Source: Gimesia benthica
GTDB taxonomy: Bacteria > Planctomycetota > Planctomycetia > Planctomycetales > Planctomycetaceae
Length of the DNA stretch: 64,000 bases
Direction of reading: 5' to 3'
NCBI RefSeq assembly: GCF_009720525.1
Contig: NZ_CP043930.1
Coordinates: 6,894,001 to 6,958,000, forward strand
Positions 1 through 64,000 of this stretch are shown here, piece by piece. The notes under the pieces were generated by a model. The model searched no databases. It had not been told where the DNA came from and saw only the letters and a list, made by a program, of their open reading frames with translations. A program made the position numbers and the translations under genes. Every line of letters starts with the position of its first letter. Position 1 is the stretch's first letter.

Positions 1-1528
1 CGGTGAAGAAGGTGCGTCCGAAATGGTGCGCCTGAATTTCTCCATCGGCAACAACCATCTCTCCATCTTTAAAGACCCAGCGGGGGCGTTCAAACATTTC
101 CTGTCGGTTTTGTTGCGGGGAGTAAATTGTGATGTCAGCATGAGCGCCGGTGCCCAGATGCCCTTTGTCTTTCATGCCCAGCACACGAGCGGGGGCAGCC
201 CGGGTAATAATGGCGATTTCATAGAGCGAATACTCACGTGTCAGATCTGCCAGCACACTTCGTTCGCGGATCGCTTCGGGCATCTGTGACAGGAATTCAT
301 CTCGGAAGCTTTTATCCATCAACAGATAAATGATCTCGGGGTAATGATAGAAGGCTCCGCCGTTGGGGTGATCACTGGTCATGACAACCCGCCAGGGGTC
401 TTCCATCAGCAGATACCATTCCAGGGCGATCGCCCATTGGACGGCATGAATCAGGCTCCGCTGCGGTCGGTATTCAATGGGGATTACGCCACAGCTGCTT
501 TCGAGTTCACAATCAGCGGTGTACCACTTGTTGCGATTGATGTTGTGCAGGAACTGGCTGAACGGCGTGTCCCCGGTCATGGAGAGGGTCAGCCCGGGAT
601 TGATGTGTCCCACGTCCACCGTGATGTTTTCGTGTGACTGGACATAATCGACCAGTTTCTGGGTAGCCGAGGAAAAACTGCTCGGGTCGTTTGGATCGCC
701 ATCATACGAGTGAAACTGGACGTGTGCTAAATGGCCTCGATGCCCTTCGAGCGATTCCATTGTGTTCAGAGTGGTTTCCCAGTTGCCGGGAATTCCCAGA
801 TTATTACAGTGAATATGCACTGAGTGAGGGAGTTCCAGGCGGTCGGCAGTACCTGCCAGTCCGCGTACAATCTGGCGGGGAGTCACGCCGAAACCTTCTA
901 CGGGTGCATCCAGTTCCCACATCGATTTGCGACTGATCTGTTTCCAGTCTTCCACGCCACCAGGATTGACGATTTTGATCGTGTAACCCTTGGCCGATTC
1001 CAGCAGCCAGGCGCAATAGGAGTCCAGCGCATTCTGATCCTGATTCCGCAGATGCTTCATTACGAAATGATTGTTGCCGAACAGCAGGTAGAAGCCTTTA
1101 TCCAGAATCGGCGTGTCCTGCAGTTCCTCATGGGCGTGGCGGGCGTGCAATCCTGGAATGGCGGCGTCCATGGCCGTGGTATAGCCAATACTGGCAAACA
1201 GGTAGCCGGTGGCGAAGGTACTGGGCACGACGCCTCCTGTGCCGGAACGCGTCTGTTCTGTGCGGAAGATGGGAGCAGCCTGCCGCTTCATCTCGGGCGT
1301 CATTTTGCGCCCCGCGTTCACTTTGGGACCGGCAATATGACAGTGCATATCGATCCCTCCCGGCATCACAGTGTAGCCGCTGGCATCCAGGGTTTTACCG
1401 GTGAACGAGTCTGCATCCAGGGGACGGTCGATGATCTTACCATCCTGAATCCAGAGGTCGCGGACCTCACCATTGACTCCATTGGCTGGATCGTAGACCG
1501 TTCCATTTTTTATCTGGAAGAGAGACAC
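1..1528 (-). CDS. fhcA: Formyltransferase/hydrolase complex subunit A (FwdA/FmdA-like amidohydrolase), 3' end off the window
   Basis: Subunit A of the formyltransferase/hydrolase complex, related to formylmethanofuran dehydrogenase subunit A. In planctomycetes and methylotrophs this complex hydrolyses the formyl-carrier intermediate to formate at the end of the tetrahydromethanopterin-linked C1 pathway (family knowledge). About 509 codons are visible; the C-terminus lies beyond base 1. The amidohydrolase metal motif MPGGIDMHCHI is at residues 55-65 with the HxH at 62 and 64. Further matches are NPGGVEDWK, HIHCNNLG and a MTSDHPNGG segment. No ATG fits: the frame closes upstream with TGA at 1556-1558, and the GTG at 1526-1528 has AAAAGG six bases before it, so I take GTG as the start. 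An FmdB-like zinc-ribbon gene lies just upstream on the same strand. Methanopterin-pathway partners are not visible in this window. Confidence 0.9.
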   Translation of the reverse strand, partial: MSLFQIKNGTVYDPANGVNGEVRDLWIQDGKIIDRPLDADSFTGKTLDASGYTVMPGGIDMHCHIAGPKVNAGRKMTPEMKRQAAPIFRTEQTRSGTGGVVPSTFATGYLFASIGYTTAMDAAIPGLHARHAHEELQDTPILDKGFYLLFGNNHFVMKHLRNQDQNALDSYCAWLLESAKGYTIKIVNPGGVEDWKQISRKSMWELDAPVEGFGVTPRQIVRGLAGTADRLELPHSVHIHCNNLGIPGNWETTLNTMESLEGHRGHLAHVQFHSYDGDPNDPSSFSSATQKLVDYVQSHENITVDVGHINPGLTLSMTGDTPFSQFLHNINRNKWYTADCELESSCGVIPIEYRPQRSLIHAVQWAIALEWYLLMEDPWRVVMTSDHPNGGAFYHYPEIIYLLMDKSFRDEFLSQMPEAIRERSVLADLTREYSLYEIAIITRAAPARVLGMKDKGHLGTGAHADITIYSPQQNRQEMFERPRWVFKDGEMVVADGEIQAHHFGRTFFT

Positions 1529-1595
1529 GGGATACCTTTTGTCGTGACAGTCACATCAGGCAGCAGCACAATGCAATGACGCGGAAATGTGAAGA

Positions 1596-1853
1596 TTAAT
1601 GGTGGCGGCAGCAATTGGATCGTCCACAGCCGGGATCGGCCATGGGAAGTTGAGATTTTTTATTACTGCTTTCTCCTTTGAAAAGCAATCCGCCTGAGAT
1701 CAGACGTTCGACCGGAGCTGCCGCGGGAGTGCCGTTGAGGGGGACTCCTGCTTTCTCGCAGACTTCACCCCAGGTTTTGAGCGATTCGCTCATGCGATGG
1801 CTGACTTCAACTGTTTCGTTGTTTGATTCACAAAAATATTCGTAGGTGATCAT
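1596..1853 (-). CDS. FmdB-like zinc-ribbon small protein
   Basis: 85-residue protein with the layout of the FmdB/CxxC zinc-ribbon regulatory family: an N-terminal MITYEYFCES strand, a second cysteine near residue 32 (GEVCEKAG), a VERLISGG...LFKG segment typical of the family, and a cysteine- and histidine-rich tail (CGRSNCCRHH) that may complete the metal site. The spacing of the cysteines is not the usual CxxC...CxxC, so it is a divergent member. A longer reading frame extends upstream to 1931, but the family start is the ATG at 1853. It sits 67 bases upstream of fhcA on the same strand and 28 bases downstream of the sugar permease gene. The name FmdB comes from a link with formamidase operons; the function is not established. 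Confidence 0.65.
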   Translation of the reverse strand: MITYEYFCESNNETVEVSHRMSESLKTWGEVCEKAGVPLNGTPAAAPVERLISGGLLFKGESSNKKSQLPMADPGCGRSNCCRHH

Positions 1854-1881
1854 ACTGATGATTCCGAAGCTTTCGAAACGA

Positions 1882-2871
1882 CTATCCCGATGTTTGTCTG
1901 GCCTGCTGGATCGCCCGGCGTTTCTGTGCATAACGTTTCACAAGTTCGTCCGAGACGACGCCGACCAGAATTACTGCACCAATGATAGCAAATTCCAGCT
2001 GGGAGGGAATCCCCAGCATGGTGATTGAATTACGCAGAACCCGCATCAGAGCGGCACCGATTACCACTCCCAGAATCGTCCCTTCCCCGCCGCGAATACT
2101 GCATCCCCCCAGTACCGCTGCTGCAATCGCGTACAGTTCGTAAAAATTACCAATCCCCTCGGGCTGGACCGAGTTGATATCCAGGCCGAACAGGATGCCC
2201 CCGATGCCCGCCAGAAACGAGCAGATCACATAGGCCGTAATCACAACTTTATCGGTTTTGATGCCGGAATACCGGGCGGCTGCCTCATTGTTTCCGATGG
2301 CTTTGAGATAGCGGCCAAAAATCGTTTTATTCAACAGGAAAGCAGCCAGCAGAGCCAGGCCGAGCATGATTAAGAACGGCACAGGTAGCTTGAATCCTTC
2401 GATGAAGGGGAGATCGATTTTACCCGTTGCCAGATAGCGGAGTCCCGCATGAGCCGTACCGAAGCCCTGGGTTTGATCCTCGGTAATCCCCCGGGCGACA
2501 CCCCGATAAATCAACAGGCCACACAAGGTCACGATAAAGGGTTGCAGTTTCAATTTGGTAATCAGTAAACCATGTGCGAGGCCGATACAGATCGAGAGAG
2601 CGCCGACGATCAGGAAGGCGAGCGGAACGGGAACCCCTTTGGCCAGCAGGTATGGCAGCATGGTTCCAATCAGGCAGATCACCGAACCGATCGACAGATC
2701 AATGCCGCCGGAAATGATGACAAAGGCGACGCCAATACTGATAATTCCAAACAGGGATGTGAGTCGCGTCACATTCTGAATGTTATACGCAGACACAAAG
2801 TTCTCGTTTGAGATGGCAGTTACGCCGCAGACAACAATCAGTAAGATTAAAATTCCCAGTATTTTTTTCAT
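1882..2871 (-). CDS. Ribose/simple-sugar ABC transporter permease (RbsC-like)
   Basis: 329-residue inner-membrane permease of the RbsC/AraH branch, BPD_transp_2 family, usual length about 320-340. It has a hydrophobic N-terminus, many transmembrane helices along the whole length and the family signature GGIDLSIGS near residues 56-64, followed later by GGCSIRGGEGT. It forms the membrane channel with the ATPase encoded immediately upstream (36-base gap) and the binding protein before that, all on the minus strand, so this is the third gene of a binding protein-ATPase-permease operon. The substrate is probably a pentose or similar sugar, but cannot be read from the sequence. The C-terminus is basic (KRYAQKRRAIQQARQ), as expected for the cytoplasmic side. 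Confidence 0.9.
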   Translation of the reverse strand: MKKILGILILLIVVCGVTAISNENFVSAYNIQNVTRLTSLFGIISIGVAFVIISGGIDLSIGSVICLIGTMLPYLLAKGVPVPLAFLIVGALSICIGLAHGLLITKLKLQPFIVTLCGLLIYRGVARGITEDQTQGFGTAHAGLRYLATGKIDLPFIEGFKLPVPFLIMLGLALLAAFLLNKTIFGRYLKAIGNNEAAARYSGIKTDKVVITAYVICSFLAGIGGILFGLDINSVQPEGIGNFYELYAIAAAVLGGCSIRGGEGTILGVVIGAALMRVLRNSITMLGIPSQLEFAIIGAVILVGVVSDELVKRYAQKRRAIQQARQTSG

Positions 2872-2907
2872 GATTCTGATTCTCAGGTATGATTTCAGCT
2901 TAGATGA

Positions 2908-4443
2908 TCATTGTGTCTGACTGTGGCTGAGAGTCTGGCCGGTCGCCAGTTGCATGATGGCCTCCTCGCTCAGTTCATCGCGGGAGAGTTCGCCGGTCAT
3001 TTGTCCCTCATGCATGACCAGCACACGGTCAGAGATACCGCGGATCTCTTCCAGATCGCTGCTGACAAACAGGACCGCCATGCCTTGAGAGGCCAGTTGA
3101 TTCATCAGTGTGTAGATTTCTTCCTTTGCCCCAATGTCAACGCCGCGGGTGGGCTCGTCGAGCAGCAGCACACGAGGATTCATGGCCAGCCATTTTCCCA
3201 GCACGACCTTCTGTTGATTTCCGCCAGATAAAAACTGCACGATCTGACTATCGCTGGGAGTTTTGATCTTCATCGCCGCGATCATCTCTTCGGAGATGTT
3301 GCGTTCCTGATTGAAGTTAATTCTACCCAGTGATTTTCGATCGCGCGTCAGGCTGGCCAGACTCATGTTTTCGCGGACTGCCATTTCCAGCACCAGTCCT
3401 TGCAGTTTACGGTCTTCAGGCACCAGTGCCAGACCGGCACGGATTGCATCCCGCGGTGAATTGATCTGCACTTCCTGTCCGGCCACAGAGATGGAACCGC
3501 TGAGAGGGGAGTCGATGCCAAAGAGTACCTGCATCAGTTCTGTACGACCAGCTCCGACCAGTCCTGAAATCCCAACGATTTCATTCTGCCTGATCGAAAA
3601 GTTGATGAAGTGGGATGGATAGGCGGGTGTGCGGAGCTGCTTGACTTCCATAACGACCGGGCCGGGTTCATGGGGCGTATGTGGAAAAAACTGGGAGACA
3701 TTCCTGCCCACCATTAATTGCACCATCCGTTCATGAGAGATTGAGGCACGATCCAGATCGCCGGCGTTTTCGCCATCGCGTAAGACAACGACCCGATCAG
3801 CCAGGTCATTGACCTCGCCCAACCGATGGGAAATGTAAATCACACTGACCCCCCGCGCCTTCAGCTCGCGGATGACGTCAAACAGGGCCTCCGATTCATG
3901 CAGAGAAAGGGACGAGGTAGGTTCATCCATAATCAGGATTCGGGCATTGATCGAAAGAGCCTTGGCAATTTCGACCATCTGTTGCTGCCCGACGGTCAGG
4001 TCCCCTACCAGGGTTTGCGGGGGGAGATTCAGTCCTACCTGCTTGAGCAGTTTTTCGGATTCGAGGTAGGTCTGCTGCTGGTTAATCACATTCCAGGAAG
4101 CGGGCTCACGTCCCAGAAAAATATTGGCTGCGATGTCCAGATTCTCACAGAGGTTCAACTCCTGGTGAATCAGGGCGATCCCGTTCTCCAACGCAGCCTC
4201 TACGTCGGAGATTGAGACTTCTGCTCCTTCAATCAGCAGTTTCCCCGAATCTGGGGGTTGGACACCCGCCAGGATTTTCATCAGCGTACTTTTACCGGCA
4301 CCATTTTCACCAATGACGGCCAGTACTTCTCCATGTTTTAACGACAGGCTGACCTGGCTCAAGGCTTTGACGCCAGGAAACTGTTTGGAGATCTGAGCTA
4401 CTTCGAGAAGAGGTGCCGGATGAGTCGTGGCAGGACTACTCAT
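2908..4443 (-). CDS. Sugar ABC transporter ATP-binding protein, two ATPase domains (RbsA/MglA-like)
   Basis: 511-residue duplicated ATPase of the carbohydrate-uptake CUT2 type. The first half carries Walker A GENGAGKS at about 45-52, the signature [15 protein letters not shown] and Walker [10 protein letters not shown]. The second half has a degenerate Walker A (GLVGAGRTE), signature [16 protein letters not shown] and Walker [13 protein letters not shown]. This asymmetry, with only the first nucleotide site fully canonical, is normal for RbsA/MglA. The gene overlaps the end of the binding-protein gene by 8 bases, which implies translational coupling. It powers the permease encoded next. No carbohydrate-specific residues identify the substrate. 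Confidence 0.95.
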
Positions 4444-5560
4444 CCTTCTGCGGTTCTTTCTGCTGTTCTGAGGAGCTGGACTCAGGGGCCGATCCGGTTT
4501 CTTTGGATTCGCTTGCGGGTTGATCCTGATCCTGTTTCGGTGAATCTCCGAGCAGTGATTTCAGTTCGGTCCAGAACTCCTCGACATTGTCTTTGCGGAT
4601 TTTGCGAGCCGGAATATGCAGGATTTCGTTTTCCGGGATCACTGACTTGTCACCGTTGGCGAGTGCTTTCAAAACCCGTACCGATTCGTAGCCGTACTGG
4701 TAAGGGTTTTGCACGACGGTACCTACCACCGTACCATCCATAATTCCCTGCAGGCTGGCTTCGTTTTCGTCAAAAGAGACAACCTTGATTTCCTGGAGTT
4801 TCCCGGCGTCACGAATCGCCTCCAGGCAGAGCGGGGGATTGTAAGCAAAGAGTCCGACCATGCATTTTAAATTGGGATACTTGGCAATCGCATCTTCCGC
4901 ATTCGCTTTGGCCTGCAGATGGTCGAAGTCGTCCGTACGGGTATCAATAATAGAGTATTTGTCATTCTTGATGACCTCACCTGGTTCGTCATAACGTGAA
5001 CCGTCGTGCGAGCGATCCATCAGTTCGTCAATCACACCCTGCCTGCGTTGACGGGCATTGGCCTGCCCCAGACGTCCCACGAACAGCATGACCTCGCCTC
5101 CATCCGGCAGAGCTTCTTTGACCAGTTCTCCACACATGCGACCGGCGGTGTAGTTATCCATGCCGATATAGCACTGACGTGGGCTTTCCGGTGCATCGGA
5201 ATCTTGAGTGATCAGAATCGATCGCTCGGCGATTTCTTTTAACAGCTCATTTTGATTTTCCGGATCAATCGGGCTGATGGCAATTCCATCGACGTTTTGA
5301 GCCAGTAGTTCCTGAACCATTCGTTTCTGGTCCGCCACACCCTGGGGGGGCATTCTCACTTCGACATTCACATCCAGGTCTTCACCCGCTTTTTCAGCAC
5401 CTCTCTGGGCAATCACCCAGAACGGGTCGACTCCGTTTGTGACGAAGGCAACCGTTTTTTTACCGTTCCCTTTCTGCTGGTTACAGGCGGGTAACAGAAT
5501 CGAAATACTTAAGATAGTTGCAAAAAGGGTGCAGCTCCGAATCAGTTCGCGACAGGTCAT
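4436..5560 (-). CDS. Sugar ABC transporter substrate-binding lipoprotein (periplasmic-binding type 1)
   Basis: About 374 residues. A lipoprotein signal peptide ends in the lipobox LLPAC, with the cysteine at residue 26. The mature part begins [17 protein letters not shown], characteristic of the ribose-binding Peripla_BP_4 family, and continues with [13 protein letters not shown] and a [16 protein letters not shown] segment. A polar, Ser/Glu/Gln-rich tail after about residue 335 is probably disordered and is an extra compared with RbsB. The start is either TTG at 5563 or ATG at 5560; AAGGAG lies 6 bases before the TTG and 9 before the ATG. First gene of the importer operon. Lipid anchoring of the receptor is expected in the planctomycete periplasm. 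Substrate unknown. Confidence 0.9.
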
Positions 5561-5563
5561 CAA

Positions 5564-5912
5564 GTGAGGCTCCTTGTATTTATTGTGCGTAAGATCAGGT
5601 CGAATGAAATGCTGATATTATGATGATTGACTCAGTCACATGATGCAATGATTTCGTAGAAATATCGAGTATACCCGGGCCAAATCAATAAATAAAAAAG
5701 AATACAGACTGGTTTTCAATGCTTCAATTGGCTGTTATCATAAGAGATCGCCTACCCGGGGCATTCTCTCCTCCGTTACAGGCTTACCTTCCCGTGTGAT
5801 TGAACTCTGGAGACGATCTGATGAAACAGACTATCAGTCTCGCTGTTCAATGGCACAATCCCATTCAACTTCATATTTCATCTAACCTACAACGTACTAC
5901 AGGGGCAGCAAC
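5564..5912. other. Divergent intergenic region between sugar importer and haem/propeller gene
   Basis: A gap of about 350 bases with no convincing reading frame. It must hold the promoters for both the leftward importer operon and the rightward propeller gene. The only clear symmetric element is an 11-base palindrome at 5628-5638. The rest is AT-rich near 5680-5720 and holds no long hairpin or repeat that I can see. Confidence 0.6.
5628..5638. promoter_or_regulatory. Palindrome TGACTCAGTCA upstream of the sugar importer
   Basis: A perfect 5+1+5 palindrome about 70 bases upstream of the importer start, in the divergent intergenic region. The flanks (ATGAT on the left, ATGAT on the right) extend the partial symmetry. 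Operator function is inference from position; the binding protein is unknown. Confidence 0.35.
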
Positions 5913-8840
5913 GTGATTCAAGCACTCAAAACATTGTGTATAGCTACCAGTGTTCTGCTGGTTTCCCAGGCCATGCTCGCGGCCAAAGATTCCAGCGCAC
6001 CCGATTCGACTCAAGTCTGGATCTTCAAACAGAAAGAACACGGGTGGACTCCCTATCGTGACTGCACTCTGGATGTCAAAGACAATCTGCTGCAGGTAAA
6101 CAGCACTGGTAAAGATCCCCATTTTGGCCGCGAACTCAAATCCCCGGCGGGCTGGAAGAAAGTCAAAGTCCGTCTGCGGGCTCCCTATCGACTGCGTGGA
6201 GAACTCTACTGGAAAACAGAACAGAAAAACGGGTATGCCGACGAACGTTCCGATAAGTTCGATACCCGTGGAAATAACAAAGACTGGCAGGATCTGACTT
6301 TTGTATTTTACGCTGACTCTCCTCTGACGGGACTTCGCTTCGATCCTTCCAGCCGAAAGGGGCTGGTAGAAATCGAGTCGATCTCGCTGGAAGATTCTGA
6401 ACCACCGCGTTCTGCGACTGCCACCCCGGTCGATCAGATCAAGTTGCTCGAAGGTTACAAAGTCGAGTTACTTTACTCGGTACCTACCGATGTCGAAGGG
6501 TCGTGGGTCAGTATGACCATCGATCCAAAAGGTCGTCTGATCGCCTCTGATCAATACGGTGCTCTCTATCGTATCACGCCGGCTAAGATTGGTGCTAAAA
6601 CTAACGACACCCAGGTTGAAAAACTGAATGTCGATATGGGTATGGCGCACGGTCTGCTCTATGCCTTCGACAGTCTGTACGCCGTGGTGAATGGTGGGGA
6701 TAAGCGTCCTTCCGGTCTCTATCGTCTTAAAGACACCAACGGTGATGATCAGTTCGATGATGTGCAGTTTCTGCGTGAGATTAAAGGTGCCGGTGAGCAC
6801 GGTCCTCATGCAATTATTCTCTCCCCCGATAAAAAGTCACTCTACATCGCAGCCGGAAACCATACCGATCTGCCCAACCCTGAAAAATCACTCGTTCCCC
6901 GTAACTGGGATGAAGACCTGCTGCTGCCTCGTCTGTGGGATGCCCGCGGACATGCTGCTGGTAAACTGGCACCCGGCGGTTGGATCTGTCGCACCGATCC
7001 GGAAGGGAAGGAGTTTGAATTAGTCAGTAGCGGTTTCCGTAATGAATATGACATTGCCTTCAATCCGGAAGGGGAACTGTTTACTTACGATGCCGACATG
7101 GAATGGGACGTGGGATCTCCATGGTACCGTCCGACTCGCGTCAATCACGTGACCAGCGGCAGCGAATTTGGCTGGCGTTCCGGAACGGGCAAATGGCCCG
7201 CTTACTATCCTGACAGTCTGCCGGCTGTAGTAAATATCGGTCAGGGCTCGCCCACAGGGATTGTTTTCGGGACCGGAACCAAATTCCCGGCGAAGTACCA
7301 GCGATCGCTGTTCATCTCCGACTGGAGCTACGGCATCATTTACGCCGTGCATATGAAACCCGAGGGAGCGTCTTACGTCGCGACCTATGAAAAATTTGCC
7401 TCGGCAACCCCGCTGCCGGTTACCGATCTGGTTGTCAATCCGGCTGATGGCGCGCTTTATTTTACTATTGGTGGACGCCGCACTCAGTCCGGCCTGTACC
7501 GGATTACCTACACCGGGAAAGAATCGACGACTCCCGTGTCGGCGACTCCAGCCGAGTTGGCCGGTTACCGGGCACTGCGTCGTGATCTGGAAAAATATCA
7601 CGAACATCAAAACGAAGAAGTTGTTTACAAGGTCTGGCCTTACCTGGGACATGCCGATCGTCACATTCGTTTTGCAGCCCGGATTGCCCTGGAACATCAG
7701 CCTGTCGAACAGTGGCAGAACTGTGTGTTGATCGAACAGGATCCCGCTACGCTGATCAATGCAGGGATCGCGCTGGCCCGGAATGGGAAACCAGCAGTGA
7801 AACACGCACTGCTGGAAAAATTGAATGGCCTCGACTGGGCAGCATTATCTCAGACCGAGAAAATGGATCTGCTGCGTCTCTATCAGCTCGTCTTCATCAG
7901 ACTCGGTGAACCGACCGAGCGGGAACGGATTGATGTCCTGGCGCAAATCGACAAGTCTTATCCTGCCAGTGATGTCTTCATGAACCGGGAACTCAGTCGT
8001 CTGCTGGTTTATCTGAACGCACCGAAAGTGATCGAGCGAACTCTGGCACTTCAGGACAAAGCCCTGACCCAGGAAGAGCAGATTCACTATGCCAAGGTAC
8101 TCAGCAGTCTGGCCAGTGGCTGGAACAATGATCTGCGAAAGCGTTATTTCGAATGGTATCTGAAGTCGATTGCTCACAAGGGCGGGAGATCATTTGATAA
8201 GTTCCTGGTTAACATCCGTGCGGAAGCCATCAAAACGCTGACCGATGCGGAAGAGAAAGCCCTCAAGCCGGTTCTGGAAATCAATCTGGAAAAAGCCGAA
8301 CCGGTATCTCAGGGGCCGCCAAGACCGGTTGTGAAAAAATGGACCGTTGATGAACTGTTACACGCAGCCAATAACGATAATGGCCAGCGGAACTTTGAAC
8401 GGGGCCGTGAAATGTTTGCTGTGGCAGCCTGTTTCAAATGTCATCGGTTTGCCGGTGAAGGGGGAACCATTGGACCCGACCTGACCGGCGTCGGTGGGCG
8501 TTTCAATGCCCAGAACCTGCTCGAATCGATTATCGAACCTTCCAAGGTTATTTCCGATCAGTACGCCTCCACCATGTTCATTCTGGATGATGGTCGCGTT
8601 GTCAACGGGCGGGTCATTAACCTGAGTGGTAAAAACCTGATGGTGCTGACTGATATGACCAATCCCAGTGATCTGGCATCAATTAACCGCGATAGCGTTG
8701 AGGAGATGATGCCTTCCAAATCATCCATGATGCCGACCGGGCTGGTGGATACGCTGACGAAGGAAGAAGCCCTTGATCTGCTCGCCTACCTGCGATCTGG
8801 TGGGAATTCAAAACACGAGCTGTTTAAGAAGAAGGACTAG
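5913..8840 (+). CDS. Secreted propeller protein with C-terminal PVC-type haem domain
   Basis: 975 residues starting at GTG, with AGGGGC six bases upstream. A signal peptide (residues 1-24) is followed by an N-terminal beta-rich region to about 170, then a soluble-dehydrogenase-type six-bladed propeller of roughly 180-530 (YKVELLYSVPTDVEGSW at its start, later WEWDVGSPWYRP-like text). A helical HEAT-like stretch occupies about 540-800. The end is the planctomycete/verrucomicrobial haem-binding domain, with CFKCH at 840-844, GPDLTGVGGRFN after it and DLLAYLRSGG near the C-terminus. Such proteins are thought to oxidise sugars or alcohols in the periplasm, with electrons passing to the c-type haem (family inference). 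A strong hairpin terminator follows, so transcription probably ends here. Confidence 0.85.
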   Translation: MIQALKTLCIATSVLLVSQAMLAAKDSSAPDSTQVWIFKQKEHGWTPYRDCTLDVKDNLLQVNSTGKDPHFGRELKSPAGWKKVKVRLRAPYRLRGELYWKTEQKNGYADERSDKFDTRGNNKDWQDLTFVFYADSPLTGLRFDPSSRKGLVEIESISLEDSEPPRSATATPVDQIKLLEGYKVELLYSVPTDVEGSWVSMTIDPKGRLIASDQYGALYRITPAKIGAKTNDTQVEKLNVDMGMAHGLLYAFDSLYAVVNGGDKRPSGLYRLKDTNGDDQFDDVQFLREIKGAGEHGPHAIILSPDKKSLYIAAGNHTDLPNPEKSLVPRNWDEDLLLPRLWDARGHAAGKLAPGGWICRTDPEGKEFELVSSGFRNEYDIAFNPEGELFTYDADMEWDVGSPWYRPTRVNHVTSGSEFGWRSGTGKWPAYYPDSLPAVVNIGQGSPTGIVFGTGTKFPAKYQRSLFISDWSYGIIYAVHMKPEGASYVATYEKFASATPLPVTDLVVNPADGALYFTIGGRRTQSGLYRITYTGKESTTPVSATPAELAGYRALRRDLEKYHEHQNEEVVYKVWPYLGHADRHIRFAARIALEHQPVEQWQNCVLIEQDPATLINAGIALARNGKPAVKHALLEKLNGLDWAALSQTEKMDLLRLYQLVFIRLGEPTERERIDVLAQIDKSYPASDVFMNRELSRLLVYLNAPKVIERTLALQDKALTQEEQIHYAKVLSSLASGWNNDLRKRYFEWYLKSIAHKGGRSFDKFLVNIRAEAIKTLTDAEEKALKPVLEINLEKAEPVSQGPPRPVVKKWTVDELLHAANNDNGQRNFERGREMFAVAACFKCHRFAGEGGTIGPDLTGVGGRFNAQNLLESIIEPSKVISDQYASTMFILDDGRVVNGRVINLSGKNLMVLTDMTNPSDLASINRDSVEEMMPSKSSMMPTGLVDTLTKEEALDLLAYLRSGGNSKHELFKKKD

Positions 8841-8847
8841 AATCAGC

Positions 8848-8882
8848 GCGAAGTACCTTGTTTCCCCATTGAAGTACTTCGC
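8848..8882 (+). other. Hairpin after the propeller/haem gene
   Basis: Perfect 9-base arms GCGAAGTAC (8848-8856) and GTACTTCGC (8874-8882) with a 17-base loop, directly after the stop codon. There is no T-run, so it is more likely an RNA 3'-end stabilising structure than a terminator. Confidence 0.5.
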
Positions 8883-8911
8883 AACTGCTGATTAACTTAT
8901 CTTGCTATGAC

Positions 8912-8957
8912 GTAGACTCCTGATTTCCATCCCGGAATCAGGAGTCTACTTTTCTTT
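8912..8957 (+). terminator. Rho-independent terminator of the propeller/haem gene
   Basis: A 14-base perfect stem, GTAGACTCCTGATT pairing with AATCAGGAGTCTAC, encloses a 10-base loop and is followed by TTTTCTTT. It lies between the haem/propeller gene and the Tat-exported gene. Confidence 0.85.
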
Positions 8958-8998
8958 CGGGACAACTGTCTGAATCAATGCGGGGCTGAGGCGGAACA

Positions 8999-10270
8999 AT
9001 GAATGATTCACAATACATCACACGCCGGGACTTGCTGGCCAGTGCTGCTGCACTCGCGTGTGGCGTTTCTACCCAACGTGGCTATGCGACTTTGAAAAAT
9101 CAGGTGAAGCCAAAATCGGTCGCAGCGGTGATCTCCATTTATGAGCCAGGGACTCACGCTGATGTGCTGATTGGGAAAATTCTGGAGGGCTGGAAACAGG
9201 ACGGCGGTCCGGGACCTGCACTGAAGCTGTCATCTTTATATGTAGATCAGGTTTCTGATCGGGACCTCTCTCGCCGGATGGCTGAAAAATATAGCATACC
9301 TGTTTTCGATACGATCGAAAAAACAGTCACGGTGGGTGGTGATCAGATACCCGTGGATGCTGTTATCAGTATCGGGGAGCACGGTGACTACCCCTTCAAT
9401 GAAAAAGGTCAGCAGCTCTATCCGCGGCGTCGTTTTTTTAAAGAGATAACCGACACCTTCCGCAAGTATCAGCGGGTTGTACCTGTTTTCAATGATAAGC
9501 ATCCCGGACCGGTCTGGAATGATGCCAAATGGATGTATGATCGTGCCCGGGAGATGAAAATCCCTTTCATGGCCGGTTCTTCTCTGCCCCTCACATATCG
9601 GAAACCGGAAATCAAAGTTCCCCCAGGGTCTGAAATTGAAGCGGCGGTCGGCATCGGTTACTCGGGGCTCGACATCTATGGCATTCATGCCCTCGAGAGC
9701 TTTCAGTGCCTGGTGGAACGCCGCCGGGGAGCAGAAACAGGCGTGAAATGGGTTCAATACCTGGAGGGAGATGCCATGTGGGCCGTACTCGATCAGGGGA
9801 TTGTCTCGCAGTCTCTCTTCGATGCGGCACTCGCTGAGGTGCCGAAAGTCAGGGAAGGGGATGTCCGTAAAGATCCTGATGCGGGGCTGTTCCTGTTTCA
9901 ATACAACGATGGGTTCATGGGAGCCGTCTTCATGCTGCAGTCCGTGAATCGAACGTCAGTGGCCCTGAAGCTCAAAGGTCAGCCACAACCGCTGGCGACC
10001 CAGTTCGAAGAACGTACCGAACCCGCGCATCCGCATTTCGCCTACCTGCTGAAGGCCATCGAACGCATGTTCCATACGGGACAACCCAGTTATCCCGTCG
10101 AGCGAACGCTGTTAACCAGCGGGATCCTCGATCGTACTCTGAATTCAAGGTTTCAGGGCGGAAAAAAACTGCAGACGCCCGAACTGGCGATTCATTATCA
10201 GCCCGTCGATTATCCTCACGCTCCCCTGCCTGATCTGAGCTCCAATCCGTCACTGCCGTTACCTGAATGA
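8999..10270 (+). CDS. Tat-exported planctomycete protein of unknown function
   Basis: 423 residues. The N-terminus TRRDLLASAAALACG is a twin-arginine signal, so the protein is exported folded, probably with a cofactor. After it comes SVAAVISIYEPGTHADVLIGK, alternating strands and helices to about residue 200 and a DGFMGAVFMLQSVN segment in the second half. The first half resembles a nucleotide-binding fold loosely like Gfo/Idh/MocA oxidoreductases, but I see no clear glycine-rich dinucleotide motif. I do not recognise the family beyond similar uncharacterised planctomycete proteins. ATG at 8999 has GAGG seven bases upstream. It follows the haem/propeller gene but is separated by a terminator, so it has its own promoter. 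It is convergent with the WD40 gene, with about 50 bases between stops. Confidence 0.75.
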   Translation: MNDSQYITRRDLLASAAALACGVSTQRGYATLKNQVKPKSVAAVISIYEPGTHADVLIGKILEGWKQDGGPGPALKLSSLYVDQVSDRDLSRRMAEKYSIPVFDTIEKTVTVGGDQIPVDAVISIGEHGDYPFNEKGQQLYPRRRFFKEITDTFRKYQRVVPVFNDKHPGPVWNDAKWMYDRAREMKIPFMAGSSLPLTYRKPEIKVPPGSEIEAAVGIGYSGLDIYGIHALESFQCLVERRRGAETGVKWVQYLEGDAMWAVLDQGIVSQSLFDAALAEVPKVREGDVRKDPDAGLFLFQYNDGFMGAVFMLQSVNRTSVALKLKGQPQPLATQFEERTEPAHPHFAYLLKAIERMFHTGQPSYPVERTLLTSGILDRTLNSRFQGGKKLQTPELAIHYQPVDYPHAPLPDLSSNPSLPLPE

Positions 10271-10323
10271 ACCAGATAGACGGCCATCGACTCCGGATGT
10301 GTCGCTTTCAAATGGTTGTCAGC

Positions 10324-13215
10324 TCAGTTCGATCGGTCGGCCAGTTTTTCTTTGCGTTTGACGTGCAGTAGGACGGGGATGGAAGTCTGTCTGCCTTCCT
10401 GATCAGCACGCAGGTGGAACAGCCGGGTTGTTTCAGGCACCCATTTCGCGGCGGTCAGGTAGAATGTTCGTTCGCTCTGATCGTCCAGCAGCAATAAACC
10501 GTTCAGGCCGATGTTGTCGACAAACACGCCGTGTGGCAGATTTCGGCCGGCATATTCACGACCAAAGCCGACGACACCTTTGTAACCATCCCTCAGCACC
10601 ACGACTTTGGCTGCGATTGTTTCACCTGGATGGATCGTCAACTCCAGCGGTTTATCTGGGATTTCTGCCAGTTGATCTCCTGCGATACTCAATCCGTCTG
10701 AATCGAGGGCAACCATCCGAATCATCAGACGCGGCTTCTTCTGAACCTGGACCACGCCGAGAGGATTGACATTATGGCTGACTTCTTTGCCCACGATGGT
10801 CGCGGTGGCGGAGACGTTTACACTCTTATATCGAGCATCCGATGGGCGAGGAGCAACCAGGGGGCCGTCCGTTTCCTCAACAGGATCGGCGTAAATTGTC
10901 CCATAAGCCCGGTCGTGACCAGCCTGAATGATGATGGGACTGGTAACATGCAGGCCAGGGGGAACATCAGAAATGTCCACGCGGATCGGACCATCAAAAC
11001 CATCAATTCGCTGGGCGACCAGTTCAATTTCCTGTCCACTGCCAGCGTTGACCTTGGGATTGGCTCCATTCAGTGTCACTTTGAAATCGGGCTGACGGGG
11101 ACGAACTGTCAGATCATAATGAAAATCCTGCCCTTGAAAACCTCGCACGTCCGAGACACGCACTAGGTAGGTGCCGTCCTTGGGGGCTTTGAAGATCAGT
11201 CGCGAGTCATCTCCCAGTTCGCGTCTGCCATCGTCGTTGTTCTCGTAATAGATCGTAAACACCGGGAGTCCATTGGGAGGCAGTTCGGTTCCCGCAGGAT
11301 AGGGATCGACGATATAGCAGGGTTCGTGTAATGCATGCGTAATCGGCGAGGTGCCAAAATAGGTATAGCGCCGACCGAGACCCGGATAAACGTTGAAGCC
11401 CGAGTCGGGACCACGGGGATAGAGCCAGAGTTTGACGACTTCCCCGTTGCAATACAGGTACTCATTCAATTCCATCTCCCGCCAGTTGTGGATGCGGAAA
11501 TCGTTGACGATGTTGGAATCCTTGCCGCGGAAGGTGAAATACGAGTCACGTACCGCCCGCAACAAGATGCGGGGAATCTGGTTGCCTTCTGCATCCAGAA
11601 CTTCAATTTTGGAATCGAGCTTTGATTTCTTACGGGCGGCGTTGGTTTCAATCAGCCATTCCTGGCCCGCTTTGGATTGGAACTGGTACAGGTCGACATC
11701 GGTCTGTCCGGACTGAGAGCCATTGATCAGACCGCTGGCGACGACAGAGACTCCCTTGAGAGGCGTCGCCTGCCCAGGCTGGTTGTTGGGTTCCTGTTCT
11801 TTAATCTGCACTGTTTCAGCAGAAGCCATCGGTGTGAATTTATCTGTTTCAGGGGACTGTCGGGCAATAATCTGTCCGGTCCTGCCTGCAGGCAGACTGG
11901 CAGGCAGGGTAAACCGTTTCAGCTGTCCGTTACTGAAGCCCACGATGGCTGTCTGTGAATCGGGTGCGAAAGCGACCGACGTGGGGATTGCGGGCAGATT
12001 TTCAATTACATGCAGTAACTGCAACTGGTCTGCATCCCAGATTTTCAGTGAACGGTCATCCGAAATGGAAGCCAGCCATTTCCCATCCGGGGAATAAGTG
12101 ATCTGAATCACCGGGCTTTCATGCGCGAAGCGGGCAATCACCAGTGGATTGATTCGTGCTGACTTCCGGGAAACAAATCGCCATTTGCGGATCCGGTTAT
12201 CGGCTCCCGTAGCGACGATGTAGTTCCCATCCGGGCTGAAGTTCACTGATGTCTGTTCTTTGAGAGGCTGACTCAGTGTATCCAGCCGTTCTCCCGTGGC
12301 GACCTGCCAGACTTTGACTGTTGCATCTGCAGAGGCACTCGCGAGTGCCGTCGAATCAGGGCTGAATGCGAGATCAAAAATCGCACCGTTGTGCCCGCTT
12401 AACGTTCTGACTTTTTTGCCGGTTGCGATATCCCAGAGAATAATGTTGTTATCGTAACTTCCGGTCGCCAGCCATTTCTGGTCCGGGCTGACCTGTGCTG
12501 CATAGAGAACATCTTTATGGCCTACAAATTCGTGAAGCTTTTTCCCGGTACCCACTTCCCAGATGTCCGCCTGTCCGAACAGCCCTGTCGTTCCCGAAGA
12601 TGTGATCAGCCACTTGCCATCGTTACTGAAGCGAACCGAATTCACTTTACCGGGCAGACCTTTGATGGTGCGTACCAGTTTGTTCGATTTCCCTGATAGC
12701 AGGTCAATCTCCGAGAAACGGGCGATGGCAATCAGGTCGCTTGCAGGAGACCAGACCAGGGATGCAATCGGTTTGGAGATTCCCTGTGCCGGTTTGATCT
12801 CAGGAACGGTCAATTCCATCCGCAACGGTTCCTTGCCTGAGGGGCCTTTAGCGCCCTGATTGATCCATTCTGTCAGTACCGCGATTTCAGCATCAGTCAG
12901 TTTCTCGCCGCTGTCTTCCGGAGGCATTACCGGTTTAAGTTCGCCCTTGATCATGCGGATCAGGCGACTCGATTGACTGTCACCCGGCAGGACCGCAGGG
13001 CCGTGTTCTCCCCCTTTCAGTAGGTCAGTGAAAGTCTCTGTCGAGAATTTTCCTTCCCCATCGTCTGCTGTATGACAGCCTTCACAATATTTGCGGAGCA
13101 GGGGAGCGACCTGTTTTGAATAATCAATGGGCGCTTCCGCAGCCGGGACTGACTGCGGGAGAATCAGCAGCAGGCAGGCAGTAGCCAACAGGAATTTATC
13201 AGAAAATTTCAACAT
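10324..13215 (-). CDS. Planctomycete cytochrome plus seven-bladed WD40 propeller protein
   Basis: 963 residues. Signal peptide to about 26, then a PSCyt1-type cytochrome domain with CEGCH at 44-48 and the MPPEDSG...LTEWINQGAKG segment typical of these domains. Residues about 150-450 hold seven WD40-like blades (for example FSPDSTALASASADATVKVW and YSPDGKWLASISDDRSLKIW). A C-terminal region of about 450 residues is beta-rich and resembles the pre-peptidase and Ig-like modules of planctomycete secreted proteins. The longer start at 13227 overlaps the TGAGG ribosome site, so ATG 13215 is preferred. Last gene of the minus-strand cassette with DUF1549/DUF1553 and DUF1501, 62 bases after the previous stop. 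It is probably a periplasmic or surface electron-transfer or binding protein; substrate unknown. Confidence 0.85.
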   Translation of the reverse strand: MLKFSDKFLLATACLLLILPQSVPAAEAPIDYSKQVAPLLRKYCEGCHTADDGEGKFSTETFTDLLKGGEHGPAVLPGDSQSSRLIRMIKGELKPVMPPEDSGEKLTDAEIAVLTEWINQGAKGPSGKEPLRMELTVPEIKPAQGISKPIASLVWSPASDLIAIARFSEIDLLSGKSNKLVRTIKGLPGKVNSVRFSNDGKWLITSSGTTGLFGQADIWEVGTGKKLHEFVGHKDVLYAAQVSPDQKWLATGSYDNNIILWDIATGKKVRTLSGHNGAIFDLAFSPDSTALASASADATVKVWQVATGERLDTLSQPLKEQTSVNFSPDGNYIVATGADNRIRKWRFVSRKSARINPLVIARFAHESPVIQITYSPDGKWLASISDDRSLKIWDADQLQLLHVIENLPAIPTSVAFAPDSQTAIVGFSNGQLKRFTLPASLPAGRTGQIIARQSPETDKFTPMASAETVQIKEQEPNNQPGQATPLKGVSVVASGLINGSQSGQTDVDLYQFQSKAGQEWLIETNAARKKSKLDSKIEVLDAEGNQIPRILLRAVRDSYFTFRGKDSNIVNDFRIHNWREMELNEYLYCNGEVVKLWLYPRGPDSGFNVYPGLGRRYTYFGTSPITHALHEPCYIVDPYPAGTELPPNGLPVFTIYYENNDDGRRELGDDSRLIFKAPKDGTYLVRVSDVRGFQGQDFHYDLTVRPRQPDFKVTLNGANPKVNAGSGQEIELVAQRIDGFDGPIRVDISDVPPGLHVTSPIIIQAGHDRAYGTIYADPVEETDGPLVAPRPSDARYKSVNVSATATIVGKEVSHNVNPLGVVQVQKKPRLMIRMVALDSDGLSIAGDQLAEIPDKPLELTIHPGETIAAKVVVLRDGYKGVVGFGREYAGRNLPHGVFVDNIGLNGLLLLDDQSERTFYLTAAKWVPETTRLFHLRADQEGRQTSIPVLLHVKRKEKLADRSN

Positions 13216-13277
13216 GGATAGCCTCAAGTGAGCGACTTTAAATCATGGTATGAATGTTGTTTATGAGTTCGATCTCA

Positions 13278-15782
13278 TCAATGGTTAAACAGAAACTCGC
13301 GGCTGCTGAGCACGCCCCAGAACAGGTCTTCTACGACCTGGCGTCTCTCTGCCTGCGGGGTCTCTTTCAGAATATTGAGCAACTGGGTGTTTTCCTCTGG
13401 AGTGGGTTTCCGCGAGAGGCACAGCAGATAAATCTGCTCCACCAGTTCCTGGTCTGACTGTTTGGCATTCAGCAGTTTTGTGACCCGACTTTCTTTGGCT
13501 TTGAGCTTGTTATTGATGGTGTCGCCATTCGAGAGGTGCAGCACCTGAACCATCGTTGGTTCTTCGGAACGCTCGCATTCACAGGTAATCATCCGCTCGT
13601 TGCGTCCAAACGTTTTCAGGAAGTAGGAGATCACAGACGAATCATATAATTGAATTGCCCGGGTCCCTTTGGGATAGAAGTCGGTATTCTGCGGATTTGG
13701 TTCGTAATACTTCGTGAATTCATCCGGTACTTCAGTGACCTGCGAAATGGCATCCAGCAGGACTTCGGCCATCATCCGCCGGGGATAGTAGCGGGAGTAG
13801 AATCGTTTTTCGTCTTTGTTTTCAGGCAGAGGTTGACTGCTGCGTTGATAAGCAGCTGACTGCAGGATGACCCGCATCAGCGCTTTCAGGTCGAAGTTCT
13901 GGTCTTTAAGATAGTCGGATGCAGCTGACAGCAACTCCTCGTTACTCGCGGGGTTTGATTCCCGCATGTCATCCACCGCTTCGACCAGGCCGACTCCGAA
14001 GAAGTTGGCCCAGACGCGGTTTGTAATGGAACGGCTGAAGAAGGGGTTCTCTTTCGCAGTCAACCAGTCCGCCAGATAGACGCGGCGGTCTTCGGGAGCA
14101 TTGATGTCAATCGGTGCGCCATCCAGGGGAGTGGGGGGCTGAGGTTTACCCGTCAGCGGTTGAGCCAGGTCCCCTTTGGTCGCTACAAACAGGGTGCGAA
14201 TACCATCGCCTGAACCCTGGCTGCCACCCCAGCCCTTAGCTCGCACACGGGCGAAGAAATTAGCCATCGCGTAGTATTGGCCGTTGGTCCATTTTTCGAG
14301 TGGATGGTTATGGCACTTCGCACAACCGATGGCCAGACCCAGAAATGCCTGGCTCACATTTTCCGTCATGGATTCCGGATCCTGGTGGATCGCGTAAAAG
14401 TTGGTTGCACCGTTTTCGATGCTGCTCCCCTGAGCGGTAATAAGTTCATGTACCAGCTTGTCCCAGGGAGTGTTCTGCTTCACATGCTGATAGATCCAGT
14501 CGTGATAGGCTTTGACTGCCTGAGGACGAATCAACTCGCCATTCACCAGCAACAGGTCAGACCATTTGTAGGTCCAGTAATCCACGAACTCGGGGCTGTT
14601 TAACAGCTGTTCGATCAACTGGTTTCGTTTGTCCGGGCGCTGATCAGCGAGAAAGGCTTTGACTTCGGCCGGTGTGGGAAGGGTACCTATCGTATCGATG
14701 TAGACCCGGCGGACAAATTCGGCATCGGTCGCCTGGGGCGAGGGGGGCAGGTTCAAACGTTTGAGCTGTTTGATGACCAGCTCATCGATGAAATTGTGTT
14801 TGGGGGATCCGGCATAGACGTCCGGATTGATGTCCTGCGGATAGGGAGACGTGATTTTGGAGATCGCGACTTTACTGGAGAAGATGCAGACAATCGCGCC
14901 TTCCCCGTATCCGGTGACTTTGATATTTCCTGCTTCGTCTACCTGGGCGACGCTTTCATTCACGGACGAAAATGCAGTCCAGCGGGTGACATCGCGGACA
15001 GAGTTGTCTGAGTAGCGTGCCTGGACCAATAGACGCTGTGATTGTCCTTTGGTGAGGATCGAACGACCGGGAAGGACCTGCAGGCTTTCGATGACAGGAT
15101 CCTGCTCAGCCGGCGGTGTCGCCCCCTGTGCGATCCATTCGGAGAGAATCCGGTATTCCCGGGAATCGGTTTCGAAGCGGACGCCCCCTTTGTGAGGAAC
15201 TGCTCCCGTTGGTTTGATCAACAGCAGGCTGCGGGCCGGGTCTGATAGTTCGATGCGTCGTCCGCGTGCCTGTTCGACAATGGTGTGGAAGTCGCCGGGC
15301 ACATCATACGCTTTGAGTGAGAGACGAAAGCCCCCCTTGCCTGCCAGGGCGCCGTGACAGGGGCCTGAATTACAGCCTGTCTTGGTCAGGACCGGCTCAA
15401 TATCGTTGCGAAAACTCCAGCGGTGTGGCTGGTCGAGACCACTGACGGTGACTTGGCTGGTCGATTTAGCCGAACCGGACTGGACGGTAATCTGGGCAGT
15501 GCCATTCCCGACCGGGACCGCGGTCTGGTCTTCAATTTTGACGACGTCCGGATTACTGGAAGTCAGCTGGAATGGTGTCGTGACCGGTCCAGTGACTTCG
15601 TCATTGGTCAGTGTCTGCACCGAAAGCCCCTGGCGGGCTTCACTGCCACGCAGATCGATGGTTTGCGGGAACAGCTTGATGGCGGTGTCTGTTTGTGTCG
15701 CTGCCTGAGAGTGTGCAGGGCAGAGCACGCCAGCAAGGCAGGCGACGAGCAGGATGGATAAGACAGATGTTCGAGGAGTCAT
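13278..15782 (-). CDS. Ig-like, CX4CH cytochrome, DUF1549 and DUF1553 protein
   Basis: 834 residues. Signal peptide ending near AHSQA, an Ig-like (Big_2-type) domain at about 35-115, a planctomycete haem motif CNSGPCH (C137, C142, H143, a CX4CH variant common in this family) with GKGGFRLSLKAYD, a second Ig-like stretch at about 210-290, DUF1549 (PSCyt2) at about 335-540 with CAKCHNHPLEKW, and DUF1553 (PSD1) to the end with ITNRVWANFFGVGLVEAVDD. These domains were defined from planctomycete genomes; the catalytic role is unknown, though multi-haem electron transfer linked to polymer breakdown is often suggested. It is the middle gene of a DUF1501-DUF1549/1553-WD40 cassette. Confidence 0.9.
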   Translation of the reverse strand: MTPRTSVLSILLVACLAGVLCPAHSQAATQTDTAIKLFPQTIDLRGSEARQGLSVQTLTNDEVTGPVTTPFQLTSSNPDVVKIEDQTAVPVGNGTAQITVQSGSAKSTSQVTVSGLDQPHRWSFRNDIEPVLTKTGCNSGPCHGALAGKGGFRLSLKAYDVPGDFHTIVEQARGRRIELSDPARSLLLIKPTGAVPHKGGVRFETDSREYRILSEWIAQGATPPAEQDPVIESLQVLPGRSILTKGQSQRLLVQARYSDNSVRDVTRWTAFSSVNESVAQVDEAGNIKVTGYGEGAIVCIFSSKVAISKITSPYPQDINPDVYAGSPKHNFIDELVIKQLKRLNLPPSPQATDAEFVRRVYIDTIGTLPTPAEVKAFLADQRPDKRNQLIEQLLNSPEFVDYWTYKWSDLLLVNGELIRPQAVKAYHDWIYQHVKQNTPWDKLVHELITAQGSSIENGATNFYAIHQDPESMTENVSQAFLGLAIGCAKCHNHPLEKWTNGQYYAMANFFARVRAKGWGGSQGSGDGIRTLFVATKGDLAQPLTGKPQPPTPLDGAPIDINAPEDRRVYLADWLTAKENPFFSRSITNRVWANFFGVGLVEAVDDMRESNPASNEELLSAASDYLKDQNFDLKALMRVILQSAAYQRSSQPLPENKDEKRFYSRYYPRRMMAEVLLDAISQVTEVPDEFTKYYEPNPQNTDFYPKGTRAIQLYDSSVISYFLKTFGRNERMITCECERSEEPTMVQVLHLSNGDTINNKLKAKESRVTKLLNAKQSDQELVEQIYLLCLSRKPTPEENTQLLNILKETPQAERRQVVEDLFWGVLSSREFLFNH

Positions 15783-15865
15783 TGAGCACTTCTCTTCGTG
15801 TTATAATTAAAACTGTCGTGGTTTGATCAAAGTACGTAACGGCCGCGCAGCGACAAGGCCAGTTT

Positions 15866-15925
15866 GTTCCTCGTTAGAGTGAGGAACTCAACGTCTATTT
15901 AGTCTCAGTTGAGGTTTGAACTGAG
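15866..15925 (-). other. Two hairpins between DUF1501 and DUF1549/DUF1553 genes
   Basis: The 150-base gap contains two perfect 7-base inverted repeats: GTTCCTC/GAGGAAC at 15866-15887, and CTCAGTT/AACTGAG at 15904-15925, the latter beginning nine bases past the upstream stop. Neither has a T-run. They could adjust the relative amount of the two transcripts by processing or partial termination. Confidence 0.4.
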
Positions 15926-15933
15926 GTTACGCG

Positions 15934-17310
15934 TTAAAACAGTTCACGGATTTCCTGCTTACCCACATCCACCAGCGGGAAGGGGCGACCGGCGGGGCCG
16001 GGGAGCACCGTGTGCAGATCGAAGCCGAGGCTGTGGTAAACGGTCGCTGCCAGATCCCCGGGAGAAACCGGTCGATCTGCAGGCACACCACCAATCGGAT
16101 CGCTGCTGCCGACCACGCGTCCACCCTGGACGCCTCCGCCGGCAAAGTAACAGGTAAAACATTGAGGCCAGTGGTCACGGCCTCCGGCTGGATTGACTTT
16201 CGGGGTGCGGCCAAATTCCGCCACGTTGCAGACCAGGGTTTCGTCCAGCATGCCCCGGTCGTACAGATCTTCAATCAAGGCGCTGTAAGCCTGATCGTAC
16301 ATAGGGGCAACGATATTTTTCATCCCCTCAATGGAAGTGAAAGGTTTCGAGCCGTGAATATCCCAGGTGATTTCGTTGAACACGGTCAGGAAGGTGTTGA
16401 TTGTTACAAAACGCACGCCGGCTTCCACCAGACGACGGGAGAGCAGACAGCATTGCCCGAAGCGGTTCATGCCGTAACGTTCGCGGACCTTCATGGGTTC
16501 TTTGGAGAGGTCAAAGGCTTCGCGGGCCTCTTTACTGGTCATCAGGCGATAGGCCGAGTGAAAATTACCGTTCAGCAGTTTGGCGTCTTCGGTCGATTCA
16601 AAATGATCGATCGTACTGTCGACCACGTCGCGGATTTTACGGCGACGTTCCAGACGGGCCGAGCCGATCTCCTGGGGAGGCAGCATGTCGGGAACTTTAA
16701 AGTTCGGTTTGGAAGGGTCGGCCATCAGGGCAAATGGATCATGAGCTTTACCCAGGAAGCCGCCCGCCTGACCATTAGGCAGGTTTCCACCGCCGCGTCC
16801 CATTGTTTCGGGGAGGACCACGTTAGCGGGCAGGTCGGTTTTGCGCCCCCGCAGATAATCGACCACCGAGCCGATGTGAGGAGTATTGATTCCACCCGTG
16901 AAGAGACGACCGGTCTGCATCATCTGCCAGCCGGCATCGTGGACCGCTGCCGCGGTATGATAACAGGAGCGGACCAGCGAGAACTTGTCGGCTACGCGCG
17001 CATGCAGCGGGAAAATTTCGGAAATATTGATATCGGGGGAAGCGGTATCGATGGGCTTGAAGGGACCCCGGATTTCGGACGGTGCCTCTGGCTTCATATC
17101 GAAGGTGTCGAGCTGACTCGGGGCACCCAGATTGAAGATCATAATCGCCGCACGGTTGTCGTTCTTCTTATCGACCATCCCGCGTTCTTTGGCTTCGAGG
17201 TACTGTGGCAGTGAGAGCCCCATGGCGCCTAATGTACCGACTTGCAGAAAGTCTCTGCGGGTGACTCCGCTACAGGTATGCGCTGTGCCTTTGCCAGTGA
17301 ACTTCAGCAT
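15934..17310 (-). CDS. DUF1501 protein, Tat-exported
   Basis: 458 residues from ATG 17310; the ATG at 17322 overlaps the GAGG ribosome site and is unlikely. The twin-arginine signal is TRRDFLQVGTLGAMG. DUF1501 features follow: IMIFNLGAPSQLDTFDMKP at about 56-74, AEFGRTPKVNPAGGRDHWP and the C-terminal DLAATVYHSLGFD. DUF1501 belongs to the alkaline-phosphatase/sulfatase-like superfamily by fold, but the usual metal ligands are only partly recognisable, so enzymatic activity is unproven. These proteins nearly always occur next to DUF1549/DUF1553 partners, as here. It is the first gene of the cassette and is divergent from the PAS-AraC regulator, which probably controls it. Confidence 0.9.
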   Translation of the reverse strand: MLKFTGKGTAHTCSGVTRRDFLQVGTLGAMGLSLPQYLEAKERGMVDKKNDNRAAIMIFNLGAPSQLDTFDMKPEAPSEIRGPFKPIDTASPDINISEIFPLHARVADKFSLVRSCYHTAAAVHDAGWQMMQTGRLFTGGINTPHIGSVVDYLRGRKTDLPANVVLPETMGRGGGNLPNGQAGGFLGKAHDPFALMADPSKPNFKVPDMLPPQEIGSARLERRRKIRDVVDSTIDHFESTEDAKLLNGNFHSAYRLMTSKEAREAFDLSKEPMKVRERYGMNRFGQCCLLSRRLVEAGVRFVTINTFLTVFNEITWDIHGSKPFTSIEGMKNIVAPMYDQAYSALIEDLYDRGMLDETLVCNVAEFGRTPKVNPAGGRDHWPQCFTCYFAGGGVQGGRVVGSSDPIGGVPADRPVSPGDLAATVYHSLGFDLHTVLPGPAGRPFPLVDVGKQEIRELF

Positions 17311-17398
17311 GATGAACCTCAATGTGTGGAATACGAATTAGGATCTGTCAGCGGCAGAATCCGGCTATAAATATCAGTCAGATGGAAACTGAACCACC

Positions 17399-17419
17399 GC
17401 GCGAATTTCCTACTCGCGC
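17399..17419. promoter_or_regulatory. Inverted repeat in the DUF1501/AraC divergent region
   Basis: GCGCGA (17399-17404) and TCGCGC (17414-17419) form a perfect 6-base inverted repeat with a 9-base spacer, about halfway between the start of the DUF1501 cassette and the start of the AraC-type regulator. Position suggests an operator for one or both directions; AraC proteins more often use direct repeats, so this is tentative. Confidence 0.35.
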
Positions 17420-17512
17420 AAGAAATCCCTGATTCGTTTATTTTCGCATATCGTAGACGCAAAGATCAACATCGTCTTGTACGAATGACGCATAAATTTG
17501 TATTATTTACGC

Positions 17513-18274
17513 ATGCAAGATCCTCAGAAATTCCGCGACGATTTCCTGAAACGCCTTGACAACAAACTCCATCTGGAAGAACTCTTCAACTACATTCCCG
17601 ATGCTTATTTCTTTGCCAAGGACGCACAGGGACGTTTTATCAATATCAGTCGTGCCTGGATGGATGTGCGAGCGATTCCCCGCGAGGAAGACATCATCGG
17701 CAAGACCGATTTCGACATCCATCCCAAGGATCTCGCAGAACAATACGTGGCTGAAGATCAGCGGGTAATGGAATCTGGTACTCCACTTCCCAACCAGGTC
17801 TGGTTAATTCCCGATCGCCAGGGAAATCTGAAATGGTATCTCTGCAGTAAGATTCCCCTGTTCGGCGATGGTGGCAAGGTGATTGGCGTGGCCGGCGTGC
17901 TACGCGACATCAAAGTTGCCGGCTCCGAATTTCAGTCTTACCAGGAACTCGACCAGGTGATCGCCTATGTTCTGGAACATTACCAGGAACGCATCCAGAT
18001 TTCCGAACTGGCCGATCTGATCTTTCTTTCTGTCAGTCAGCTCGATCGGAAATTTAAAAAGCTGTATCAGATTACTCCTCAAAAATATATTCTGCGGGTT
18101 CGCATCAACGCCGCTTGTCAACTGCTGACGCGAACCGAAAAACGGGTGTCCGAAATCGCCCTCGAATCCGGCTTTTACGATCAGAGTTATTTTACCAAAC
18201 AGTTTGTCAACCTAATGGGGCTCTCTCCTTCCGAGTACCGTAAACGTTTTCGGCAGGAGACGGAGATGGCCTGA
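17513..18274 (+). CDS. PAS-domain AraC-family transcription regulator
   Basis: 253 residues. The N-terminal half (about 15-125) is a PAS domain: LFNYIPDAYFFAKDAQGRF, GKTDFDIHP, then GVAGVLRDI at its end. The C-terminal half (about 145-245) is an AraC-type double helix-turn-helix with ISELADLIFLSVSQLDRKFK and the second motif VSEIALESGFYDQSYFTKQF followed by LSPSEYRKRF. The frame can also open at TTG 17498, but ATG 17513 is the more natural start; no clear ribosome site precedes either. It is divergent from the DUF1501/DUF1549/WD40 cassette and convergent with the second DUF1501 gene (10 bases apart). It is the likely ligand-responsive regulator of the divergent cassette (inference from position). 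Confidence 0.88.
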   Translation: MQDPQKFRDDFLKRLDNKLHLEELFNYIPDAYFFAKDAQGRFINISRAWMDVRAIPREEDIIGKTDFDIHPKDLAEQYVAEDQRVMESGTPLPNQVWLIPDRQGNLKWYLCSKIPLFGDGGKVIGVAGVLRDIKVAGSEFQSYQELDQVIAYVLEHYQERIQISELADLIFLSVSQLDRKFKKLYQITPQKYILRVRINAACQLLTRTEKRVSEIALESGFYDQSYFTKQFVNLMGLSPSEYRKRFRQETEMA

Positions 18275-18284
18275 ATCAGATCGA

Positions 18285-19772
18285 TCAGGCAATCAGCTCA
18301 TCAATCACGTGACCACCCACATCAGTCAGGCGGAACCGGCGCCCGCTGTAGAGGTAGGTCAGTTTTTCATGATCCATTCCCAGCAGTCGTAAGATCGTGG
18401 CGTGCAGATCATTCACATGCACTTTGTTCTCCGCCGCTTTGAAGCCGATTTCATCGGTGGCTCCGTATGTCGTTCCCGCTTTGACGCCACCGCCGGCCAT
18501 CCAGGTGGTAAATGCATGCGGATTGTGATCGCGTCCCGGGTTGGCCCCTTTCTGAGCGATCGGCAGGCGGCCGAATTCACCGCCCCAGATTACCAGCGTT
18601 TCATCGAGCAGGCCGCGGGCTTCCAGGTCTCCCAGGAGAGCGGCGATCGGCTGATCGGTTTCGCCGGCGAAGCCGCTGTGATTTCCTTTGATGTCCTGGT
18701 GTCCGTCCCAGCTCCGTTGATTCTCCATCCCGCCGGAGTAAATTTGCACGAAGCGGGTGCCCCGTTCCACCATCCGCCGCGCGATCAGGCACTGTTTTGC
18801 GAAATGCTCGCACTGTTTGTTGCCAATCCCGTACTGATCCTGCAGGTGTTTCGGTTCCTGTGAGACGTCCAATGCTTCGGGAGCCGCACTCTGCATGCGA
18901 TAGGCGAGCTCGAAACTTTCGATGCGGGCTGCCAGTTCCTGGTCTCCTTCGTTCTGTTCCAGATGCTGTCGATTAAGTGCTTTCACGAGGTCGAGCTGCG
19001 AACGCTGGCGTCCTTTGTTGGTTAAAACCGACGGTGGTTGCAGGTTGTCGATGGGTTCACCGGTTGGTCTGAGATACGTTCCCTGGTAAACGCTGGGTAG
19101 AAAGCCGGCGCCCCAGTTAAGACTGTGTCCTTTGGGGAGACCGCGTCCCAGGGGATCGGACATCACCACGAAGGCCGGCAGGCTGTCGCTTTCAGAACCG
19201 AGTCCGTAAGTGACCCAGGAACCGACACAGGGATGCCCCATTTTGGGGACGCCGCAATTCATCATGAACAGCGCGGGGCTGTGATTGTTTGATTCTGTAT
19301 GCCCCGAGTGAATGAAGGCCATCTTGTCGACATGCTGAGAGAGGTGCGGGAAAATATCCGAGACCCATTTCCCAGATTCGCCATACTGTTTGAATTTGAA
19401 GGGGCTTTTCATTAGCGGTCCGACCGCGTTTTGAAAGAATCCGGTCTTGTTGTCAAACCCTTCCAGGGCCACACCATCCCGCTTTTCCAGTTCGGGTTTA
19501 TAATCCCATGTATCGACCTGGCTCGGTCCACCATTGATAAACAGCCAGATGACCGCTTTGGCTTTCGCGGGCATATGGGGTTCTTTCGGTGCCAGCGGAT
19601 TGTTGGGACGCACAGCCGGAGCAGCCTGGCTGGTTTCCAGAACTCCCTCCTGTTGCAGCAGGCTGAGCAGGCCCAGCGTACCGATGCCGCTGCCGGCCCG
19701 TTTGAGCAACTGTCGGCGGGCCAGTAACTGGTTGATTGATATGGTCGGCAGTTCTGTGATGGGTTGTGACAT
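18285..19772 (-). CDS. DUF1501 protein, second cassette
   Basis: 495 residues. The N-terminus contains ARRQLLKRAGSGIGTLGLL, a twin-arginine-like signal starting late (about residue 19). DUF1501 hallmarks: AVIWLFINGGPSQVDTWDY, WGGEFGRLPIAQ, GRDHNPHAFTTWMAGGGVK and LHATILRLLGMDHEKLTY. ATG has CCGGAG seven bases upstream. Last gene of the ECF sigma, FecR-LamG, cytochrome/DUF1549/DUF1553, DUF1501 operon, 64 bases after the preceding stop. It is only distantly similar to the other DUF1501 protein of this window (longer, and with the additional GMENQRSWDGH segment), so it belongs to a different subfamily rather than to a recent duplication. Function unknown; sulfatase-like fold by family. Confidence 0.9.
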   Translation of the reverse strand: MSQPITELPTISINQLLARRQLLKRAGSGIGTLGLLSLLQQEGVLETSQAAPAVRPNNPLAPKEPHMPAKAKAVIWLFINGGPSQVDTWDYKPELEKRDGVALEGFDNKTGFFQNAVGPLMKSPFKFKQYGESGKWVSDIFPHLSQHVDKMAFIHSGHTESNNHSPALFMMNCGVPKMGHPCVGSWVTYGLGSESDSLPAFVVMSDPLGRGLPKGHSLNWGAGFLPSVYQGTYLRPTGEPIDNLQPPSVLTNKGRQRSQLDLVKALNRQHLEQNEGDQELAARIESFELAYRMQSAAPEALDVSQEPKHLQDQYGIGNKQCEHFAKQCLIARRMVERGTRFVQIYSGGMENQRSWDGHQDIKGNHSGFAGETDQPIAALLGDLEARGLLDETLVIWGGEFGRLPIAQKGANPGRDHNPHAFTTWMAGGGVKAGTTYGATDEIGFKAAENKVHVNDLHATILRLLGMDHEKLTYLYSGRRFRLTDVGGHVIDELIA

Positions 19773-19836
19773 CCTGTTTCTCCGGGAGTATTCGATTGAG
19801 CTGTGTATTTAAAACTGGTCTCACAGAAAGTCGCGT

Positions 19837-22800
19837 TTAGTTGGGATAGATGAATTCATTGGTACTGAGCAACGCATGCGTGAAGTCGGTTAACGCCAGC
19901 AGTCGCGGTTCCGCTTGCTTTTCCGCGGTGTAGGACTGCTGATGCTGTTTGATAAACTCGACTGAGATCGCCGTTTCACTGGCGGTCGGCTGACGTCCCA
20001 ATGCGATCTGGTAGGCATCAGTGACTGCCTGTTCCAGCGAGTCCGGCTGCTGCTGCTGGATGCGCTTGGCGAAGGACTTCGCACTCTCGCGGATAAAGTC
20101 GGCATTCATGAACAGCAGGGCCTGCGGGGCGATAGTGGTACTTGATCGTTGACCGATGCTGACCAGTGCTTCCGGGGCATCAAAGAGTTGCATCATCGGA
20201 ATCAGCTGACTCCGTTTGATTTTGAAATAGATGCTCCGACGCTGGTTATCGGTCTTCAGTGAACCGGGGCCGTACATGGTTGTATCCAGACGATCGCCGA
20301 CATACAGAATCGAATCACGAATGGCTTCCCCTTCAAGACGTTGAGGCGTGCGTCGCCAGTGCAGCTTGTTTTCGGGATCCAGCTTTGCCTTGTCTGCATC
20401 GAAGTCGGTCGACTGTCGATACGTAGCACTGAGCATGATCTCTTTATGCAACGGCTTGAGGTGCCACTGGTGTTTGATGAGCTGGTTCGCCAGGAAGTCG
20501 AGCAGCTCCGGATGTGTGGGGCGTTCTCCCTGCAGCCCGAAGTCGTTTGGTGTGCTGACGATGCCGGCTCCCATGTGATGCTGCCAGAGTCGGTTCACCA
20601 GCACTCGAGCCAGCAGAGCCCCGGCACCCTGATTGGTATCGGTCATCCAGTTGGCCAGTGAGGTGCGTCGATACGAGGTGGTCGCTGATTGCGGAGGTTC
20701 TTCAATCCACTTCTGTTCCTGCTTTGGGTTTCGCATCAGTACCTGCAAGAAGCCCTGTTCGGCGACTTTCCCCTTTTGATCGGTGTCACCCCGCGTGAGG
20801 TAGTATGTAACGTCGAAGAAGTCTTTTCCCTGGGTGTGGTGCCGAACCGGTTTGATTTCAGGACCTTCACTACAAATCATGACTTTCGTCAACGCGGGCT
20901 GTGGTTCTGTTTTCAGGTGCTGTTCGACCTTGCCGGACAATGCGACCCACTCCGAATCCTGTTTGCGATAGTAGCGCTTGAGAATCTGTTTTAGTCCTGC
21001 ATTCAGCTTTTTCTGGTCTCCCTGCTCTACTAACTGCAGGGCCTGGGCCAGCTGTTCGGGACTGCCGGTTCCCGTTTTGACAGGAGGAGCACTCGCGCTG
21101 CTGACCGAGAATCGCGGGTGTCCAATGCTGTGGTTCACATTGTTGGTGAATGACATGGTGATTGTCAGCTCGGTTTCGCCTGTGAACTCCAGCGGCTTTT
21201 CCAGGTCAAAGACAATTGCCTGATCCTTGCCGATTCCGCCCAGGTCAACGGCCCAGCCGGATCCGTATTGACCATCGATGGCACTGGCTGCAGAGAGCGT
21301 GGTCTTGTTCTGCTCGTGCGTCGCACGAGCGTTGGTCAGCTTCAGGTCCTGGCTCTTCGCCTCTTTCTCATTCAGTGATTTGGCTTTGACCTTAAATGCG
21401 GTTAGCGAAAAATTGCCGTTCACCGCGCGACCGGGTCCCTGGTGGGGCAGGCTGCGATGCGTCAATGTTTCCAGGCGAATGGAACGCAGGGGACTCACAC
21501 TGGTTTTCAGACGGAATGTGTAGTGATCCTGGTTGATGTTCGGGCCACTGACCAGGATCGAGCCATCTTCGAGTTTTTCAAAGCGGGCTTTCCCCTTAGA
21601 TGAATGGCTGGTGACTTCGGGGACAATCCACTGATCCAACTGACTCCGATCGACTTTACCCTGCGTGAACCACTGTTCGAACTGCGGGTTGAGCTGATTC
21701 GCTTCATAGTCGCCTAAGGCTTTCACCAGCGGCGCGTGTGCCTGGTCAAAGGCGGCTTTCTCCCGCTGATATTTTTCGGGATCGAGATCGATTTCAATCT
21801 CGGTGCGGACGGTCGTGGTGAATGTCGAGAGCATCCGGTAGTAATCGCGGGTAGGGATGGGGTCAAACTTATGATCATGGCAGCGGGCACAGCCGACGCT
21901 CAGGCCCAGCATGGCCAGACCGGTGGTATTGAGCATGTCGTCCAATGCATCATAGCGGGTGCGTTCCACTTCATTGGCCGTGATCTGGGTTGGAAATACA
22001 CCTGCGCCCAGAAAGCCGGTCGCCATTAGTGCCAGCGGATTTTCGGGAGCGATTTCATCCCCCGCCAACTGCCAGCGGACAAACTGATCGTAAGGCATGT
22101 CCTGGTTAAGGGCTTTGATGACGAAATCGCGGTAGTGATAAGCATAGTTACGGTCATAGTCGTGTTCGAAACCATGGCTCTCCGCGAAACGGGCGATGTC
22201 GAGCCAGTGTCGCGCCCAGCGTTCCCCGTAGCGGGGGCTGGCCAAAAGCCGATCGATCAGTTTTTCATAGGCGTCGGGACTCTGATCTGCCAGGAATTCT
22301 TCGATTTCCGCAGGTGTGGGGGGCAGGCCGATCAGGTCGAAATAAGCACGACGTATATAGGTTCGTTTGCTGACCTCGGCATTGGGGGTTAAACCTTGGG
22401 GTTGCTGGGCAGCGAGGATGAACTGATCGATCTCATTGCGGGCCCAGTCGTTGGATTTCACTGACGGGACAGCAGGTTGACTCAGCGGTTGAAACGACCA
22501 GAACTTGCGATCATCGTCTGTTACTGCGAGTGGGCCGGCTTCTGCTTTGTCGCCTGTGGCCAGGGGTTTGTCGTAGGGGGCCCCCAGGTCGATCCATTTA
22601 GAGAGGCTGGCAATCTCTTTGTCGCTGAGCTTCTTCTCCTTGAGCGGCATGTAGGGCTCTTCGCGGTGTTCGACCAGCGCCATCAGGTAGCTCTCTTTGC
22701 CAGTCTTTTCAATCATACCGCTGTCGAGCAGCTTCTTACGGGTGGAGAGGTCAAAGTCTCCTTTGACAGACTGGCCTCCATGACATTTCAGGCATTTTGC

Positions 22801-22959
22801 ATCCAGCAGGGGGCGGACTTCCTTCTTGAACAGTTCCAGTCCCTGCTGCATTCGTTTCGCATGGTCTGCCGGAAGAGCCGGTTTCTTTTCGGCGGCGGTC
22901 AGTGCGCTGCTGGACAGGCTGGCGATTAACAACATGAGCGCGATCGTAAAATTTCGCAT
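19837..22959 (-). CDS. Planctomycete cytochrome (PSCyt1), DUF1549 and DUF1553 protein
   Basis: 1040 residues from ATG 22959 (AGAGG five bases upstream; a TTG lies one codon earlier). Signal peptide to about 23, then PSCyt1 with CLKCH near residues 56-60 and GDFDLSTRKKLLDSG. DUF1549 occupies about 165-375 with RYGERWARHWLDIARFAE and GCARCHDHKFDPIPTRDYY; a central beta-rich domain at about 430-640 resembles a carbohydrate-binding module; DUF1553 spans about 745-1010 with LARVLVNRLWQHHMGAGIV. This is the common architecture of these planctomycete proteins. It is encoded with the second DUF1501 protein and downstream of an ECF sigma factor and a FecR-LamG protein, the usual order for a sigma-controlled cassette. 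Probably extracytoplasmic, with c-type haem; the reaction is unknown. Confidence 0.92.
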   Translation of the reverse strand: MRNFTIALMLLIASLSSSALTAAEKKPALPADHAKRMQQGLELFKKEVRPLLDAKCLKCHGGQSVKGDFDLSTRKKLLDSGMIEKTGKESYLMALVEHREEPYMPLKEKKLSDKEIASLSKWIDLGAPYDKPLATGDKAEAGPLAVTDDDRKFWSFQPLSQPAVPSVKSNDWARNEIDQFILAAQQPQGLTPNAEVSKRTYIRRAYFDLIGLPPTPAEIEEFLADQSPDAYEKLIDRLLASPRYGERWARHWLDIARFAESHGFEHDYDRNYAYHYRDFVIKALNQDMPYDQFVRWQLAGDEIAPENPLALMATGFLGAGVFPTQITANEVERTRYDALDDMLNTTGLAMLGLSVGCARCHDHKFDPIPTRDYYRMLSTFTTTVRTEIEIDLDPEKYQREKAAFDQAHAPLVKALGDYEANQLNPQFEQWFTQGKVDRSQLDQWIVPEVTSHSSKGKARFEKLEDGSILVSGPNINQDHYTFRLKTSVSPLRSIRLETLTHRSLPHQGPGRAVNGNFSLTAFKVKAKSLNEKEAKSQDLKLTNARATHEQNKTTLSAASAIDGQYGSGWAVDLGGIGKDQAIVFDLEKPLEFTGETELTITMSFTNNVNHSIGHPRFSVSSASAPPVKTGTGSPEQLAQALQLVEQGDQKKLNAGLKQILKRYYRKQDSEWVALSGKVEQHLKTEPQPALTKVMICSEGPEIKPVRHHTQGKDFFDVTYYLTRGDTDQKGKVAEQGFLQVLMRNPKQEQKWIEEPPQSATTSYRRTSLANWMTDTNQGAGALLARVLVNRLWQHHMGAGIVSTPNDFGLQGERPTHPELLDFLANQLIKHQWHLKPLHKEIMLSATYRQSTDFDADKAKLDPENKLHWRRTPQRLEGEAIRDSILYVGDRLDTTMYGPGSLKTDNQRRSIYFKIKRSQLIPMMQLFDAPEALVSIGQRSSTTIAPQALLFMNADFIRESAKSFAKRIQQQQPDSLEQAVTDAYQIALGRQPTASETAISVEFIKQHQQSYTAEKQAEPRLLALTDFTHALLSTNEFIYPN

Positions 22960-23052
22960 CAATGCCTCTTCGTCTGGAAGTTTCAGCGGGAATGAAGTTC
23001 TGGTATGTCAGGTCTCTTTAACTATGTCACAAAAGTGGAGCCGGGAAATCAA

Positions 23053-24711
23053 TTACAAACCTGGTTTTCCGGCCTGGTAAAGTCTGGAAATCTCGTCTGA
23101 GGAAAGTGCCCGGCCAAACAGGGCAAACTCATCCAGGCGGCCATTCAGACTGCGAATGCTGTGTGCGCCTGAGTGATTCTGTGGACGCCAGTTTCCGATT
23201 TCCGCAGGTCCAATGACCAGCGGGACCGGTTTCTCAATTTTATGATGACTGACGGGAACGCCGTCCAGGTAATGTACGACCTCCCGCTTTTGCTGATCGT
23301 AAACCGTGACCAGGAAAATCCAGCGGCCCAGGTCGGTGGGCTGCAGGACGACGGGGGAGAAAAAGTTCTTCACCTCGCCGGTATTCACGCCGAGGATGAT
23401 CTCCCCTTTGTCACTTAGCTGCCAGTGGGGATTTCCGGGTTTGAAGCCATCAGTCAGCATCAGGGAGCTCAACCAGCGGTCGAAGCCCTCGATGCGAACC
23501 CAGGCCATAAATGTGAGGGACTGGTATTCCCCCGGAATCTGCAGCCGCACACGGTCACTGGTTCGTTTGAACTCGAGTCCCTGTTTATCGGGCCAGCGAC
23601 CTGAAGTCCACTGGCAGCCAACGATCGCGCCGTCGGTCGCAGAGGACAATGGCTGCCGGGCTTTGTTCTTCAGTGTTCGGACCCAGTGCGATGGTTCTTC
23701 AAAGTCATAATAGGCGAGCAGGCTCGGATCTGTTTTGAGACGTTGATTCTGCTCACGCCAGTGTGAAAGCTGCTGTTCCTGCTGACGGGCCGCGAGTTGA
23801 GAAAGTTCCTCGAGGTCGATCAGCGGTCGGATTGCTTCCTGTAACTCGTTGAGCGTTCCCTGGGCATCGAAGTTGACTCCTTCTCCGGTAGTCAGGCTCT
23901 GCAGCGGTGGAGCACTTTGCTGCTGGTTGGCAGCGTGCAGTTCGACCTTGCCATCAATAACCTGTACCTGCCCGTTCCCGGTTTCATCCAGGGAGAGGGT
24001 GAATTCCGTACCCAGATCGACCACGTTCAGTCGGGAGGTAGCGACGGAAAAGCCCTGGGCCTGTTCTGGAACAGAGGCACGCACCTTTCCGTATTCACAG
24101 AAGGCTTTAAGGGGGGAGATCAGCTTGATCGCTGCGGGACCTTCGATGAGCACCGATGCGCCGCTGATCATCTCGACCTGAATCGTACCGCTTTTCAGTT
24201 TCAACCAGCCGGCCGACAGACCGGCACCGGCCTGGAGATCGCGGGGTGTTTCCCACTCAACGCCCACGGCCTGGGTGAGCAGAGCGATGTGATCGGTTTG
24301 TGGTTCACTGGCGGCGGGAAAGTTCTCAGAGGATTTCGTTTCCGGAATATTAACGATTTGTGACTCTTGCCCGGATCCAATGCTCCAGCCGGCGTAATAG
24401 GAGAGCGAAAGCAGAAGGGTTGCCGCGACGACGGAGGAGATTAGTAACAGGACAAACCGAGAGGCATTCCACTGGGAGTCAGTTCGCATCTCAACATGCT
24501 GTGGGACCCACGGATCGGCGTCTCGTGTCTCGGCGGCCCAACTGGCCAGGCCGGAATGCACCTGCAGATAGTCAATGTAGAGCTGACGCTGGTCGGCATC
24601 CTCTTTGAGAATCTGCTCCAGCTCCGTCTGCTCGGATTCGCTGATGGTTTCCTGGAGCAGGGCATCGATCAGCTGAACAGTTCGATTGTCGGAAGAAGGG
24701 GATGAATTCAT
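23053..24711 (-). CDS. FecR-domain membrane protein with C-terminal LamG domain (anti-sigma-like)
   Basis: 552 residues. The cytoplasmic N-terminus (residues 1-80) starts with a helical stretch rich in charged residues, as in anti-sigma factors; a single transmembrane helix lies at about 83-108 (FVLLLISSVVAATLLLSLSY). A FecR-type domain follows at about 170-265, with SVATSRLNVVDLGTEFTLSL. After a helical linker a concanavalin-like LamG domain fills about 335-550 (LTFMAWVRIEGFDRWLSSL, GRLDEFALFGRALS). It overlaps the ECF sigma gene by ATGA, so the two are translated together. I infer that it holds the sigma factor inactive and senses a sugar or polymer outside through LamG. FecR proteins in other groups both inhibit and activate their sigma partner. 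Confidence 0.88.
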   Translation of the reverse strand: MNSSPSSDNRTVQLIDALLQETISESEQTELEQILKEDADQRQLYIDYLQVHSGLASWAAETRDADPWVPQHVEMRTDSQWNASRFVLLLISSVVAATLLLSLSYYAGWSIGSGQESQIVNIPETKSSENFPAASEPQTDHIALLTQAVGVEWETPRDLQAGAGLSAGWLKLKSGTIQVEMISGASVLIEGPAAIKLISPLKAFCEYGKVRASVPEQAQGFSVATSRLNVVDLGTEFTLSLDETGNGQVQVIDGKVELHAANQQQSAPPLQSLTTGEGVNFDAQGTLNELQEAIRPLIDLEELSQLAARQQEQQLSHWREQNQRLKTDPSLLAYYDFEEPSHWVRTLKNKARQPLSSATDGAIVGCQWTSGRWPDKQGLEFKRTSDRVRLQIPGEYQSLTFMAWVRIEGFDRWLSSLMLTDGFKPGNPHWQLSDKGEIILGVNTGEVKNFFSPVVLQPTDLGRWIFLVTVYDQQKREVVHYLDGVPVSHHKIEKPVPLVIGPAEIGNWRPQNHSGAHSIRSLNGRLDEFALFGRALSSDEISRLYQAGKPGL

Positions 24712-25277
24712 GAGCCTGCCTCCGTGGATGGTAGTGACTGCTGCATGCAGTCCATGAGTTTCAGACGCAGACGGGCGAGCTTTTTGTAGATCGCATCGCG
24801 GGAGCGGCCCAGCTGATCAGCAACTTCCTGAATCGTCTGTGGGCCATGGTAACAGTCGAGAATCAGTTTTCGGTTCTCATTGTCCAGTTTCTGAATGCAG
24901 TCCTGCAGAGCCTGTTTCCGCTGTTCTGACTCCGGCAGTGACTTATTCTGCTGGGCTGCGATCAGCGAGAGGACTTCATCGGAGAAATAATGACGGTCCC
25001 GGCTCTGAACCCGTTGGAAGTTCTTCACCTCGTAGAAAGCGATCCCGCAGGCCCAGGCAGCAAAACTCTGAGACGTATCGAAGGTCTGCCATTTCCGCCA
25101 CAGGACCAGGCAGGTTTGCTGGAACACATCTTCCGCATCGGTCTGGTGCGGCAGCAGCGTACCGATAAAGCCCCGGATCAGGCTGTGATGCCGGGCCAGC
25201 TGAGTGACGAAGTGCTCATCAGGCACGGCGCCTGCCGTCGTTTCAGGATTTCCGGTTGTTTCTCGGTTTGAGTCCAT
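24708..25277 (-). CDS. ECF RNA polymerase sigma factor (planctomycete/verrucomicrobial group)
   Basis: 189 residues from ATG 25277; a TTG at 25295 would add six residues. Sigma region 2 is at about 30-95 (HQTDAEDVFQQTCLVLWRK, FAAWACGIAFYEVKNFQR); region 4 is at about 130-180 (LILDCYHGPQTIQEVADQLG, SRDAIYKKLARLRLKL). The spacing and motifs match the family of sigma factors found with FecR-like partners in Rhodopirellula and Verrucomicrobium. The stop overlaps the start of the FecR-LamG gene (ATGA). First gene of the operon that continues through the cytochrome/DUF1549/DUF1553 protein to DUF1501. An RpoE-like promoter sequence about 70-100 bases upstream suggests that it drives its own transcription. 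Confidence 0.92.
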   Translation of the reverse strand: MDSNRETTGNPETTAGAVPDEHFVTQLARHHSLIRGFIGTLLPHQTDAEDVFQQTCLVLWRKWQTFDTSQSFAAWACGIAFYEVKNFQRVQSRDRHYFSDEVLSLIAAQQNKSLPESEQRKQALQDCIQKLDNENRKLILDCYHGPQTIQEVADQLGRSRDAIYKKLARLRLKLMDCMQQSLPSTEAGS

Positions 25278-25346
25278 ACTGATAATCGTACACAAGGTCG
25301 GAGATTGGACGGTCTGTAGAGGGATTTTTTCCCGATGAGAACGGAA

Positions 25347-25374
25347 TCAACGTCTCTGCTTTTGTATAAGTTCC
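25347..25374 (-). promoter_or_regulatory. ECF-type promoter of the sigma factor operon
   Basis: Read on the minus strand: GGAACTT (25374-25368), 15 bases, then CGTTGA (25352-25347). GGAACTT with about 15 bases to a CGTC-like -10 is the classical RpoE/ECF promoter form. Transcription would begin near 25340, about 60 bases before the sigma factor ATG. Recognition by this sigma factor is inference. Confidence 0.45.
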
Positions 25375-25467
25375 TGTTTTGTATTGCTTTATAAGAATCT
25401 CGATTATATCAGTCTTTTCCACGCTTTACAGAAGATTTGATTTTTCCAGCGACAGAATGACCGACAG

Positions 25468-25483
25468 ACAGTTGTTCAACTGT
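25468..25483. promoter_or_regulatory. 16-base palindrome in the sigma/ketosynthase divergent region
   Basis: Perfect 7-base arms ACAGTTG and CAACTGT around TT. It is preceded by two copies of CGACAGA (25450-25456 and 25462-25468 region). It could be an operator for either direction; the binding protein is unknown. Confidence 0.35.
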
Positions 25484-25737
25484 TGCGACCCTTGGGACAG
25501 TGCTTCATCGCGGTTAGTTGATTTCAGGGAAAAAGATTTTCAGACGCGGAACGTTTTCAGAACTGTCCCGCATTCTAGATCGAATCACAAATCTCGCTGG
25601 TCGCCCCACTTGCGAGTTTACGGTAGAACGGGTACTCTCCTTGAGTTATCATTTAACATTTCACCCTGCGCGGCGGTCTCTGCCGGGCAGCCTGTAATCT
25701 TCGTGACAACATACATCGATCAGAGTGGTATCAATCA

Positions 25738-26976
25738 ATGGATGATCAAAGCCGGATTGTCATTACCGGAATTGGCCTGACAGCTCCGAATGGCAATAAC
25801 CTGGAGGAATTTCGGCAAAGTCTGCTGGCAGGACGTTCGGGTGTTGTAGATTATGACATTCGTTACATGGGGCATGTCCTCGCGGGTGTCTGTGATTTCG
25901 ATGAACTGCGCTATCAGAAACGCAAAGAGGTCCGCCGGGGAACGCGTGCGGGCTCTATCGCTGTCTACTGTGCGAACGAAGCCGTCAATCAGTCCGGCCT
26001 CGACTGGGAAAATGTCGCCCGCGACCGCGTCGGCGTTTATCTCGGCATTACCGAACATGGCAACGTTGAGACCGAGAACGAAGTCTACGAAATTTCGCAG
26101 TTCGATTACGATACAAAAGTCTGGTCGCACCACCATAATCCCCGCACCGTGGCGAATAACCCGGCGGGGGAAGTCACCCTGAATCTGGGTATCACCGGCC
26201 CGCACCTCACTCTCGGCGCCGCCTGTGCTGCCGGGAACGCTGGATTTATTCAGGGCGTGCAGATGCTGCGGCTGAATGAAGTCGATATGGCCCTGTGTGG
26301 TGGTGTTTCTGAGAGTATTCACACGTTTGGAATCTTCGCCAGCTTCCAGAGCCAGGGCGCTCTGGCCGTCAATGAAGATCCGACCAAAGCCTGTCGCCCC
26401 TTTGACGTGAACCGGAACGGCATCGTCGTTGCCGAAGGGGGCGCGGTCTGTACGTTAGAACGTCTTCCCGACGCACTGGCTCGTGGAGCTACTATTTACG
26501 GTGAAATCGTCGGCTACGCCATGAATTCCGATGCCAGCGATTTCGTGCTGCCCAACTCCTCGCGTCAGGCGGAATGTATTCGGCTGGCCCTCAATCGGGC
26601 GGGATTGGAACCCTCCGATATTGATATTCTGAGCAGTCATGCCACCGCCACCCACCAGGGAGATATCGAGGAAGCCAAGGCACTCGCTTCTGTGTTTGGA
26701 GATTGCCCGAATCTGGCGATTAACAACACCAAGAGCTTTATCGGCCATGCGATGGGCGCTGCGGGGGCTCTGGAACTGCTGGGGAACCTGCCCGCCTTTG
26801 ATGATGGCATCGCGCATGCGACTTTGAATCTGGATGAGCTTGATCCGGAGTGTAAGTTGTCGCAGATCGTCGCCAACGAACCACGGCAGATGGAACAGGT
26901 TGAGTGCATTCTGAATAACTCCTTCGGGATGCTGGGAATCAATTCAGTTCTGATCGTGAAAAAGTACGCTACCTGA
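25738..26976 (+). CDS. Beta-ketoacyl-ACP synthase (FabF/KAS II-like)
   Basis: 412 residues, normal length for FabF. Condenses acyl groups with malonyl-ACP, the chain-extending step. The thiolase-fold triad is intact: active-site Cys163 in LGAACAAGN, His301 in SSHATATHQGD and His337 in FIGHAMGAAG, which match Cys163/His303/His340 of E. coli FabF almost exactly; the C-terminal NSFGMLGIN loop is also present. It opens a plus-strand run of genes: acyl carrier protein, two CrtI-like FAD oxidoreductases and a FabZ-like dehydratase. The sequence is more divergent than a housekeeping FabF (HATATHQGD instead of HGTGTxxND), so a dedicated role in a specialised acyl chain is likely. It is followed by a 321-base gap before the acyl carrier protein gene. 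Confidence 0.92.
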   Translation: MDDQSRIVITGIGLTAPNGNNLEEFRQSLLAGRSGVVDYDIRYMGHVLAGVCDFDELRYQKRKEVRRGTRAGSIAVYCANEAVNQSGLDWENVARDRVGVYLGITEHGNVETENEVYEISQFDYDTKVWSHHHNPRTVANNPAGEVTLNLGITGPHLTLGAACAAGNAGFIQGVQMLRLNEVDMALCGGVSESIHTFGIFASFQSQGALAVNEDPTKACRPFDVNRNGIVVAEGGAVCTLERLPDALARGATIYGEIVGYAMNSDASDFVLPNSSRQAECIRLALNRAGLEPSDIDILSSHATATHQGDIEEAKALASVFGDCPNLAINNTKSFIGHAMGAAGALELLGNLPAFDDGIAHATLNLDELDPECKLSQIVANEPRQMEQVECILNNSFGMLGINSVLIVKKYAT

Positions 26977-27297
26977 ACTGAACGGTAGACATACCCCGCT
27001 TTTCCACTCTGCGCAGTCTGATTCTCTGCCTAAACTGAGCTTCCTTTCGTAATTAAGCCGCTTCTGCGCAGATTTTCTGAAAAACTCTGTGTTCTTATGA
27101 CCTGAGTCGGTTTAAATCTCGGTTTAAATCAAGTTATAGTATTTTCCCCGAGGGGCGGGTTTTTGTTTCCCGGCTTCTAGCGGGGAGGTTGTTGGTTTGC
27201 TATAAGTGGCTTCCCCTCTCAGGGTTTCGCGGCGGATCTGTACATATCGCCGCTGGAAATCGACGTTACAGGATTTTAGAAAGTTTGGAGTTTCTGC
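26977..27297 (+). promoter_or_regulatory. Leader region of the acyl carrier protein gene with repeats
   Basis: This 321-base gap has no gene. It holds two copies of the palindrome CTGCGCAG (27009-27016 and 27064-27071, 55 bases apart), a perfect tandem 12-base repeat (27107-27130), a possible -10 element TATAGT at 27135-27140 and then GC-rich short inverted repeats (CCCG/CGGG) at 27143-27185. GGAG lies about eight bases before the acyl carrier protein ATG. The pattern suggests a regulated promoter inside the cluster rather than simple read-through. Confidence 0.45.
27107..27130 (+). repeat. Tandem 12-base repeat TCGGTTTAAATC x2
   Basis: Two identical adjacent copies (27107-27118, 27119-27130), each with a TTTAAA core. 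They cover the place where the -35 element would sit for the TATAGT at 27135-27140, where no TTGACA-like hexamer is present. An activator site is the simplest reading (inference). Confidence 0.6.
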
Positions 27298-27561
27298 ATG
27301 GCGCCGGAACAAATCAGATCGGTTATCTTGGATATCTTGGCTCGAATTGCTCCCGATGAAGATCTTTCGGAACTCGATGATAGCGTTCCTTTTCGGGATC
27401 AGATGGAACTGGACAGCATGGACTTTCTGGATATCGTCATGGAGCTGCGAAAGCTCTATCGCGTGCAGATTCCGGAAGAAGACTACGGCGAACTGGTAAC
27501 CATGGACAGCACCGTGACCTACCTGACTCCCCTCCTGAAGGATGCTGAAAGCACCGTCTGA
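27298..27561 (+). CDS. Acyl carrier protein
   Basis: 87 residues, acidic, four-helix carrier protein. The phosphopantetheine attachment site is Ser40 in MELDSMDFLDIV, the equivalent of the DSL motif, with Met after the serine. ATG 27298 is preceded by GGAG. It lies 21 bases before the first CrtI-like oxidoreductase gene, so the two are cotranscribed. It probably carries the chain built by the neighbouring ketosynthase and processed by the FabZ-like dehydratase and the two FAD enzymes. It is shorter in the helix II/III region and more divergent than a housekeeping AcpP, which fits a dedicated carrier. Confidence 0.92.
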   Translation: MAPEQIRSVILDILARIAPDEDLSELDDSVPFRDQMELDSMDFLDIVMELRKLYRVQIPEEDYGELVTMDSTVTYLTPLLKDAESTV

Positions 27562-27582
27562 TTCTCCAACCTTCCCGACGCC

Positions 27583-28968
27583 ATGACCTACGATTCGATT
27601 ATTATTGGTGCCGGCCTTTCCGGGCTGGCTGCAGGAATCCGACTGGCGTACTATGGGAAGCAGGTGTGCATCCTCGAACGGCACACCACCATTGGCGGAT
27701 TGAACTCCTTCTATCGCCTGCGCGGTCGCAATCATGATGTCGGTCTGCATGCCGTCACCAACTATTCGCCTCCAGGCGGAAAACGGGGCCCCCTGAATAA
27801 GATTCTCAGGCAGCTCCGTTTTCAGTGGGATGACTTCGACCTCAGCCCCCAATGTGGCTCTTCGGTCGTGTTCCCCGGTCATACTCTGCGGTTCAATAAT
27901 CAGTTCGATTATTTCGAAGCCCAGATCGCCGAACAGTTTCCCAGCCAGATCGACGGCTTCCGACGACTCGTTGCTGACATCGACTCTCACAACATCGGCG
28001 ATCTCGGACAGACCTGGATCTCGGCCCGCAAACGTATGGCGGAACAGATTTCCGATCCGCTGCTGATCAACATGTTGCTCTGCCCGCTGATGTTTTACGG
28101 CAGTCCCTCGGAGCACGATATGGACTTTAACCAGTTCGTGATCATGTTCCGCAGCATCTATCAGGAAGGCTTTGCCCGCCCCTACAAAGGGGTGCGGCTG
28201 ATTCTCAAAAACCTCGTTCGCAAATTCAAAGAACTCGGTGGTGAACTCAAGCTCCGCGCCGGTGTCCAGCAACTGCTTACCGACGGTCAGCAGGTGAACG
28301 GCGTCATGCTCGATGACGGGCAGATCCTCCAGGCTAAAAACGTGCTTTCCTCGGCTGGATCCGCGGAAACACTCAAGCTCTGTGGCGCTGATGTCACTGC
28401 AGATGAACGTTTTACGCCGGGTGAAATTTCGTTCGTCGAAACGATCTCCGTGCTCGATCAACAGCCGGCGGAATTCGGACACGAGGAGACGATTGTCTTC
28501 TACAATGAATCGGAAGACTTCTACTACGAGCAGTCCAAAGAACCGGTCGACGTCCGTAGCGGAATTATCTGCTCGCCTAATAATTTCGAGTACGATCAGC
28601 CACTCGAAGAGGGCTCGATCCGCATCACGGCTCTCGCAAATCCCGATTACTGGATGAATCTCCCCGAAGACAAGTACGTCGCCGAGAAGAAATACTGGTA
28701 CGATCAGATTCTTGAGTCCTCGATGCGTTACATCCCCGACTTCCGCCCGCACGTTATTGATGTGGACACGTTCACACCCCGCACCATTAAGAAATTCACC
28801 GGGCATATCAATGGGTGTGTGTACGGGGCGCCTCAGAAAATCCTGGATGGTACCACCCCCTTCGATAATCTCTTTCTGTGTGGCACCGATCAGGGCTTCC
28901 TCGGCATCATCGGTTCGATGCTCTCCGGGATCAGCATTGCTAACCTGCACCTGCTGAACGCGAAGTGA
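27583..28968 (+). CDS. CrtI-like FAD-dependent oxidoreductase, first copy
   Basis: 461 residues of the phytoene desaturase / carotenoid isomerase / all-trans-retinol saturase superfamily. The FAD-binding Rossmann motif GAGLSG is at residues 9-14, followed by ILERHTTIGGLNSFY (the typical E...GG segment), and the C-terminal FAD motif LFLCGTDQGFLGIIGSMLSG. There is no sign of carotenoid genes (crtB, crtE) nearby; the partners are a ketosynthase, an acyl carrier protein and a dehydratase. Desaturation, saturation or isomerisation of an acyl chain is therefore more likely than carotenoid synthesis (inference). It shares superfamily membership but only modest identity with the second copy at 29218-30645. 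Confidence 0.85.
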   Translation: MTYDSIIIGAGLSGLAAGIRLAYYGKQVCILERHTTIGGLNSFYRLRGRNHDVGLHAVTNYSPPGGKRGPLNKILRQLRFQWDDFDLSPQCGSSVVFPGHTLRFNNQFDYFEAQIAEQFPSQIDGFRRLVADIDSHNIGDLGQTWISARKRMAEQISDPLLINMLLCPLMFYGSPSEHDMDFNQFVIMFRSIYQEGFARPYKGVRLILKNLVRKFKELGGELKLRAGVQQLLTDGQQVNGVMLDDGQILQAKNVLSSAGSAETLKLCGADVTADERFTPGEISFVETISVLDQQPAEFGHEETIVFYNESEDFYYEQSKEPVDVRSGIICSPNNFEYDQPLEEGSIRITALANPDYWMNLPEDKYVAEKKYWYDQILESSMRYIPDFRPHVIDVDTFTPRTIKKFTGHINGCVYGAPQKILDGTTPFDNLFLCGTDQGFLGIIGSMLSGISIANLHLLNAK

Positions 28969-29051
28969 GCCGTTTACCGGCTTTCTGACATGCTGTACTT
29001 CTGCTTCACTGTGCGATAAATCCCCTGTTTCTATAACTCTGCGGCTGCGAA

Positions 29052-29095
29052 TTGTCACACTTTTGTCACAGTATTCTCTTTTACTCTGGTATAGT
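29052..29095 (+). promoter_or_regulatory. Extended -10 promoter with direct repeats before the second CrtI-like gene
   Basis: TGGTATAGT at 29087-29095 is an extended -10 element. Upstream are two direct repeats TTGTCACA at 29052-29059 and 29063-29070, 11 bases (one helical turn) apart, located where an activator or repressor would bind. The distance to a TTGTCA -35 is too long (21 bases), so the extended -10 is the likely determinant. Transcription would start near 29102. Confidence 0.5.
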
Positions 29096-29132
29096 AGACA
29101 AAGCCCCTGATTTTCGATAAACAGGAGAAGCA

Positions 29133-29159
29133 ATGTTGTCATCTTACGCCCGGGCATGA
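29133..29159 (+). CDS. Eight-codon leader peptide MLSSYARA
   Basis: ATG at 29133 follows a strong ribosome site (CAGGAG, about 6 bases away) and reads MLSSYARA to a TGA at 29157-29159. The stop codon lies inside the left arm of a terminator-like hairpin (29151-29176). A good ribosome site on such a short frame, directly before a terminator and just after a promoter, is the usual layout of a transcription attenuator. There is no run of a single regulatory codon, so the signal is unknown; it might sense ribosome state or a small molecule instead. No homology can be judged at this length. Confidence 0.45.
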   Translation: MLSSYARA

Positions 29160-29182
29160 GTCCCTTCATGGTCCCGTTTTTT
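29151..29182 (+). terminator. Attenuator-like hairpin with T6 before the second CrtI-like gene
   Basis: CGGGCATGA (29151-29159) pairs with TCATG..CCCG (29166-29176), nine base pairs with a 2-base GT bulge and a 6-base loop, followed by TTTTTT (29177-29182). It lies between a likely promoter and the gene start at 29218. It could be the terminator of the first oxidoreductase gene instead, but that gene ends 180 bases earlier. Confidence 0.55.
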
Positions 29183-29217
29183 CTTCTCTGCTGATTTAAA
29201 TACGACGCTGAATTATT

Positions 29218-30645
29218 ATGGCCAAAGACTTTTTGAAAGACGCAAAAGACGAATACGATGTCATCGTCATCGGTAGTGGTCTGGCAGGCATGACCTCCGC
29301 CAACATTCTGGCCCGGCAGGGGTACTCCGTGCTGCTGCTGGAACATCATTACCAGTTGGGAGGCATGGCCACCTGGTTCAAACGGCAGAACGGGCACATC
29401 TTTGACATCTCTCTCCACGGCTTCCCCTACGGCATGCTTAAGAGCTGCCGCAAATACTGGACCCAGGAGATCGCAGATAACATCGTCCCCCTGCGAGGCG
29501 TCCGCTTTGAAAATCCGCAGTTTTCGCTGGAGACCACCTTCACTCGTGATGACTTCACCCGCCTGCTGATCGAAAAATTCGGCATCGAATCCGAAACCGT
29601 CAAGAACTTCTTTGATACTGCCCGTAAGATGAACTTCTTCGACGATCAGGGCAAAACCACAAGAGAGCTGTTCGAAGAGTTCTTCCCCGGCCGCGATGAT
29701 GTCGTCCGCCTGCTCATGGAACCGATCTCCTACGCCAACGGTTCGACCCTCGAAGATCCCGCGATCACCTACGGCATCGTCTTCTCGAACTTCATGCAGA
29801 AGGGCGTCTATACCTTCCGCGGCGGTACAGATCACCTGGTCAAACTGATCAAGGCTGAAATGGAACGCAATGGCGTCGATGTCCGCATCCGGACCCAGGT
29901 CGAAAAGATCGAAGTCACCCCCGACCGTCGCGTGACTGGCGTGGTGGTCAACGGACGTCGCATTGGCTGTAAGGCCATCATGTCCAACTCGAACATCAAA
30001 GGCACCATCCTCAACCTCGTGGGCGAAGAACATTTCGATCCCGAGTACGTCGAGGAAACCAAAGCCGTCCGTCTCAACAACAGCAGTACCCAGGTCTATA
30101 TCGCGCTCAAGCCGGGCGACGAACTCGATTTCTGCGGCGACCTGCTCTTCCATTCCGAGCACAAAGGCTTCGATATCAAAGCCATGCTCAGTAAAGAGGT
30201 TAGTAGCCGTACCTTCTCGTTCTACTATCCCGAAACCCGGCCCGGCAGCGAACGCTCTCTGATCGTCTCGTCGACCAACGCGAATTTCAGCGACTGGGCT
30301 AATCTTCCCGACGACCAGTACGAAGCCGATAAGAATCATCTGATCGAGACGACCCTCGACTGCCTCGAACAGTACGTTCCCAACATCCGCGAACGTGTAG
30401 ACCACCTCGAAGCTTCCACCCCGCGGACCTTCCAACGCTACACGCAGCACCTGCAGGGAGCCTCGTTCGGAACCAAGTTCGAAGGTCTCAAGGTCAGCAA
30501 GGAACTGCCAGAACAGATCGAAGGCCTGTACCATGCCGGCTCGGTCGGAATCATCATGTCGGGCTGGCTCGGCGCTGTGAACTACGGCGTGATCGTCAGC
30601 AACGACGTTGATAAATACCTGACACCCGCTGCCGCCAGCATCTGA
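29218..30645 (+). CDS. CrtI-like FAD-dependent oxidoreductase, second copy
   Basis: 475 residues, same superfamily as the preceding oxidoreductase. GSGLAG at residues 19-24 is the FAD phosphate-binding motif; [16 protein letters not shown] follows. The C-terminal FAD motif is [20 protein letters not shown] lysine/aspartate-rich N-terminal leader ([14 protein letters not shown]) precedes the Rossmann fold. It has its own promoter and leader-peptide attenuator, so it may be regulated separately from the ACP and first oxidoreductase genes. The pair of CrtI-like enzymes flanked by fatty-acid-type enzymes suggests two successive oxidative or isomerising steps on an ACP-bound chain (inference). Confidence 0.85.
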
Positions 30646-30699
30646 ACCGCAGCCCCTGTTCGCACAGACCCGCTCACACAATAGAAACGGATTGATCTC

Positions 30700-31125
30700 G
30701 TGAATCTGGATGAAATCAAAGCCTGTATTCCGCACCGGGAACCTTTTCTGTGGCTCGATGAAGTCGTCGCGCTGGATGAAAACAGCATCCACGCCCGCAA
30801 GTTCGTCTCATCCGATCTGGACCTCTTTCAGGGACACTATCCCGATCACCCGGTCCTGCCTGGCGTGATCCTCTGTGAAGCTGCGATGCAGGCTGCCGCT
30901 GTCTTCATCGCGAAGACGGATGCCCCGTCCAGCGACAAAGTACCCGTTGCCACCCGGCTGAACAACACCAAGTTCCGCCGGATGGTCAAGCCGGGAGAGA
31001 CGATTGATATCCAGGTGACTCTCAGTGAAAAAATGGGTGGTGCCTGGTTCTTTACCGGCAAACTCTCGGTTGGCAAAGAGACCGCTGTCCGTCTCGAATT
31101 CGCCGTGACCGCAGCCGAGGCTTAA
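30700..31125 (+). CDS. FabZ-like 3-hydroxyacyl-ACP dehydratase
   Basis: 141 residues with a single hotdog fold. The catalytic pair is present: His46 in FQGHYPDHPVLPGV and Glu60 in LCEAAMQ, 14 residues apart as in FabZ. Start is GTG at 30700; no ATG is suitable in the first part. It removes water from the 3-hydroxyacyl-ACP made after the ketosynthase step and a ketoreductase (no ketoreductase gene is present in this cluster). It ends the run that starts with the ketosynthase and is convergent with the PQQ-like propeller gene. As with the other members, divergence from housekeeping FabZ and the location suggest a dedicated pathway. Confidence 0.9.
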   Translation: MNLDEIKACIPHREPFLWLDEVVALDENSIHARKFVSSDLDLFQGHYPDHPVLPGVILCEAAMQAAAVFIAKTDAPSSDKVPVATRLNNTKFRRMVKPGETIDIQVTLSEKMGGAWFFTGKLSVGKETAVRLEFAVTAAEA

Positions 31126-31147
31126 AACAAAACCCTCAACGCGTCGC

Positions 31148-32437
31148 TTATTTACCCGCAGACTGATCTTCAATCCGATACAGGAAATGCTCGGTGCGCA
31201 GGATCAACGACTTACCAGCGACCGCCAGCGATGCCACACAGCCTTCCTCCAGCTGGTTCGCAGCCAGTTCCTTGTACTCTTTTCCGGGCACAAACACCCG
31301 TGTGACTCCTTCACGGTCCGGAGCATAGATCTTTCCATCTGCAAAAATGGGAGAGGCTGAAAACGAACTGCGGTCCATCCGTTCTTTCCAGACCAGCTTG
31401 CCGGAGTCCTTAGCATCCAGGCACGACGCGATGCCCTTATCGTCGATCATATAGATCAGGCCGTCGATCAGCAGTTGTGACGGCTTGGAAGGAATCCCCT
31501 TCTGTTCGACCCATTTGACGTGCGAATCAGTCACGTTCCCTTTACCACCCGGATTGACGACATACAGATGGGCTTTCGGGAAACCGGTACCGACGTAGAT
31601 CTTCTCTCCATCATACAGCGGACGATTGGCGGCGGAGTGCTGGGGATAATAGAACTTCCAGTACTCTTCTCCCGTCAGCGGGTTATAGGAAACGGTTGCT
31701 TTCGCCGCCGGGCTGATCAGCTGCACGCGTCCCTCGTATTCAATCACCCGGGGTGTGGCGAAAGCTTTTTTGGAATCGCCATTCTTGGTTCCGTATTCAA
31801 TGTCGCGATCTTTTTTCCACACCTCTTTGCCGGTCTCTTTATCCAGTGCGACGATGTACTGGTAATCGTAACCATCATACTGCAGGATCAGCAGGTTCTG
31901 GTAAATGATGGGTGACGACCCCGCACCCCGCCAGTGATTGCAGGGATAATCGCGGCGTTCCCAGAGGATATTTCCGTTCTTCGTATCCAGGCAGGCGGTT
32001 CCATACGCACCGTAATGCACATAGATCCGTCCCTCTTCGATGATCGGGGTACTCGAGGCGTGTGAGTTACTCGGATCAATATACTGTGGCTTCTCCACGT
32101 CGAAGATTTTCTTGTCGATCAGAATCTTACCAGTGTTGAAATCGACACAGACCACTCCCAGCTCTTTCCCGTCCTTGGTTGAAGTCGTGACCCAGACCTG
32201 ATCTTTCCAGACGACGGGAGACGACCAGGCCCGTCCGTGAATCGGCGTCTTCCAGACGATATTCTCTTTCTCGCTCCAGGTCGTGGGGAGTCCGGTCGCT
32301 TCCGATGTGCCGTCCGCATGGGGGCCTCGGAACTGGTTCCAGTAAGGTTCCTCAGCCGAGACACGAACCGGGGCAGTCAGAACCAGAGCCAGCAGACAGG
32401 CGGCGGAAAACAGACATCGTAAGTGGGACGCAGACAT
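31148..32437 (-). CDS. Secreted PQQ-like beta-propeller protein
   Basis: 429 residues from ATG 32437 (AGGA seven bases upstream; the frame could open at 32509 but that extension lacks a signal peptide). Signal peptide SASHLRCLFSAACLLALVL ends before AEEPYWNQFRG, a start typical of planctomycete PQQ-like quinoprotein/BamB-type propellers. Repeated WxxPVV, TxxGKxxW and SPxxY motifs give about seven to eight blades. Binding of PQQ is not certain: such proteins are often structural. It is monocistronic, on the opposite strand to the lipid cluster, and its substrate is unknown. Confidence 0.85.
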   Translation of the reverse strand: MSASHLRCLFSAACLLALVLTAPVRVSAEEPYWNQFRGPHADGTSEATGLPTTWSEKENIVWKTPIHGRAWSSPVVWKDQVWVTTSTKDGKELGVVCVDFNTGKILIDKKIFDVEKPQYIDPSNSHASSTPIIEEGRIYVHYGAYGTACLDTKNGNILWERRDYPCNHWRGAGSSPIIYQNLLILQYDGYDYQYIVALDKETGKEVWKKDRDIEYGTKNGDSKKAFATPRVIEYEGRVQLISPAAKATVSYNPLTGEEYWKFYYPQHSAANRPLYDGEKIYVGTGFPKAHLYVVNPGGKGNVTDSHVKWVEQKGIPSKPSQLLIDGLIYMIDDKGIASCLDAKDSGKLVWKERMDRSSFSASPIFADGKIYAPDREGVTRVFVPGKEYKELAANQLEEGCVASLAVAGKSLILRTEHFLYRIEDQSAGK

Positions 32438-32609
32438 TACGGAATCCTGTATCGAAGTAGAAAATCGGGAAGGAGATTGAGATTCAATCGGACGACAAAA
32501 CGCCGCCATATCGGGGGATAATAACTAAAGGAAGTTAACGTGCAGGCCTAGTTTACTGCCTCTTTCTGATTATAGAACCCGGCACACCCGATGCAATTGT
32601 AAACCGGCT

Positions 32610-33110
32610 TCAATCTGTTTCTGAGGATTCTTTACGAACGAACTCGACGTCGATGATATCCTCTTCCTTCACGGTGCTCTGTGTACTGCCGAAGTCTTGG
32701 AAGCCGGCGTGGCTCGAATGAAAGCTCGCATGACTCTGGACTTGCAGCATCGCTTTCTTGCGGAGCCATTCCCCGATATGCACCTTCAACAGTTCGCGAA
32801 CGGGAGGAATCAGTAATGCGAATCCGAGCATGTCTGTCATGATACCAGGGGTGATCAGAAACGCTCCCGCGATCAGAATCATCAGACCGTCCAGCACAAC
32901 ACCTGTTGGCTGCTGTCCCTGAACCAGGTTCATCTGGATCTTCTTCCAGGCCTGCGCACCCTGTTTACGTGCCAGCCAGGCACCCAATATTCCCGTAACG
33001 ACGACCAGGCCAAACGTGACGGTCGGACTGGTCAGCGAACTGAACCAGAGCAACAGCCAGAGTTCGGCCAGGGGAATCAGCGTGAATAACAGAAACAGGC
33101 GAAAGAGCAC
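32610..33110 (-). CDS. fxsA: FxsA family membrane protein
   Basis: 166 residues. Three to four hydrophobic segments (residues 1-24, 28-45, 77-105) with the family signature LIPLAELWLLLWF near the start and GAFLITPGIMTDMLGFALLIPPVR, matching FxsA (suppressor of F exclusion of phage T7 in E. coli). The polar C-terminal tail is planctomycete-specific and probably cytoplasmic. Role unclear in this organism. It lies in the same direction as the PQQ propeller gene, with 172 bases between it and that gene's start, so it may be a separate transcript. Confidence 0.85.
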   Translation of the reverse strand: MLFRLFLLFTLIPLAELWLLLWFSSLTSPTVTFGLVVVTGILGAWLARKQGAQAWKKIQMNLVQGQQPTGVVLDGLMILIAGAFLITPGIMTDMLGFALLIPPVRELLKVHIGEWLRKKAMLQVQSHASFHSSHAGFQDFGSTQSTVKEEDIIDVEFVRKESSETD

Positions 33111-33518
33111 AGTCGGCCACCAGGAAAAACAGTTACTAAATGCGAGGCACCGGGGTTCATTCTATACCAAACCGACGCCTCTGAACATCCCCACCTTTCG
33201 AGACGGGGACTCTCTTTTTTCTGAAAAACGAAAATTCTCATAGGCCCGCAATCGTAAAAAATAGAACGTGTGAACGTGCTCAAAGGATCAAATACAGTGC
33301 ATAAAATTCACTTGATTCGCACCTGCCGAATCGTATGTTGTTTGTTTCTGGCTCGCGCGCGAGGCGGGTACTCTCCGCACTGATCTTGCAGAACCGGTGT
33401 CACAACAGCATCTGAATTCGCGTCGATTTTCACCAGGTATCCACCAGAAACATTCCGAATGCATGCACGATGTTCCCCGTTTGAGCTGGGCACACGGAGA
33501 CACAAACCAGCCAGACCA

Positions 33519-33576
33519 GGACAAAATCCGGGACGCATTGGGACAAAATTCCGGACACACCAGGACAAAATTCTGG
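33519..33576. repeat. Three direct repeats, 22-base period
   Basis: GGACAAAATCCGG at 33519, GGACAAAATTCCGG at 33541 and GGACAAAATTCTGG at 33563 are copies spaced exactly 22 bases apart. Each contains a small inverted symmetry (CCGGAATTTT-like). The spacing is close to two helical turns, so they face the same side of the DNA. Confidence 0.75.
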
Positions 33577-33855
33577 CTTGACCTCCCCGAGCACATCAAC
33601 AAGATAACGAACATCAAGAAAACAAAAAGCATCAGCTTCATCCTCCACTGAAAGTGCATCAGTCCTCAATCTCCTGAGCGGCAAGGCGCTAGCCGCCGGT
33701 AACCACGGTAAACCCTGTAATATTAAAATACGACAAAAACCATTTCGCTGACATCAGAGGGTGGGCTCGAATAACTTTCGGGCCGAGCGCAGCGAGCAGG
33801 AAACTGTCAGGGCAAACGTTTAAGCCAGCAACACAGTTCGATTCCAGAAAAGTAG

Positions 33856-33877
33856 GGGAGGACCTGCGTGTCCTCCC
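33856..33877. other. Perfect 8-base hairpin in the gene-free region
   Basis: GGGAGGAC and GTCCTCCC with a 6-base loop CTGCGT. There is no adjacent T-run and no nearby gene end, so it is unassigned; it may mark a small RNA or the edge of an inserted element. Confidence 0.4.
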
Positions 33878-34083
33878 GCCTGGCGGCTATCAAGTTTCAG
33901 CGAATCCCCCGGGGGAAACCAGGAAACACTCCGAACAAATTACGTTGCGTCAAGCGCAATCAGATATCATAGGGAACGGCACAAACAGGAATAGAGGAAG
34001 ATCTCCCCTGCACATCAGGAACCAGTGAAAATCAGCATCAGTAAGTCGCAGATTACAACGCAACCGAAAATCAGTCAGTGAAT

Positions 34084-34110
34084 TTTCGTGCCTTTTGTGA
34101 TTTTCGTCGT
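34084..34110. repeat. TTTCGTGNN repeat, copy 1
   Basis: Three 9-base units, TTTCGTGCC, TTTTGTGAT and TTTCGTCGT, in tandem. The same 9-base unit recurs at 36189-36215 and 38577-38594, so this is a dispersed family. Confidence 0.65.
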
Positions 34111-34119
34111 TTAAAACCA

Positions 34120-34180
34120 TAAAAAAAAGTGCGAACCGCACAGCACGTTGTTCGCCAACGCGTCTGTGCCATTCGCACTT
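34120..34180 (-). terminator. Strong rho-independent terminator after the DUF1559-linked lipoprotein gene
   Basis: On the minus strand AAGTGCGAA pairs with TTCGCACTT (outer 9 bp), CTGTGC with GCACAG (6 bp) and CGTTG with CAACG (5 bp) around a short loop, then a run of eight T. It ends transcription of the lipoprotein gene starting at 34747. Confidence 0.85.
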
Positions 34181-34258
34181 ATTGAGAGTGACAGGCTCGC
34201 AGATAACTTCGCCCCGAAATAATGACTTTCGAGGTGCACTGCTCAAACTGAATCAATC

Positions 34259-34747
34259 TTACTTCTTCAAATCAAAATCAACCGTTGTCTGTCCCTTTTC
34301 CACGGTCGCTTTCAGACTGCTGTTCGCCGGGCTCGAGTATTTCGGCGGCAGGAGCTGTTTGGCTCCCTTTTCTTCGGCTTCCGCATCCGAGAGACCTTCT
34401 GGAACAGCGGTCCCATCGGGGAGAACCAGTTTGCTGATATAAACCTGGTACTCGCCAGGCAGGGCACCGCTGGATTCCTTCTCTGCTTGACCAGACATCT
34501 GCGGCTGCAGCGAATACTTTCCGCTGGCATCGGTCAGACCGTAGGCAATCGCATTTCCCTCCTGTGGCATGAAGTTGACCATCACACCCTCCAGAGGGGC
34601 ACCATCTAAAGTCACAGTTCCTGTCACGGGAACCAGTTCAGAGACAAAATCAGGTTGTTCGGTGGAAGCACCACAACCCGGGAGCAGCAGGGCGGCAGCA
34701 GCCAGTAGAATTCCTGTCTGCACAGGACGTAAATTGAGAGTCAACAT
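34259..34747 (-). CDS. Lipoprotein with carboxypeptidase regulatory-like (transthyretin-type) domain
   Basis: 162 residues from ATG 34747, chosen because AGAAGG lies six bases upstream and the next residues form a lipoprotein signal; the open frame runs further upstream without sense. Lipobox LLPGC, Cys at about residue 25. The mature part is one beta-sandwich domain: VPVTGTVTLDGAPLEGVMVNF, GLTDASGKYSL, GEYQVYISKL and TVEKGQTTVDFDL. This domain is abundant in planctomycetes as a partner of DUF1559 proteins; function is unknown, possibly surface assembly or adhesion. It follows the DUF1559 gene on the same strand (162-base gap with a GC-rich hairpin) and is followed by a strong terminator, so the pair is a two-gene unit. 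Confidence 0.88.
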   Translation of the reverse strand: MLTLNLRPVQTGILLAAAALLLPGCGASTEQPDFVSELVPVTGTVTLDGAPLEGVMVNFMPQEGNAIAYGLTDASGKYSLQPQMSGQAEKESSGALPGEYQVYISKLVLPDGTAVPEGLSDAEAEEKGAKQLLPPKYSSPANSSLKATVEKGQTTVDFDLKK

Positions 34748-34799
34748 GAAGCACCTTCTATGAGGAACGGAGGGATAATCAAAAGCAGGGAGGAAGATA

Positions 34800-34846
34800 G
34801 TGAAACCCACCCGGGAAACCGCGGTAGCGGAACCCGGATGGTTCAC
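34800..34846 (-). other. GC-rich hairpin between DUF1559 and lipoprotein genes (first pair)
   Basis: GTGAA at 34800 pairs with TTCAC at 34842-34846 and CCCGG-type bases pair further in, with one or two bulges. No T-run follows. It could reduce downstream expression or stabilise the upstream message. A hairpin at the same place is found in the second DUF1559/lipoprotein pair (59819-59852). Confidence 0.4.
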
Positions 34847-34909
34847 CATTTGAATAGTTTCAAAGCACAGGCGCTGAGGGATGGGGATCACTGACGATCC
34901 GGTTCCAGC

Positions 34910-35884
34910 TTACCATTCGCCGAGAACGTTACCGTCGGCGATCCGCTCCAGGTTTTGTCGGATGGAACGATCGGTATTGTCGCCCATGAAGCGGACGGCA
35001 CCATCACCCAGCAGCACATGCAGACCACCTACGTGAGAACTGCCGGTCGTGCCCCAGTCACCCAGCCAGGGAGTGAAGTCCCTGGATCCGCCCGGATAGC
35101 TGGAGCTGTTGCGAACGGTGCGGTTGGGGATCATGTCGCCCAGGGTCAGACCGATCTGTGTATAACCACGACCACCCCAGTTGGCGTTCGCTCCATTACC
35201 ACAACAGGCCTGGCGGGTTTCTGCCATCATGGCTGTGTTGGACATCCCGTCGGTGACATCACGGGGACGGCACTTGCTGCCATCTTCGAACATGGTCCGC
35301 ACGGTGGGGGAACGGTTCGTCCAGTTATTACAATGGTTGTAGGAGAGACGGTACACGATGAAGTCGTAATTCGTACGATGTTCGTTCGAACCGCCGGGAA
35401 GCATGTAACTGCTGGAGACCGGAATACCCTGGGGACCCGGATCGGACGGGCAGTTGAAGATCGCCATTCTACGATTCACGAGGTCAGCATTTGTGGTCGC
35501 ACCGCCGCCGGGCAGGGGCGCTGAACCGGGGCTGTAATCGTCAAACGCGAGCGAGAAGTTCAGCTGATTATACAAGGCACTCTGATCAAGGAACGGCAGC
35601 AGCAACACCAGTCCATTACCATTCAGCGTATTGCCCGCAGCGGTACCGGAAGAACAGAGCCCCTTGGCAACAGAGCTGGGAGGGAAGACCGTATGAGTTT
35701 CGTTGTAGTTATGCAGTGCCAGTCCCAGCTGTTTCAGCTTGTTTCGGCAGTCAGACCGCCGGGCCGCTTCACGGGCCTGCTGAACCGCAGGTAACAGCAA
35801 AGCAATCAGAATCGCAATAATGGCAATCACGACCAGCAGTTCGATCAGTGTAAATCCTTTACGGGATCGGAGTTGTCTCGACAT
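34910..35884 (-). CDS. DUF1559 protein with type IV pilin-like N-terminus (first)
   Basis: 324 residues. The N-terminus [19 protein letters not shown] is a prepilin methylation motif (cleavage after the Gly, Phe becomes residue 1), and [15 protein letters not shown] follows as in all DUF1559 members. The rest has the DUF1559 core with a C-terminal MGDNTDRSIRQNLERIADGNV. ATG has GAGGAAA about eight bases upstream. DUF1559 is one of the most expanded planctomycete families; the proteins probably form pseudopilus-like surface or envelope fibres (inference). A sigma-70-type promoter (36016-35989) and a palindrome (35923-35938) lie upstream; the transthyretin-like lipoprotein gene follows. Confidence 0.92.
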   Translation of the reverse strand: MSRQLRSRKGFTLIELLVVIAIIAILIALLLPAVQQAREAARRSDCRNKLKQLGLALHNYNETHTVFPPSSVAKGLCSSGTAAGNTLNGNGLVLLLPFLDQSALYNQLNFSLAFDDYSPGSAPLPGGGATTNADLVNRRMAIFNCPSDPGPQGIPVSSSYMLPGGSNEHRTNYDFIVYRLSYNHCNNWTNRSPTVRTMFEDGSKCRPRDVTDGMSNTAMMAETRQACCGNGANANWGGRGYTQIGLTLGDMIPNRTVRNSSSYPGGSRDFTPWLGDWGTTGSSHVGGLHVLLGDGAVRFMGDNTDRSIRQNLERIADGNVLGEW

Positions 35885-35922
35885 AAATTCATTTCCTCAA
35901 AGGTAAGATATCAAAGAAGTTA

Positions 35923-35938
35923 TTGAGCACGTGCTTAA
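35923..35938. promoter_or_regulatory. Near-perfect 16-base palindrome in the DUF1559 leader
   Basis: TTGAGCACGTGCTTAA; the inner AGCACGTGCT is a perfect 10-base palindrome. It lies between the likely transcription start and the gene, about 40 bases before the ATG. It could be an operator or an RNA stem. Confidence 0.4.
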
Positions 35939-35988
35939 CTCGCATCCGGAATCTTTATCATTATGTTATGTTAATATAAATATATGAT

Positions 35989-36016
35989 ATTATATAAAGT
36001 TTACAAACAATCACAA
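35989..36016 (-). promoter_or_regulatory. Sigma-70-type promoter of the DUF1559 gene
   Basis: On the minus strand TTGTGA (36016-36011), 16 bases, TATAAT (35994-35989, consensus -10) in an AT-rich region. Transcription would start near 35982, giving a leader of about 98 bases. Confidence 0.5.
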
Positions 36017-36149
36017 TAGGAAAGATTGATATGAAGTCCAGAAAGGGAGCAGGGCATTAGCCCCGGTTGAAAGTTACTCGGCAAGAATCGTACGAATTTA
36101 GACACACGATCTACCTCAGCAGCATCATGAAATCCGCAGGTCATCAAAC

Positions 36150-36187
36150 AAAAAATGCCTCCCCAACAGCGTCAGGAAGGCATTTAA
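36150..36187 (-). terminator. Rho-independent terminator of the sialate O-acetylesterase gene
   Basis: Read on the minus strand: AAATGCCTTCC (36185-36175), a 12-base loop, GGAGGCATTT (36162-36153) and then TTTT. It is downstream of the esterase stop at 36245 and before the DUF1559 promoter. Confidence 0.75.
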
Positions 36188-36188
36188 A

Positions 36189-36215
36189 TTTCGTGTATTT
36201 CGTGCTTTTCGTGGT
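36189..36215. repeat. TTTCGTGNN repeat, copy 2
   Basis: Three 9-base units in tandem: TTTCGTGTA, TTTCGTGCT, TTTCGTGGT. It sits between the terminator and the end of the esterase gene. Same unit as at 34084 and 38577. Confidence 0.7.
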
Positions 36216-36244
36216 AGTATAAAACGAATGTTCTTACGACCCAC

Positions 36245-38437
36245 CTACTCAGGCAGCACCAGAACCCGTAACCGTTTCACATCGTATTGAGACGCGTTCG
36301 ACATAAACGTCCAGTCACGGGTACGGCCGGAGCTGTTGCCGATACCCAGGTCTGCGTTCGGACCGCTTTTCCACTGGTTGATTGCGAAGATCGTCTGCTT
36401 CGCCTCAAAGTTATGCACCTGCATACTGCCGTAACCGTCTGAAGGTTCGGCCGGTTCATCGCCGAAGTCCCACAGGCTGGTACTTGCGTTCGGGATATTC
36501 GCCGAGTTCGTGGGACCATAGTTTCCGGGCCAGAACTCAATGTTGCCCCCCTTCAGCCCGGTCCCCGTTGCAATGCCCGCGACATTTGAAACCACATTTA
36601 GATTACTTACCTTCGTCTGGAAGTACGCTTTGCTGCCCAGTGTCGGCACGGCGATTTTCTTCAGGTCGTCCGTAAACGCGTCCATCGATGTAAATACATA
36701 CTGGGTTTCTTCACCCGGTTTCTGAAGTTCCAGGAAATAGGCGATCCGCTTGAAGGGCTGTGTGAAACTTCCACTCAAATCACGCGTGTATGTGATGTCC
36801 TTCCCCAGGTTTTTCAGATCGAGGTCATAGATCAGCTTATATGCTTTGGATTCGTCGACTTTCAGTGACAGCCAGTCCCGTTCGGGAACCTTGCCGGCAC
36901 GGAAGGGAGCAGCAGGCAGTCCTTCCTTGTTCGACAGATTCGGTTCGGCCAGTTTGTGCCAGCCAAACCGCATGGCTGCTGCCTCTTTGACCTTGGGAGA
37001 AGAGAGCACCACCGAGTCTCCCTCAATCACTGCGTCCGCGGGGACGAAGTCGGTCTCTTTGCCGATGATCTCAAACCAGCTCAGCGGCTTACCATCGCGC
37101 GCAACCAGGCCACTGCCCACATTGTCGAACGTGACCCGCAGCTTGTTACCCTCTTTCTTCAGTGATTTGAAAGTCGGTCCGGAATGAACCAGATCCTTCT
37201 GTCCGTACGTTTTCGCCAGCGCGATCAACGCCAGTCGCTTCCCAACGTCCTGTTTGTTGGTGGGGTGAATGTCTTTCAGATCGCCGATATCGTGAATGAC
37301 TACCTGACCGGTATGTGGAATCTCCAGGGCCTTGTTCTGTGCTTCCCACAACAGGGGCAGAATGCTCGGCGATTCACTGCCATAGTGATAAGGGGCGATC
37401 TGCACGTACAGGAACGGGAACTCACCCTGCTTCCAGACGTCGCGCCAGCCGTTGATCAGGGCTTTCATTTTTTCATAATACATCATCCCTTCCACATGAT
37501 TGGATTCTCCCTGGTACCAGATCGCACCACGCATGGCAAAGGGGACCAGCGGATGAATCATCCCGTTGTAGAGCGTTGTCGGCGAAGTATGACTGGTCAG
37601 CGGTTGAATCGACGCGGGATAAGCGGGAGCCGGCTGCAGTGGGGTTTCGGCGTTGAGCGCGACCTTCGCTTTGGTTGACCAGGCATCCAGTTGCTGCAGG
37701 TAGCGCTCCAGGACCGACTTGTAGGCACCGGTCGCGGGATTGGTCAGCTGCACCTGTTTGAAGATTGCCGCCAGGGCAGGCACCTTTTCAAATCCGACCG
37801 GAGGCGTCCACGGTTCAATGCGGGTTCCACCCCAGGATGAATTCACCAGTCCGATCGGCACATTCAGTTCCTGGTGCAGTTTGCGTCCGAAGAAGTAGCC
37901 CGCCGCCGTGTAGCCGCCTACTGTCTCGGGAGAACAGACGGTCCACTGGGCATCGACATCGTCCTGCGGAAAGCCTTTGGGAACGCGGGGAACCTTGATA
38001 TGACGGATCTGCGGAAAATTGGCAGCCGCCTGTTCCTTTTCAAAATCATTACTCCGCGAAACGGGCCACTCCATATTCGACTGACCCGAGCAGAGCCAGA
38101 CTTCGCCCAGCAGTACATCCTGGAATGTGACGGTGTTCTTGCCCTTCACAGTCAGCGTGACGGGATCGCCCACCACCTGGGCGGGCAGCTTGACCATCCA
38201 CTTGCCCTGGTCGTCGGCGGTTGTCTCAACGCTGTCCTCTTTGAGTTGAACGGTGACCTGCTCGCCAGCATCGGCCCAGCCCCAGACAGGAATCTCCTGC
38301 CCCCGCTGCAGCACCATATGGTCGCCAAAAATATGCGGCAGCCGGACATCGGCCCGCACATCCGTCAGCTGAGAACAGAGTACAAAACAGGACACAAAGA
38401 GCAGAGCAAAACGGCGCAGTTTCAGCATGGCAGGCAC
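36245..38437 (-). CDS. Sialate O-acetylesterase (SGNH hydrolase), secreted
   Basis: 730 residues. Signal peptide to about 28, then the SIAE-type N-terminal part with LPHIFGDHMVLQRGQEIPVWGWA. The SGNH nucleophile motif SGQSNMEWP contains the catalytic Ser (about residue 119). IWYQGESNHVEG (block III-like) and HPTNKQDVGKRLALIA (the Asp-x-x-His type end) complete the hydrolase. These enzymes remove acetyl groups from sialic acids or other acetylated sugars. The C-terminal 200 residues are beta-rich and extra compared with core members. Start may be GTG 38437 or ATG 38428. The gene stands alone, with its own terminator, in a region rich in surface and lipoprotein genes. Confidence 0.88.
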   Translation of the reverse strand: MPAMLKLRRFALLFVSCFVLCSQLTDVRADVRLPHIFGDHMVLQRGQEIPVWGWADAGEQVTVQLKEDSVETTADDQGKWMVKLPAQVVGDPVTLTVKGKNTVTFQDVLLGEVWLCSGQSNMEWPVSRSNDFEKEQAAANFPQIRHIKVPRVPKGFPQDDVDAQWTVCSPETVGGYTAAGYFFGRKLHQELNVPIGLVNSSWGGTRIEPWTPPVGFEKVPALAAIFKQVQLTNPATGAYKSVLERYLQQLDAWSTKAKVALNAETPLQPAPAYPASIQPLTSHTSPTTLYNGMIHPLVPFAMRGAIWYQGESNHVEGMMYYEKMKALINGWRDVWKQGEFPFLYVQIAPYHYGSESPSILPLLWEAQNKALEIPHTGQVVIHDIGDLKDIHPTNKQDVGKRLALIALAKTYGQKDLVHSGPTFKSLKKEGNKLRVTFDNVGSGLVARDGKPLSWFEIIGKETDFVPADAVIEGDSVVLSSPKVKEAAAMRFGWHKLAEPNLSNKEGLPAAPFRAGKVPERDWLSLKVDESKAYKLIYDLDLKNLGKDITYTRDLSGSFTQPFKRIAYFLELQKPGEETQYVFTSMDAFTDDLKKIAVPTLGSKAYFQTKVSNLNVVSNVAGIATGTGLKGGNIEFWPGNYGPTNSANIPNASTSLWDFGDEPAEPSDGYGSMQVHNFEAKQTIFAINQWKSGPNADLGIGNSSGRTRDWTFMSNASQYDVKRLRVLVLPE

Positions 38438-38576
38438 TCATTCCCGATCAGGTGTTAGTAAGCAGAGAAGTTTAACAGGACCCACGATCATAATCCTGAC
38501 CGGAATGATTCACAAGCAATACTGCTGACGCAGGATATTTGGCTGAGAAAGATCTGCCACAGCCTGCGAAAGAACT

Positions 38577-38594
38577 TTTCGTGTCTTTCGTGGT
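38577..38594. repeat. TTTCGTGNN repeat, copy 3
   Basis: Two units, TTTCGTGTC and TTTCGTGGT, immediately downstream of the end of the hypothetical gene at 38609. Same family as copies at 34084 and 36189. Confidence 0.6.
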
Positions 38595-38608
38595 AGGAAA
38601 ATTAAGAG

Positions 38609-38950
38609 TTACAGCACCCGACGCGTTTCGAGGTGCCCCTCCAGGAAAGTGATCTGTACCGGGGGGCCGGTCTCTTCCGGATTCCAGCCCGCTTTGAGCG
38701 CCTCCCTGATCAGAGTCTCGACCAGTTTCGGCGTAATCAGCAGTTTGCCCACCGTGTCATACTCAATGGAATAACTACCATTTTCAACGATGATGTTCTG
38801 ATCGTCCGAGATCACGACCTCCAGTTTCTTCCCTTTACCGGAACTGTGCTGCACTACCAGAACCATAAACCCGGAGTCCCGCGAGGGACTCCAGCGGTAT
38901 TCCCGATCGTCAACCACGATCTTTCTTGAGTTTCGTCTGGATAAGGTCAT
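38609..38950 (-). CDS. Small hypothetical protein
   Basis: 113 residues, mixed alpha/beta, cytoplasmic (no signal or membrane segment). It begins RKIVVDDREYRWSPSRDSGF and contains VLVVQHSSGKGKKLEVVIS and KLLITPKLVETLIREALKAGW. The opening motif (I-V-V-D-x-x-x-Y-R-W) and the AGWxPxxxG segment occur in small uncharacterised proteins of planctomycetes and verrucomicrobia. GGAAGAG precedes ATG by about seven bases. It is followed by the 9-base repeat and lies in the same direction as the esterase. No function can be assigned. Confidence 0.7.
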   Translation of the reverse strand: MTLSRRNSRKIVVDDREYRWSPSRDSGFMVLVVQHSSGKGKKLEVVISDDQNIIVENGSYSIEYDTVGKLLITPKLVETLIREALKAGWNPEETGPPVQITFLEGHLETRRVL

Positions 38951-38983
38951 TCAGTTCTCTTCCGTGTGGAAACCATTCAATCC

Positions 38984-40651
38984 TCAATTCAGCACTTCTC
39001 CATCCGCGATCAGCAGCAGGAACTTCAATGTCTCTTTATTAATTTGCTCTGAGATGAATTTCACGGAGCCATCACAAATACCCACATTGTATCCCCCCTG
39101 GTGGAATCCGCCGAACTTCGGCAGTTTCTTACCGTCATAAGTAATGTCCTCCGGCTTGGTCCACGGAATATTCCGATCGGCTTCCACAATTGCGATCGTG
39201 TTCGAGGTGCCATCCGTGATATCTTTGAAAGACACACCCTGTTTATTGCCGAAAGCGGTGCCGTCACCGACCACCGCGAAGTAGGCACTGTTCGCAGGTT
39301 TTTTAGAACCAGGGTTCTGGAAAACGGGAACGACAGTTTCGGCAATCTTGCGATTGTGCTCGCTGTCCCACGGCTCGTTCATGCGATATTGATCGTAGAG
39401 TGCCTGCTGATCAAGATAAGGCAGCAGTTCCACCCGCCAGCTGTGAGGCGTCTTGCCATCGGGGCCTGTCACGACAGCGGGCGGAGAGTGGCCATACCGA
39501 TCATGGTAATTGTGCAGGGCCAGCATGATCTGCTTGATGTTGTTCTTCGCCACCGAGCGGCGGGCTGCAGCGCGGGCCTGCATAACAGCAGGCACAGTCA
39601 GCGCAATCAATTGGGCGCAGGTTTCATCGTTCAGCGATAACGAAAACCGGACCTGCTTTTTATCTTGAGTGACCTTGGCTGAGCTCAGTGCCTCTTCAAT
39701 CAGTTTAAACTGCAGATTCAACGGAGGAGGGAGTGGCCGACCTCGCTGTTCTGCAGCCGCCTTGAAAGACTGCAACATGTTTTTTCCCATCTCCAACAGA
39801 CCAGACAGGGACTGTTTGATTTCCTGGCTGTGTTGTTCCTGATCGAAGATCAATTCCAGGGTGAGGCTCTTATCGACCGTGATTCCCAGGGCAGCAATAT
39901 CAGAACGCTCCCACAGGGGAGAGAGCATTGGCCAGATCGGTATCCGCTGAGCTAACTGCTGGATCAACGGTCCTCCCACCAGCGATCGCGCTGTTTCCAT
40001 ATTCACGCCACCGGCAACGGAAGCAGAGGCCACAGGTTGCAGACGTTCCTGCCAGACCGAACTCTTTCGATCATTCATCTGCTCAATGATCTCTTTGATT
40101 GCACTGGCTTTATCTGACAGCACGAATACATGCTCATCCAGAAACAGGAGCGAATCACCATCGGTTGCATCCTGCGTCAGGAACGTTATGCCCTTATGAG
40201 TGGTTTCTTTCAGTTCGATTTTGGTGAACTTCTTCTGGATCTGCTGGCGATCCAGTTTCTGAGTTGATTTCACCACCACAACAAATTTGATTGGCAGATT
40301 GCCGGTCTCACCAGCTTGCAGCGGCATGTAGATGAGCGTAATCGACGTCACGTCGGTGGGATTGATTCCCAGCACGCCAAAGTCAGCATTCGTCTGGTAT
40401 TCCTTGAGTGCCAGTTCCCGGATCGGCTTGTTCATCGAGGCCGACAGCAGCTGAGCAGGCCGGAACGCAATTACCCCCAGAGCCTTTTCCGGCACCAGAT
40501 CCAGTCGAAACGGTTCCCGTTTCTCGGGAACCTTGTCTTGAGCCTGCAACTGTGCCGAACCGGTTACCAACAGGCACACCAGGGCTCCCACAGACAGAAT
40601 TATAGAAAGCAAACGGGAACGGCTTCCCGGAGTTCTCAGTGAGCACTGCAT
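38984..40651 (-). CDS. Secreted protein with C-terminal DUF1559-like domain, no pilin signal
   Basis: 555 residues from ATG 40651 (GGAGA six bases upstream). An ordinary signal peptide ([19 protein letters not shown]) replaces the prepilin motif. The first 340 residues are of unknown family, with a helical part rich in Gln and Lys. From about residue 360 the sequence has [21 protein letters not shown] and [19 protein letters not shown], and it ends [13 protein letters not shown], all of which are DUF1559 signatures. So this is a DUF1559 domain moved onto a different secreted scaffold. It cannot form a pilin-like fibre by the usual route. Function unknown; it is encoded alone between a small hypothetical and a paralogous secreted-protein gene. 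Confidence 0.8.
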
Positions 40652-40806
40652 GAAATTCTCCAATGAGACAGGATGTATGGCACTACGTGACAGGAGTATA
40701 CTCCGTCGAGTATAGACGGACTGAGGGGGATTGCAAATCACGATCAGGAAAAAATCGGATCTCAGGGAGACCTTATGCTTTTATGGTCTCTGCTACCAAA
40801 TGCATT

Positions 40807-41856
40807 TCATTCCTGCTCATAAGTGCGAACCTGTTTGTCGTCTTCCCATACACTCACTCTGGTACCCGGCGGGAATTCGAGCCTGGAAAACAACGAGGCT
40901 TCCACTTTGGGATTCAGTTCGGCGGATTGCACAGCGAAATCCATTCGCCAGGCGAGGACCGGTTTCTCTTCGCGACGGAACCGCGATGTCTTAAAACGTT
41001 TGATGGTCGCGCGGCGGGGATACCAGACGCCGGGCTGAAGCTCCCACCAGTCTTCGACGACCGCTTCTGATGACGGCAGGAATTCTGTTCCGCGACCATC
41101 GAAGCTCAGGATGCGCACCGGGATCAGGTTGCGGTCCTCTGCCAGCCAGTACTCGCGTCGCACGTGGGAAGTCTCCCTGCGCACGCGGATGCAGGGGTGT
41201 CCCTGGAATTCCACGGTGTCGAGTACCCGGATGTGGGGTTGTTCCCGGTTCTTATCCGAGGAGCTTCCCTGATCAGCGCGGGCCGCGTCGCCTCCCCGCA
41301 GAGAAACGGAAAGCGGGACACCTGTCAAACCGGTGCTCAGGAACATATGCGGGCGCGCCAGATTCGGAAGCGGCGGGACTCGATCAGTGATCTGACCGTT
41401 GAGGATACGCGGTTCTTTTTCCGCCGGAAACAAACTCTCACTCAAAATCCGGCAAACCTGACCGTTGCTGACCTCGGTCCAGATTTCAGTGCCGGTTTTG
41501 ACTCGGTTGGGTTTTGATTTCTTCGCTCCGGGAGTGATGGGGCCGCCCAGGCCACCTGAGATGACCGCATGCTCCCCCTCCTCCCGGATCTGTTCGCGGA
41601 ACTGCTTGCCTTGAGTCACCAGAGAGATCTTCGCCACTCGCTCAATTCGTTCTTTGCCCGGGATCGACAACCAGGTCTGTTCGTCGGTGTGTGAGCGGGT
41701 CAGTTCTACTTTGAGACTCGGATAGAGGCCTTCATTCTTCTGAAGCGCCTGAATCAGTTCCTGCAGTTTCGCTTCCGTTTCTGGGGGAGCGCTCGGGGAG
41801 ACACTCGTCAGCAGGGTCAGGCAGAGGAAGCAAACGATTTGAAGTATCACGCGCAT
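40807..41856 (-). CDS. Secreted protein of unknown function, paralogue A
   Basis: 349 residues from ATG 41856, with AGGAG seven bases upstream. Signal peptide (LQIVCFLCLTLLTSVSPSA) then a helical first part (LQELIQALQKNEGLYPSLKV). Shared with the two paralogues at 44745 and 45804 are RPHMFLSTGLTGVPLSVSL, LAEDRNLIPVRI and the pattern W-x-E-(V/L)-x-P-G-V-W-(F/Y)-P-R near the end. The body is mostly beta, which recalls outer-membrane lipoprotein-sorting (LolA/LolB-like) proteins, but I cannot confirm it. Probably periplasmic. No function can be assigned. It is alone here, divergent from the gene at 42132. Confidence 0.75.
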   Translation of the reverse strand: MRVILQIVCFLCLTLLTSVSPSAPPETEAKLQELIQALQKNEGLYPSLKVELTRSHTDEQTWLSIPGKERIERVAKISLVTQGKQFREQIREEGEHAVISGGLGGPITPGAKKSKPNRVKTGTEIWTEVSNGQVCRILSESLFPAEKEPRILNGQITDRVPPLPNLARPHMFLSTGLTGVPLSVSLRGGDAARADQGSSSDKNREQPHIRVLDTVEFQGHPCIRVRRETSHVRREYWLAEDRNLIPVRILSFDGRGTEFLPSSEAVVEDWWELQPGVWYPRRATIKRFKTSRFRREEKPVLAWRMDFAVQSAELNPKVEASLFSRLEFPPGTRVSVWEDDKQVRTYEQE

Positions 41857-42131
41857 CAAGAAACTCCTGAATTCAGATGTCGTTGCCGACAGCGAATTGG
41901 TCAATCAGACGCTGTTCGACACGCATTATACAAAAATTCAGTCAGATTGACATGTTTTTCTGCACGGATCGCAGCACAAGAGCAGGGCGTTCTGCCAACT
42001 CCGGTCACGATTACCGGCTGCGGACCGGGAATAGACTCAAGTTGGATAATCGTTACATTCGATATATTTCAACAGGGTGTACTTGCGCACTTTTCAAACC
42101 GGTACTGTTTGGCTCTGACAGTCAAAAGGGG

Positions 42132-42983
42132 ATGACCTTGAAAATCGATGCTGCTTCCAGTCTCAGCAATCTGCTGACGCCGAACAAGGACAAGCAAAAC
42201 CAGGACCAGGCGGTGCAGAACATCTTCAGTGCGATGCTGGCCCAGGTGGGACGTCAGGGATATGTGTCTGCCGAGACGACCGACGCCGAGCCACCCACGG
42301 TTGAAAGCCTGCAGCGTTCCTGGGACAGCTGGTTCAACAGCCAGCGGACCGGTCGTTACAGCCAGGTTGAGAAACCCGAGGAACTGCAACAGTCCTTCGG
42401 CAATCTCATCGTGCGTGCCCATAACGAAGGGGGCTACGTCGATCCACAGAGCTTCCTGCAGAAACTCTCCCCTGAGGAACTGGCAGTCGTACAGAAAGTA
42501 CAGGGCCTCGCCGAGCCGATTGACGTCGACGCGCTCACTGAGGAAGGGGCACTGAATCTCTTACTCCCGGGAGCAGCCCAGGTCGACCTGAATCGCGATG
42601 GCTTCACCCGTAATGGAGAAGCCTACAGTTTCCGCTTCCCGAACAGCAACACTCCCGCGGAGGTCGTCGCTGCCTGGAATGAAGCAACCCAGGGCATGGA
42701 CTTCGGCCAGATCGCCACTGCGCAGATTCAGATGATGCTACCCATGCTGACGGCCAACATCGAAATCGACGAAAACGGACAGTTTGTACGCCAGCACCAG
42801 CCGGGGGATCCCGAGTTCAAAAATCCCTTCGCGAATGCAGACTACTCCTACAGCACCGCAGTCAAAAATCAACTCGAAGCCCTGGAAGCGAAGAAGAACG
42901 AACTCCCCGCCGACAAGTATGAGAGTCAGAAAGCGTTCTGGAGCAATCTCCAGCAGGCACTGCAGAAGCACGGTGCTGCGTAA
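42132..42983 (+). CDS. Hypothetical protein with EF-hand-like segment
   Basis: 283 residues if the ATG at 42132 is used. AAAGGGG lies directly next to that ATG but six bases before the TTG at 42138, which makes the TTG a better candidate. No signal peptide or membrane segment; acidic, helix-rich. The stretch DLNRDGF near residue 152 looks like one calcium-binding loop, but a single loop is weak evidence. There is a repeated QMMLPMLTANIEIDENGQF region and a basic C-terminal helix. I do not recognise the family. The long open frame upstream of 42132 is probably not translated. Confidence 0.65.
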   Translation: MTLKIDAASSLSNLLTPNKDKQNQDQAVQNIFSAMLAQVGRQGYVSAETTDAEPPTVESLQRSWDSWFNSQRTGRYSQVEKPEELQQSFGNLIVRAHNEGGYVDPQSFLQKLSPEELAVVQKVQGLAEPIDVDALTEEGALNLLLPGAAQVDLNRDGFTRNGEAYSFRFPNSNTPAEVVAAWNEATQGMDFGQIATAQIQMMLPMLTANIEIDENGQFVRQHQPGDPEFKNPFANADYSYSTAVKNQLEALEAKKNELPADKYESQKAFWSNLQQALQKHGAA

Positions 42984-43018
42984 CGGGAGTAGGTGTATCA
43001 CCCTCTAGAAGAACCTTT

Positions 43019-43396
43019 TCAGTTCGAACCGATGCCTGCCTTCTGATACAGCACCCGGTGGTTCGTCTCAAAGGCCTGCTCCATGACCTGGAAATACCAT
43101 TCGGGTGAGAGACCAAACTGTTGGTCCAGTTCCGCAAAGCAGTCCTGAAAGGCGGCGTGTCCTTCGAGGATCTCATACCGCCCGGCCGTAGTGCTGAACC
43201 GCAGGGCGACTTCATCGTAAACCATCAGATCGATTTTATAGGTCTCGATTCGCGTCACATCAGACCAGCGGAACCCCGGTGTCACGGTGCCATCCCGCAA
43301 CTGGAAATCAATGCCGTCAGCGACGCTCAGGTAATTGACGATATCCCGCTTCCGCGAGAACAGTCTGGAAATGAACTGGACGAGTCGGCTCGTCAT
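43019..43396 (-). CDS. Small hypothetical protein
   Basis: 125 residues, no signal or membrane segment, alternating strands and helices: LVQFISRLFSRKRD at the start, RWSDVTRIETYKIDLMVYDE in the middle and LSPEWYFQVMEQAFETNHRV near the end. This pattern (a WSDVxRIxxYK-D strand pair, then a helical C-terminus) is common in small uncharacterised proteins of planctomycetes. No catalytic residues stand out. It is convergent with the EF-hand-like gene and upstream of a long inverted repeat. Function unknown. Confidence 0.65.
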   Translation of the reverse strand: MTSRLVQFISRLFSRKRDIVNYLSVADGIDFQLRDGTVTPGFRWSDVTRIETYKIDLMVYDEVALRFSTTAGRYEILEGHAAFQDCFAELDQQFGLSPEWYFQVMEQAFETNHRVLYQKAGIGSN

Positions 43397-43760
43397 GGAA
43401 TCTATCCCGTATCAGGGGCTGCCTGCTGATTTAACTTGAGACGTTGTCTGTCCAAGACCTCTTTGATTTGACAAAAGATGTCTTGAAGTGGTTCAGGCCA
43501 GCCTGATTTCCCCTGTATTGAGGCAATCAGCTTGATGGCGCTGCTTTAAAGTGTACCGGTTAACGAAACCTTCCCAGCCGTATGAAATAAATCAATTCAA
43601 ACTGGATTTCTAAATGTGAGATTCAATTCAGTTTAAACAAATCTGGTTTCCATTTTGAATTGGGACCGATTGTTTGAACAGTAGGAACAATTCAACACAT
43701 GCATGGACAGAGCAGGCACCAGTTCAGCATGAACTTTTAAAGTTACCAGGAGGGTAAACG
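43397..43760. other. Intergenic region before lipoprotein gene with long inverted repeat
   Basis: No gene. Arms AATTCAAACTGGA (43594-43606) and TCCATTTTGAATT (43649-43661) match at 12 of 13 positions around a 42-base loop. AGGAGG stands seven bases before the lipoprotein start at 43761. The rest is AT-rich. Confidence 0.5.
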
Positions 43761-44654
43761 ATGGGCCGTTATGGAAAACTGTTTTTAGTGGGCGTATTGA
43801 TTGTAGCTGGAGGCTGTATGCCCGGCGTGCATGTAAAGAAAAACCCTGCAGATAAGGATAAAGGAATTCGCTACTACCGCCCCAAGCCGTACCTGTTTAT
43901 TTACCCCGCTGGTCGTGAAACAACCTCGTATACAGATAAAGGGGTGAAGAAATCAACGGTGGCGGACAAAAGTGACGAGTTCGTGAACATCGAACTTCAG
44001 TATCTACCCGACTTCTCTGAGGAATATGCCATTGATGTCCGCACCGGTTTCGGTACCGCCAATGTCGAAATTACCCTGGAGGATGGCTGGAACCTGACTG
44101 GCATTAACCAGGACCTGGACTCGCAGACAGACGAAAACCTGCAGGGAATCGCCAGCGTATTGCAGTCTGCCAGCAGCATAGTTCCGGGCACGGATGAGGC
44201 AGCGCCAAAAGAGAAAGGCACTCTTGGAAAGACGCAAAAATTTGTGGTTCCTGCGACCAACGTCCCGCTCGGATATTACGAATCGGTTATCATTGAAACC
44301 TGTGTCGGGAAAAACAGAATCAAGAAGCAGCTCTGTGGCTGGCGGTATGTTGGCTTTGCTCCCTTCAACTCCTGTCCGGATATGCTTTATACCGGTCCAA
44401 CCGATGAGGACGCAGACGCCATTTACGGGTTAGCCTTTCGGTATGGTGCCATGACGTTTGTCAAACTGGGAGAGATGAAATATCCAGATGTGTCTACGAG
44501 AAAACCCGTAGATACCATTGGGACAGTCCAGGTCAGTGATGAAATGGGGAACGTGACAGAATTGAAGCAGGACGCTGTACCACCCGCGCCTGGAGTCGGC
44601 TTGAAACAGGACAAGTTGTCACTGCCGCCGTCGCTCTACCAGCAAAAGCTCTGA
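43761..44654 (+). CDS. Lipoprotein of unknown function
   Basis: 297 residues. Signal peptide with lipobox VAGGC, Cys at residue 19, so it is anchored in a membrane. The mature protein has RYYRPKPYLFIYPAG near the start, then a beta-rich body, NVEITLEDGWNLTGINQDLD, and a proline-rich end. The gene has an excellent ribosome site (AGGAGG, seven bases). No recognised domain; planctomycete-specific hypothetical. It is followed by a bidirectional terminator shared with the convergent gene at 44745, and stands as a single transcription unit. Confidence 0.75.
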   Translation: MGRYGKLFLVGVLIVAGGCMPGVHVKKNPADKDKGIRYYRPKPYLFIYPAGRETTSYTDKGVKKSTVADKSDEFVNIELQYLPDFSEEYAIDVRTGFGTANVEITLEDGWNLTGINQDLDSQTDENLQGIASVLQSASSIVPGTDEAAPKEKGTLGKTQKFVVPATNVPLGYYESVIIETCVGKNRIKKQLCGWRYVGFAPFNSCPDMLYTGPTDEDADAIYGLAFRYGAMTFVKLGEMKYPDVSTRKPVDTIGTVQVSDEMGNVTELKQDAVPPAPGVGLKQDKLSLPPSLYQQKL

Positions 44655-44700
44655 GCAACAGATCCACAGAAAAGTAAATCAGAGTCGAAGAGACGCATCC

Positions 44701-44746
44701 GAAAACAAGTCCCTCACAATCGAGTGAGGACTTGTTTTCGTTTTTT
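44701..44746. terminator. Bidirectional terminator
   Basis: GAAAACAAGTC pairs with GACTTGTTTTC, continued by CCTCAC/GTGAGG with one bulged base, then TTTTTT on the plus strand. It is placed between the lipoprotein gene (plus) and the paralogue gene (minus), and serves both. Confidence 0.8.
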
Positions 44747-45791
44747 ACTTTTGCTTCAACAGTTGTTTTCCATCAATGACAATCCCCTCCGGGAAATCCA
44801 GCTTCGTGAAGGTATCCGCCGGGAGACTCGGGTCAAGTTCCACCGATTCGACGACATACGCCTCCTGCCATCCCACCTGTTGTTTCTTTTTCAGAACATA
44901 CATGATCCAGTCCAGGCGGTCCGTATGAAATGTCCGGGGGAACCAGACGCCGGGACGCACTTCCAGCCACTCATCGACCCAGGTTTCGCTTTGTGGGATT
45001 TCTGTCGATCGGGAAAACTGATAAGTCATAGCCTGCACCGGAAGCAGATTCCGCTCGCGGGCCAGCCAGAGCACATCTCGATGTTCGGACTTGCCCGAGT
45101 TTCGCCTCCGGTCGATCTGCACTTTGATACACTTCAGCCCCTGGACCGTTTCCTCTCCCAGTATTTCTGTTGTATATGCTGTCCGGTTGTCGTAATTAGG
45201 CAGGCCAGGAGACGCAGCGACCGCGGAAGTTCCTTTCAGCCAGGTGGAGAGTGGAATCCGAGGACCATGATTGGACAGCAGCATATGCGGTCTTAACAGA
45301 TTCTCCATGCGTAACTGTTCGTGGGTGATGTCGCCGTGTCCTCCTGTCTGTCGTTCATTGGTGGTGAGGCCCCGGTCCCGGTCATAGTGAAAGAATTTTT
45401 GCAGAGTCTCGCCATTATAGACCTGGCAGGACTGCTCTGTGCCAATGTTGAAATGATGATAAGGCTTGTCGGGGGGGACAATGTAACCCTGTTTAAAACG
45501 TCCTTTCGTCTGTTTTTCCTGACGGTATTTCTCTCCCTGCACAATCAGAGTCAGTTCCGACTTCAGATTCGTCTGCTTCTCGGGATCAGCGGGTTTCAGT
45601 GGTTGTTGATAGAGTAACTGCATCTGGAGCTTGAGATTCCTGTACAAGGCTTCCTGCTGTTCCACGTCTCGAATCAGTGTCTGCAGCTCTGCTGACTCCT
45701 TGCCCTGTGGCTGGTCAGCCTGGATGCGCGTAGCCGACATCAGTAACAGTACCAGCGATCCAGAAATCATAATCGATTTGACTGCCTGCAT
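44745..45791 (-). CDS. Secreted protein of unknown function, paralogue B
   Basis: 348 residues; signal peptide near the N-terminus. Shared motifs with paralogues A (40807) and C (45804): helical start LQTLIRDVEQQEALYRNLKL, RPHMLLSNHGPRIPLSTWL, LARERNLLPVQAMTY and RPGVWFPRTFHTDR. AAGGAG six bases before ATG. It follows paralogue C after only 12 bases, so both are in one operon, itself preceded by a lipoprotein gene. The recent duplication of a secreted protein suggests specificity differences, for example for different substrates. Function unknown. Confidence 0.75.
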   Translation of the reverse strand: MQAVKSIMISGSLVLLLMSATRIQADQPQGKESAELQTLIRDVEQQEALYRNLKLQMQLLYQQPLKPADPEKQTNLKSELTLIVQGEKYRQEKQTKGRFKQGYIVPPDKPYHHFNIGTEQSCQVYNGETLQKFFHYDRDRGLTTNERQTGGHGDITHEQLRMENLLRPHMLLSNHGPRIPLSTWLKGTSAVAASPGLPNYDNRTAYTTEILGEETVQGLKCIKVQIDRRRNSGKSEHRDVLWLARERNLLPVQAMTYQFSRSTEIPQSETWVDEWLEVRPGVWFPRTFHTDRLDWIMYVLKKKQQVGWQEAYVVESVELDPSLPADTFTKLDFPEGIVIDGKQLLKQK

Positions 45792-45803
45792 GGGGAACTC
45801 CTT

Positions 45804-46907
45804 TTATTCTTTTTCCGCCGGTCTTATTTTCTCTTCACCGACGATATATTTACTCTGCTGGTGATTGAACCGGGATCTCACCGTGGTCCCCTTGGGAAAT
45901 ATGAGGGCCGAAAATTCCTGCTTCTGCACTTCCGGATGGAGCGTGATCTTTTGAGCGGTGTACTGCCTCCGCCAGTCGATCTCGTAAGTACCATTATATT
46001 TGAATAAAATCAGATTATAGCGATCGATGTGAGCCTGAAGCGGGAACCAGACGCCGGGGCCCAGTTGCTGCCATTTGTCGACGAACGCCTCTTTGCACGG
46101 TTTCTCTCGTGAAAACCGGTCGTGATAGGTTATGATCTTCACCGGGATCAGGTTCCGCTCCTGGGCCAGCCACAAGATCTGCTTCGAGAACCGGACACCA
46201 CTGTCATTCAACCGTTCGACTACGACCTGGGTGCACTTCAATCCCTGAATCTCCCCCGTCCCTTCAATCCAGGCTTTGACCTGGAATGGCTTGGGGTGAG
46301 CAGGTAATCCCGGAAAATGAACCATGGCTTTCTTTCCGCTCAAGAAAATCGAAAGCGGGACGTGGGGGGAGCTCTCGAGCAGCATGTGCGGACGTCCGTA
46401 GTTTTCCATTCGCTTGGGTAAATCTGAGATTTCTCCCAGTTTGTTCTGATTGCGTTGACCAACCGCGCGCGGGGATTCATGATCAAATTCATGGAAGCGA
46501 CGATAGGTGGTTCCGTCAAACAGCGTCAGCGTTGTATTCATCCCCTCCAGGAAGTGCCTCTGATTTTTCCGGGGTTTCTGCGTAAGTAATCGAAAATTAC
46601 CCGCAGTGGTCTCCTCCTGGCGGAATTTCTCTCCCTGTAACAGAATCGAGTATTCCGTCTCATTTTCGACCTTCCACGTGGGGCGGGTATTACCAGGCGG
46701 CTGTTGGTAATTCTCGTGCAGTTTCAGTTCCAGCTCAGAATAGAAAGCTTCCTGCTGTTCCAGTTCGTTGATCAGTGCCTGCAGTTCCTGGTCTTGTTCT
46801 GAATGCTGGTCCTGCTGAGGAGCGGCGGACAGGCTGATGGGTGTTAGCAGCAGCAGGTAGAGGCAGGAACCCACCACTTTCTGAAATATCGCCTGATTCG
46901 GTTTCAT
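45804..46907 (-). CDS. Secreted protein of unknown function, paralogue C
   Basis: 367 residues from ATG 46907 (GTG at 46910 is equally possible). Signal peptide VVGSCLYLLLLTPISLSA. Shares with paralogues A and B the LQALINELEQQEAFYSELEL start, RPHMLLESSPHVPLSIFL, LAQERNLIPVKIITY and GPGVWFPLQAHIDRY. It has a longer beta-rich middle than B. Second gene of an operon that begins with the lipoprotein at 47440 (26-base gap). Function unknown; probably periplasmic. Confidence 0.75.
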   Translation of the reverse strand: MKPNQAIFQKVVGSCLYLLLLTPISLSAAPQQDQHSEQDQELQALINELEQQEAFYSELELKLHENYQQPPGNTRPTWKVENETEYSILLQGEKFRQEETTAGNFRLLTQKPRKNQRHFLEGMNTTLTLFDGTTYRRFHEFDHESPRAVGQRNQNKLGEISDLPKRMENYGRPHMLLESSPHVPLSIFLSGKKAMVHFPGLPAHPKPFQVKAWIEGTGEIQGLKCTQVVVERLNDSGVRFSKQILWLAQERNLIPVKIITYHDRFSREKPCKEAFVDKWQQLGPGVWFPLQAHIDRYNLILFKYNGTYEIDWRRQYTAQKITLHPEVQKQEFSALIFPKGTTVRSRFNHQQSKYIVGEEKIRPAEKE

Positions 46908-46936
46908 CACAATTGCTTTCTATCCAGAGCCAGTTC

Positions 46937-47440
46937 TCACTGATCCAGATCAATCACCAGGCACGGATTGCCTCCATAATGTAAAGCGACCTGTTTGTAA
47001 TCACCATTGGGAATACACCATTCCACGACCATCTCTGTTCCGGGAGGCTGTTCAAAATCGTCGAACAGGATTTTTCCGTCATTGTCGACCCAGAACATCA
47101 CGTCGTTGAAGAAACCTTCTATATAGTCCTCGTCGGCTTCCGAGGCCTCTTTTCCCGGGGGACTGAAACCATAATCATCCAGGTCGAGTTGCTCACGCTG
47201 CAGTACCAGAACACGCGTGTATTCCTGGTCATCATCAGGAAAGGTGGTCTTGCGATCCACAACCGCGACTTGCACGTAAGCAGCCGGGTTCTTCAAAGCC
47301 GCTTTCAGTTGATCCTGATACTTCACCAGTTCCTGCTGAAGCGTCTGCTCTTCTTCCGTCATTTCTTTGGGAGTGTAAGGTTTTGTGCAACTGCACATCA
47401 GCAGCGGTATCAGAGACAGAAAGCAGATGAATGGTTTCAT
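46937..47440 (-). CDS. Small lipoprotein of unknown function
   Basis: 167 residues from ATG 47440; the upstream extension of the frame lacks support. Signal peptide ICFLSLIPLLMCSC gives a lipobox-like end (Cys about residue 19), followed by a coiled-coil-prone helix (EEEQTLQQELVKYQDQLKAAL) and an acidic beta-rich body with QVALHYGGNPCLVIDLDQ at the end. First gene of the operon with paralogues C and B, so it may act with them at the membrane. No recognised family. Confidence 0.65.
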   Translation of the reverse strand: MKPFICFLSLIPLLMCSCTKPYTPKEMTEEEQTLQQELVKYQDQLKAALKNPAAYVQVAVVDRKTTFPDDDQEYTRVLVLQREQLDLDDYGFSPPGKEASEADEDYIEGFFNDVMFWVDNDGKILFDDFEQPPGTEMVVEWCIPNGDYKQVALHYGGNPCLVIDLDQ

Positions 47441-47785
47441 GTTTGCAAGACTTCCATGCGGGGAATTGTAATGACAAGTGACAAACGTTTGCAGAAAAGA
47501 ATGTCTCATTTGTGGAACATCTGTTGAGTCGTATCGGCAATCAGCACACTCAAGATGGTGAATTTGCAGATAGCGATCACCTGTTTATATCCTCTGATTG
47601 TATAGTGACTTGTTGCGAAATGAAAACATTTTTTCGTCGGGACATCCCGCACAATTCATCCAATCGCCGAGTCAAACAGGGATCGCTCCAGAATCTCTCA
47701 GGAAATCTGGGAGAAACACACACATCATGAAAAATGGGGTAAACTTAATGCTGGATAGATAAAACATTCCAGAGAAAACAGAATC
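47441..47785. other. Divergent intergenic region, lipoprotein operon / TadE genes
   Basis: 345 bases without a gene. It carries the promoters for both directions. A short palindrome CGGGACATCCCG is at 47638-47649 and TATAGT at about 47600-47605 may be part of a promoter for the TadE genes. Nothing else distinct. Confidence 0.45.
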
Positions 47786-48226
47786 ATGCAGAATACGCAA
47801 CACACCAAATCACGATTGCGTCGGTTTCATCAGCGTTCTGGTGCCGCCTCGGTTGAGATGGCCATCGTCGCTCCTCTTTTCTTTCTGATGATTATGGGGC
47901 TGGTTGAATTTACCCGTATGGGTATGGTCAAGCAGGCCCTGACCGACGCCGCCCGGGCCGGGTGCCGGAAAGCCGTGCTTGTCGGCACGATTACCACTTC
48001 TAACGCGGAATCCATTATCCGCGATCACATGCAGGCCACGATCGCCAGTGCCAATGATGCCAGCCTCTGCCGCATCAGTTTTGAGCCGACCGAGCTTGAA
48101 GGACTGGAATCTGGTACCACCATCACAGCTACCGTCGAAGTCAATTACTCCGACGTTTCCTGGATAGTTCCCCGCTTCTTGAATCAGTCTGTCCTGCGAG
48201 GACAGTCGACGATGAAACGGGAATGA
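47786..48226 (+). CDS. TadE-like pseudopilin (first)
   Basis: 146 residues. The TadE signature occupies the N-terminus: RSGAASVEMAIVAPLFFLMIMG then LVEFTRMGMVKQALTDAARAG, a single transmembrane helix with a Glu at the fifth mature position. TadE is a minor pseudopilin of tight-adherence (Flp) systems. There is no weak or missing part, but no flp pilin, tadA ATPase or tadB/C gene is seen in this window. It is the first of three genes (TadE, TadE, TadG) in a row; 40 bases separate it from the next. Confidence 0.88.
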   Translation: MQNTQHTKSRLRRFHQRSGAASVEMAIVAPLFFLMIMGLVEFTRMGMVKQALTDAARAGCRKAVLVGTITTSNAESIIRDHMQATIASANDASLCRISFEPTELEGLESGTTITATVEVNYSDVSWIVPRFLNQSVLRGQSTMKRE

Positions 48227-48266
48227 CCGTCCGCTCAACAATAGAACCAACGGGAGGAACTGAAGC

Positions 48267-48764
48267 ATGCTCACCCAGCGCAAAACAGCTTTAGCTCAGA
48301 AATCTTCTCAACGAAAAGGCGTCGCAGCAGTGGAGTGTGCCCTGGTGGCACCATTACTGGTGCTGATTACCCTGGGAGCAATCGACTCTGGCCAGTTCGT
48401 GAACATGGCACAGGTCGTGAACGACGCTTCCTATGCAGGAGCGCGACAGGCATCACAGAATACGGCTCTCAATCAGTCCGAGGTTCGGGCTGTGGTTCTG
48501 AATTATTTCGTCCAGCAGTTTCCCCATGTCTCGGCCACTCAAATTGACAGTGCCTTAACGGTCAATGTTTACCGCAGTCTGAATATTTCACTGCTCGAAG
48601 GTGATCTAACAGCAGTTTTAAATGGTGATCTATCGACGCTCGTGACCGGAGAGCCGGTCGCCGTCCAGGTCATCTTTCGCTACGACTCCGTTCGCTGGTT
48701 AACCGGCTTCCCGGGACTTGACGGGAGATCCGTCGAGACCACCACCGTGATGCGACGTGAATGA
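48267..48764 (+). CDS. TadE-like pseudopilin (second)
   Basis: 165 residues; GGAGG nine bases before the ATG. RKGVAAVECALVAPLLVLITLG is the TadE N-terminal helix with the conserved Glu, then AIDSGQFVNMAQVVNDASYAG. It is longer than the first copy, with an extended C-terminal beta domain. Two TadE-type proteins side by side are common in planctomycetes. Tight-adherence machinery partners are not in the window. Confidence 0.88.
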   Translation: MLTQRKTALAQKSSQRKGVAAVECALVAPLLVLITLGAIDSGQFVNMAQVVNDASYAGARQASQNTALNQSEVRAVVLNYFVQQFPHVSATQIDSALTVNVYRSLNISLLEGDLTAVLNGDLSTLVTGEPVAVQVIFRYDSVRWLTGFPGLDGRSVETTTVMRRE

Positions 48765-48819
48765 CTGTTGGCCAAATCAGAGCAGGTAAAAGTAGAAATC
48801 AGGTAGAGAGGCAAATGAA

Positions 48820-49923
48820 ATGCGCGTTCATCGGACAGTAATCGCGAAAGACAGACAGCGACGGAATCGCAAAGGGGCAATTGCGGTCTTCACGGCCGTG
48901 CTGATGGTTCCCCTGCTGGGAATGGTGGCGTTCACGGTTGACTATGGTTACCTGCTTAAAAAACGGGCTGACCTGCAGCGTGCTGCGGATGCGGCTGTGC
49001 TGGCGGCGGTGCGGGATCTGCTTCCCGATGCAGACGGCTACCAGGACCTGGTGAAAGTCCGGGCGCGGGTTCGCGAGTATGTCGCCTATAATCTGAAAGA
49101 CATTCCCGATTTCGTCGTTCTCGATTCTGATATAGAAATCGGTCGCTATGATCCCAGTACAGTCTATGATAACTTCACCCTTCTGGACTGGGGAACCTTT
49201 GATACCGTTCGAGTGACTTTGAGATTCGACCAATCTGCCAACTCGCCCGTCTCATTGTTCTTCGCCCGCATCCTGGGAATCAACGAGTCCGCCGTCCGTG
49301 CTTCTTCAACGGCTATCCTACAGAAGGGCAGCCTGCTGACACCAGGTGTCGGAGTCCTCCCTTTTACCATTCCCAAGTCGGAATGGGACAACACTGAGTT
49401 GGGAGAGGTCTGGAGCATCTACGGCGATGGTCGGCTGGAAGACAATATTGGAGCTGCGATCCCCGGGAACTGGGGGACCCTCGATATCGGCGGGAGTCTC
49501 AACAGTACCGACGACATGCGGGACCAGATTCTAAACGGCTTAAGGCAGAATGATCTGGACGCGCTGAATACGCAGGGACGTATTCCTTCGAATGAATACA
49601 TCGACAGCCGGGTTCCATTATACATGTCTGGTGACCCCGGGCTCTCCTCCGGTCTGAAACTGGCCATCAATGCCATCGAAGGGCAGAAACGTCTGATTCC
49701 CATTTATGATTCTGCAGATAGTAGCGGCAGTCACGTGGAATTCCACGTCGTGGGCTGGGCGGTCTGCGAAGTCATCGACTCACACTGGGGTGGGGAAAAA
49801 AATACTTATCTGCGTATCAAGAAGTCGCATCTTTACGATGCCCTGTTGAAGCCACAGACCGATCTGAGCATCACGACAGGAGTCGTGGAAGGGGCCTTTG
49901 CTGCTCCGGCGATGGTGGAATGA
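48820..49923 (+). CDS. TadG-like protein
   Basis: 367 residues. RKGAIAVFTAVLMVPLLGMVAFTVDYG is the TadG N-terminal membrane region (shown here in two parts: VFTAVLMVPLLGMVAFTVDY) with KKRADLQRAADAAVLAA after it. The rest is an extracytoplasmic domain without a von Willebrand domain, shorter than TadG proteins from proteobacteria. The gene is third in the TadE-TadE-TadG row. It probably forms part of a Tad pilus base or a simplified surface structure. Confidence 0.85.
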   Translation: MRVHRTVIAKDRQRRNRKGAIAVFTAVLMVPLLGMVAFTVDYGYLLKKRADLQRAADAAVLAAVRDLLPDADGYQDLVKVRARVREYVAYNLKDIPDFVVLDSDIEIGRYDPSTVYDNFTLLDWGTFDTVRVTLRFDQSANSPVSLFFARILGINESAVRASSTAILQKGSLLTPGVGVLPFTIPKSEWDNTELGEVWSIYGDGRLEDNIGAAIPGNWGTLDIGGSLNSTDDMRDQILNGLRQNDLDALNTQGRIPSNEYIDSRVPLYMSGDPGLSSGLKLAINAIEGQKRLIPIYDSADSSGSHVEFHVVGWAVCEVIDSHWGGEKNTYLRIKKSHLYDALLKPQTDLSITTGVVEGAFAAPAMVE

Positions 49924-50040
49924 GCCCGGACGAGATAGCTCGGAACTGAGAGGCCCGGGGTGGGATGCTTTAATGCTTCCGGGAGGGGCATCAGGCTCCC
50001 ACCCTTTTTATTTTTTCCAGTGCTCGCTATTGTCTGCTTT

Positions 50041-50907
50041 ATGCATCAGGAACCCGAATTCAGACAGTCCCGCGCGCTCCGCGACCTGCAATGGGCCATC
50101 GAAAGTCCCTCGCTCATTACGCAGCCCGATCAAGAGAGTGAACTTCCTGATCTGCCCCCACTCAACCTGATCGACCCACGGGAACTGGAAGCGTTTCTGG
50201 CACCTTATGCCCGCTTCCGCATTGGCGAATATTTCGAGGGACTGGTTCTCTACTGGCTGGAGCGGATTCGGGGCGTCAATATCATTGCCCAGCATCAGCA
50301 GGTCTTTGAAAATCAGCAGACCATCGGCGAAATTGATTTCCTGTTCCAGGACGAAGCGGGCGTCCTGACTCACTGGGAAACCGCCGTCAAATTCTATCTG
50401 TATTGCCCCGAGGTCAATGCGACGGGCAGCCACTTTGTCGGTCCCAATGTGAAAGATACTTTCGAGAGGAAGATGCGACGACTGTTCGCGCATCAGCTCC
50501 CGTTGAGCCAGCAGCATTTTTCGGATGTCACCCGCAGAGAGGCTTTCGTCAAAGGCTGGCTGTTCTATCATCCCGATCATGAACGTCCCACGCAGTTACC
50601 GGACCATCTCTCCCCGCAGCATGCCCGGGGCGTCTGGCTCCCCTTTCAAGAACTGGCCCGACTCTTAAATCAGGGACCGGATCCCCGTTTTCTCATTCGG
50701 GAAAAACCGGACTGGCTCTCCCCCGCATTCTGTAGCAATACAGACCCGGCACTGATCGATTATAACGAACTGCACCGCTACCTCGGAGCGCATTTCCAAA
50801 AGTCCACACGCCCGATTCTGATCAGCGTCTTAACCTTACACGACGCATTCTATCGCGAAAGCGAACGGGTTTTCGTCGTCCCCGACCACTGGCCGCAGAT
50901 TCATTAA
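50041..50907 (+). CDS. DUF1853 family protein
   Basis: 288 residues from ATG 50041; the earlier ATG at 49960 would add a hydrophobic stretch that is not part of the family. EPEFRQSRALRDLQWAIESPS is the family start, then FLAPYARFRIGEYFEGLVLYW and GEIDFLFQDEAGVLTHWETAVK, a PD-(D/E)XK nuclease-like strand pattern, and KDTFERKMRRLFAHQLPLSQ. DUF1853 proteins have no assigned role; the fold suggests a nucleic-acid-related function. It stands between the Tad genes and the dGTPase. Confidence 0.85.
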   Translation: MHQEPEFRQSRALRDLQWAIESPSLITQPDQESELPDLPPLNLIDPRELEAFLAPYARFRIGEYFEGLVLYWLERIRGVNIIAQHQQVFENQQTIGEIDFLFQDEAGVLTHWETAVKFYLYCPEVNATGSHFVGPNVKDTFERKMRRLFAHQLPLSQQHFSDVTRREAFVKGWLFYHPDHERPTQLPDHLSPQHARGVWLPFQELARLLNQGPDPRFLIREKPDWLSPAFCSNTDPALIDYNELHRYLGAHFQKSTRPILISVLTLHDAFYRESERVFVVPDHWPQIH

Positions 50908-51051
50908 CCAAATCGCTTTGTGAAAAGTAAATCACATCTCTGTTCCAGCGGACTCACTTCCTTCTGATTTGCACCAGATCTGTGTATAATCCCGCACCGT
51001 GTATGATAACGAAACTGCTGCAGCTGAATCAGATGAGACCTTGAGACCATA

Positions 51052-52389
<1,338 letters not shown>

Positions 52390-52401
52390 TGCGATCGTAG
52401 C

Positions 52402-55356
52402 TCACTCGGCCGGTTGAGGCAGTATTTTCATCCGGACAGAGTCGATCTGTTCCAGCGGTAACTTACGGATCCTGTAGCCGGCATCTCCCCAGCCGCTACT
52501 GCAATTCGAGCCACTTACCGACGAATTCCTGGCTTCGTCTGTGGCGACAACATCGATTCGCTGTTTCAATTCGACATTCGCATAATAATACCAGCTGACC
52601 GTCGACTGAAATTCAGGATTCTGATCTGCTGGTGCACGTTCCTGGAATTCGAAAGTCTGCGTACTTGAACTCATTCCTGAATAGAGATTTCCCCGATGGC
52701 TTTCAAAATGGATTAGCAGGGGACTCAGGACATGAGAAGTAAACTTTCGTGCCTGACCCTTGACCGGAAAGACTATCTCTGGAACTTGTTGATCTAGTGG
52801 CGACTCGCGTGTCGGTAATTGAAGCTGCTCAAAGTAAATCGTCTGGGCAGCGACGTTGGGTAACAGTTCAAAATGGTCGATCTCGCCCAGGGGCAGCATA
52901 ATCCGGATGGGTGGAGTTCCCACGTTACCGGAAGACCAGCCACCTCGATCCAGCTTGATTCGCCTTCCCGACTTGGAAACAACCCATAACGTCGCTTTCA
53001 AATTCTCTCCCTGAATCAGATCGATAATCGTTTCGGAAGTATTCTGCTTGTTTTGGGCTTCTCCATAAAAGCCTGTATTCGAACTCCAGCCAATATGATT
53101 GCCGGCGGCCAGGTATTTGATTTCCAGCGTCGCTCCAGCGTGCTGTATGGTCGCTCCGATCTGAGAGGGAAGCTTGTAGCGAAAATGATCTGCCTCATAG
53201 TTATAGACCTTCAGCACCAGATCAATCGTCTTGGGCAACCGCTCCCACAGTGAGAACAGGTGAAATCGCCGCGGATCATCCCAGGTAAAGCCGGCACCAT
53301 ATTGAAAACTCCTTAAAGGAACCTTCGTCTGTGAGTCCAGCACGTTGACCTGTTCGAGATCAAACTGTGACTCGGCCGGAGACACCAGTTCAATCAGTGC
53401 GTGATCCATGTAAGAGGCATTGGAAAGTTCAGGCAAGGGGCCGCTGGTCGATTTAACGGAATGACCTTTGCCATCTTCGCTGAGGAACGTGCCGTCCGCC
53501 TGTCCGCGAGAGACACTCCCGATCGCGTAGCGGTTTTCATCCAGATCCAGTTCCAGGCTGCGGGTCCCTGCCGCGTCCTTGAGCCAGTTCGATTCCGCTG
53601 CCGTGCGGGTGAAGTCCCGTGGACGCGACCAGGTCTTCCAGACCAGCACATCGGGTAAGGTCCCCTGGCGGGACTTGGATTCAAACCAGCCCAGGTTCTG
53701 AAACTCGGCCTGATACCCTTCAGGATAAGACTGGCTGCTCGTACGAAAAACGGTGTCAAATACGGGCAGTTGCACGCTACCGTTGGCATCGGTGATCAGG
53801 CCGACATACTGTAGATTCAGGCTCGGATCCAGATAGTGATCCTTCACGCGATTGCATTCGATCGAAATAGCAGGGATCTCGATACCGGCTGCCGGTTTTC
53901 CCGTCCCCAGTTTGTAGGTCTGTGTCAGTATGACAGGGGCCTTCTCCAGCGACTGTTGAATCAGTCGCTGCGCTTCTTGTCGATTACCTTGCAGGCGATA
54001 CCACGTCCCCAGCAGATACTGGGCATAGAAACATTGAGGGTTCTGTTTCAGAATTGCGGTCAGCTTGTCACGCGTCTCTGTATCGTTGAATACCCGCTTG
54101 TCGCTTCGCATGTGGAAATAGGTCTGTGACAGCTGCTTGCACTCCTCAATGACCGCTTCTTCTTTTTTATCAAGCTGAAAAGCCAGATTCCTCCAGCCGC
54201 CGATCCCCTCCAGCGTGGTAGAATTAACCGGTTGTTTTTCCGGTTGAATCCCCGGCAGCATGATCAAGGCGATCAACAGTACCAGGAACAGGGCAGGGTA
54301 CCGCAGGCGGTCTCCCCGAAAGAGCGAGGCATCCATCAACCGCCGGATCCGTCGCGCGGTAGGATGCTCGCGATGCACAAACCCGAGGACCAGCGGCTCC
54401 GCCAGTCGATTGTGTTGACGCGACGCCGCCTCAATCAGCGTCTCGCAATACCGTTCCGGCTGTGCCAGCTCTCTGGCCAGCAGCAGATCATCGCAACAAT
54501 CCTCGCGGGTCTGTCTGAGCGAACGGCGTAACCACCACAGAGCCGGATGAAACCACCAGACGATACTCACCAGTGTTTCAAACCAGCCAGCCAGCAGGTC
54601 CCGGCGACGGACATGTGCGAGTTCATGCGCGAGTACAATCGTCAGCTGATCCGCCTGCAATTCCTCTGCCAGCCCGCGTGGGAGTACAATCGTCGGGCGC
54701 CAGGTGCCGATAGCAAAGGGACCATCCGTTTCATCGGAGAGACGTAACGCCGGCGATGTTTTCATGTTCAATAGACCGGCGATCCTCGCGATCTCCGCAT
54801 GCAGTGTACCACTCTCTTGCAACGCACTGGACCGCACAATCCGCCTCACCGCCGTGTAGCGACGCATGAGAACGACCAGGGCACAAACAACGCCACCGAC
54901 ATACAGGCACATCCAGAAAGCAGACCAGCTGAAATCAGATGTCGCAGAATGATTCGGAACGACAGGTGCAGGGGAGGCTGCAGGTTGAGGGATAGTCTCT
55001 TGGGTCTGAATATTCTCCGCTGATTCTGAATTCCGCACTCCGCCGCGCACAGCAGAGGAAGAATTGTCTTCCGTAAGCAAAGTAGTCTCAAGACTGTAGA
55101 TGGGGGGCACCCTGACGACCTGCTGATGCATTGCCGATGACTGTGAAAAGAATCCGGTCGACAGCGTCATAAAAGGTGGAGTGGCAAATTTAAGCAGCAC
55201 AACCAGTAAGATGGCATACCGCAGGGGAGCACTGATCCAGCGTCGTAAGAGAAACAACAGCACAAACACGAATCCCGCCAACAGCGCAGCCTGCCAGCCC
55301 GCTGCCAGCATCCATGTACTCCAGGCTTCCGGGATTTGCTGGAAGAAGTTGATCAT
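52402..55356 (-). CDS. BlaR1-like M56 metallopeptidase with very large extracytoplasmic domain
   Basis: 984 residues. The N-terminal membrane part has about four helices (19-41, 45-60, 143-163 and one near 350). The M56 zinc peptidase motif HELAHVRRRD is at 244-253, with a later acidic ligand segment EDCCDDLLLARELA. In BlaR1 and MecR1 this part cleaves the cognate repressor after signalling. The remaining 610 residues lie on the other side of the membrane and are beta-rich; they are not the penicillin-binding sensor of BlaR1, and I recognise no domain except a carboxypeptidase regulatory-like part at about 480-560. Overlaps the BlaI gene by ATGA, so it is its signalling partner. The signal sensed is unknown. 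Confidence 0.85.
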   Translation of the reverse strand: MINFFQQIPEAWSTWMLAAGWQAALLAGFVFVLLFLLRRWISAPLRYAILLVVLLKFATPPFMTLSTGFFSQSSAMHQQVVRVPPIYSLETTLLTEDNSSSAVRGGVRNSESAENIQTQETIPQPAASPAPVVPNHSATSDFSWSAFWMCLYVGGVVCALVVLMRRYTAVRRIVRSSALQESGTLHAEIARIAGLLNMKTSPALRLSDETDGPFAIGTWRPTIVLPRGLAEELQADQLTIVLAHELAHVRRRDLLAGWFETLVSIVWWFHPALWWLRRSLRQTREDCCDDLLLARELAQPERYCETLIEAASRQHNRLAEPLVLGFVHREHPTARRIRRLMDASLFRGDRLRYPALFLVLLIALIMLPGIQPEKQPVNSTTLEGIGGWRNLAFQLDKKEEAVIEECKQLSQTYFHMRSDKRVFNDTETRDKLTAILKQNPQCFYAQYLLGTWYRLQGNRQEAQRLIQQSLEKAPVILTQTYKLGTGKPAAGIEIPAISIECNRVKDHYLDPSLNLQYVGLITDANGSVQLPVFDTVFRTSSQSYPEGYQAEFQNLGWFESKSRQGTLPDVLVWKTWSRPRDFTRTAAESNWLKDAAGTRSLELDLDENRYAIGSVSRGQADGTFLSEDGKGHSVKSTSGPLPELSNASYMDHALIELVSPAESQFDLEQVNVLDSQTKVPLRSFQYGAGFTWDDPRRFHLFSLWERLPKTIDLVLKVYNYEADHFRYKLPSQIGATIQHAGATLEIKYLAAGNHIGWSSNTGFYGEAQNKQNTSETIIDLIQGENLKATLWVVSKSGRRIKLDRGGWSSGNVGTPPIRIMLPLGEIDHFELLPNVAAQTIYFEQLQLPTRESPLDQQVPEIVFPVKGQARKFTSHVLSPLLIHFESHRGNLYSGMSSSTQTFEFQERAPADQNPEFQSTVSWYYYANVELKQRIDVVATDEARNSSVSGSNCSSGWGDAGYRIRKLPLEQIDSVRMKILPQPAE

Positions 55357-55763
55357 GATTGGTCCCCCTTCTTCTGTTTCTGTTCGCGCAGATCATCCAG
55401 CAATTCCTGCAATTGGGTGATTTCCTCTTCGCTCGGCTTCCGCGTTTCAAAGAACGACGACATGAAAGCCAGCGTGTCACCGCCGAACACCCCCTGAAAC
55501 AGATCGTTCAACAGATGCCGATACGCCCGCACCGACTCACGGGTGGCCCGAAACAGAAAGGCTTTCCCTTTGTCCCCCTTACGCTTCGTCACCAGCTTGC
55601 GGGCCTCCAGCCGCTTGAGCAGCGTCATCACAGACGAAGGCTCCATCTTCCGCACCGGCTCCAGCGCCTGGCTGATCTCTTTCACCGTGGCCTCACCCAA
55701 CTGATTCAGGCAGACCAGGACATCACGTTCCGCATCCGGGATTTTTTCTTTCGGCTGATTCAT
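55353..55763 (-). CDS. BlaI/MecI-type transcriptional repressor
   Basis: 136 residues from ATG 55763; the frame extends to 55841 but the family start is MNQPKEKIPDAERDVLVCL. Winged-helix domain with LGEATVKEISQALEP and MEPSSVMTLLKRLEARKLV, and the KRKGDKGKAFLFRATR wing. BlaI proteins are cleaved by the partner M56 peptidase. Gene order is BlaI then M56 peptidase with an ATGA overlap. Two operator-like palindromes lie just upstream (55779-55818), consistent with autorepression. Regulated targets beyond this operon are not visible. Confidence 0.92.
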   Translation of the reverse strand: MNQPKEKIPDAERDVLVCLNQLGEATVKEISQALEPVRKMEPSSVMTLLKRLEARKLVTKRKGDKGKAFLFRATRESVRAYRHLLNDLFQGVFGGDTLAFMSSFFETRKPSEEEITQLQELLDDLREQKQKKGDQS

Positions 55764-55778
55764 GCCTTTATTAATAAC

Positions 55779-55818
55779 GACAAATGTCTTTTTGTCAATA
55801 AGAAAAACGACAATTGTC
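55779..55818. promoter_or_regulatory. Twin BlaI-like operators
   Basis: GACAAATGTC at 55779-55788 and GACAATTGTC at 55809-55818; their centres are 30 bases apart, about three helical turns, so both face the same side. BlaI/MecI operators typically contain ACA and TGT half-sites in this arrangement. The first is only 16 bases from the BlaI start. Confidence 0.65.
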
Positions 55819-55849
55819 AAAATGAAGATTGCTTTGAGCAATGCAGCAT

Positions 55850-56443
55850 TTACCGGCCCAGTTTCAAGGGATCACCACTGGCAGGGATCTGGCTCAGATA
55901 GGGATTTCCGTTTCGCAGGAACTGATCCTCTCGATTCAGTTTTTCTTCCCCCTTCACATAGGTCGCGATCCACTCCTCTTCGCTGATATGTGCCTTGCGA
56001 TGCTCAATCGCCAGACTGTCTTCGGAGAGAAATTCTGCGATCAGTGGGAAAAAATTGGAATAGCGACGATGACTGTATTCGCCATGTTCCAGATCGGGAG
56101 CAACATTCGAACCCCGGTAATACGTGTTTACCGTCAGTAAGCGGTCGCCGGGGTTAAGTTTATATTGGTGTGCAACGCGGTCGGGAAAGGCCAGCAGAGC
56201 CACGCAATCCAGTTCGTCTGTGTAGGCGGCAATCACCAGCTTGCCCGAAGTTGGCATGACCATCGCAGCCCGGCTGTCTCCCAGACGCAGATGCTCTGCC
56301 AGCAATCCCTGTGGATGTCGGATGCGGGAAAAGAGCCTCATGAAAAAAGGGAGTTCTTTTTTGAACGCCATTAATTTGCTGCGACTCAGTGAGATGCCCC
56401 CCGGATCGCTGGCATAAGAGTTATCATCGTGATATTTCGACAT
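55850..56443 (-). CDS. Hypothetical protein
   Basis: 197 residues, no signal or membrane segment. It contains LMAFKKELPFFMRLFSRIR, GKLVIAAYTDELDCVALLAF and a region of beta strands (KLNPGDRLLTVNTYYRGSN), then a charged C-terminus. There is no obvious domain. It lies upstream of BlaI in the same direction but the intervening operators suggest an independent promoter. Similar uncharacterised proteins may exist in planctomycetes, but I cannot confirm it. Function unknown. Confidence 0.65.
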   Translation of the reverse strand: MSKYHDDNSYASDPGGISLSRSKLMAFKKELPFFMRLFSRIRHPQGLLAEHLRLGDSRAAMVMPTSGKLVIAAYTDELDCVALLAFPDRVAHQYKLNPGDRLLTVNTYYRGSNVAPDLEHGEYSHRRYSNFFPLIAEFLSEDSLAIEHRKAHISEEEWIATYVKGEEKLNREDQFLRNGNPYLSQIPASGDPLKLGR

Positions 56444-56766
56444 GAGATCAGCTGCATGATTTCCATTTTACCAAGAATATGAGTAAGCCTGTCTGAATAG
56501 TGACAGATTCCCTGACTTACTGCAAAGAGAAAGTGGTGGATTATTCAATTAAGATTCACGAGCTCAGCTGGATCCGGATCACTTTCTTCAGGAAGAATAT
56601 CTCGGGACCTCTTTGAACCCGGAAATTGATGCCTTATTAAAACACCTGGTAGCAGTACCAATATCTTGATTTTCATACAGCTGCCCTTTTGCTGTTTTGT
56701 CATTTCTTCGTATCATGGAGATGACCCGCCGCAAAGTCGCACGCATCCACTGAGGAGAATCGGCAG
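56444..56766. other. Intergenic region
   Basis: 323 bases between divergent genes. I see no gene, repeat or terminator of note. A purine-rich ribosome site (GAGGAGA) precedes the small membrane protein at 56767. A 12-codon frame at 56715-56753 ends on that site but has no ribosome site of its own. Confidence 0.4.
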
Positions 56767-57054
56767 ATGAAATTGACGAAAGAACGCATCATCACGCTGC
56801 TGGTGGTCATCGCCAATGGCATCCTGGGAGCAACCATCGGCAAGTTTTCCGACAGCAGACTCTGGGAAGCGACGTTCGCCGTCCTGATGTCACTGCCCGG
56901 AATGCTCGTGATCTGGAATAAGGAAGCGTTGTCTGTCACCGGCCTGACGCGAGGACTGCGACGCGATTCGCCTCCATCACTGCTGGACCTGATCGGCTGG
57001 TTTTTCCTGCTCGTCATGCCGATACTCTATGTGTACGAACTCAGTAAGATATAA
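56767..57054 (+). CDS. Small membrane protein of unknown function
   Basis: 95 residues with hydrophobic segments at about 9-25, 38-55 and 73-92, so two to three membrane helices. GAGGAGA lies about nine bases before the ATG. Short charged linkers (TGLTRGLRRDSPPSLLDLIG) separate the segments. Not a recognised family. No partner gene nearby. Confidence 0.65.
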   Translation: MKLTKERIITLLVVIANGILGATIGKFSDSRLWEATFAVLMSLPGMLVIWNKEALSVTGLTRGLRRDSPPSLLDLIGWFFLLVMPILYVYELSKI

Positions 57055-57307
57055 AACCAGCCAGCATGCAGATCGGTTATCCTCCCTGGATCGTTTTTTT
57101 TATAGTTCTGAGAACTTTTTAATACGACCCAGGTAAGAAATAACGGTAGCCGATGTTGTACCGTTACCTTATTTTCTGGAACATCGACAGCAGAAAAGAT
57201 AAATTAGCCCCGGTCAGGCCGTCTTCGGTATGCATCGTTCGAATTAAGAAACGCGACCTGGTCAGTTATCCCGCTAACGTTGAATCCGATTAGAAAGACA
57301 GAGAGTC

Positions 57308-58285
57308 ATGTGCACACGCGCCGTCTATTTTGGCAAGGAAAACCAGATCGTCACCGGTCGGACAATGGACTGGAAAGAAGAGATGCACACCAACCTCTGG
57401 GTCTTTCCGCGTGGCATGGACCGTGATTGTGGACTGGGAGAGGACTCCCTCACCTGGACCAGTCGCTATGGCAGCCTGGTGGCCTCCGTTTACGAAGGCG
57501 GGACAGCCGATGGCATGAATGAGAAAGGGCTGGTGACCAATCTGCTCTACCTGGTGGAATCAGAATACCCTCCGGCAGACGACTCACGACCGGCCCTGGT
57601 GATCACCGCCTGGGCCCAGTACGTCCTCGATCAGTTTGCCACCGTAGCCGAAGCAGTTGACGAATTGAGCCGGGAAGAATTCCGCGTAGTCCCCGTGGTT
57701 GCACCGAATGGCGCAGAAGGCACCGTGCATCTTTCGATCTCCGATCCAGCGGGAGATTCGGCGATCCTGGAATACATCAACGGGAGCTTGCGAATCCATC
57801 ACGCCCGCGAACATCAGGTGATGACCAATTCCCCCATCTTTGACGAACAGCTGGCTCTCAACCGCTACTGGCAACAGATTGGCGGCACGGTCATGCTGCC
57901 GGGCACCAACCGGGCCGCGGATCGCTTTGCCCGGGCATCCTTTTACATCAACGCCTGTCATCAGTCAGCCGATGCCCGCGAAGCAGTCGCCAGCGTTTTC
58001 AGCGTGATGCGGAACGTAAGCGTCCCCCGTGGCATCAGTACTCCCGATCAACCCAATATTTCCACAACCATCTGGCGTACCGTAAGCGATCAGAAGAACC
58101 GCGTCTACTTCTTCGAAAACACGGCCAGTCCCTCACTGGTCTGGATCCGATTGAGCCAGCTCGATTTCAGCGCAGGCGCCCCAGTACAGAAACTGACACT
58201 GGACGGCAACCCCGACCTGGCCGGCGACCAGTCCCACGGCTTCCAACCCGCAGAACCATTCCAGTTCCTGGTTCCTGTAATGTGA
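57308..58285 (+). CDS. Ntn-type amide hydrolase (choloylglycine hydrolase/penicillin acylase family)
   Basis: 325 residues. The N-terminus MCTRAVYFG... places Cys2 as the nucleophile once Met is removed, as in choloylglycine hydrolase, penicillin V acylase and N-acylethanolamine hydrolases. The next features are GRTMDWKEEMHTNLWVFP, the usual Arg/Asp pair, MNEKGLVTNLLYL and a later ISTTIWRTVSDQKNRVYFF. It has no signal peptide, so it is probably cytoplasmic or intermembrane. Its substrate may be an acyl-homoserine lactone, bile salt-like amide or penicillin; none can be decided. It stands as a single gene. Confidence 0.9.
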   Translation: MCTRAVYFGKENQIVTGRTMDWKEEMHTNLWVFPRGMDRDCGLGEDSLTWTSRYGSLVASVYEGGTADGMNEKGLVTNLLYLVESEYPPADDSRPALVITAWAQYVLDQFATVAEAVDELSREEFRVVPVVAPNGAEGTVHLSISDPAGDSAILEYINGSLRIHHAREHQVMTNSPIFDEQLALNRYWQQIGGTVMLPGTNRAADRFARASFYINACHQSADAREAVASVFSVMRNVSVPRGISTPDQPNISTTIWRTVSDQKNRVYFFENTASPSLVWIRLSQLDFSAGAPVQKLTLDGNPDLAGDQSHGFQPAEPFQFLVPVM

Positions 58286-58788
58286 AACTGGACCAAAATT
58301 CTTCCTGAGAGTCTAAACCACAAATACTTCGTCTCAGGCTTTCTCGATCTGCCGAGACGCTCATTTTGCGCACCGAGTATTCTGAGAGTGTTGCTGCCCT
58401 TCCAGGCAGGTTTACGGCCCTCGACATTTCGTAACCAGGTTAAGAAATGCATCATTTCCGTCTAATTGTGATTATTGCTTTAAGTGGCCTAATATTAGTA
58501 GGTTACGGTTAGAGTGAAGAACAAAATAAAGCAAATTGATGGAAAATTCTTATTTCGTCGGTAAGTGTCCGCCTTTACATACGAATGCTCTTAGTGGGAT
58601 GTGTTCATTTGTGATTTGACACAGGCGAAATCACCCGAAAGTGTGATTTCTGGTGGTTGCTCATTCTTGATGCGAAGACCTCCGGTCCAGCGTCGTTCGC
58701 CTTTCCTGGCTGTCGAGTCATTTTCCCGCTGCGTACTTATCGTATTGTTCCGATTTATTTCTGGTTACGTTGAATGAAAGACTGAGTC
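58286..58788 (+). other. 500-base leader region of the second DUF1559 gene
   Basis: No gene is supported here. The element of note is a set of three pairing arms at 58611-58650. Toward the gene the sequence becomes pyrimidine-rich. The promoter is not obvious. Confidence 0.45.
58611..58650 (+). promoter_or_regulatory. Mutually exclusive hairpins in the DUF1559 leader
   Basis: GTGATTT (58611-58617), GAAATCAC (58627-58634) and GTGATTTC (58643-58650): the middle arm can pair with either neighbour, giving two alternative stems of seven and eight bases. The short GAAA loop region and the 140-base distance to the gene are compatible with a regulatory leader RNA. It is not a clear match to a known riboswitch. 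Confidence 0.35.
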
Positions 58789-59799
58789 ATGAGTATTCCA
58801 AGACGCTCGCGATCACATCGAGGTTTTACCTTGATCGAACTGCTGGTGGTCATTGCCATCATCGCTATTCTGATAGCACTCCTGCTGCCGGCTGTACAAC
58901 AGGCTCGAGAAGCGGCCCGCCGCAGTACCTGTAAAAACAATCTGAAGCAGCTCGGTCTCGCCCTGCACAACTATCATTCCACGTTCCAGATGCTGCCTCC
59001 CGCTTATGTGCGCGATCCCAATGTGGGAGATGATGAAGGCCACTGGACCTGGTCCGCATTTATTGCCCCCCATATTGAATTAACCTCGGTCTACAATGCG
59101 TTCCAGGTGGGAAACACCCCCGCCAGTTACGCTTTCGGCAACAATATTCAGGCTATGCAACAGACTTACCCCGTCTTTCGCTGTCCTTCCGATACCGGAC
59201 CGGCAACGCATACGGAAGCCGGGTATACAATCGATTATTTTGTTTCAGGCAGCCGGACATCCAACGTCGGTGTTTCGGTCACCAATTATGTTGTCTCGAA
59301 TAACAATGCCTATCACCGTGCGACCCGGGCGACTAACTATCTTGATGGCACCACGGGAGGCACCGGCGCATTCTGGGGCAACAGCAATTGTCGCTTCCGT
59401 GATGTGACCGACGGTTTGAGCAACACGATCCTGGCCGGCGAACGGGCCTACCAGATTCCAGGCAACCCCATGTATGCGGGCATGCTGTTCGCCGTCCGCG
59501 ACAATCTTGGACTGGGGCCCACGTGTACCAACTGCTCCGGAAACACCGCTGCGAATCAGGGGCTGCTTAGCATTACCGGCACCACGCATTTTGGTATCAA
59601 TCCGATCTCCTCAGTTGATCAGGCCAACGGCGGATACAGCAGCCGGCACGTGGGTGGTGCTCAGTTCCTGATGGGCGATGGTGCAGTTCGCTTCATCAGC
59701 GAAAACATCGATACGAACATCACCAATGGGGGTGTTGTCGACAGCACACTCGAACGTCTCTCCTCGATCTCGGATGGCGCCATTCTCGGCGAATATTAA
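58789..59799 (+). CDS. DUF1559 protein with type IV pilin-like N-terminus (second)
   Basis: 336 residues. [19 protein letters not shown] and [15 protein letters not shown] are the prepilin and DUF1559 signatures, nearly identical to those of the first DUF1559 protein, followed by a similar body ending [13 protein letters not shown] and [13 protein letters not shown]. It is paired with a transthyretin-like lipoprotein gene downstream (123-base gap with a hairpin), as for the first protein. The pairing is repeated in both places, which suggests that the two proteins work together at the envelope surface. It is divergent in sequence from the first copy in the body, so the two are not recent duplicates. 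Confidence 0.92.
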
Positions 59800-59818
59800 T
59801 CCGCACCACTGTTTTCTC

Positions 59819-59852
59819 AAGCGGCCGGGAGCCTATCGCTCCGCGGTTGCTT
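59819..59852 (+). other. GC-rich hairpin between DUF1559 and lipoprotein genes (second pair)
   Basis: GGAGC/GCTCC stem with a 5-base loop, extended outward by CC/GG and GC/GC pairs with small internal loops to AA/TT. No T-run. Same position as in the first pair (34800-34846). Confidence 0.45.
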
Positions 59853-59922
59853 TCGTTTCGCAGTGCACCCCGCGCTGACGAACCCGCCACCTTTTCATTC
59901 AGATTCATCAAGGTTCTATCAC

Positions 59923-60348
59923 ATGTTCGTTTATCGTCTCGGAAAAATCTTCAGCGTCCTGATCATCGCCTGTGGAATGTGTGCCTGCAGCGGCAGTAAT
60001 GGTCCCCAACTGGGCCAGGTTTCAGGAGTCGTGACTCTCGACGGAGAGCCACTGGAATATGCGCAGATTACATTTCAGCCTGAAAAAGGTCGTCCCTCGG
60101 TCGCAGAAACCGATAGTGCAGGAAATTACTCTTTGTATTACACGGGCACCAGCACCGGGGCCTTGATTGGTGCTCACAAGGTTGTGATTACTTCCGCCAT
60201 GGATGCCTATTCGGACGAGACCGGCGAAGGTAAAGATCGGAAGGCACGTGCCGAACTGCTGCCGGCAAAATATCATACCCAGACTACGCTCACAGCCGAG
60301 GTGAAATCGGGCAGCAATCAGATCGATTTCCCGCTCACTTCAAAGTAA
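59923..60348 (+). CDS. Lipoprotein with carboxypeptidase regulatory-like domain (second)
   Basis: 141 residues from ATG 59923 (AAGG upstream; the frame starts earlier at 59863 without a signal). Lipoprotein signal ending GMCACSG with the Cys near residue 20. The mature part carries [31 protein letters not shown] and [10 protein letters not shown], then [12 protein letters not shown]. The same fold and position as the lipoprotein at 34259; each follows a DUF1559 gene. Function unknown. Confidence 0.88.
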
Positions 60349-60504
60349 CAGCGTCTCCCGCAGGATACACACGTTGCACACAATTAAATTGACGCACCAG
60401 AAAAGGGTGAGTACATTGGATTCCCGGAAGTACTGCTCTGTTTTCCAAAACCATAGCAGGCTTCCTGATCCATCCCATTTCTGCTTAGCATAAAGGTGCT
60501 CATT

Positions 60505-61206
60505 ATGTCCGCTCCACGTTCTCTGCTCACTCTGGCCTGTCTGCTGGCATCGGTATCGGTCTTCGCGGGAGCACCGGAAGCCATTTCCACAGACCATTAT
60601 CAGCAGACGCTGGCCTCAGATGATTTCTCCGAACAAGAGCTCGGCAAGCAGTGGCGCCTCTATAAAGGCTCCTCAGTCGTGAAAGACGGTGTGTTGCAGG
60701 GAGTGGAGCTCGAAGGGGGCGGACACGCGGCCGTCCATCAGTTGAAGACTGAACCTTACAGCGATGTCGAACTCACCGTCGATCTCAAGTTCGAGGGTTC
60801 ACCTTACACGAACCTGACCTTCAATCAGCACAAATTCAAAGGCTCCCACGCAGGCCATCTCTGCCGCGTGGTGGTTTCGCCCACGAAAGTCACACTCCGA
60901 GACGGTAAGACCGGCGTCTTCAATAATGAGATCTTCAAGAAACGTCAGAACAAAGAAAAACTGACCGAAGCCGAACAGGAGATCCTGGAACGGTCCCAGG
61001 CCATCTTCCCGGTCAAACTGAAAAAAGGCGAGTGGTACACCGTCACGGTCCGCATCAAAGGGGACCAGATGCAGGCTTTCATCGACGGCAAGCTGATTGG
61101 CTCCCTCCGTTCCCCAGGCATTGCCCATCCCACCAAAGACATGATCGGCCTGGTCACCCCCAAACAGTCGATCCATTATGACAATGTCAAAGTCCGCGTA
61201 CCTTAA
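60505..61206 (+). CDS. Secreted LamG/DUF1080-like domain protein
   Basis: 233 residues from ATG 60505 (TAAAGG eight bases upstream; a GTG three codons earlier is unlikely). Signal peptide LLTLACLLASVSVFAGA. One jelly-roll domain of the LamG/DUF1080 (3-keto-disaccharide hydrolase-like) type: DDFSEQELGKQWRLYKGSS, ELTVDLKFEGSPYTNLTFN, GEWYTVTVRIKGDQMQAFIDG and IHYDNVKVRVP. Related planctomycete proteins are thought to bind or process glycans; no catalytic residues are evident here. Single gene, with a membrane-protein gene 21 bases after it. Confidence 0.82.
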   Translation: MSAPRSLLTLACLLASVSVFAGAPEAISTDHYQQTLASDDFSEQELGKQWRLYKGSSVVKDGVLQGVELEGGGHAAVHQLKTEPYSDVELTVDLKFEGSPYTNLTFNQHKFKGSHAGHLCRVVVSPTKVTLRDGKTGVFNNEIFKKRQNKEKLTEAEQEILERSQAIFPVKLKKGEWYTVTVRIKGDQMQAFIDGKLIGSLRSPGIAHPTKDMIGLVTPKQSIHYDNVKVRVP

Positions 61207-61227
61207 TCTTCCACGAGAGGAGAGGTC

Positions 61228-61779
61228 ATGTCTGACGACTTCATCACCATCGCCACGACAAGCACCCCCACCGAAGCCAGCCTGATCCGCAACCAGCTGG
61301 AAGCGGAGGGAATTCGGGTCTATCTCTCGGACGAAGAGGCCGTCGGCATGGCCTGGTATCTTGGGAATGCACTCGGCGGAATTAAGGTTCAGGTCGCTTC
61401 TGAAGACGCCGATCGCGCTTTTGAACTACTCGATGAACACGATCCGGTCACCATCAGCGAGGAAGACTGGAAAACCGTCGAAGGCTTCGAGAACGGCTGG
61501 GTCGAGGATGAAGCCACGGATGACGATGCACAAGACACCGTTGGGGAATCGGCTGCTGAGCGAGACCTGGATCAGGAGGTGAATCGTGCTTTTAAAGCCG
61601 CCGTCCTGGGCATCATTTTTTTTCCGATCCAGGTCTATTCATTTTTCCTGTTGCTGGATATTCTCTTTTCCGGTCTTACGTTGACTCCATCTCAACAGAA
61701 AAAAGTAAGTATCAGTTTTCTGCTGGACTGTTTCGTTTTGTCGGCCTGGTCATACATCCTGTTCTTTCGCGGTTATTAA
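61228..61779 (+). CDS. DUF2007 domain membrane protein
   Basis: 183 residues. The N-terminal 75 residues match DUF2007 (putative signal-transducing protein): TPTEASLIRNQLEAEGIRVYL, GGIKVQVASEDADRAFELLDE. An acidic linker at about 75-120 follows, and then two hydrophobic segments (125-150, 160-180) typical of membrane anchoring. GGAGAGG lies before the ATG. It is probably cotranscribed with the LamG-like protein. Function is unknown. Confidence 0.85.
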   Translation: MSDDFITIATTSTPTEASLIRNQLEAEGIRVYLSDEEAVGMAWYLGNALGGIKVQVASEDADRAFELLDEHDPVTISEEDWKTVEGFENGWVEDEATDDDAQDTVGESAAERDLDQEVNRAFKAAVLGIIFFPIQVYSFFLLLDILFSGLTLTPSQQKKVSISFLLDCFVLSAWSYILFFRGY

Positions 61780-62070
61780 TCCCAAGAAGTAGAGGGGGGG
61801 CCTGGCTGATTCTGATTACATTCAACCCCAGTACTCAATACTCTCCGCGTTTGCTGCTCTCAGTGGTCTCTGGTTTATCTTCGTCTATCCCCAGGCAAAC
61901 AGACTCTTCAACTGAAACAGCTTCTTCAAAGCGGCATTTTCAGAAACTGAGACCTTAATTTCTGAAATTGAATGGAATAGAACCCATCTGAATCAGATCT
62001 CTATCAGTGAACTCACGAAACAATTTTCACTGAGACCGGGAATTGGTCCTGTCGATCTGAGGTGATGAGC

Positions 62071-62529
62071 ATGCAACAGACTTATCGGCGCTGTCGTTCT
62101 ATCTTACTGTTGACTCTGGTCTTGTACCTGCCGGGCTGCAGTATCGCGTACGAGTTACTGTTGGAAGGTCAACTGCTTTCCGGGGCAGAGCAACGGCCCG
62201 TGCAGGGGGCCACTGTGACTTTACTTCTCAGCAATTGGAAGTGTGCCTCTACAATCACTGATGCACAGGGGAACTGGAATCTCAAAGAGATGCTCAGTGA
62301 ATCCAAATTCTGGCCCGGAAAAGAAGACAAACGCTGGACCGACCCGGATGAACTCAAGCTGCGGATCGAAACCGGCGGTCAGACCTGCATGGTTCCCTGT
62401 CCGCGCGTAGCCGCTCCGGAATCAGGCGGCGAAATCTATGCCTTCGTTATGACGGTACTCAAGGCGCATCCGGAACCGGAAAAGCAGGAGCCGCTGCCGC
62501 TGGAAGCGGTGCAACCCCAGAGTCGTTAA
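62071..62529 (+). CDS. Small lipoprotein, carboxypeptidase-regulatory-like
   Basis: 152 residues from ATG 62071, chosen because GAGG lies eight bases upstream (ATG 62065 and GTG 62062 overlap that site). Lipoprotein signal LLLTLVLYLPGCS with Cys near residue 23. The mature part has RPVQGATVTLLLSN and ITDAQGNWNL, a transthyretin-like pattern as in the two DUF1559-linked lipoproteins, but with Cys and Trp residues of its own and no DUF1559 neighbour. Function unknown. Confidence 0.7.
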   Translation: MQQTYRRCRSILLLTLVLYLPGCSIAYELLLEGQLLSGAEQRPVQGATVTLLLSNWKCASTITDAQGNWNLKEMLSESKFWPGKEDKRWTDPDELKLRIETGGQTCMVPCPRVAAPESGGEIYAFVMTVLKAHPEPEKQEPLPLEAVQPQSR

Positions 62530-62702
62530 GAGACGACATATTCTTACTAAAGCGTCGCCCATTCAGTTGAAAATGATCCGGAACCAGCTTTTTTCCTTGG
62601 AATCTTCTTCTTTATGGAGATTACACTGGGAGTCAACACCTGCTCTCTCTGGGTAAGTTTTCTGAAGTAGAACATCTGAGACACGACCGGCAAATTTGAT
62701 CG

Positions 62703-63869
62703 ATGTTTATTAAACAACTGGAATCTCTGCGCGGGATTGCTGCGTTAATGGTCGCGCTCAGTCACTGTCTGATCGTGTTCGCCGTCGATCAGAATCCGAT
62801 GATCTGGACGACCAGTCTCCGGGAAACGCAGGGGACCCAGGCCTTCCTTACCAGACTGCTGTTGATTCCCTGTAACGGCGGCGCCGCGGTGACGGTGTTC
62901 TTCGTTCTGAGTGGCTATGTCCTGGGACTGTCGCTCGATCGCAAGCCTCGACAGTCGCTGACGTATCTGGCGTTTTACGTGAAACGCCTCTTGCGAATCT
63001 ATCCTGCGTATCTCGTCTGTCTCACGCTGATCATTGTTTCCATCATGGGATTTCACACTTACCAGCGGTTCCCGAATACGTCGCTCTGGTTTCAGGAGTG
63101 GTATCAGCAGAATATCACCTGGAACAACGCGCTGGCCAATTATACCCTGCTGGAGACAAACCTCAATCAGATCGCCTGGACGCTGAAAGTAGAACTGGTG
63201 ATGTCGTTCGGCTTTCCGCTTTTTTATCTGCTCAGTCGAAGACGCGCAGAGAAAGGGAATTATATTATCCTGCTGATTCTGATGGCACTTTCCTGTATTC
63301 TACCGGGAATTATTTTTCTGTTGTATGGGTTTGTCTTCTACCTGGGACTGATGCTGCCGACCCTGATCGAAAGACTGAAACAGTCAGTCGCCCCGTCCGC
63401 CCGCAACACCCTGTTTCTGGTCAGTGTCATCGCGCTGCTCTGTGCCCGTTCCCTGTTTGCACCTCAGGAACGCTTTTTTACCGTCCTGCTCGAAGCCCTG
63501 GCTGCGGCCGCGATCATCGCCATTCTGGCGGAAGGAACCGTCAAGGTCTGGGGAAGCCGCATGCTGGAGTTGCCGCTGGTCCACAAACTCGGGCAGATTT
63601 CGTATTCCTTTTACATCTATCATTTCATCATTATGTACTGGCTCGCCTGGGGCCTGCTGCATCTGGTCAGTGCGGACATCACTGCGAATTATCCACTGCT
63701 GTTGAGCCTGCTTCTGGCTGTCGTTTCAGTCCCCCTCACTTTCGTGGTGGCCCAGCTTTCCTACCATGGAGTAGAACGCCCGATGATCGGCTGGGGTGCC
63801 CGCCTGGCAGAAAAAGTGACAGACCTGGCCCGAGCCTCTACCGCCCGCCTGCGTCTGCAGAGAAAATAG
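62703..63869 (+). CDS. Acyltransferase-3 family membrane protein
   Basis: 388 residues, about ten transmembrane helices. The family's N-terminal signature is present: KQLESLRGIAALMVALSHCL (the conserved Arg and His of the first helices), VFFVLSGYVLGLSLDRKP, LLRIYPAYLVCLTL and the final YHGVERPMIGWGARL. These integral membrane enzymes O-acylate sugars of exported polysaccharides, lipopolysaccharides or other glycans. No glycan gene is adjacent. The start at 62703 has no clear ribosome site. Confidence 0.9.
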   Translation: MFIKQLESLRGIAALMVALSHCLIVFAVDQNPMIWTTSLRETQGTQAFLTRLLLIPCNGGAAVTVFFVLSGYVLGLSLDRKPRQSLTYLAFYVKRLLRIYPAYLVCLTLIIVSIMGFHTYQRFPNTSLWFQEWYQQNITWNNALANYTLLETNLNQIAWTLKVELVMSFGFPLFYLLSRRRAEKGNYIILLILMALSCILPGIIFLLYGFVFYLGLMLPTLIERLKQSVAPSARNTLFLVSVIALLCARSLFAPQERFFTVLLEALAAAAIIAILAEGTVKVWGSRMLELPLVHKLGQISYSFYIYHFIIMYWLAWGLLHLVSADITANYPLLLSLLLAVVSVPLTFVVAQLSYHGVERPMIGWGARLAEKVTDLARASTARLRLQRK

Positions 63870-63900
63870 AATGCAACAGGCCTGTCGATTCAGCAGTTCC

Positions 63901-64000
63901 TCACGAAAAGTCTGTTTTCAGTCCGGCCTCCCATTCTTTCACGGAGGTCTTTGACGCTTCCAGTCGCTTCTGATAGTTTGCCTTGTCGAACTGATAACTT
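63901..64000 (-). CDS. 3' end of an unknown gene
   Basis: Reading the minus strand from base 64000, the frame gives SYQFDKANYQKRLEASK, then TSVKEWEAGLKTDFS and a TGA at 63901-63903. About 32 residues of a charged C-terminus are visible. The remainder is off the window; the family cannot be judged from this tail. Confidence 0.45.
   Translation of the reverse strand, partial: SYQFDKANYQKRLEASKTSVKEWEAGLKTDFS

Follow-up and report, generated by a model that had tools for sequence, protein, structure and literature searches.

Five genes of Gimesia benthica make up what is probably a type II acyl-chain factory feeding the OleABCD head-to-head hydrocarbon pathway, with a long polyunsaturated hydrocarbon as its most likely product; we put the probability of this reading at roughly 0.6. 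The genes lie in the window (the whole stretch of contig NZ_CP043930.1 that was analyzed, 64,000 nucleotides) and are part of a phylum-wide module. As judged from genome comparisons, this module is inherited together with Ole proteins, and six of nine families show physical linkage to their genes. Our results support the proposal, made from the window alone, that a dedicated ACP may serve the synthesis of an unusual chain, one that is probably unsaturated. The tie to OleABCD olefin synthesis lay beyond the view of this original prediction, and a literature search found no paper connecting the module to ole.

A conserved five-gene module

Table 1. Genes of the module, with positions in the window.
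Gene	Predicted product	Position	Strand	Basis or proposed role
KS	FabF-like beta-ketoacyl-ACP synthase, 412 aa	25738-26976	+	Pfam and NCBIfam; Cys163/His301/His337
ACP	Dedicated acyl carrier protein, 87 aa	27298-27561	+	Pfam and NCBIfam; Ser40
FAD1	CrtI-like flavoprotein, 461 aa	27583-28968	+	Proposed acyl-chain desaturase or double-bond isomerase
FAD2	CrtI-like flavoprotein, second clade, 475 aa	29218-30645	+	Proposed partner desaturase or isomerase
FabZ	FabZ-like 3-hydroxyacyl-ACP dehydratase, 141 aa, GTG start	30700-31125	+	Pfam and NCBIfam; His46/Glu60

The predicted place and strand of all five open reading frames were correct, as were the catalytic residues listed in Table 1, and Pfam and NCBIfam concur on every gene. 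An N-terminal GxGxxG motif is kept in FAD1 (GAGLSG) and FAD2 (GSGLAG). In phmmer alignments, solved structures of FabF/KAS II matched KS, and those of FabZ matched the FabZ-like protein. KS scored 316 bits against the TIGR03150 cut-off of 494, below the level of the housekeeping FabF equivalog, and the FabZ-like protein fell below its equivalog cut-offs (111.2/113 and 106/155), a marginal result.

All five are genuine, intact genes, and purifying selection acts on them. Differences from a genome of the same genus (L041) at codon positions 1/2/3 numbered 40/12/219 for KS, 48/20/238 for FAD1, 25/11/234 for FAD2 and 24/11/72 for FabZ. Because these differences concentrate at position 3, and because 18 of 40 loci compared from relatives contain all five genes together, we consider the module more than a chance grouping. 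ACP adjoins KS and FAD1 in many loci of relatives. A single operon is not shown, because gaps of 321 bp and 249 bp separate KS from ACP and FAD1 from FAD2, respectively.

The module is inherited and linked with ole genes

We surveyed 246 planctomycete genomes. FAD1 was initially counted in 54 of them and, after removal of three genomes of family f44 at 25-27% identity, in 51; FAD2 occurs in the identical 51. A KS homolog (E<=1e-100) was found in 50 of the 51 FAD1-positive genomes and in none of 29 FAD1-negative, OleA-positive genomes, a control set drawn from 36 such genomes with seven left out. OleA and OleC are each present in all 51 FAD1-positive genomes. An OleB-like protein was also found in 51/51, a count that covers the FAD1-positive set only and concerns the alpha/beta hydrolases, a broad family. 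In 26 of the 51 genomes FAD1 has oleA and/or oleC no more than 20 kb away, and this proximity spans six of the nine families (f2, f21, f25, f30, f32 and f34).

Within the family of G. benthica, ole genes were near the module in 0 of 12 genomes in the 20-kb comparison, which we count against a supply of chains to OleA. By coordinates, G272 and G330 are the only members of this family with OleA near FAD1, at 6-7 kb, and KS and FAD2 are often separated from FAD1.

In G. benthica itself the oleA, oleB-like and oleC-oleD genes are dispersed, away from the module. Its OleA (L113:9849-10895:-) scored 403.6 with NF006720, above the cut-off of 285, and all 12 of its 12 PDB matches were 3-oxoacyl-ACP synthase III entries, which we take to be Xanthomonas OleA. 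The adjoining oleC and oleD genes (L211:9126-10787:- and L211:8128-9129:-) have OleC and OleD models as their best matches, though under the narrow equivalog cut-offs: OleC reached 589/900 and 554/850, with 715 against 478 for a broad model, and OleD reached 393/580. The oleB-like gene (G000:C1:600096-600929) encodes a protein 54% identical to that of an oleB-like gene between oleA and oleC in L122, an assignment that again falls within the broad alpha/beta hydrolase family.

PfaA-type synthases take the place of the module

In other OleA-positive planctomycetes the module is near-completely replaced by PfaA-type synthases, and OleA types follow the supplier in sequence comparisons. PfaA matches above 600 bits, a limit chosen after inspection of the score list, were found in 35 of 36 FAD1-negative, OleA-positive genomes and in 1 of 51 FAD1-positive genomes. 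At the cut-off of the curated model (TIGR02813, 1010 bits) the counts were 29/36 and 0/51. G. benthica had no PfaA match better than 6.7e-38, and none at 1e-60. A prediction made in advance for its own family (120 genomes, 13 of them shared with the 246 and 107 new) largely held, with PfaA in 15/16 FAD1-negative, OleA-positive genomes and 4/101 FAD1-positive genomes. Fisher p-values for such contrasts overstate independence, because OleA partly follows phylogeny.

Exclusivity is incomplete, as FAD1 and PfaA co-occur in G196, G338, G307, G290 and G323. OleA was absent despite FAD1 in G264 (97% complete) and G321 (66% complete), and was present with neither supplier in G350 (72% complete) and G003.

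An OleA tree, built from 30 of the 51 FAD-type sequences, 20 Pfa-type sequences (19 of the 36 plus G312) and that of G003, resolved two types, and 49 of its 50 labeled rows sort by supplier. Within the family of G. benthica the module was replaced by PfaA in six genera, and the OleA type switched in both replaced rows on the tree. Related bacteria seem to use a giant multi-domain enzyme for the same chain-supply job.

It is improbable that the module makes a chain for another purpose (a membrane lipid, lipoprotein or pigment) and co-occurs with Ole through shared ancestry. The supplier labels do cluster by clade, with nine FAD-type and 18 Pfa-type families and only f1 containing both, and the ole genes lie far away in the family of G. 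benthica, as such a reading would have it. However, the physical linkage in six families argues against it, as do the replacement within six genera and the accompanying change of OleA type.

A proposed route from acyl chain to olefin

We propose that KS would elongate a chain on the dedicated ACP, with the reductive cycle run by FabZ together with FabG and FabI, the latter two presumably housekeeping copies in G. benthica. FAD1 and FAD2 would introduce or retain double bonds, a proposed chemistry on the acyl chain. OleA would then join two chains, and OleC, OleB and OleD would complete the olefin. That the module feeds OleA is likely, and the supplied chain is probably polyunsaturated; for the specific product C31:9, which could form from two 16:4 chains, we see about even chances. 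According to PMC4882568, a PUFA synthase together with Ole yields C31:9, for which two 16:4 n-3 chains are the predicted precursors. Two points count against C31:9 here: its producers also make EPA or DHA, according to a review passage, and the planctomycete references for C31:9 in the relevant part of PMC2649909 are to Schlesneria and Singulisphaera only.

One tentative version of this route, which we hold possible, has FAD1 and FAD2 replacing the two dehydratase-isomerase activities of Pfa. The module would then be a type II PUFA synthase of separate proteins in which one flavoprotein converts trans-2-enoyl-ACP to the cis-2 and the other to the cis-3 isomer, by a flavin reaction that, like that of CrtISO, involves no net oxidation. 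KS, FabG, FabZ and FabI would then provide OleA with a 16:4 chain whose double bonds are all cis and methylene-interrupted. If this is true, polyunsaturated chains would arise here by a route that needs no oxygen and has an origin separate from that of Pfa, and the two systems would have been swapped between lineages along with their own OleA types.

Alternatively, the module may feed OleABCD with a chain that is not a methylene-interrupted polyene: FAD1 and FAD2 would introduce conjugated or trans bonds, one or two in number, or the chain would be branched or otherwise altered, giving another olefin. The linkage and co-inheritance with ole fit this equally well, and CrtI-type enzymes usually extend conjugation, a point in its favor. 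UfaD, a phytoene-dehydrogenase-like flavoprotein that desaturates an acyl chain, yields a conjugated 10t,12t diene in the account of it given in PMC7380195. We nevertheless consider this reading rather unlikely, because the module is replaced by synthases of the PfaA type, which points to a similar product, also polyunsaturated. Desulfotalea psychrophila, moreover, is described in part of PMC2649909 as making C31:8 and C31:9 in the absence of a polyketide synthase of the PUFA type while carrying phytoene-dehydrogenase/FASII clusters, for which an anaerobic PUFA pathway of a related kind was proposed (Rattray 2009).

If supply of a polyunsaturated chain to OleABCD is right, the module would explain at gene level how C31 polyene hydrocarbons could be made by bacteria that lack a Pfa synthase. 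That puzzle had been open for Desulfotalea since 2009 and is tied to another unsolved one, the origin of ladderane precursors. The module would also offer a simple, single-protein set from culturable organisms for probing CrtI-like flavoproteins on acyl chains, and two marker genes would predict the olefin type of a planctomycete.

Comparison with known systems

The closest parallel is Pfa with OleABCD, the hentriacontanonaene system of Shewanella and Geobacter. Both have an iterative acyl-chain synthase beside or together with OleABCD and share KS, ACP, KR, DH and ER functions, and among OleA-positive planctomycetes the module and PfaA are nearly mutually exclusive. The module differs in that its type II proteins are separate, its dehydratase is of the FabZ type and two CrtI-like flavoproteins are present. 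The FASII clusters of Kuenenia and Desulfotalea likewise bring together FabF, ACP, FabZ and CrtI-like proteins, as outlined in part of PMC2649909, but the module has no radical SAM, second KS or PCL, its FAD proteins form two distinct clades, and it has the ole tie found here. A contig scan for relatives gave at least 80 loci, and among the matches listed nearly all were titled Planctomycetota and none Desulfotalea. UfaD of furan fatty acid synthesis resembles FAD1 and FAD2 as a phytoene-dehydrogenase-like flavoprotein acting on an acyl chain; in the same account (PMC7380195) it works on phospholipid chains, without a dedicated KS or ACP.

FAD1 and FAD2 share the fold family and FAD motif of CrtI, CrtD and CrtISO, and the solved structures closest to them, 4dgk and 4rep, are of carotenoid desaturases. 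The genome also carries two SQS_PSY genes along with a CrtO/CrtI-like gene. Even so, we reject the reading that they are carotenoid or other isoprenoid desaturases lying by chance beside fatty-acid genes, which is extremely improbable. Their scores fell far below the cut-offs of all carotenoid models shown, in line with the original prediction: FAD1 reached 76.8 bits with carot_isom (cut-off 586.9), FAD2 116.7 with CrtD (549.7), and the two 62 and 83 with crtI_fam (238). They are encoded among genes for fatty acid and olefin synthesis. Of the SQS_PSY genes, both far below cut-off with both CrtB models, one encodes HpnC, with a score above cut-off, and the other comes closest to HpnD; HpnE is encoded elsewhere in the genome. 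In the experiments excerpted from PMC4790861, lycopene was not produced by kuste3336 or kuste3607, two anammox relatives.

A parallel with ladderane synthesis in anammox planctomycetes had also been drawn. The module and kuste3603-3608 do have kinds of parts in common (KS, ACP, FabZ and a CrtI-like protein), but this parallel proved weak. Three f44 clusters with the published kuste3603-3608 order run ACP-FabZ-KS-KS-FAD-radical-SAM-like, unlike the module, which has a single KS with an intact catalytic triad. These clusters carry a TIGR04072-like gene (87.7/360), whereas no radical SAM gene was found among the five genes or the neighboring window genes scanned, as had been noted. FAD1, FAD2 and the f44 FAD proteins, the last about 25% identical to the other two, fell into three separate clades (100/99; three f44 rows). 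Given gene order, the cluster's lack of radical SAM and the FAD tree, together with the linkage to ole in 26/51 genomes, a ladderane-like or otherwise cyclized chain is very improbable, and we dropped this reading for the module.

Other features of the locus

A cispentacin-type assembly was rejected, as AmcE, AmcF and AmcB models matched but all far below cut-off. A search for plasmid-borne relatives gave two weak matches only, at 25-26% identity. An antisense open reading frame of 1222 aa (27124-30792) is taken as a shadow, because it is the plus-strand genes that carry the divergence at codon position 3. An Rfam search of 24500-31500 gave no RNA element at E up to 0.1. In a promoter and terminator scan, the 3 promoter-like sites were no commoner than in shuffled sequences (mean 3.8), whose level of terminator-like sites (5.8, sd 2.4) was slightly exceeded by the 9 found here.

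Ketoreductase and enoyl reductase genes had been reported as missing; this holds for the cluster of G. benthica, yet both stand in the clusters of some relatives, where FabG and FabI adjoin the module. A FabI-like gene was present in 15 of the 40 relatives' loci, and a FabG-like gene lay between FAD2 and FabZ in five.

Module composition and distribution

The five genes of the original prediction were confirmed as described in the closed, 8.03-Mb genome of Gimesia benthica (window at 6,894,001-6,958,000): a FabF-like ketosynthase (KS), an acyl carrier protein (ACP), two CrtI-like flavoproteins (FAD1 and FAD2) and a FabZ-like protein. ACP-FAD1 and FAD2-FabZ are separated by 21 and 54 bp, and the wider KS-ACP (321 bp) and FAD1-FAD2 (249 bp) gaps mean that more than one transcript is possible. 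On the opposite strand, the module is bordered by genes for an ECF sigma factor and a FecR/LamG protein at one end and for a PQQ/BamB-like protein at the other, with no lipid genes among them. An antisense open frame of 1222 aa (window 27124-30792, minus strand) covers most of the module and was taken as a shadow of the plus-strand genes. The nearest FAD1-bearing named matches, among those listed, were a Planctomycetaceae MAG (92%) and a Gimesia MAG (88%).

FAD1 was matched (E<=1e-20) in 54 of 246 planctomycete genomes, a phylum-wide sample. Three from f44, the family with ladderane-type clusters, had 25-27% identity only and were set aside; the remaining 51, from nine families, had at least 39%. 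FAD2 (E<=1e-50) occurred in the identical set of 51 genomes. KS (E<=1e-100) was present in 50 of these, all but G184 (82% complete), and in none of 29 genomes with OleA, a head-to-head olefin synthesis protein, but no FAD1 (29 of 36 such genomes were taken in and 7 left out). All five genes were together in 18 of 40 relatives' loci. A FabI-like gene follows FabZ in 15/40 and a FabG-like gene lies between FAD2 and FabZ in 5/40, making the elongation cycle full in some relatives' modules; these names come from scanning one representative each, and the FabI-like protein reached 168 bits where the cut-off is 370.

Association with olefin synthesis genes

Other conserved module neighbours in relatives matched the OleA, OleC and OleD models or were OleB-like alpha/beta hydrolases. 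OleA (E<=1e-20) was found in 87 and OleC (E<=1e-60) in 89 of the 246 genomes, each including 51/51 with FAD1; an OleB-like protein was also present in 51/51, a count without a control set. For 26 of the 51 genomes, OleA and/or OleC lay no more than 20 kb from FAD1 (f2, 2/2; f21, 4/7; f25, 12/12; f30, 1/1; f32, 6/6; f34, 1/8; f1, 0/12; f7, 0/2; f20, 0/1). Among the matches listed, 20 of 80 named FAD1 loci contained an ole gene; for those reaching 6 kb or more beyond FAD1 in each direction, the count was 11 of 31. The pathway is dispersed in G. benthica, with oleA at 3.67 Mb, oleC-oleD at 1.01 Mb, oleB-like at 0.60 Mb and the module at 6.92 Mb. The oleC-oleD pair of this genome is located immediately behind a gene for formylmethanofuran dehydrogenase subunit C (L211:10827-11648:-).

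A PfaA-type PUFA synthase appears to be the alternative supplier. PfaA-type matches above 600 bits, a limit chosen after the list had been seen, occurred in 35 of the 36 OleA-positive genomes without FAD1 (exception, G003) and in one of the 51 with it (G196, 647 bits, under the curated cut-off). By the curated cut-off the counts were 29/36 versus 0/51. Fisher values overstate independence because the genomes are related. Seven of the 246 genomes had a PfaA-type match without OleA. By family, nine were FAD-type (OleA with the module) and 18 Pfa-type (OleA with PfaA instead), and both types occurred only in f1.

The expectation for the family of G. benthica, noted in advance, was then checked on 120 genomes, 107 of them new. 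FAD1 was present in 101, and 99 of these had OleA; the two without were G264 (97% complete) and G321 (66%). PfaA exceeded 600 bits in four of the 101 (G338, G307, G290 and G323), and in two of these four it also passed the curated cut-off. Sixteen of the 19 FAD1-negative genomes had OleA and the other three did not; PfaA exceeded 600 bits in 15 of the 16 (14 above the curated cut-off), and G350 (72% complete) had OleA but neither supplier. Given these exceptions, the FAD1-or-PfaA rule is strong, not absolute.

The OleA tree, with 30 FAD-type and 20 Pfa-type proteins plus G003 (51 in all), contained a fully supported branch dividing 19 Pfa-type rows from all 30 FAD-type rows; one Pfa-type row (G005, on a long branch) and G003 fell on the FAD-type side. 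The two Pfa-type members of the G. benthica family carry OleA of the Pfa kind, and one of these genomes, G216, has its oleA, B, C and D linked, as if the entire system had been exchanged.

The specialised unsaturated-lipid function originally predicted is well supported in the form of an acyl supplier of OleABCD. A polyene is the probable product, and the flavoprotein chemistry is still a proposal.

Proposed mechanism and relation to known pathways

OleA condenses two acyl chains. G. benthica would draw FabG and FabI from housekeeping genes, as we assume. Gimesia (Planctomyces) maris itself is said to have been identified as a maker of the long polyene hydrocarbon C31:9 by Sukovich et al. in 2010. 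One paper predicts C31:9 from two 16:4 n-3 chains and considers trans-2,2-cis and trans-2,3-cis isomerisation to be needed by PUFA synthases (PMC4882568). The module has a FabZ-kind dehydratase, and two flavoproteins of separate clades stand where isomerising dehydratases would be. We infer that FAD1 and FAD2 would carry out these isomerisations or directly desaturate the chain; UfaD is a phytoene-dehydrogenase-like protein able to act on acyl chains (PMC7380195).

The proposed analogy to ladderane synthesis was not supported. Kuenenia and Desulfotalea have FASII clusters with phytoene-dehydrogenase-like genes, C31:8 and C31:9 were detected in Desulfotalea with an anaerobic PUFA pathway suggested, and planctomycete C31 polyenes are cited with Schlesneria and Singulisphaera references (Rattray et al. 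2009, PMC2649909). Other papers state that two Kuenenia proteins yielded no lycopene (Javidpour et al. 2016, PMC4790861), that pfa-like clusters, one in Gemmata, are linked to ole genes (Shulse and Allen 2011, PMC3098273) and that planctomycetes have ole genes (PMC10176705, PMC7158056). Within the full-text literature searched, which mostly excludes subscription papers, we found no link of a KS-ACP-CrtI-CrtI-FabZ module to ole.

Three f44 loci (L065, L066 and L076) have the ladderane-type order ACP-FabZ-KS-KS-FAD-radical-SAM-like, and four other f44 PfaA matches of at least 800 bits were without OleA (G049, G106, G122 and G153). A MAG titled Candidatus Kuenenia stuttgartiensis (L126) carries Planctomycetaceae-like KS, ACP and FAD1 (66% identity), and is perhaps a mixed bin or wrongly labelled.

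Unusual features in relatives

In three f25 genomes from two genera, a transposase-like domain is inserted in-frame in FabZ at the same site, between the hot-dog domain halves.

FabZ frames with an IS200/REP-type (Y1_Tnp) transposase-like domain
Genome	Family	Locus and coordinates	Strand
G193	f25	L067:6195-7286	-
G237	f25	L050:6261-7364	-
G022	f25	L070:11845-13044	+

FAD1 homologues of f25 (e.g. G022:C22:8844-10298) have matches split near residue 360 by inserts of roughly 60 to >500 bp, or after residue 269 in G086 and G047, all within one open frame. At a separate f25 locus (L068 and L073, in G120 and G193), several KS genes are accompanied by a CrtI-like protein that matches FAD1 at about 24% and forms a clade of its own. 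FAD1 occurs twice on one contig (G156:C37, L071) as a mirror-image duplication, probably an assembly artefact.
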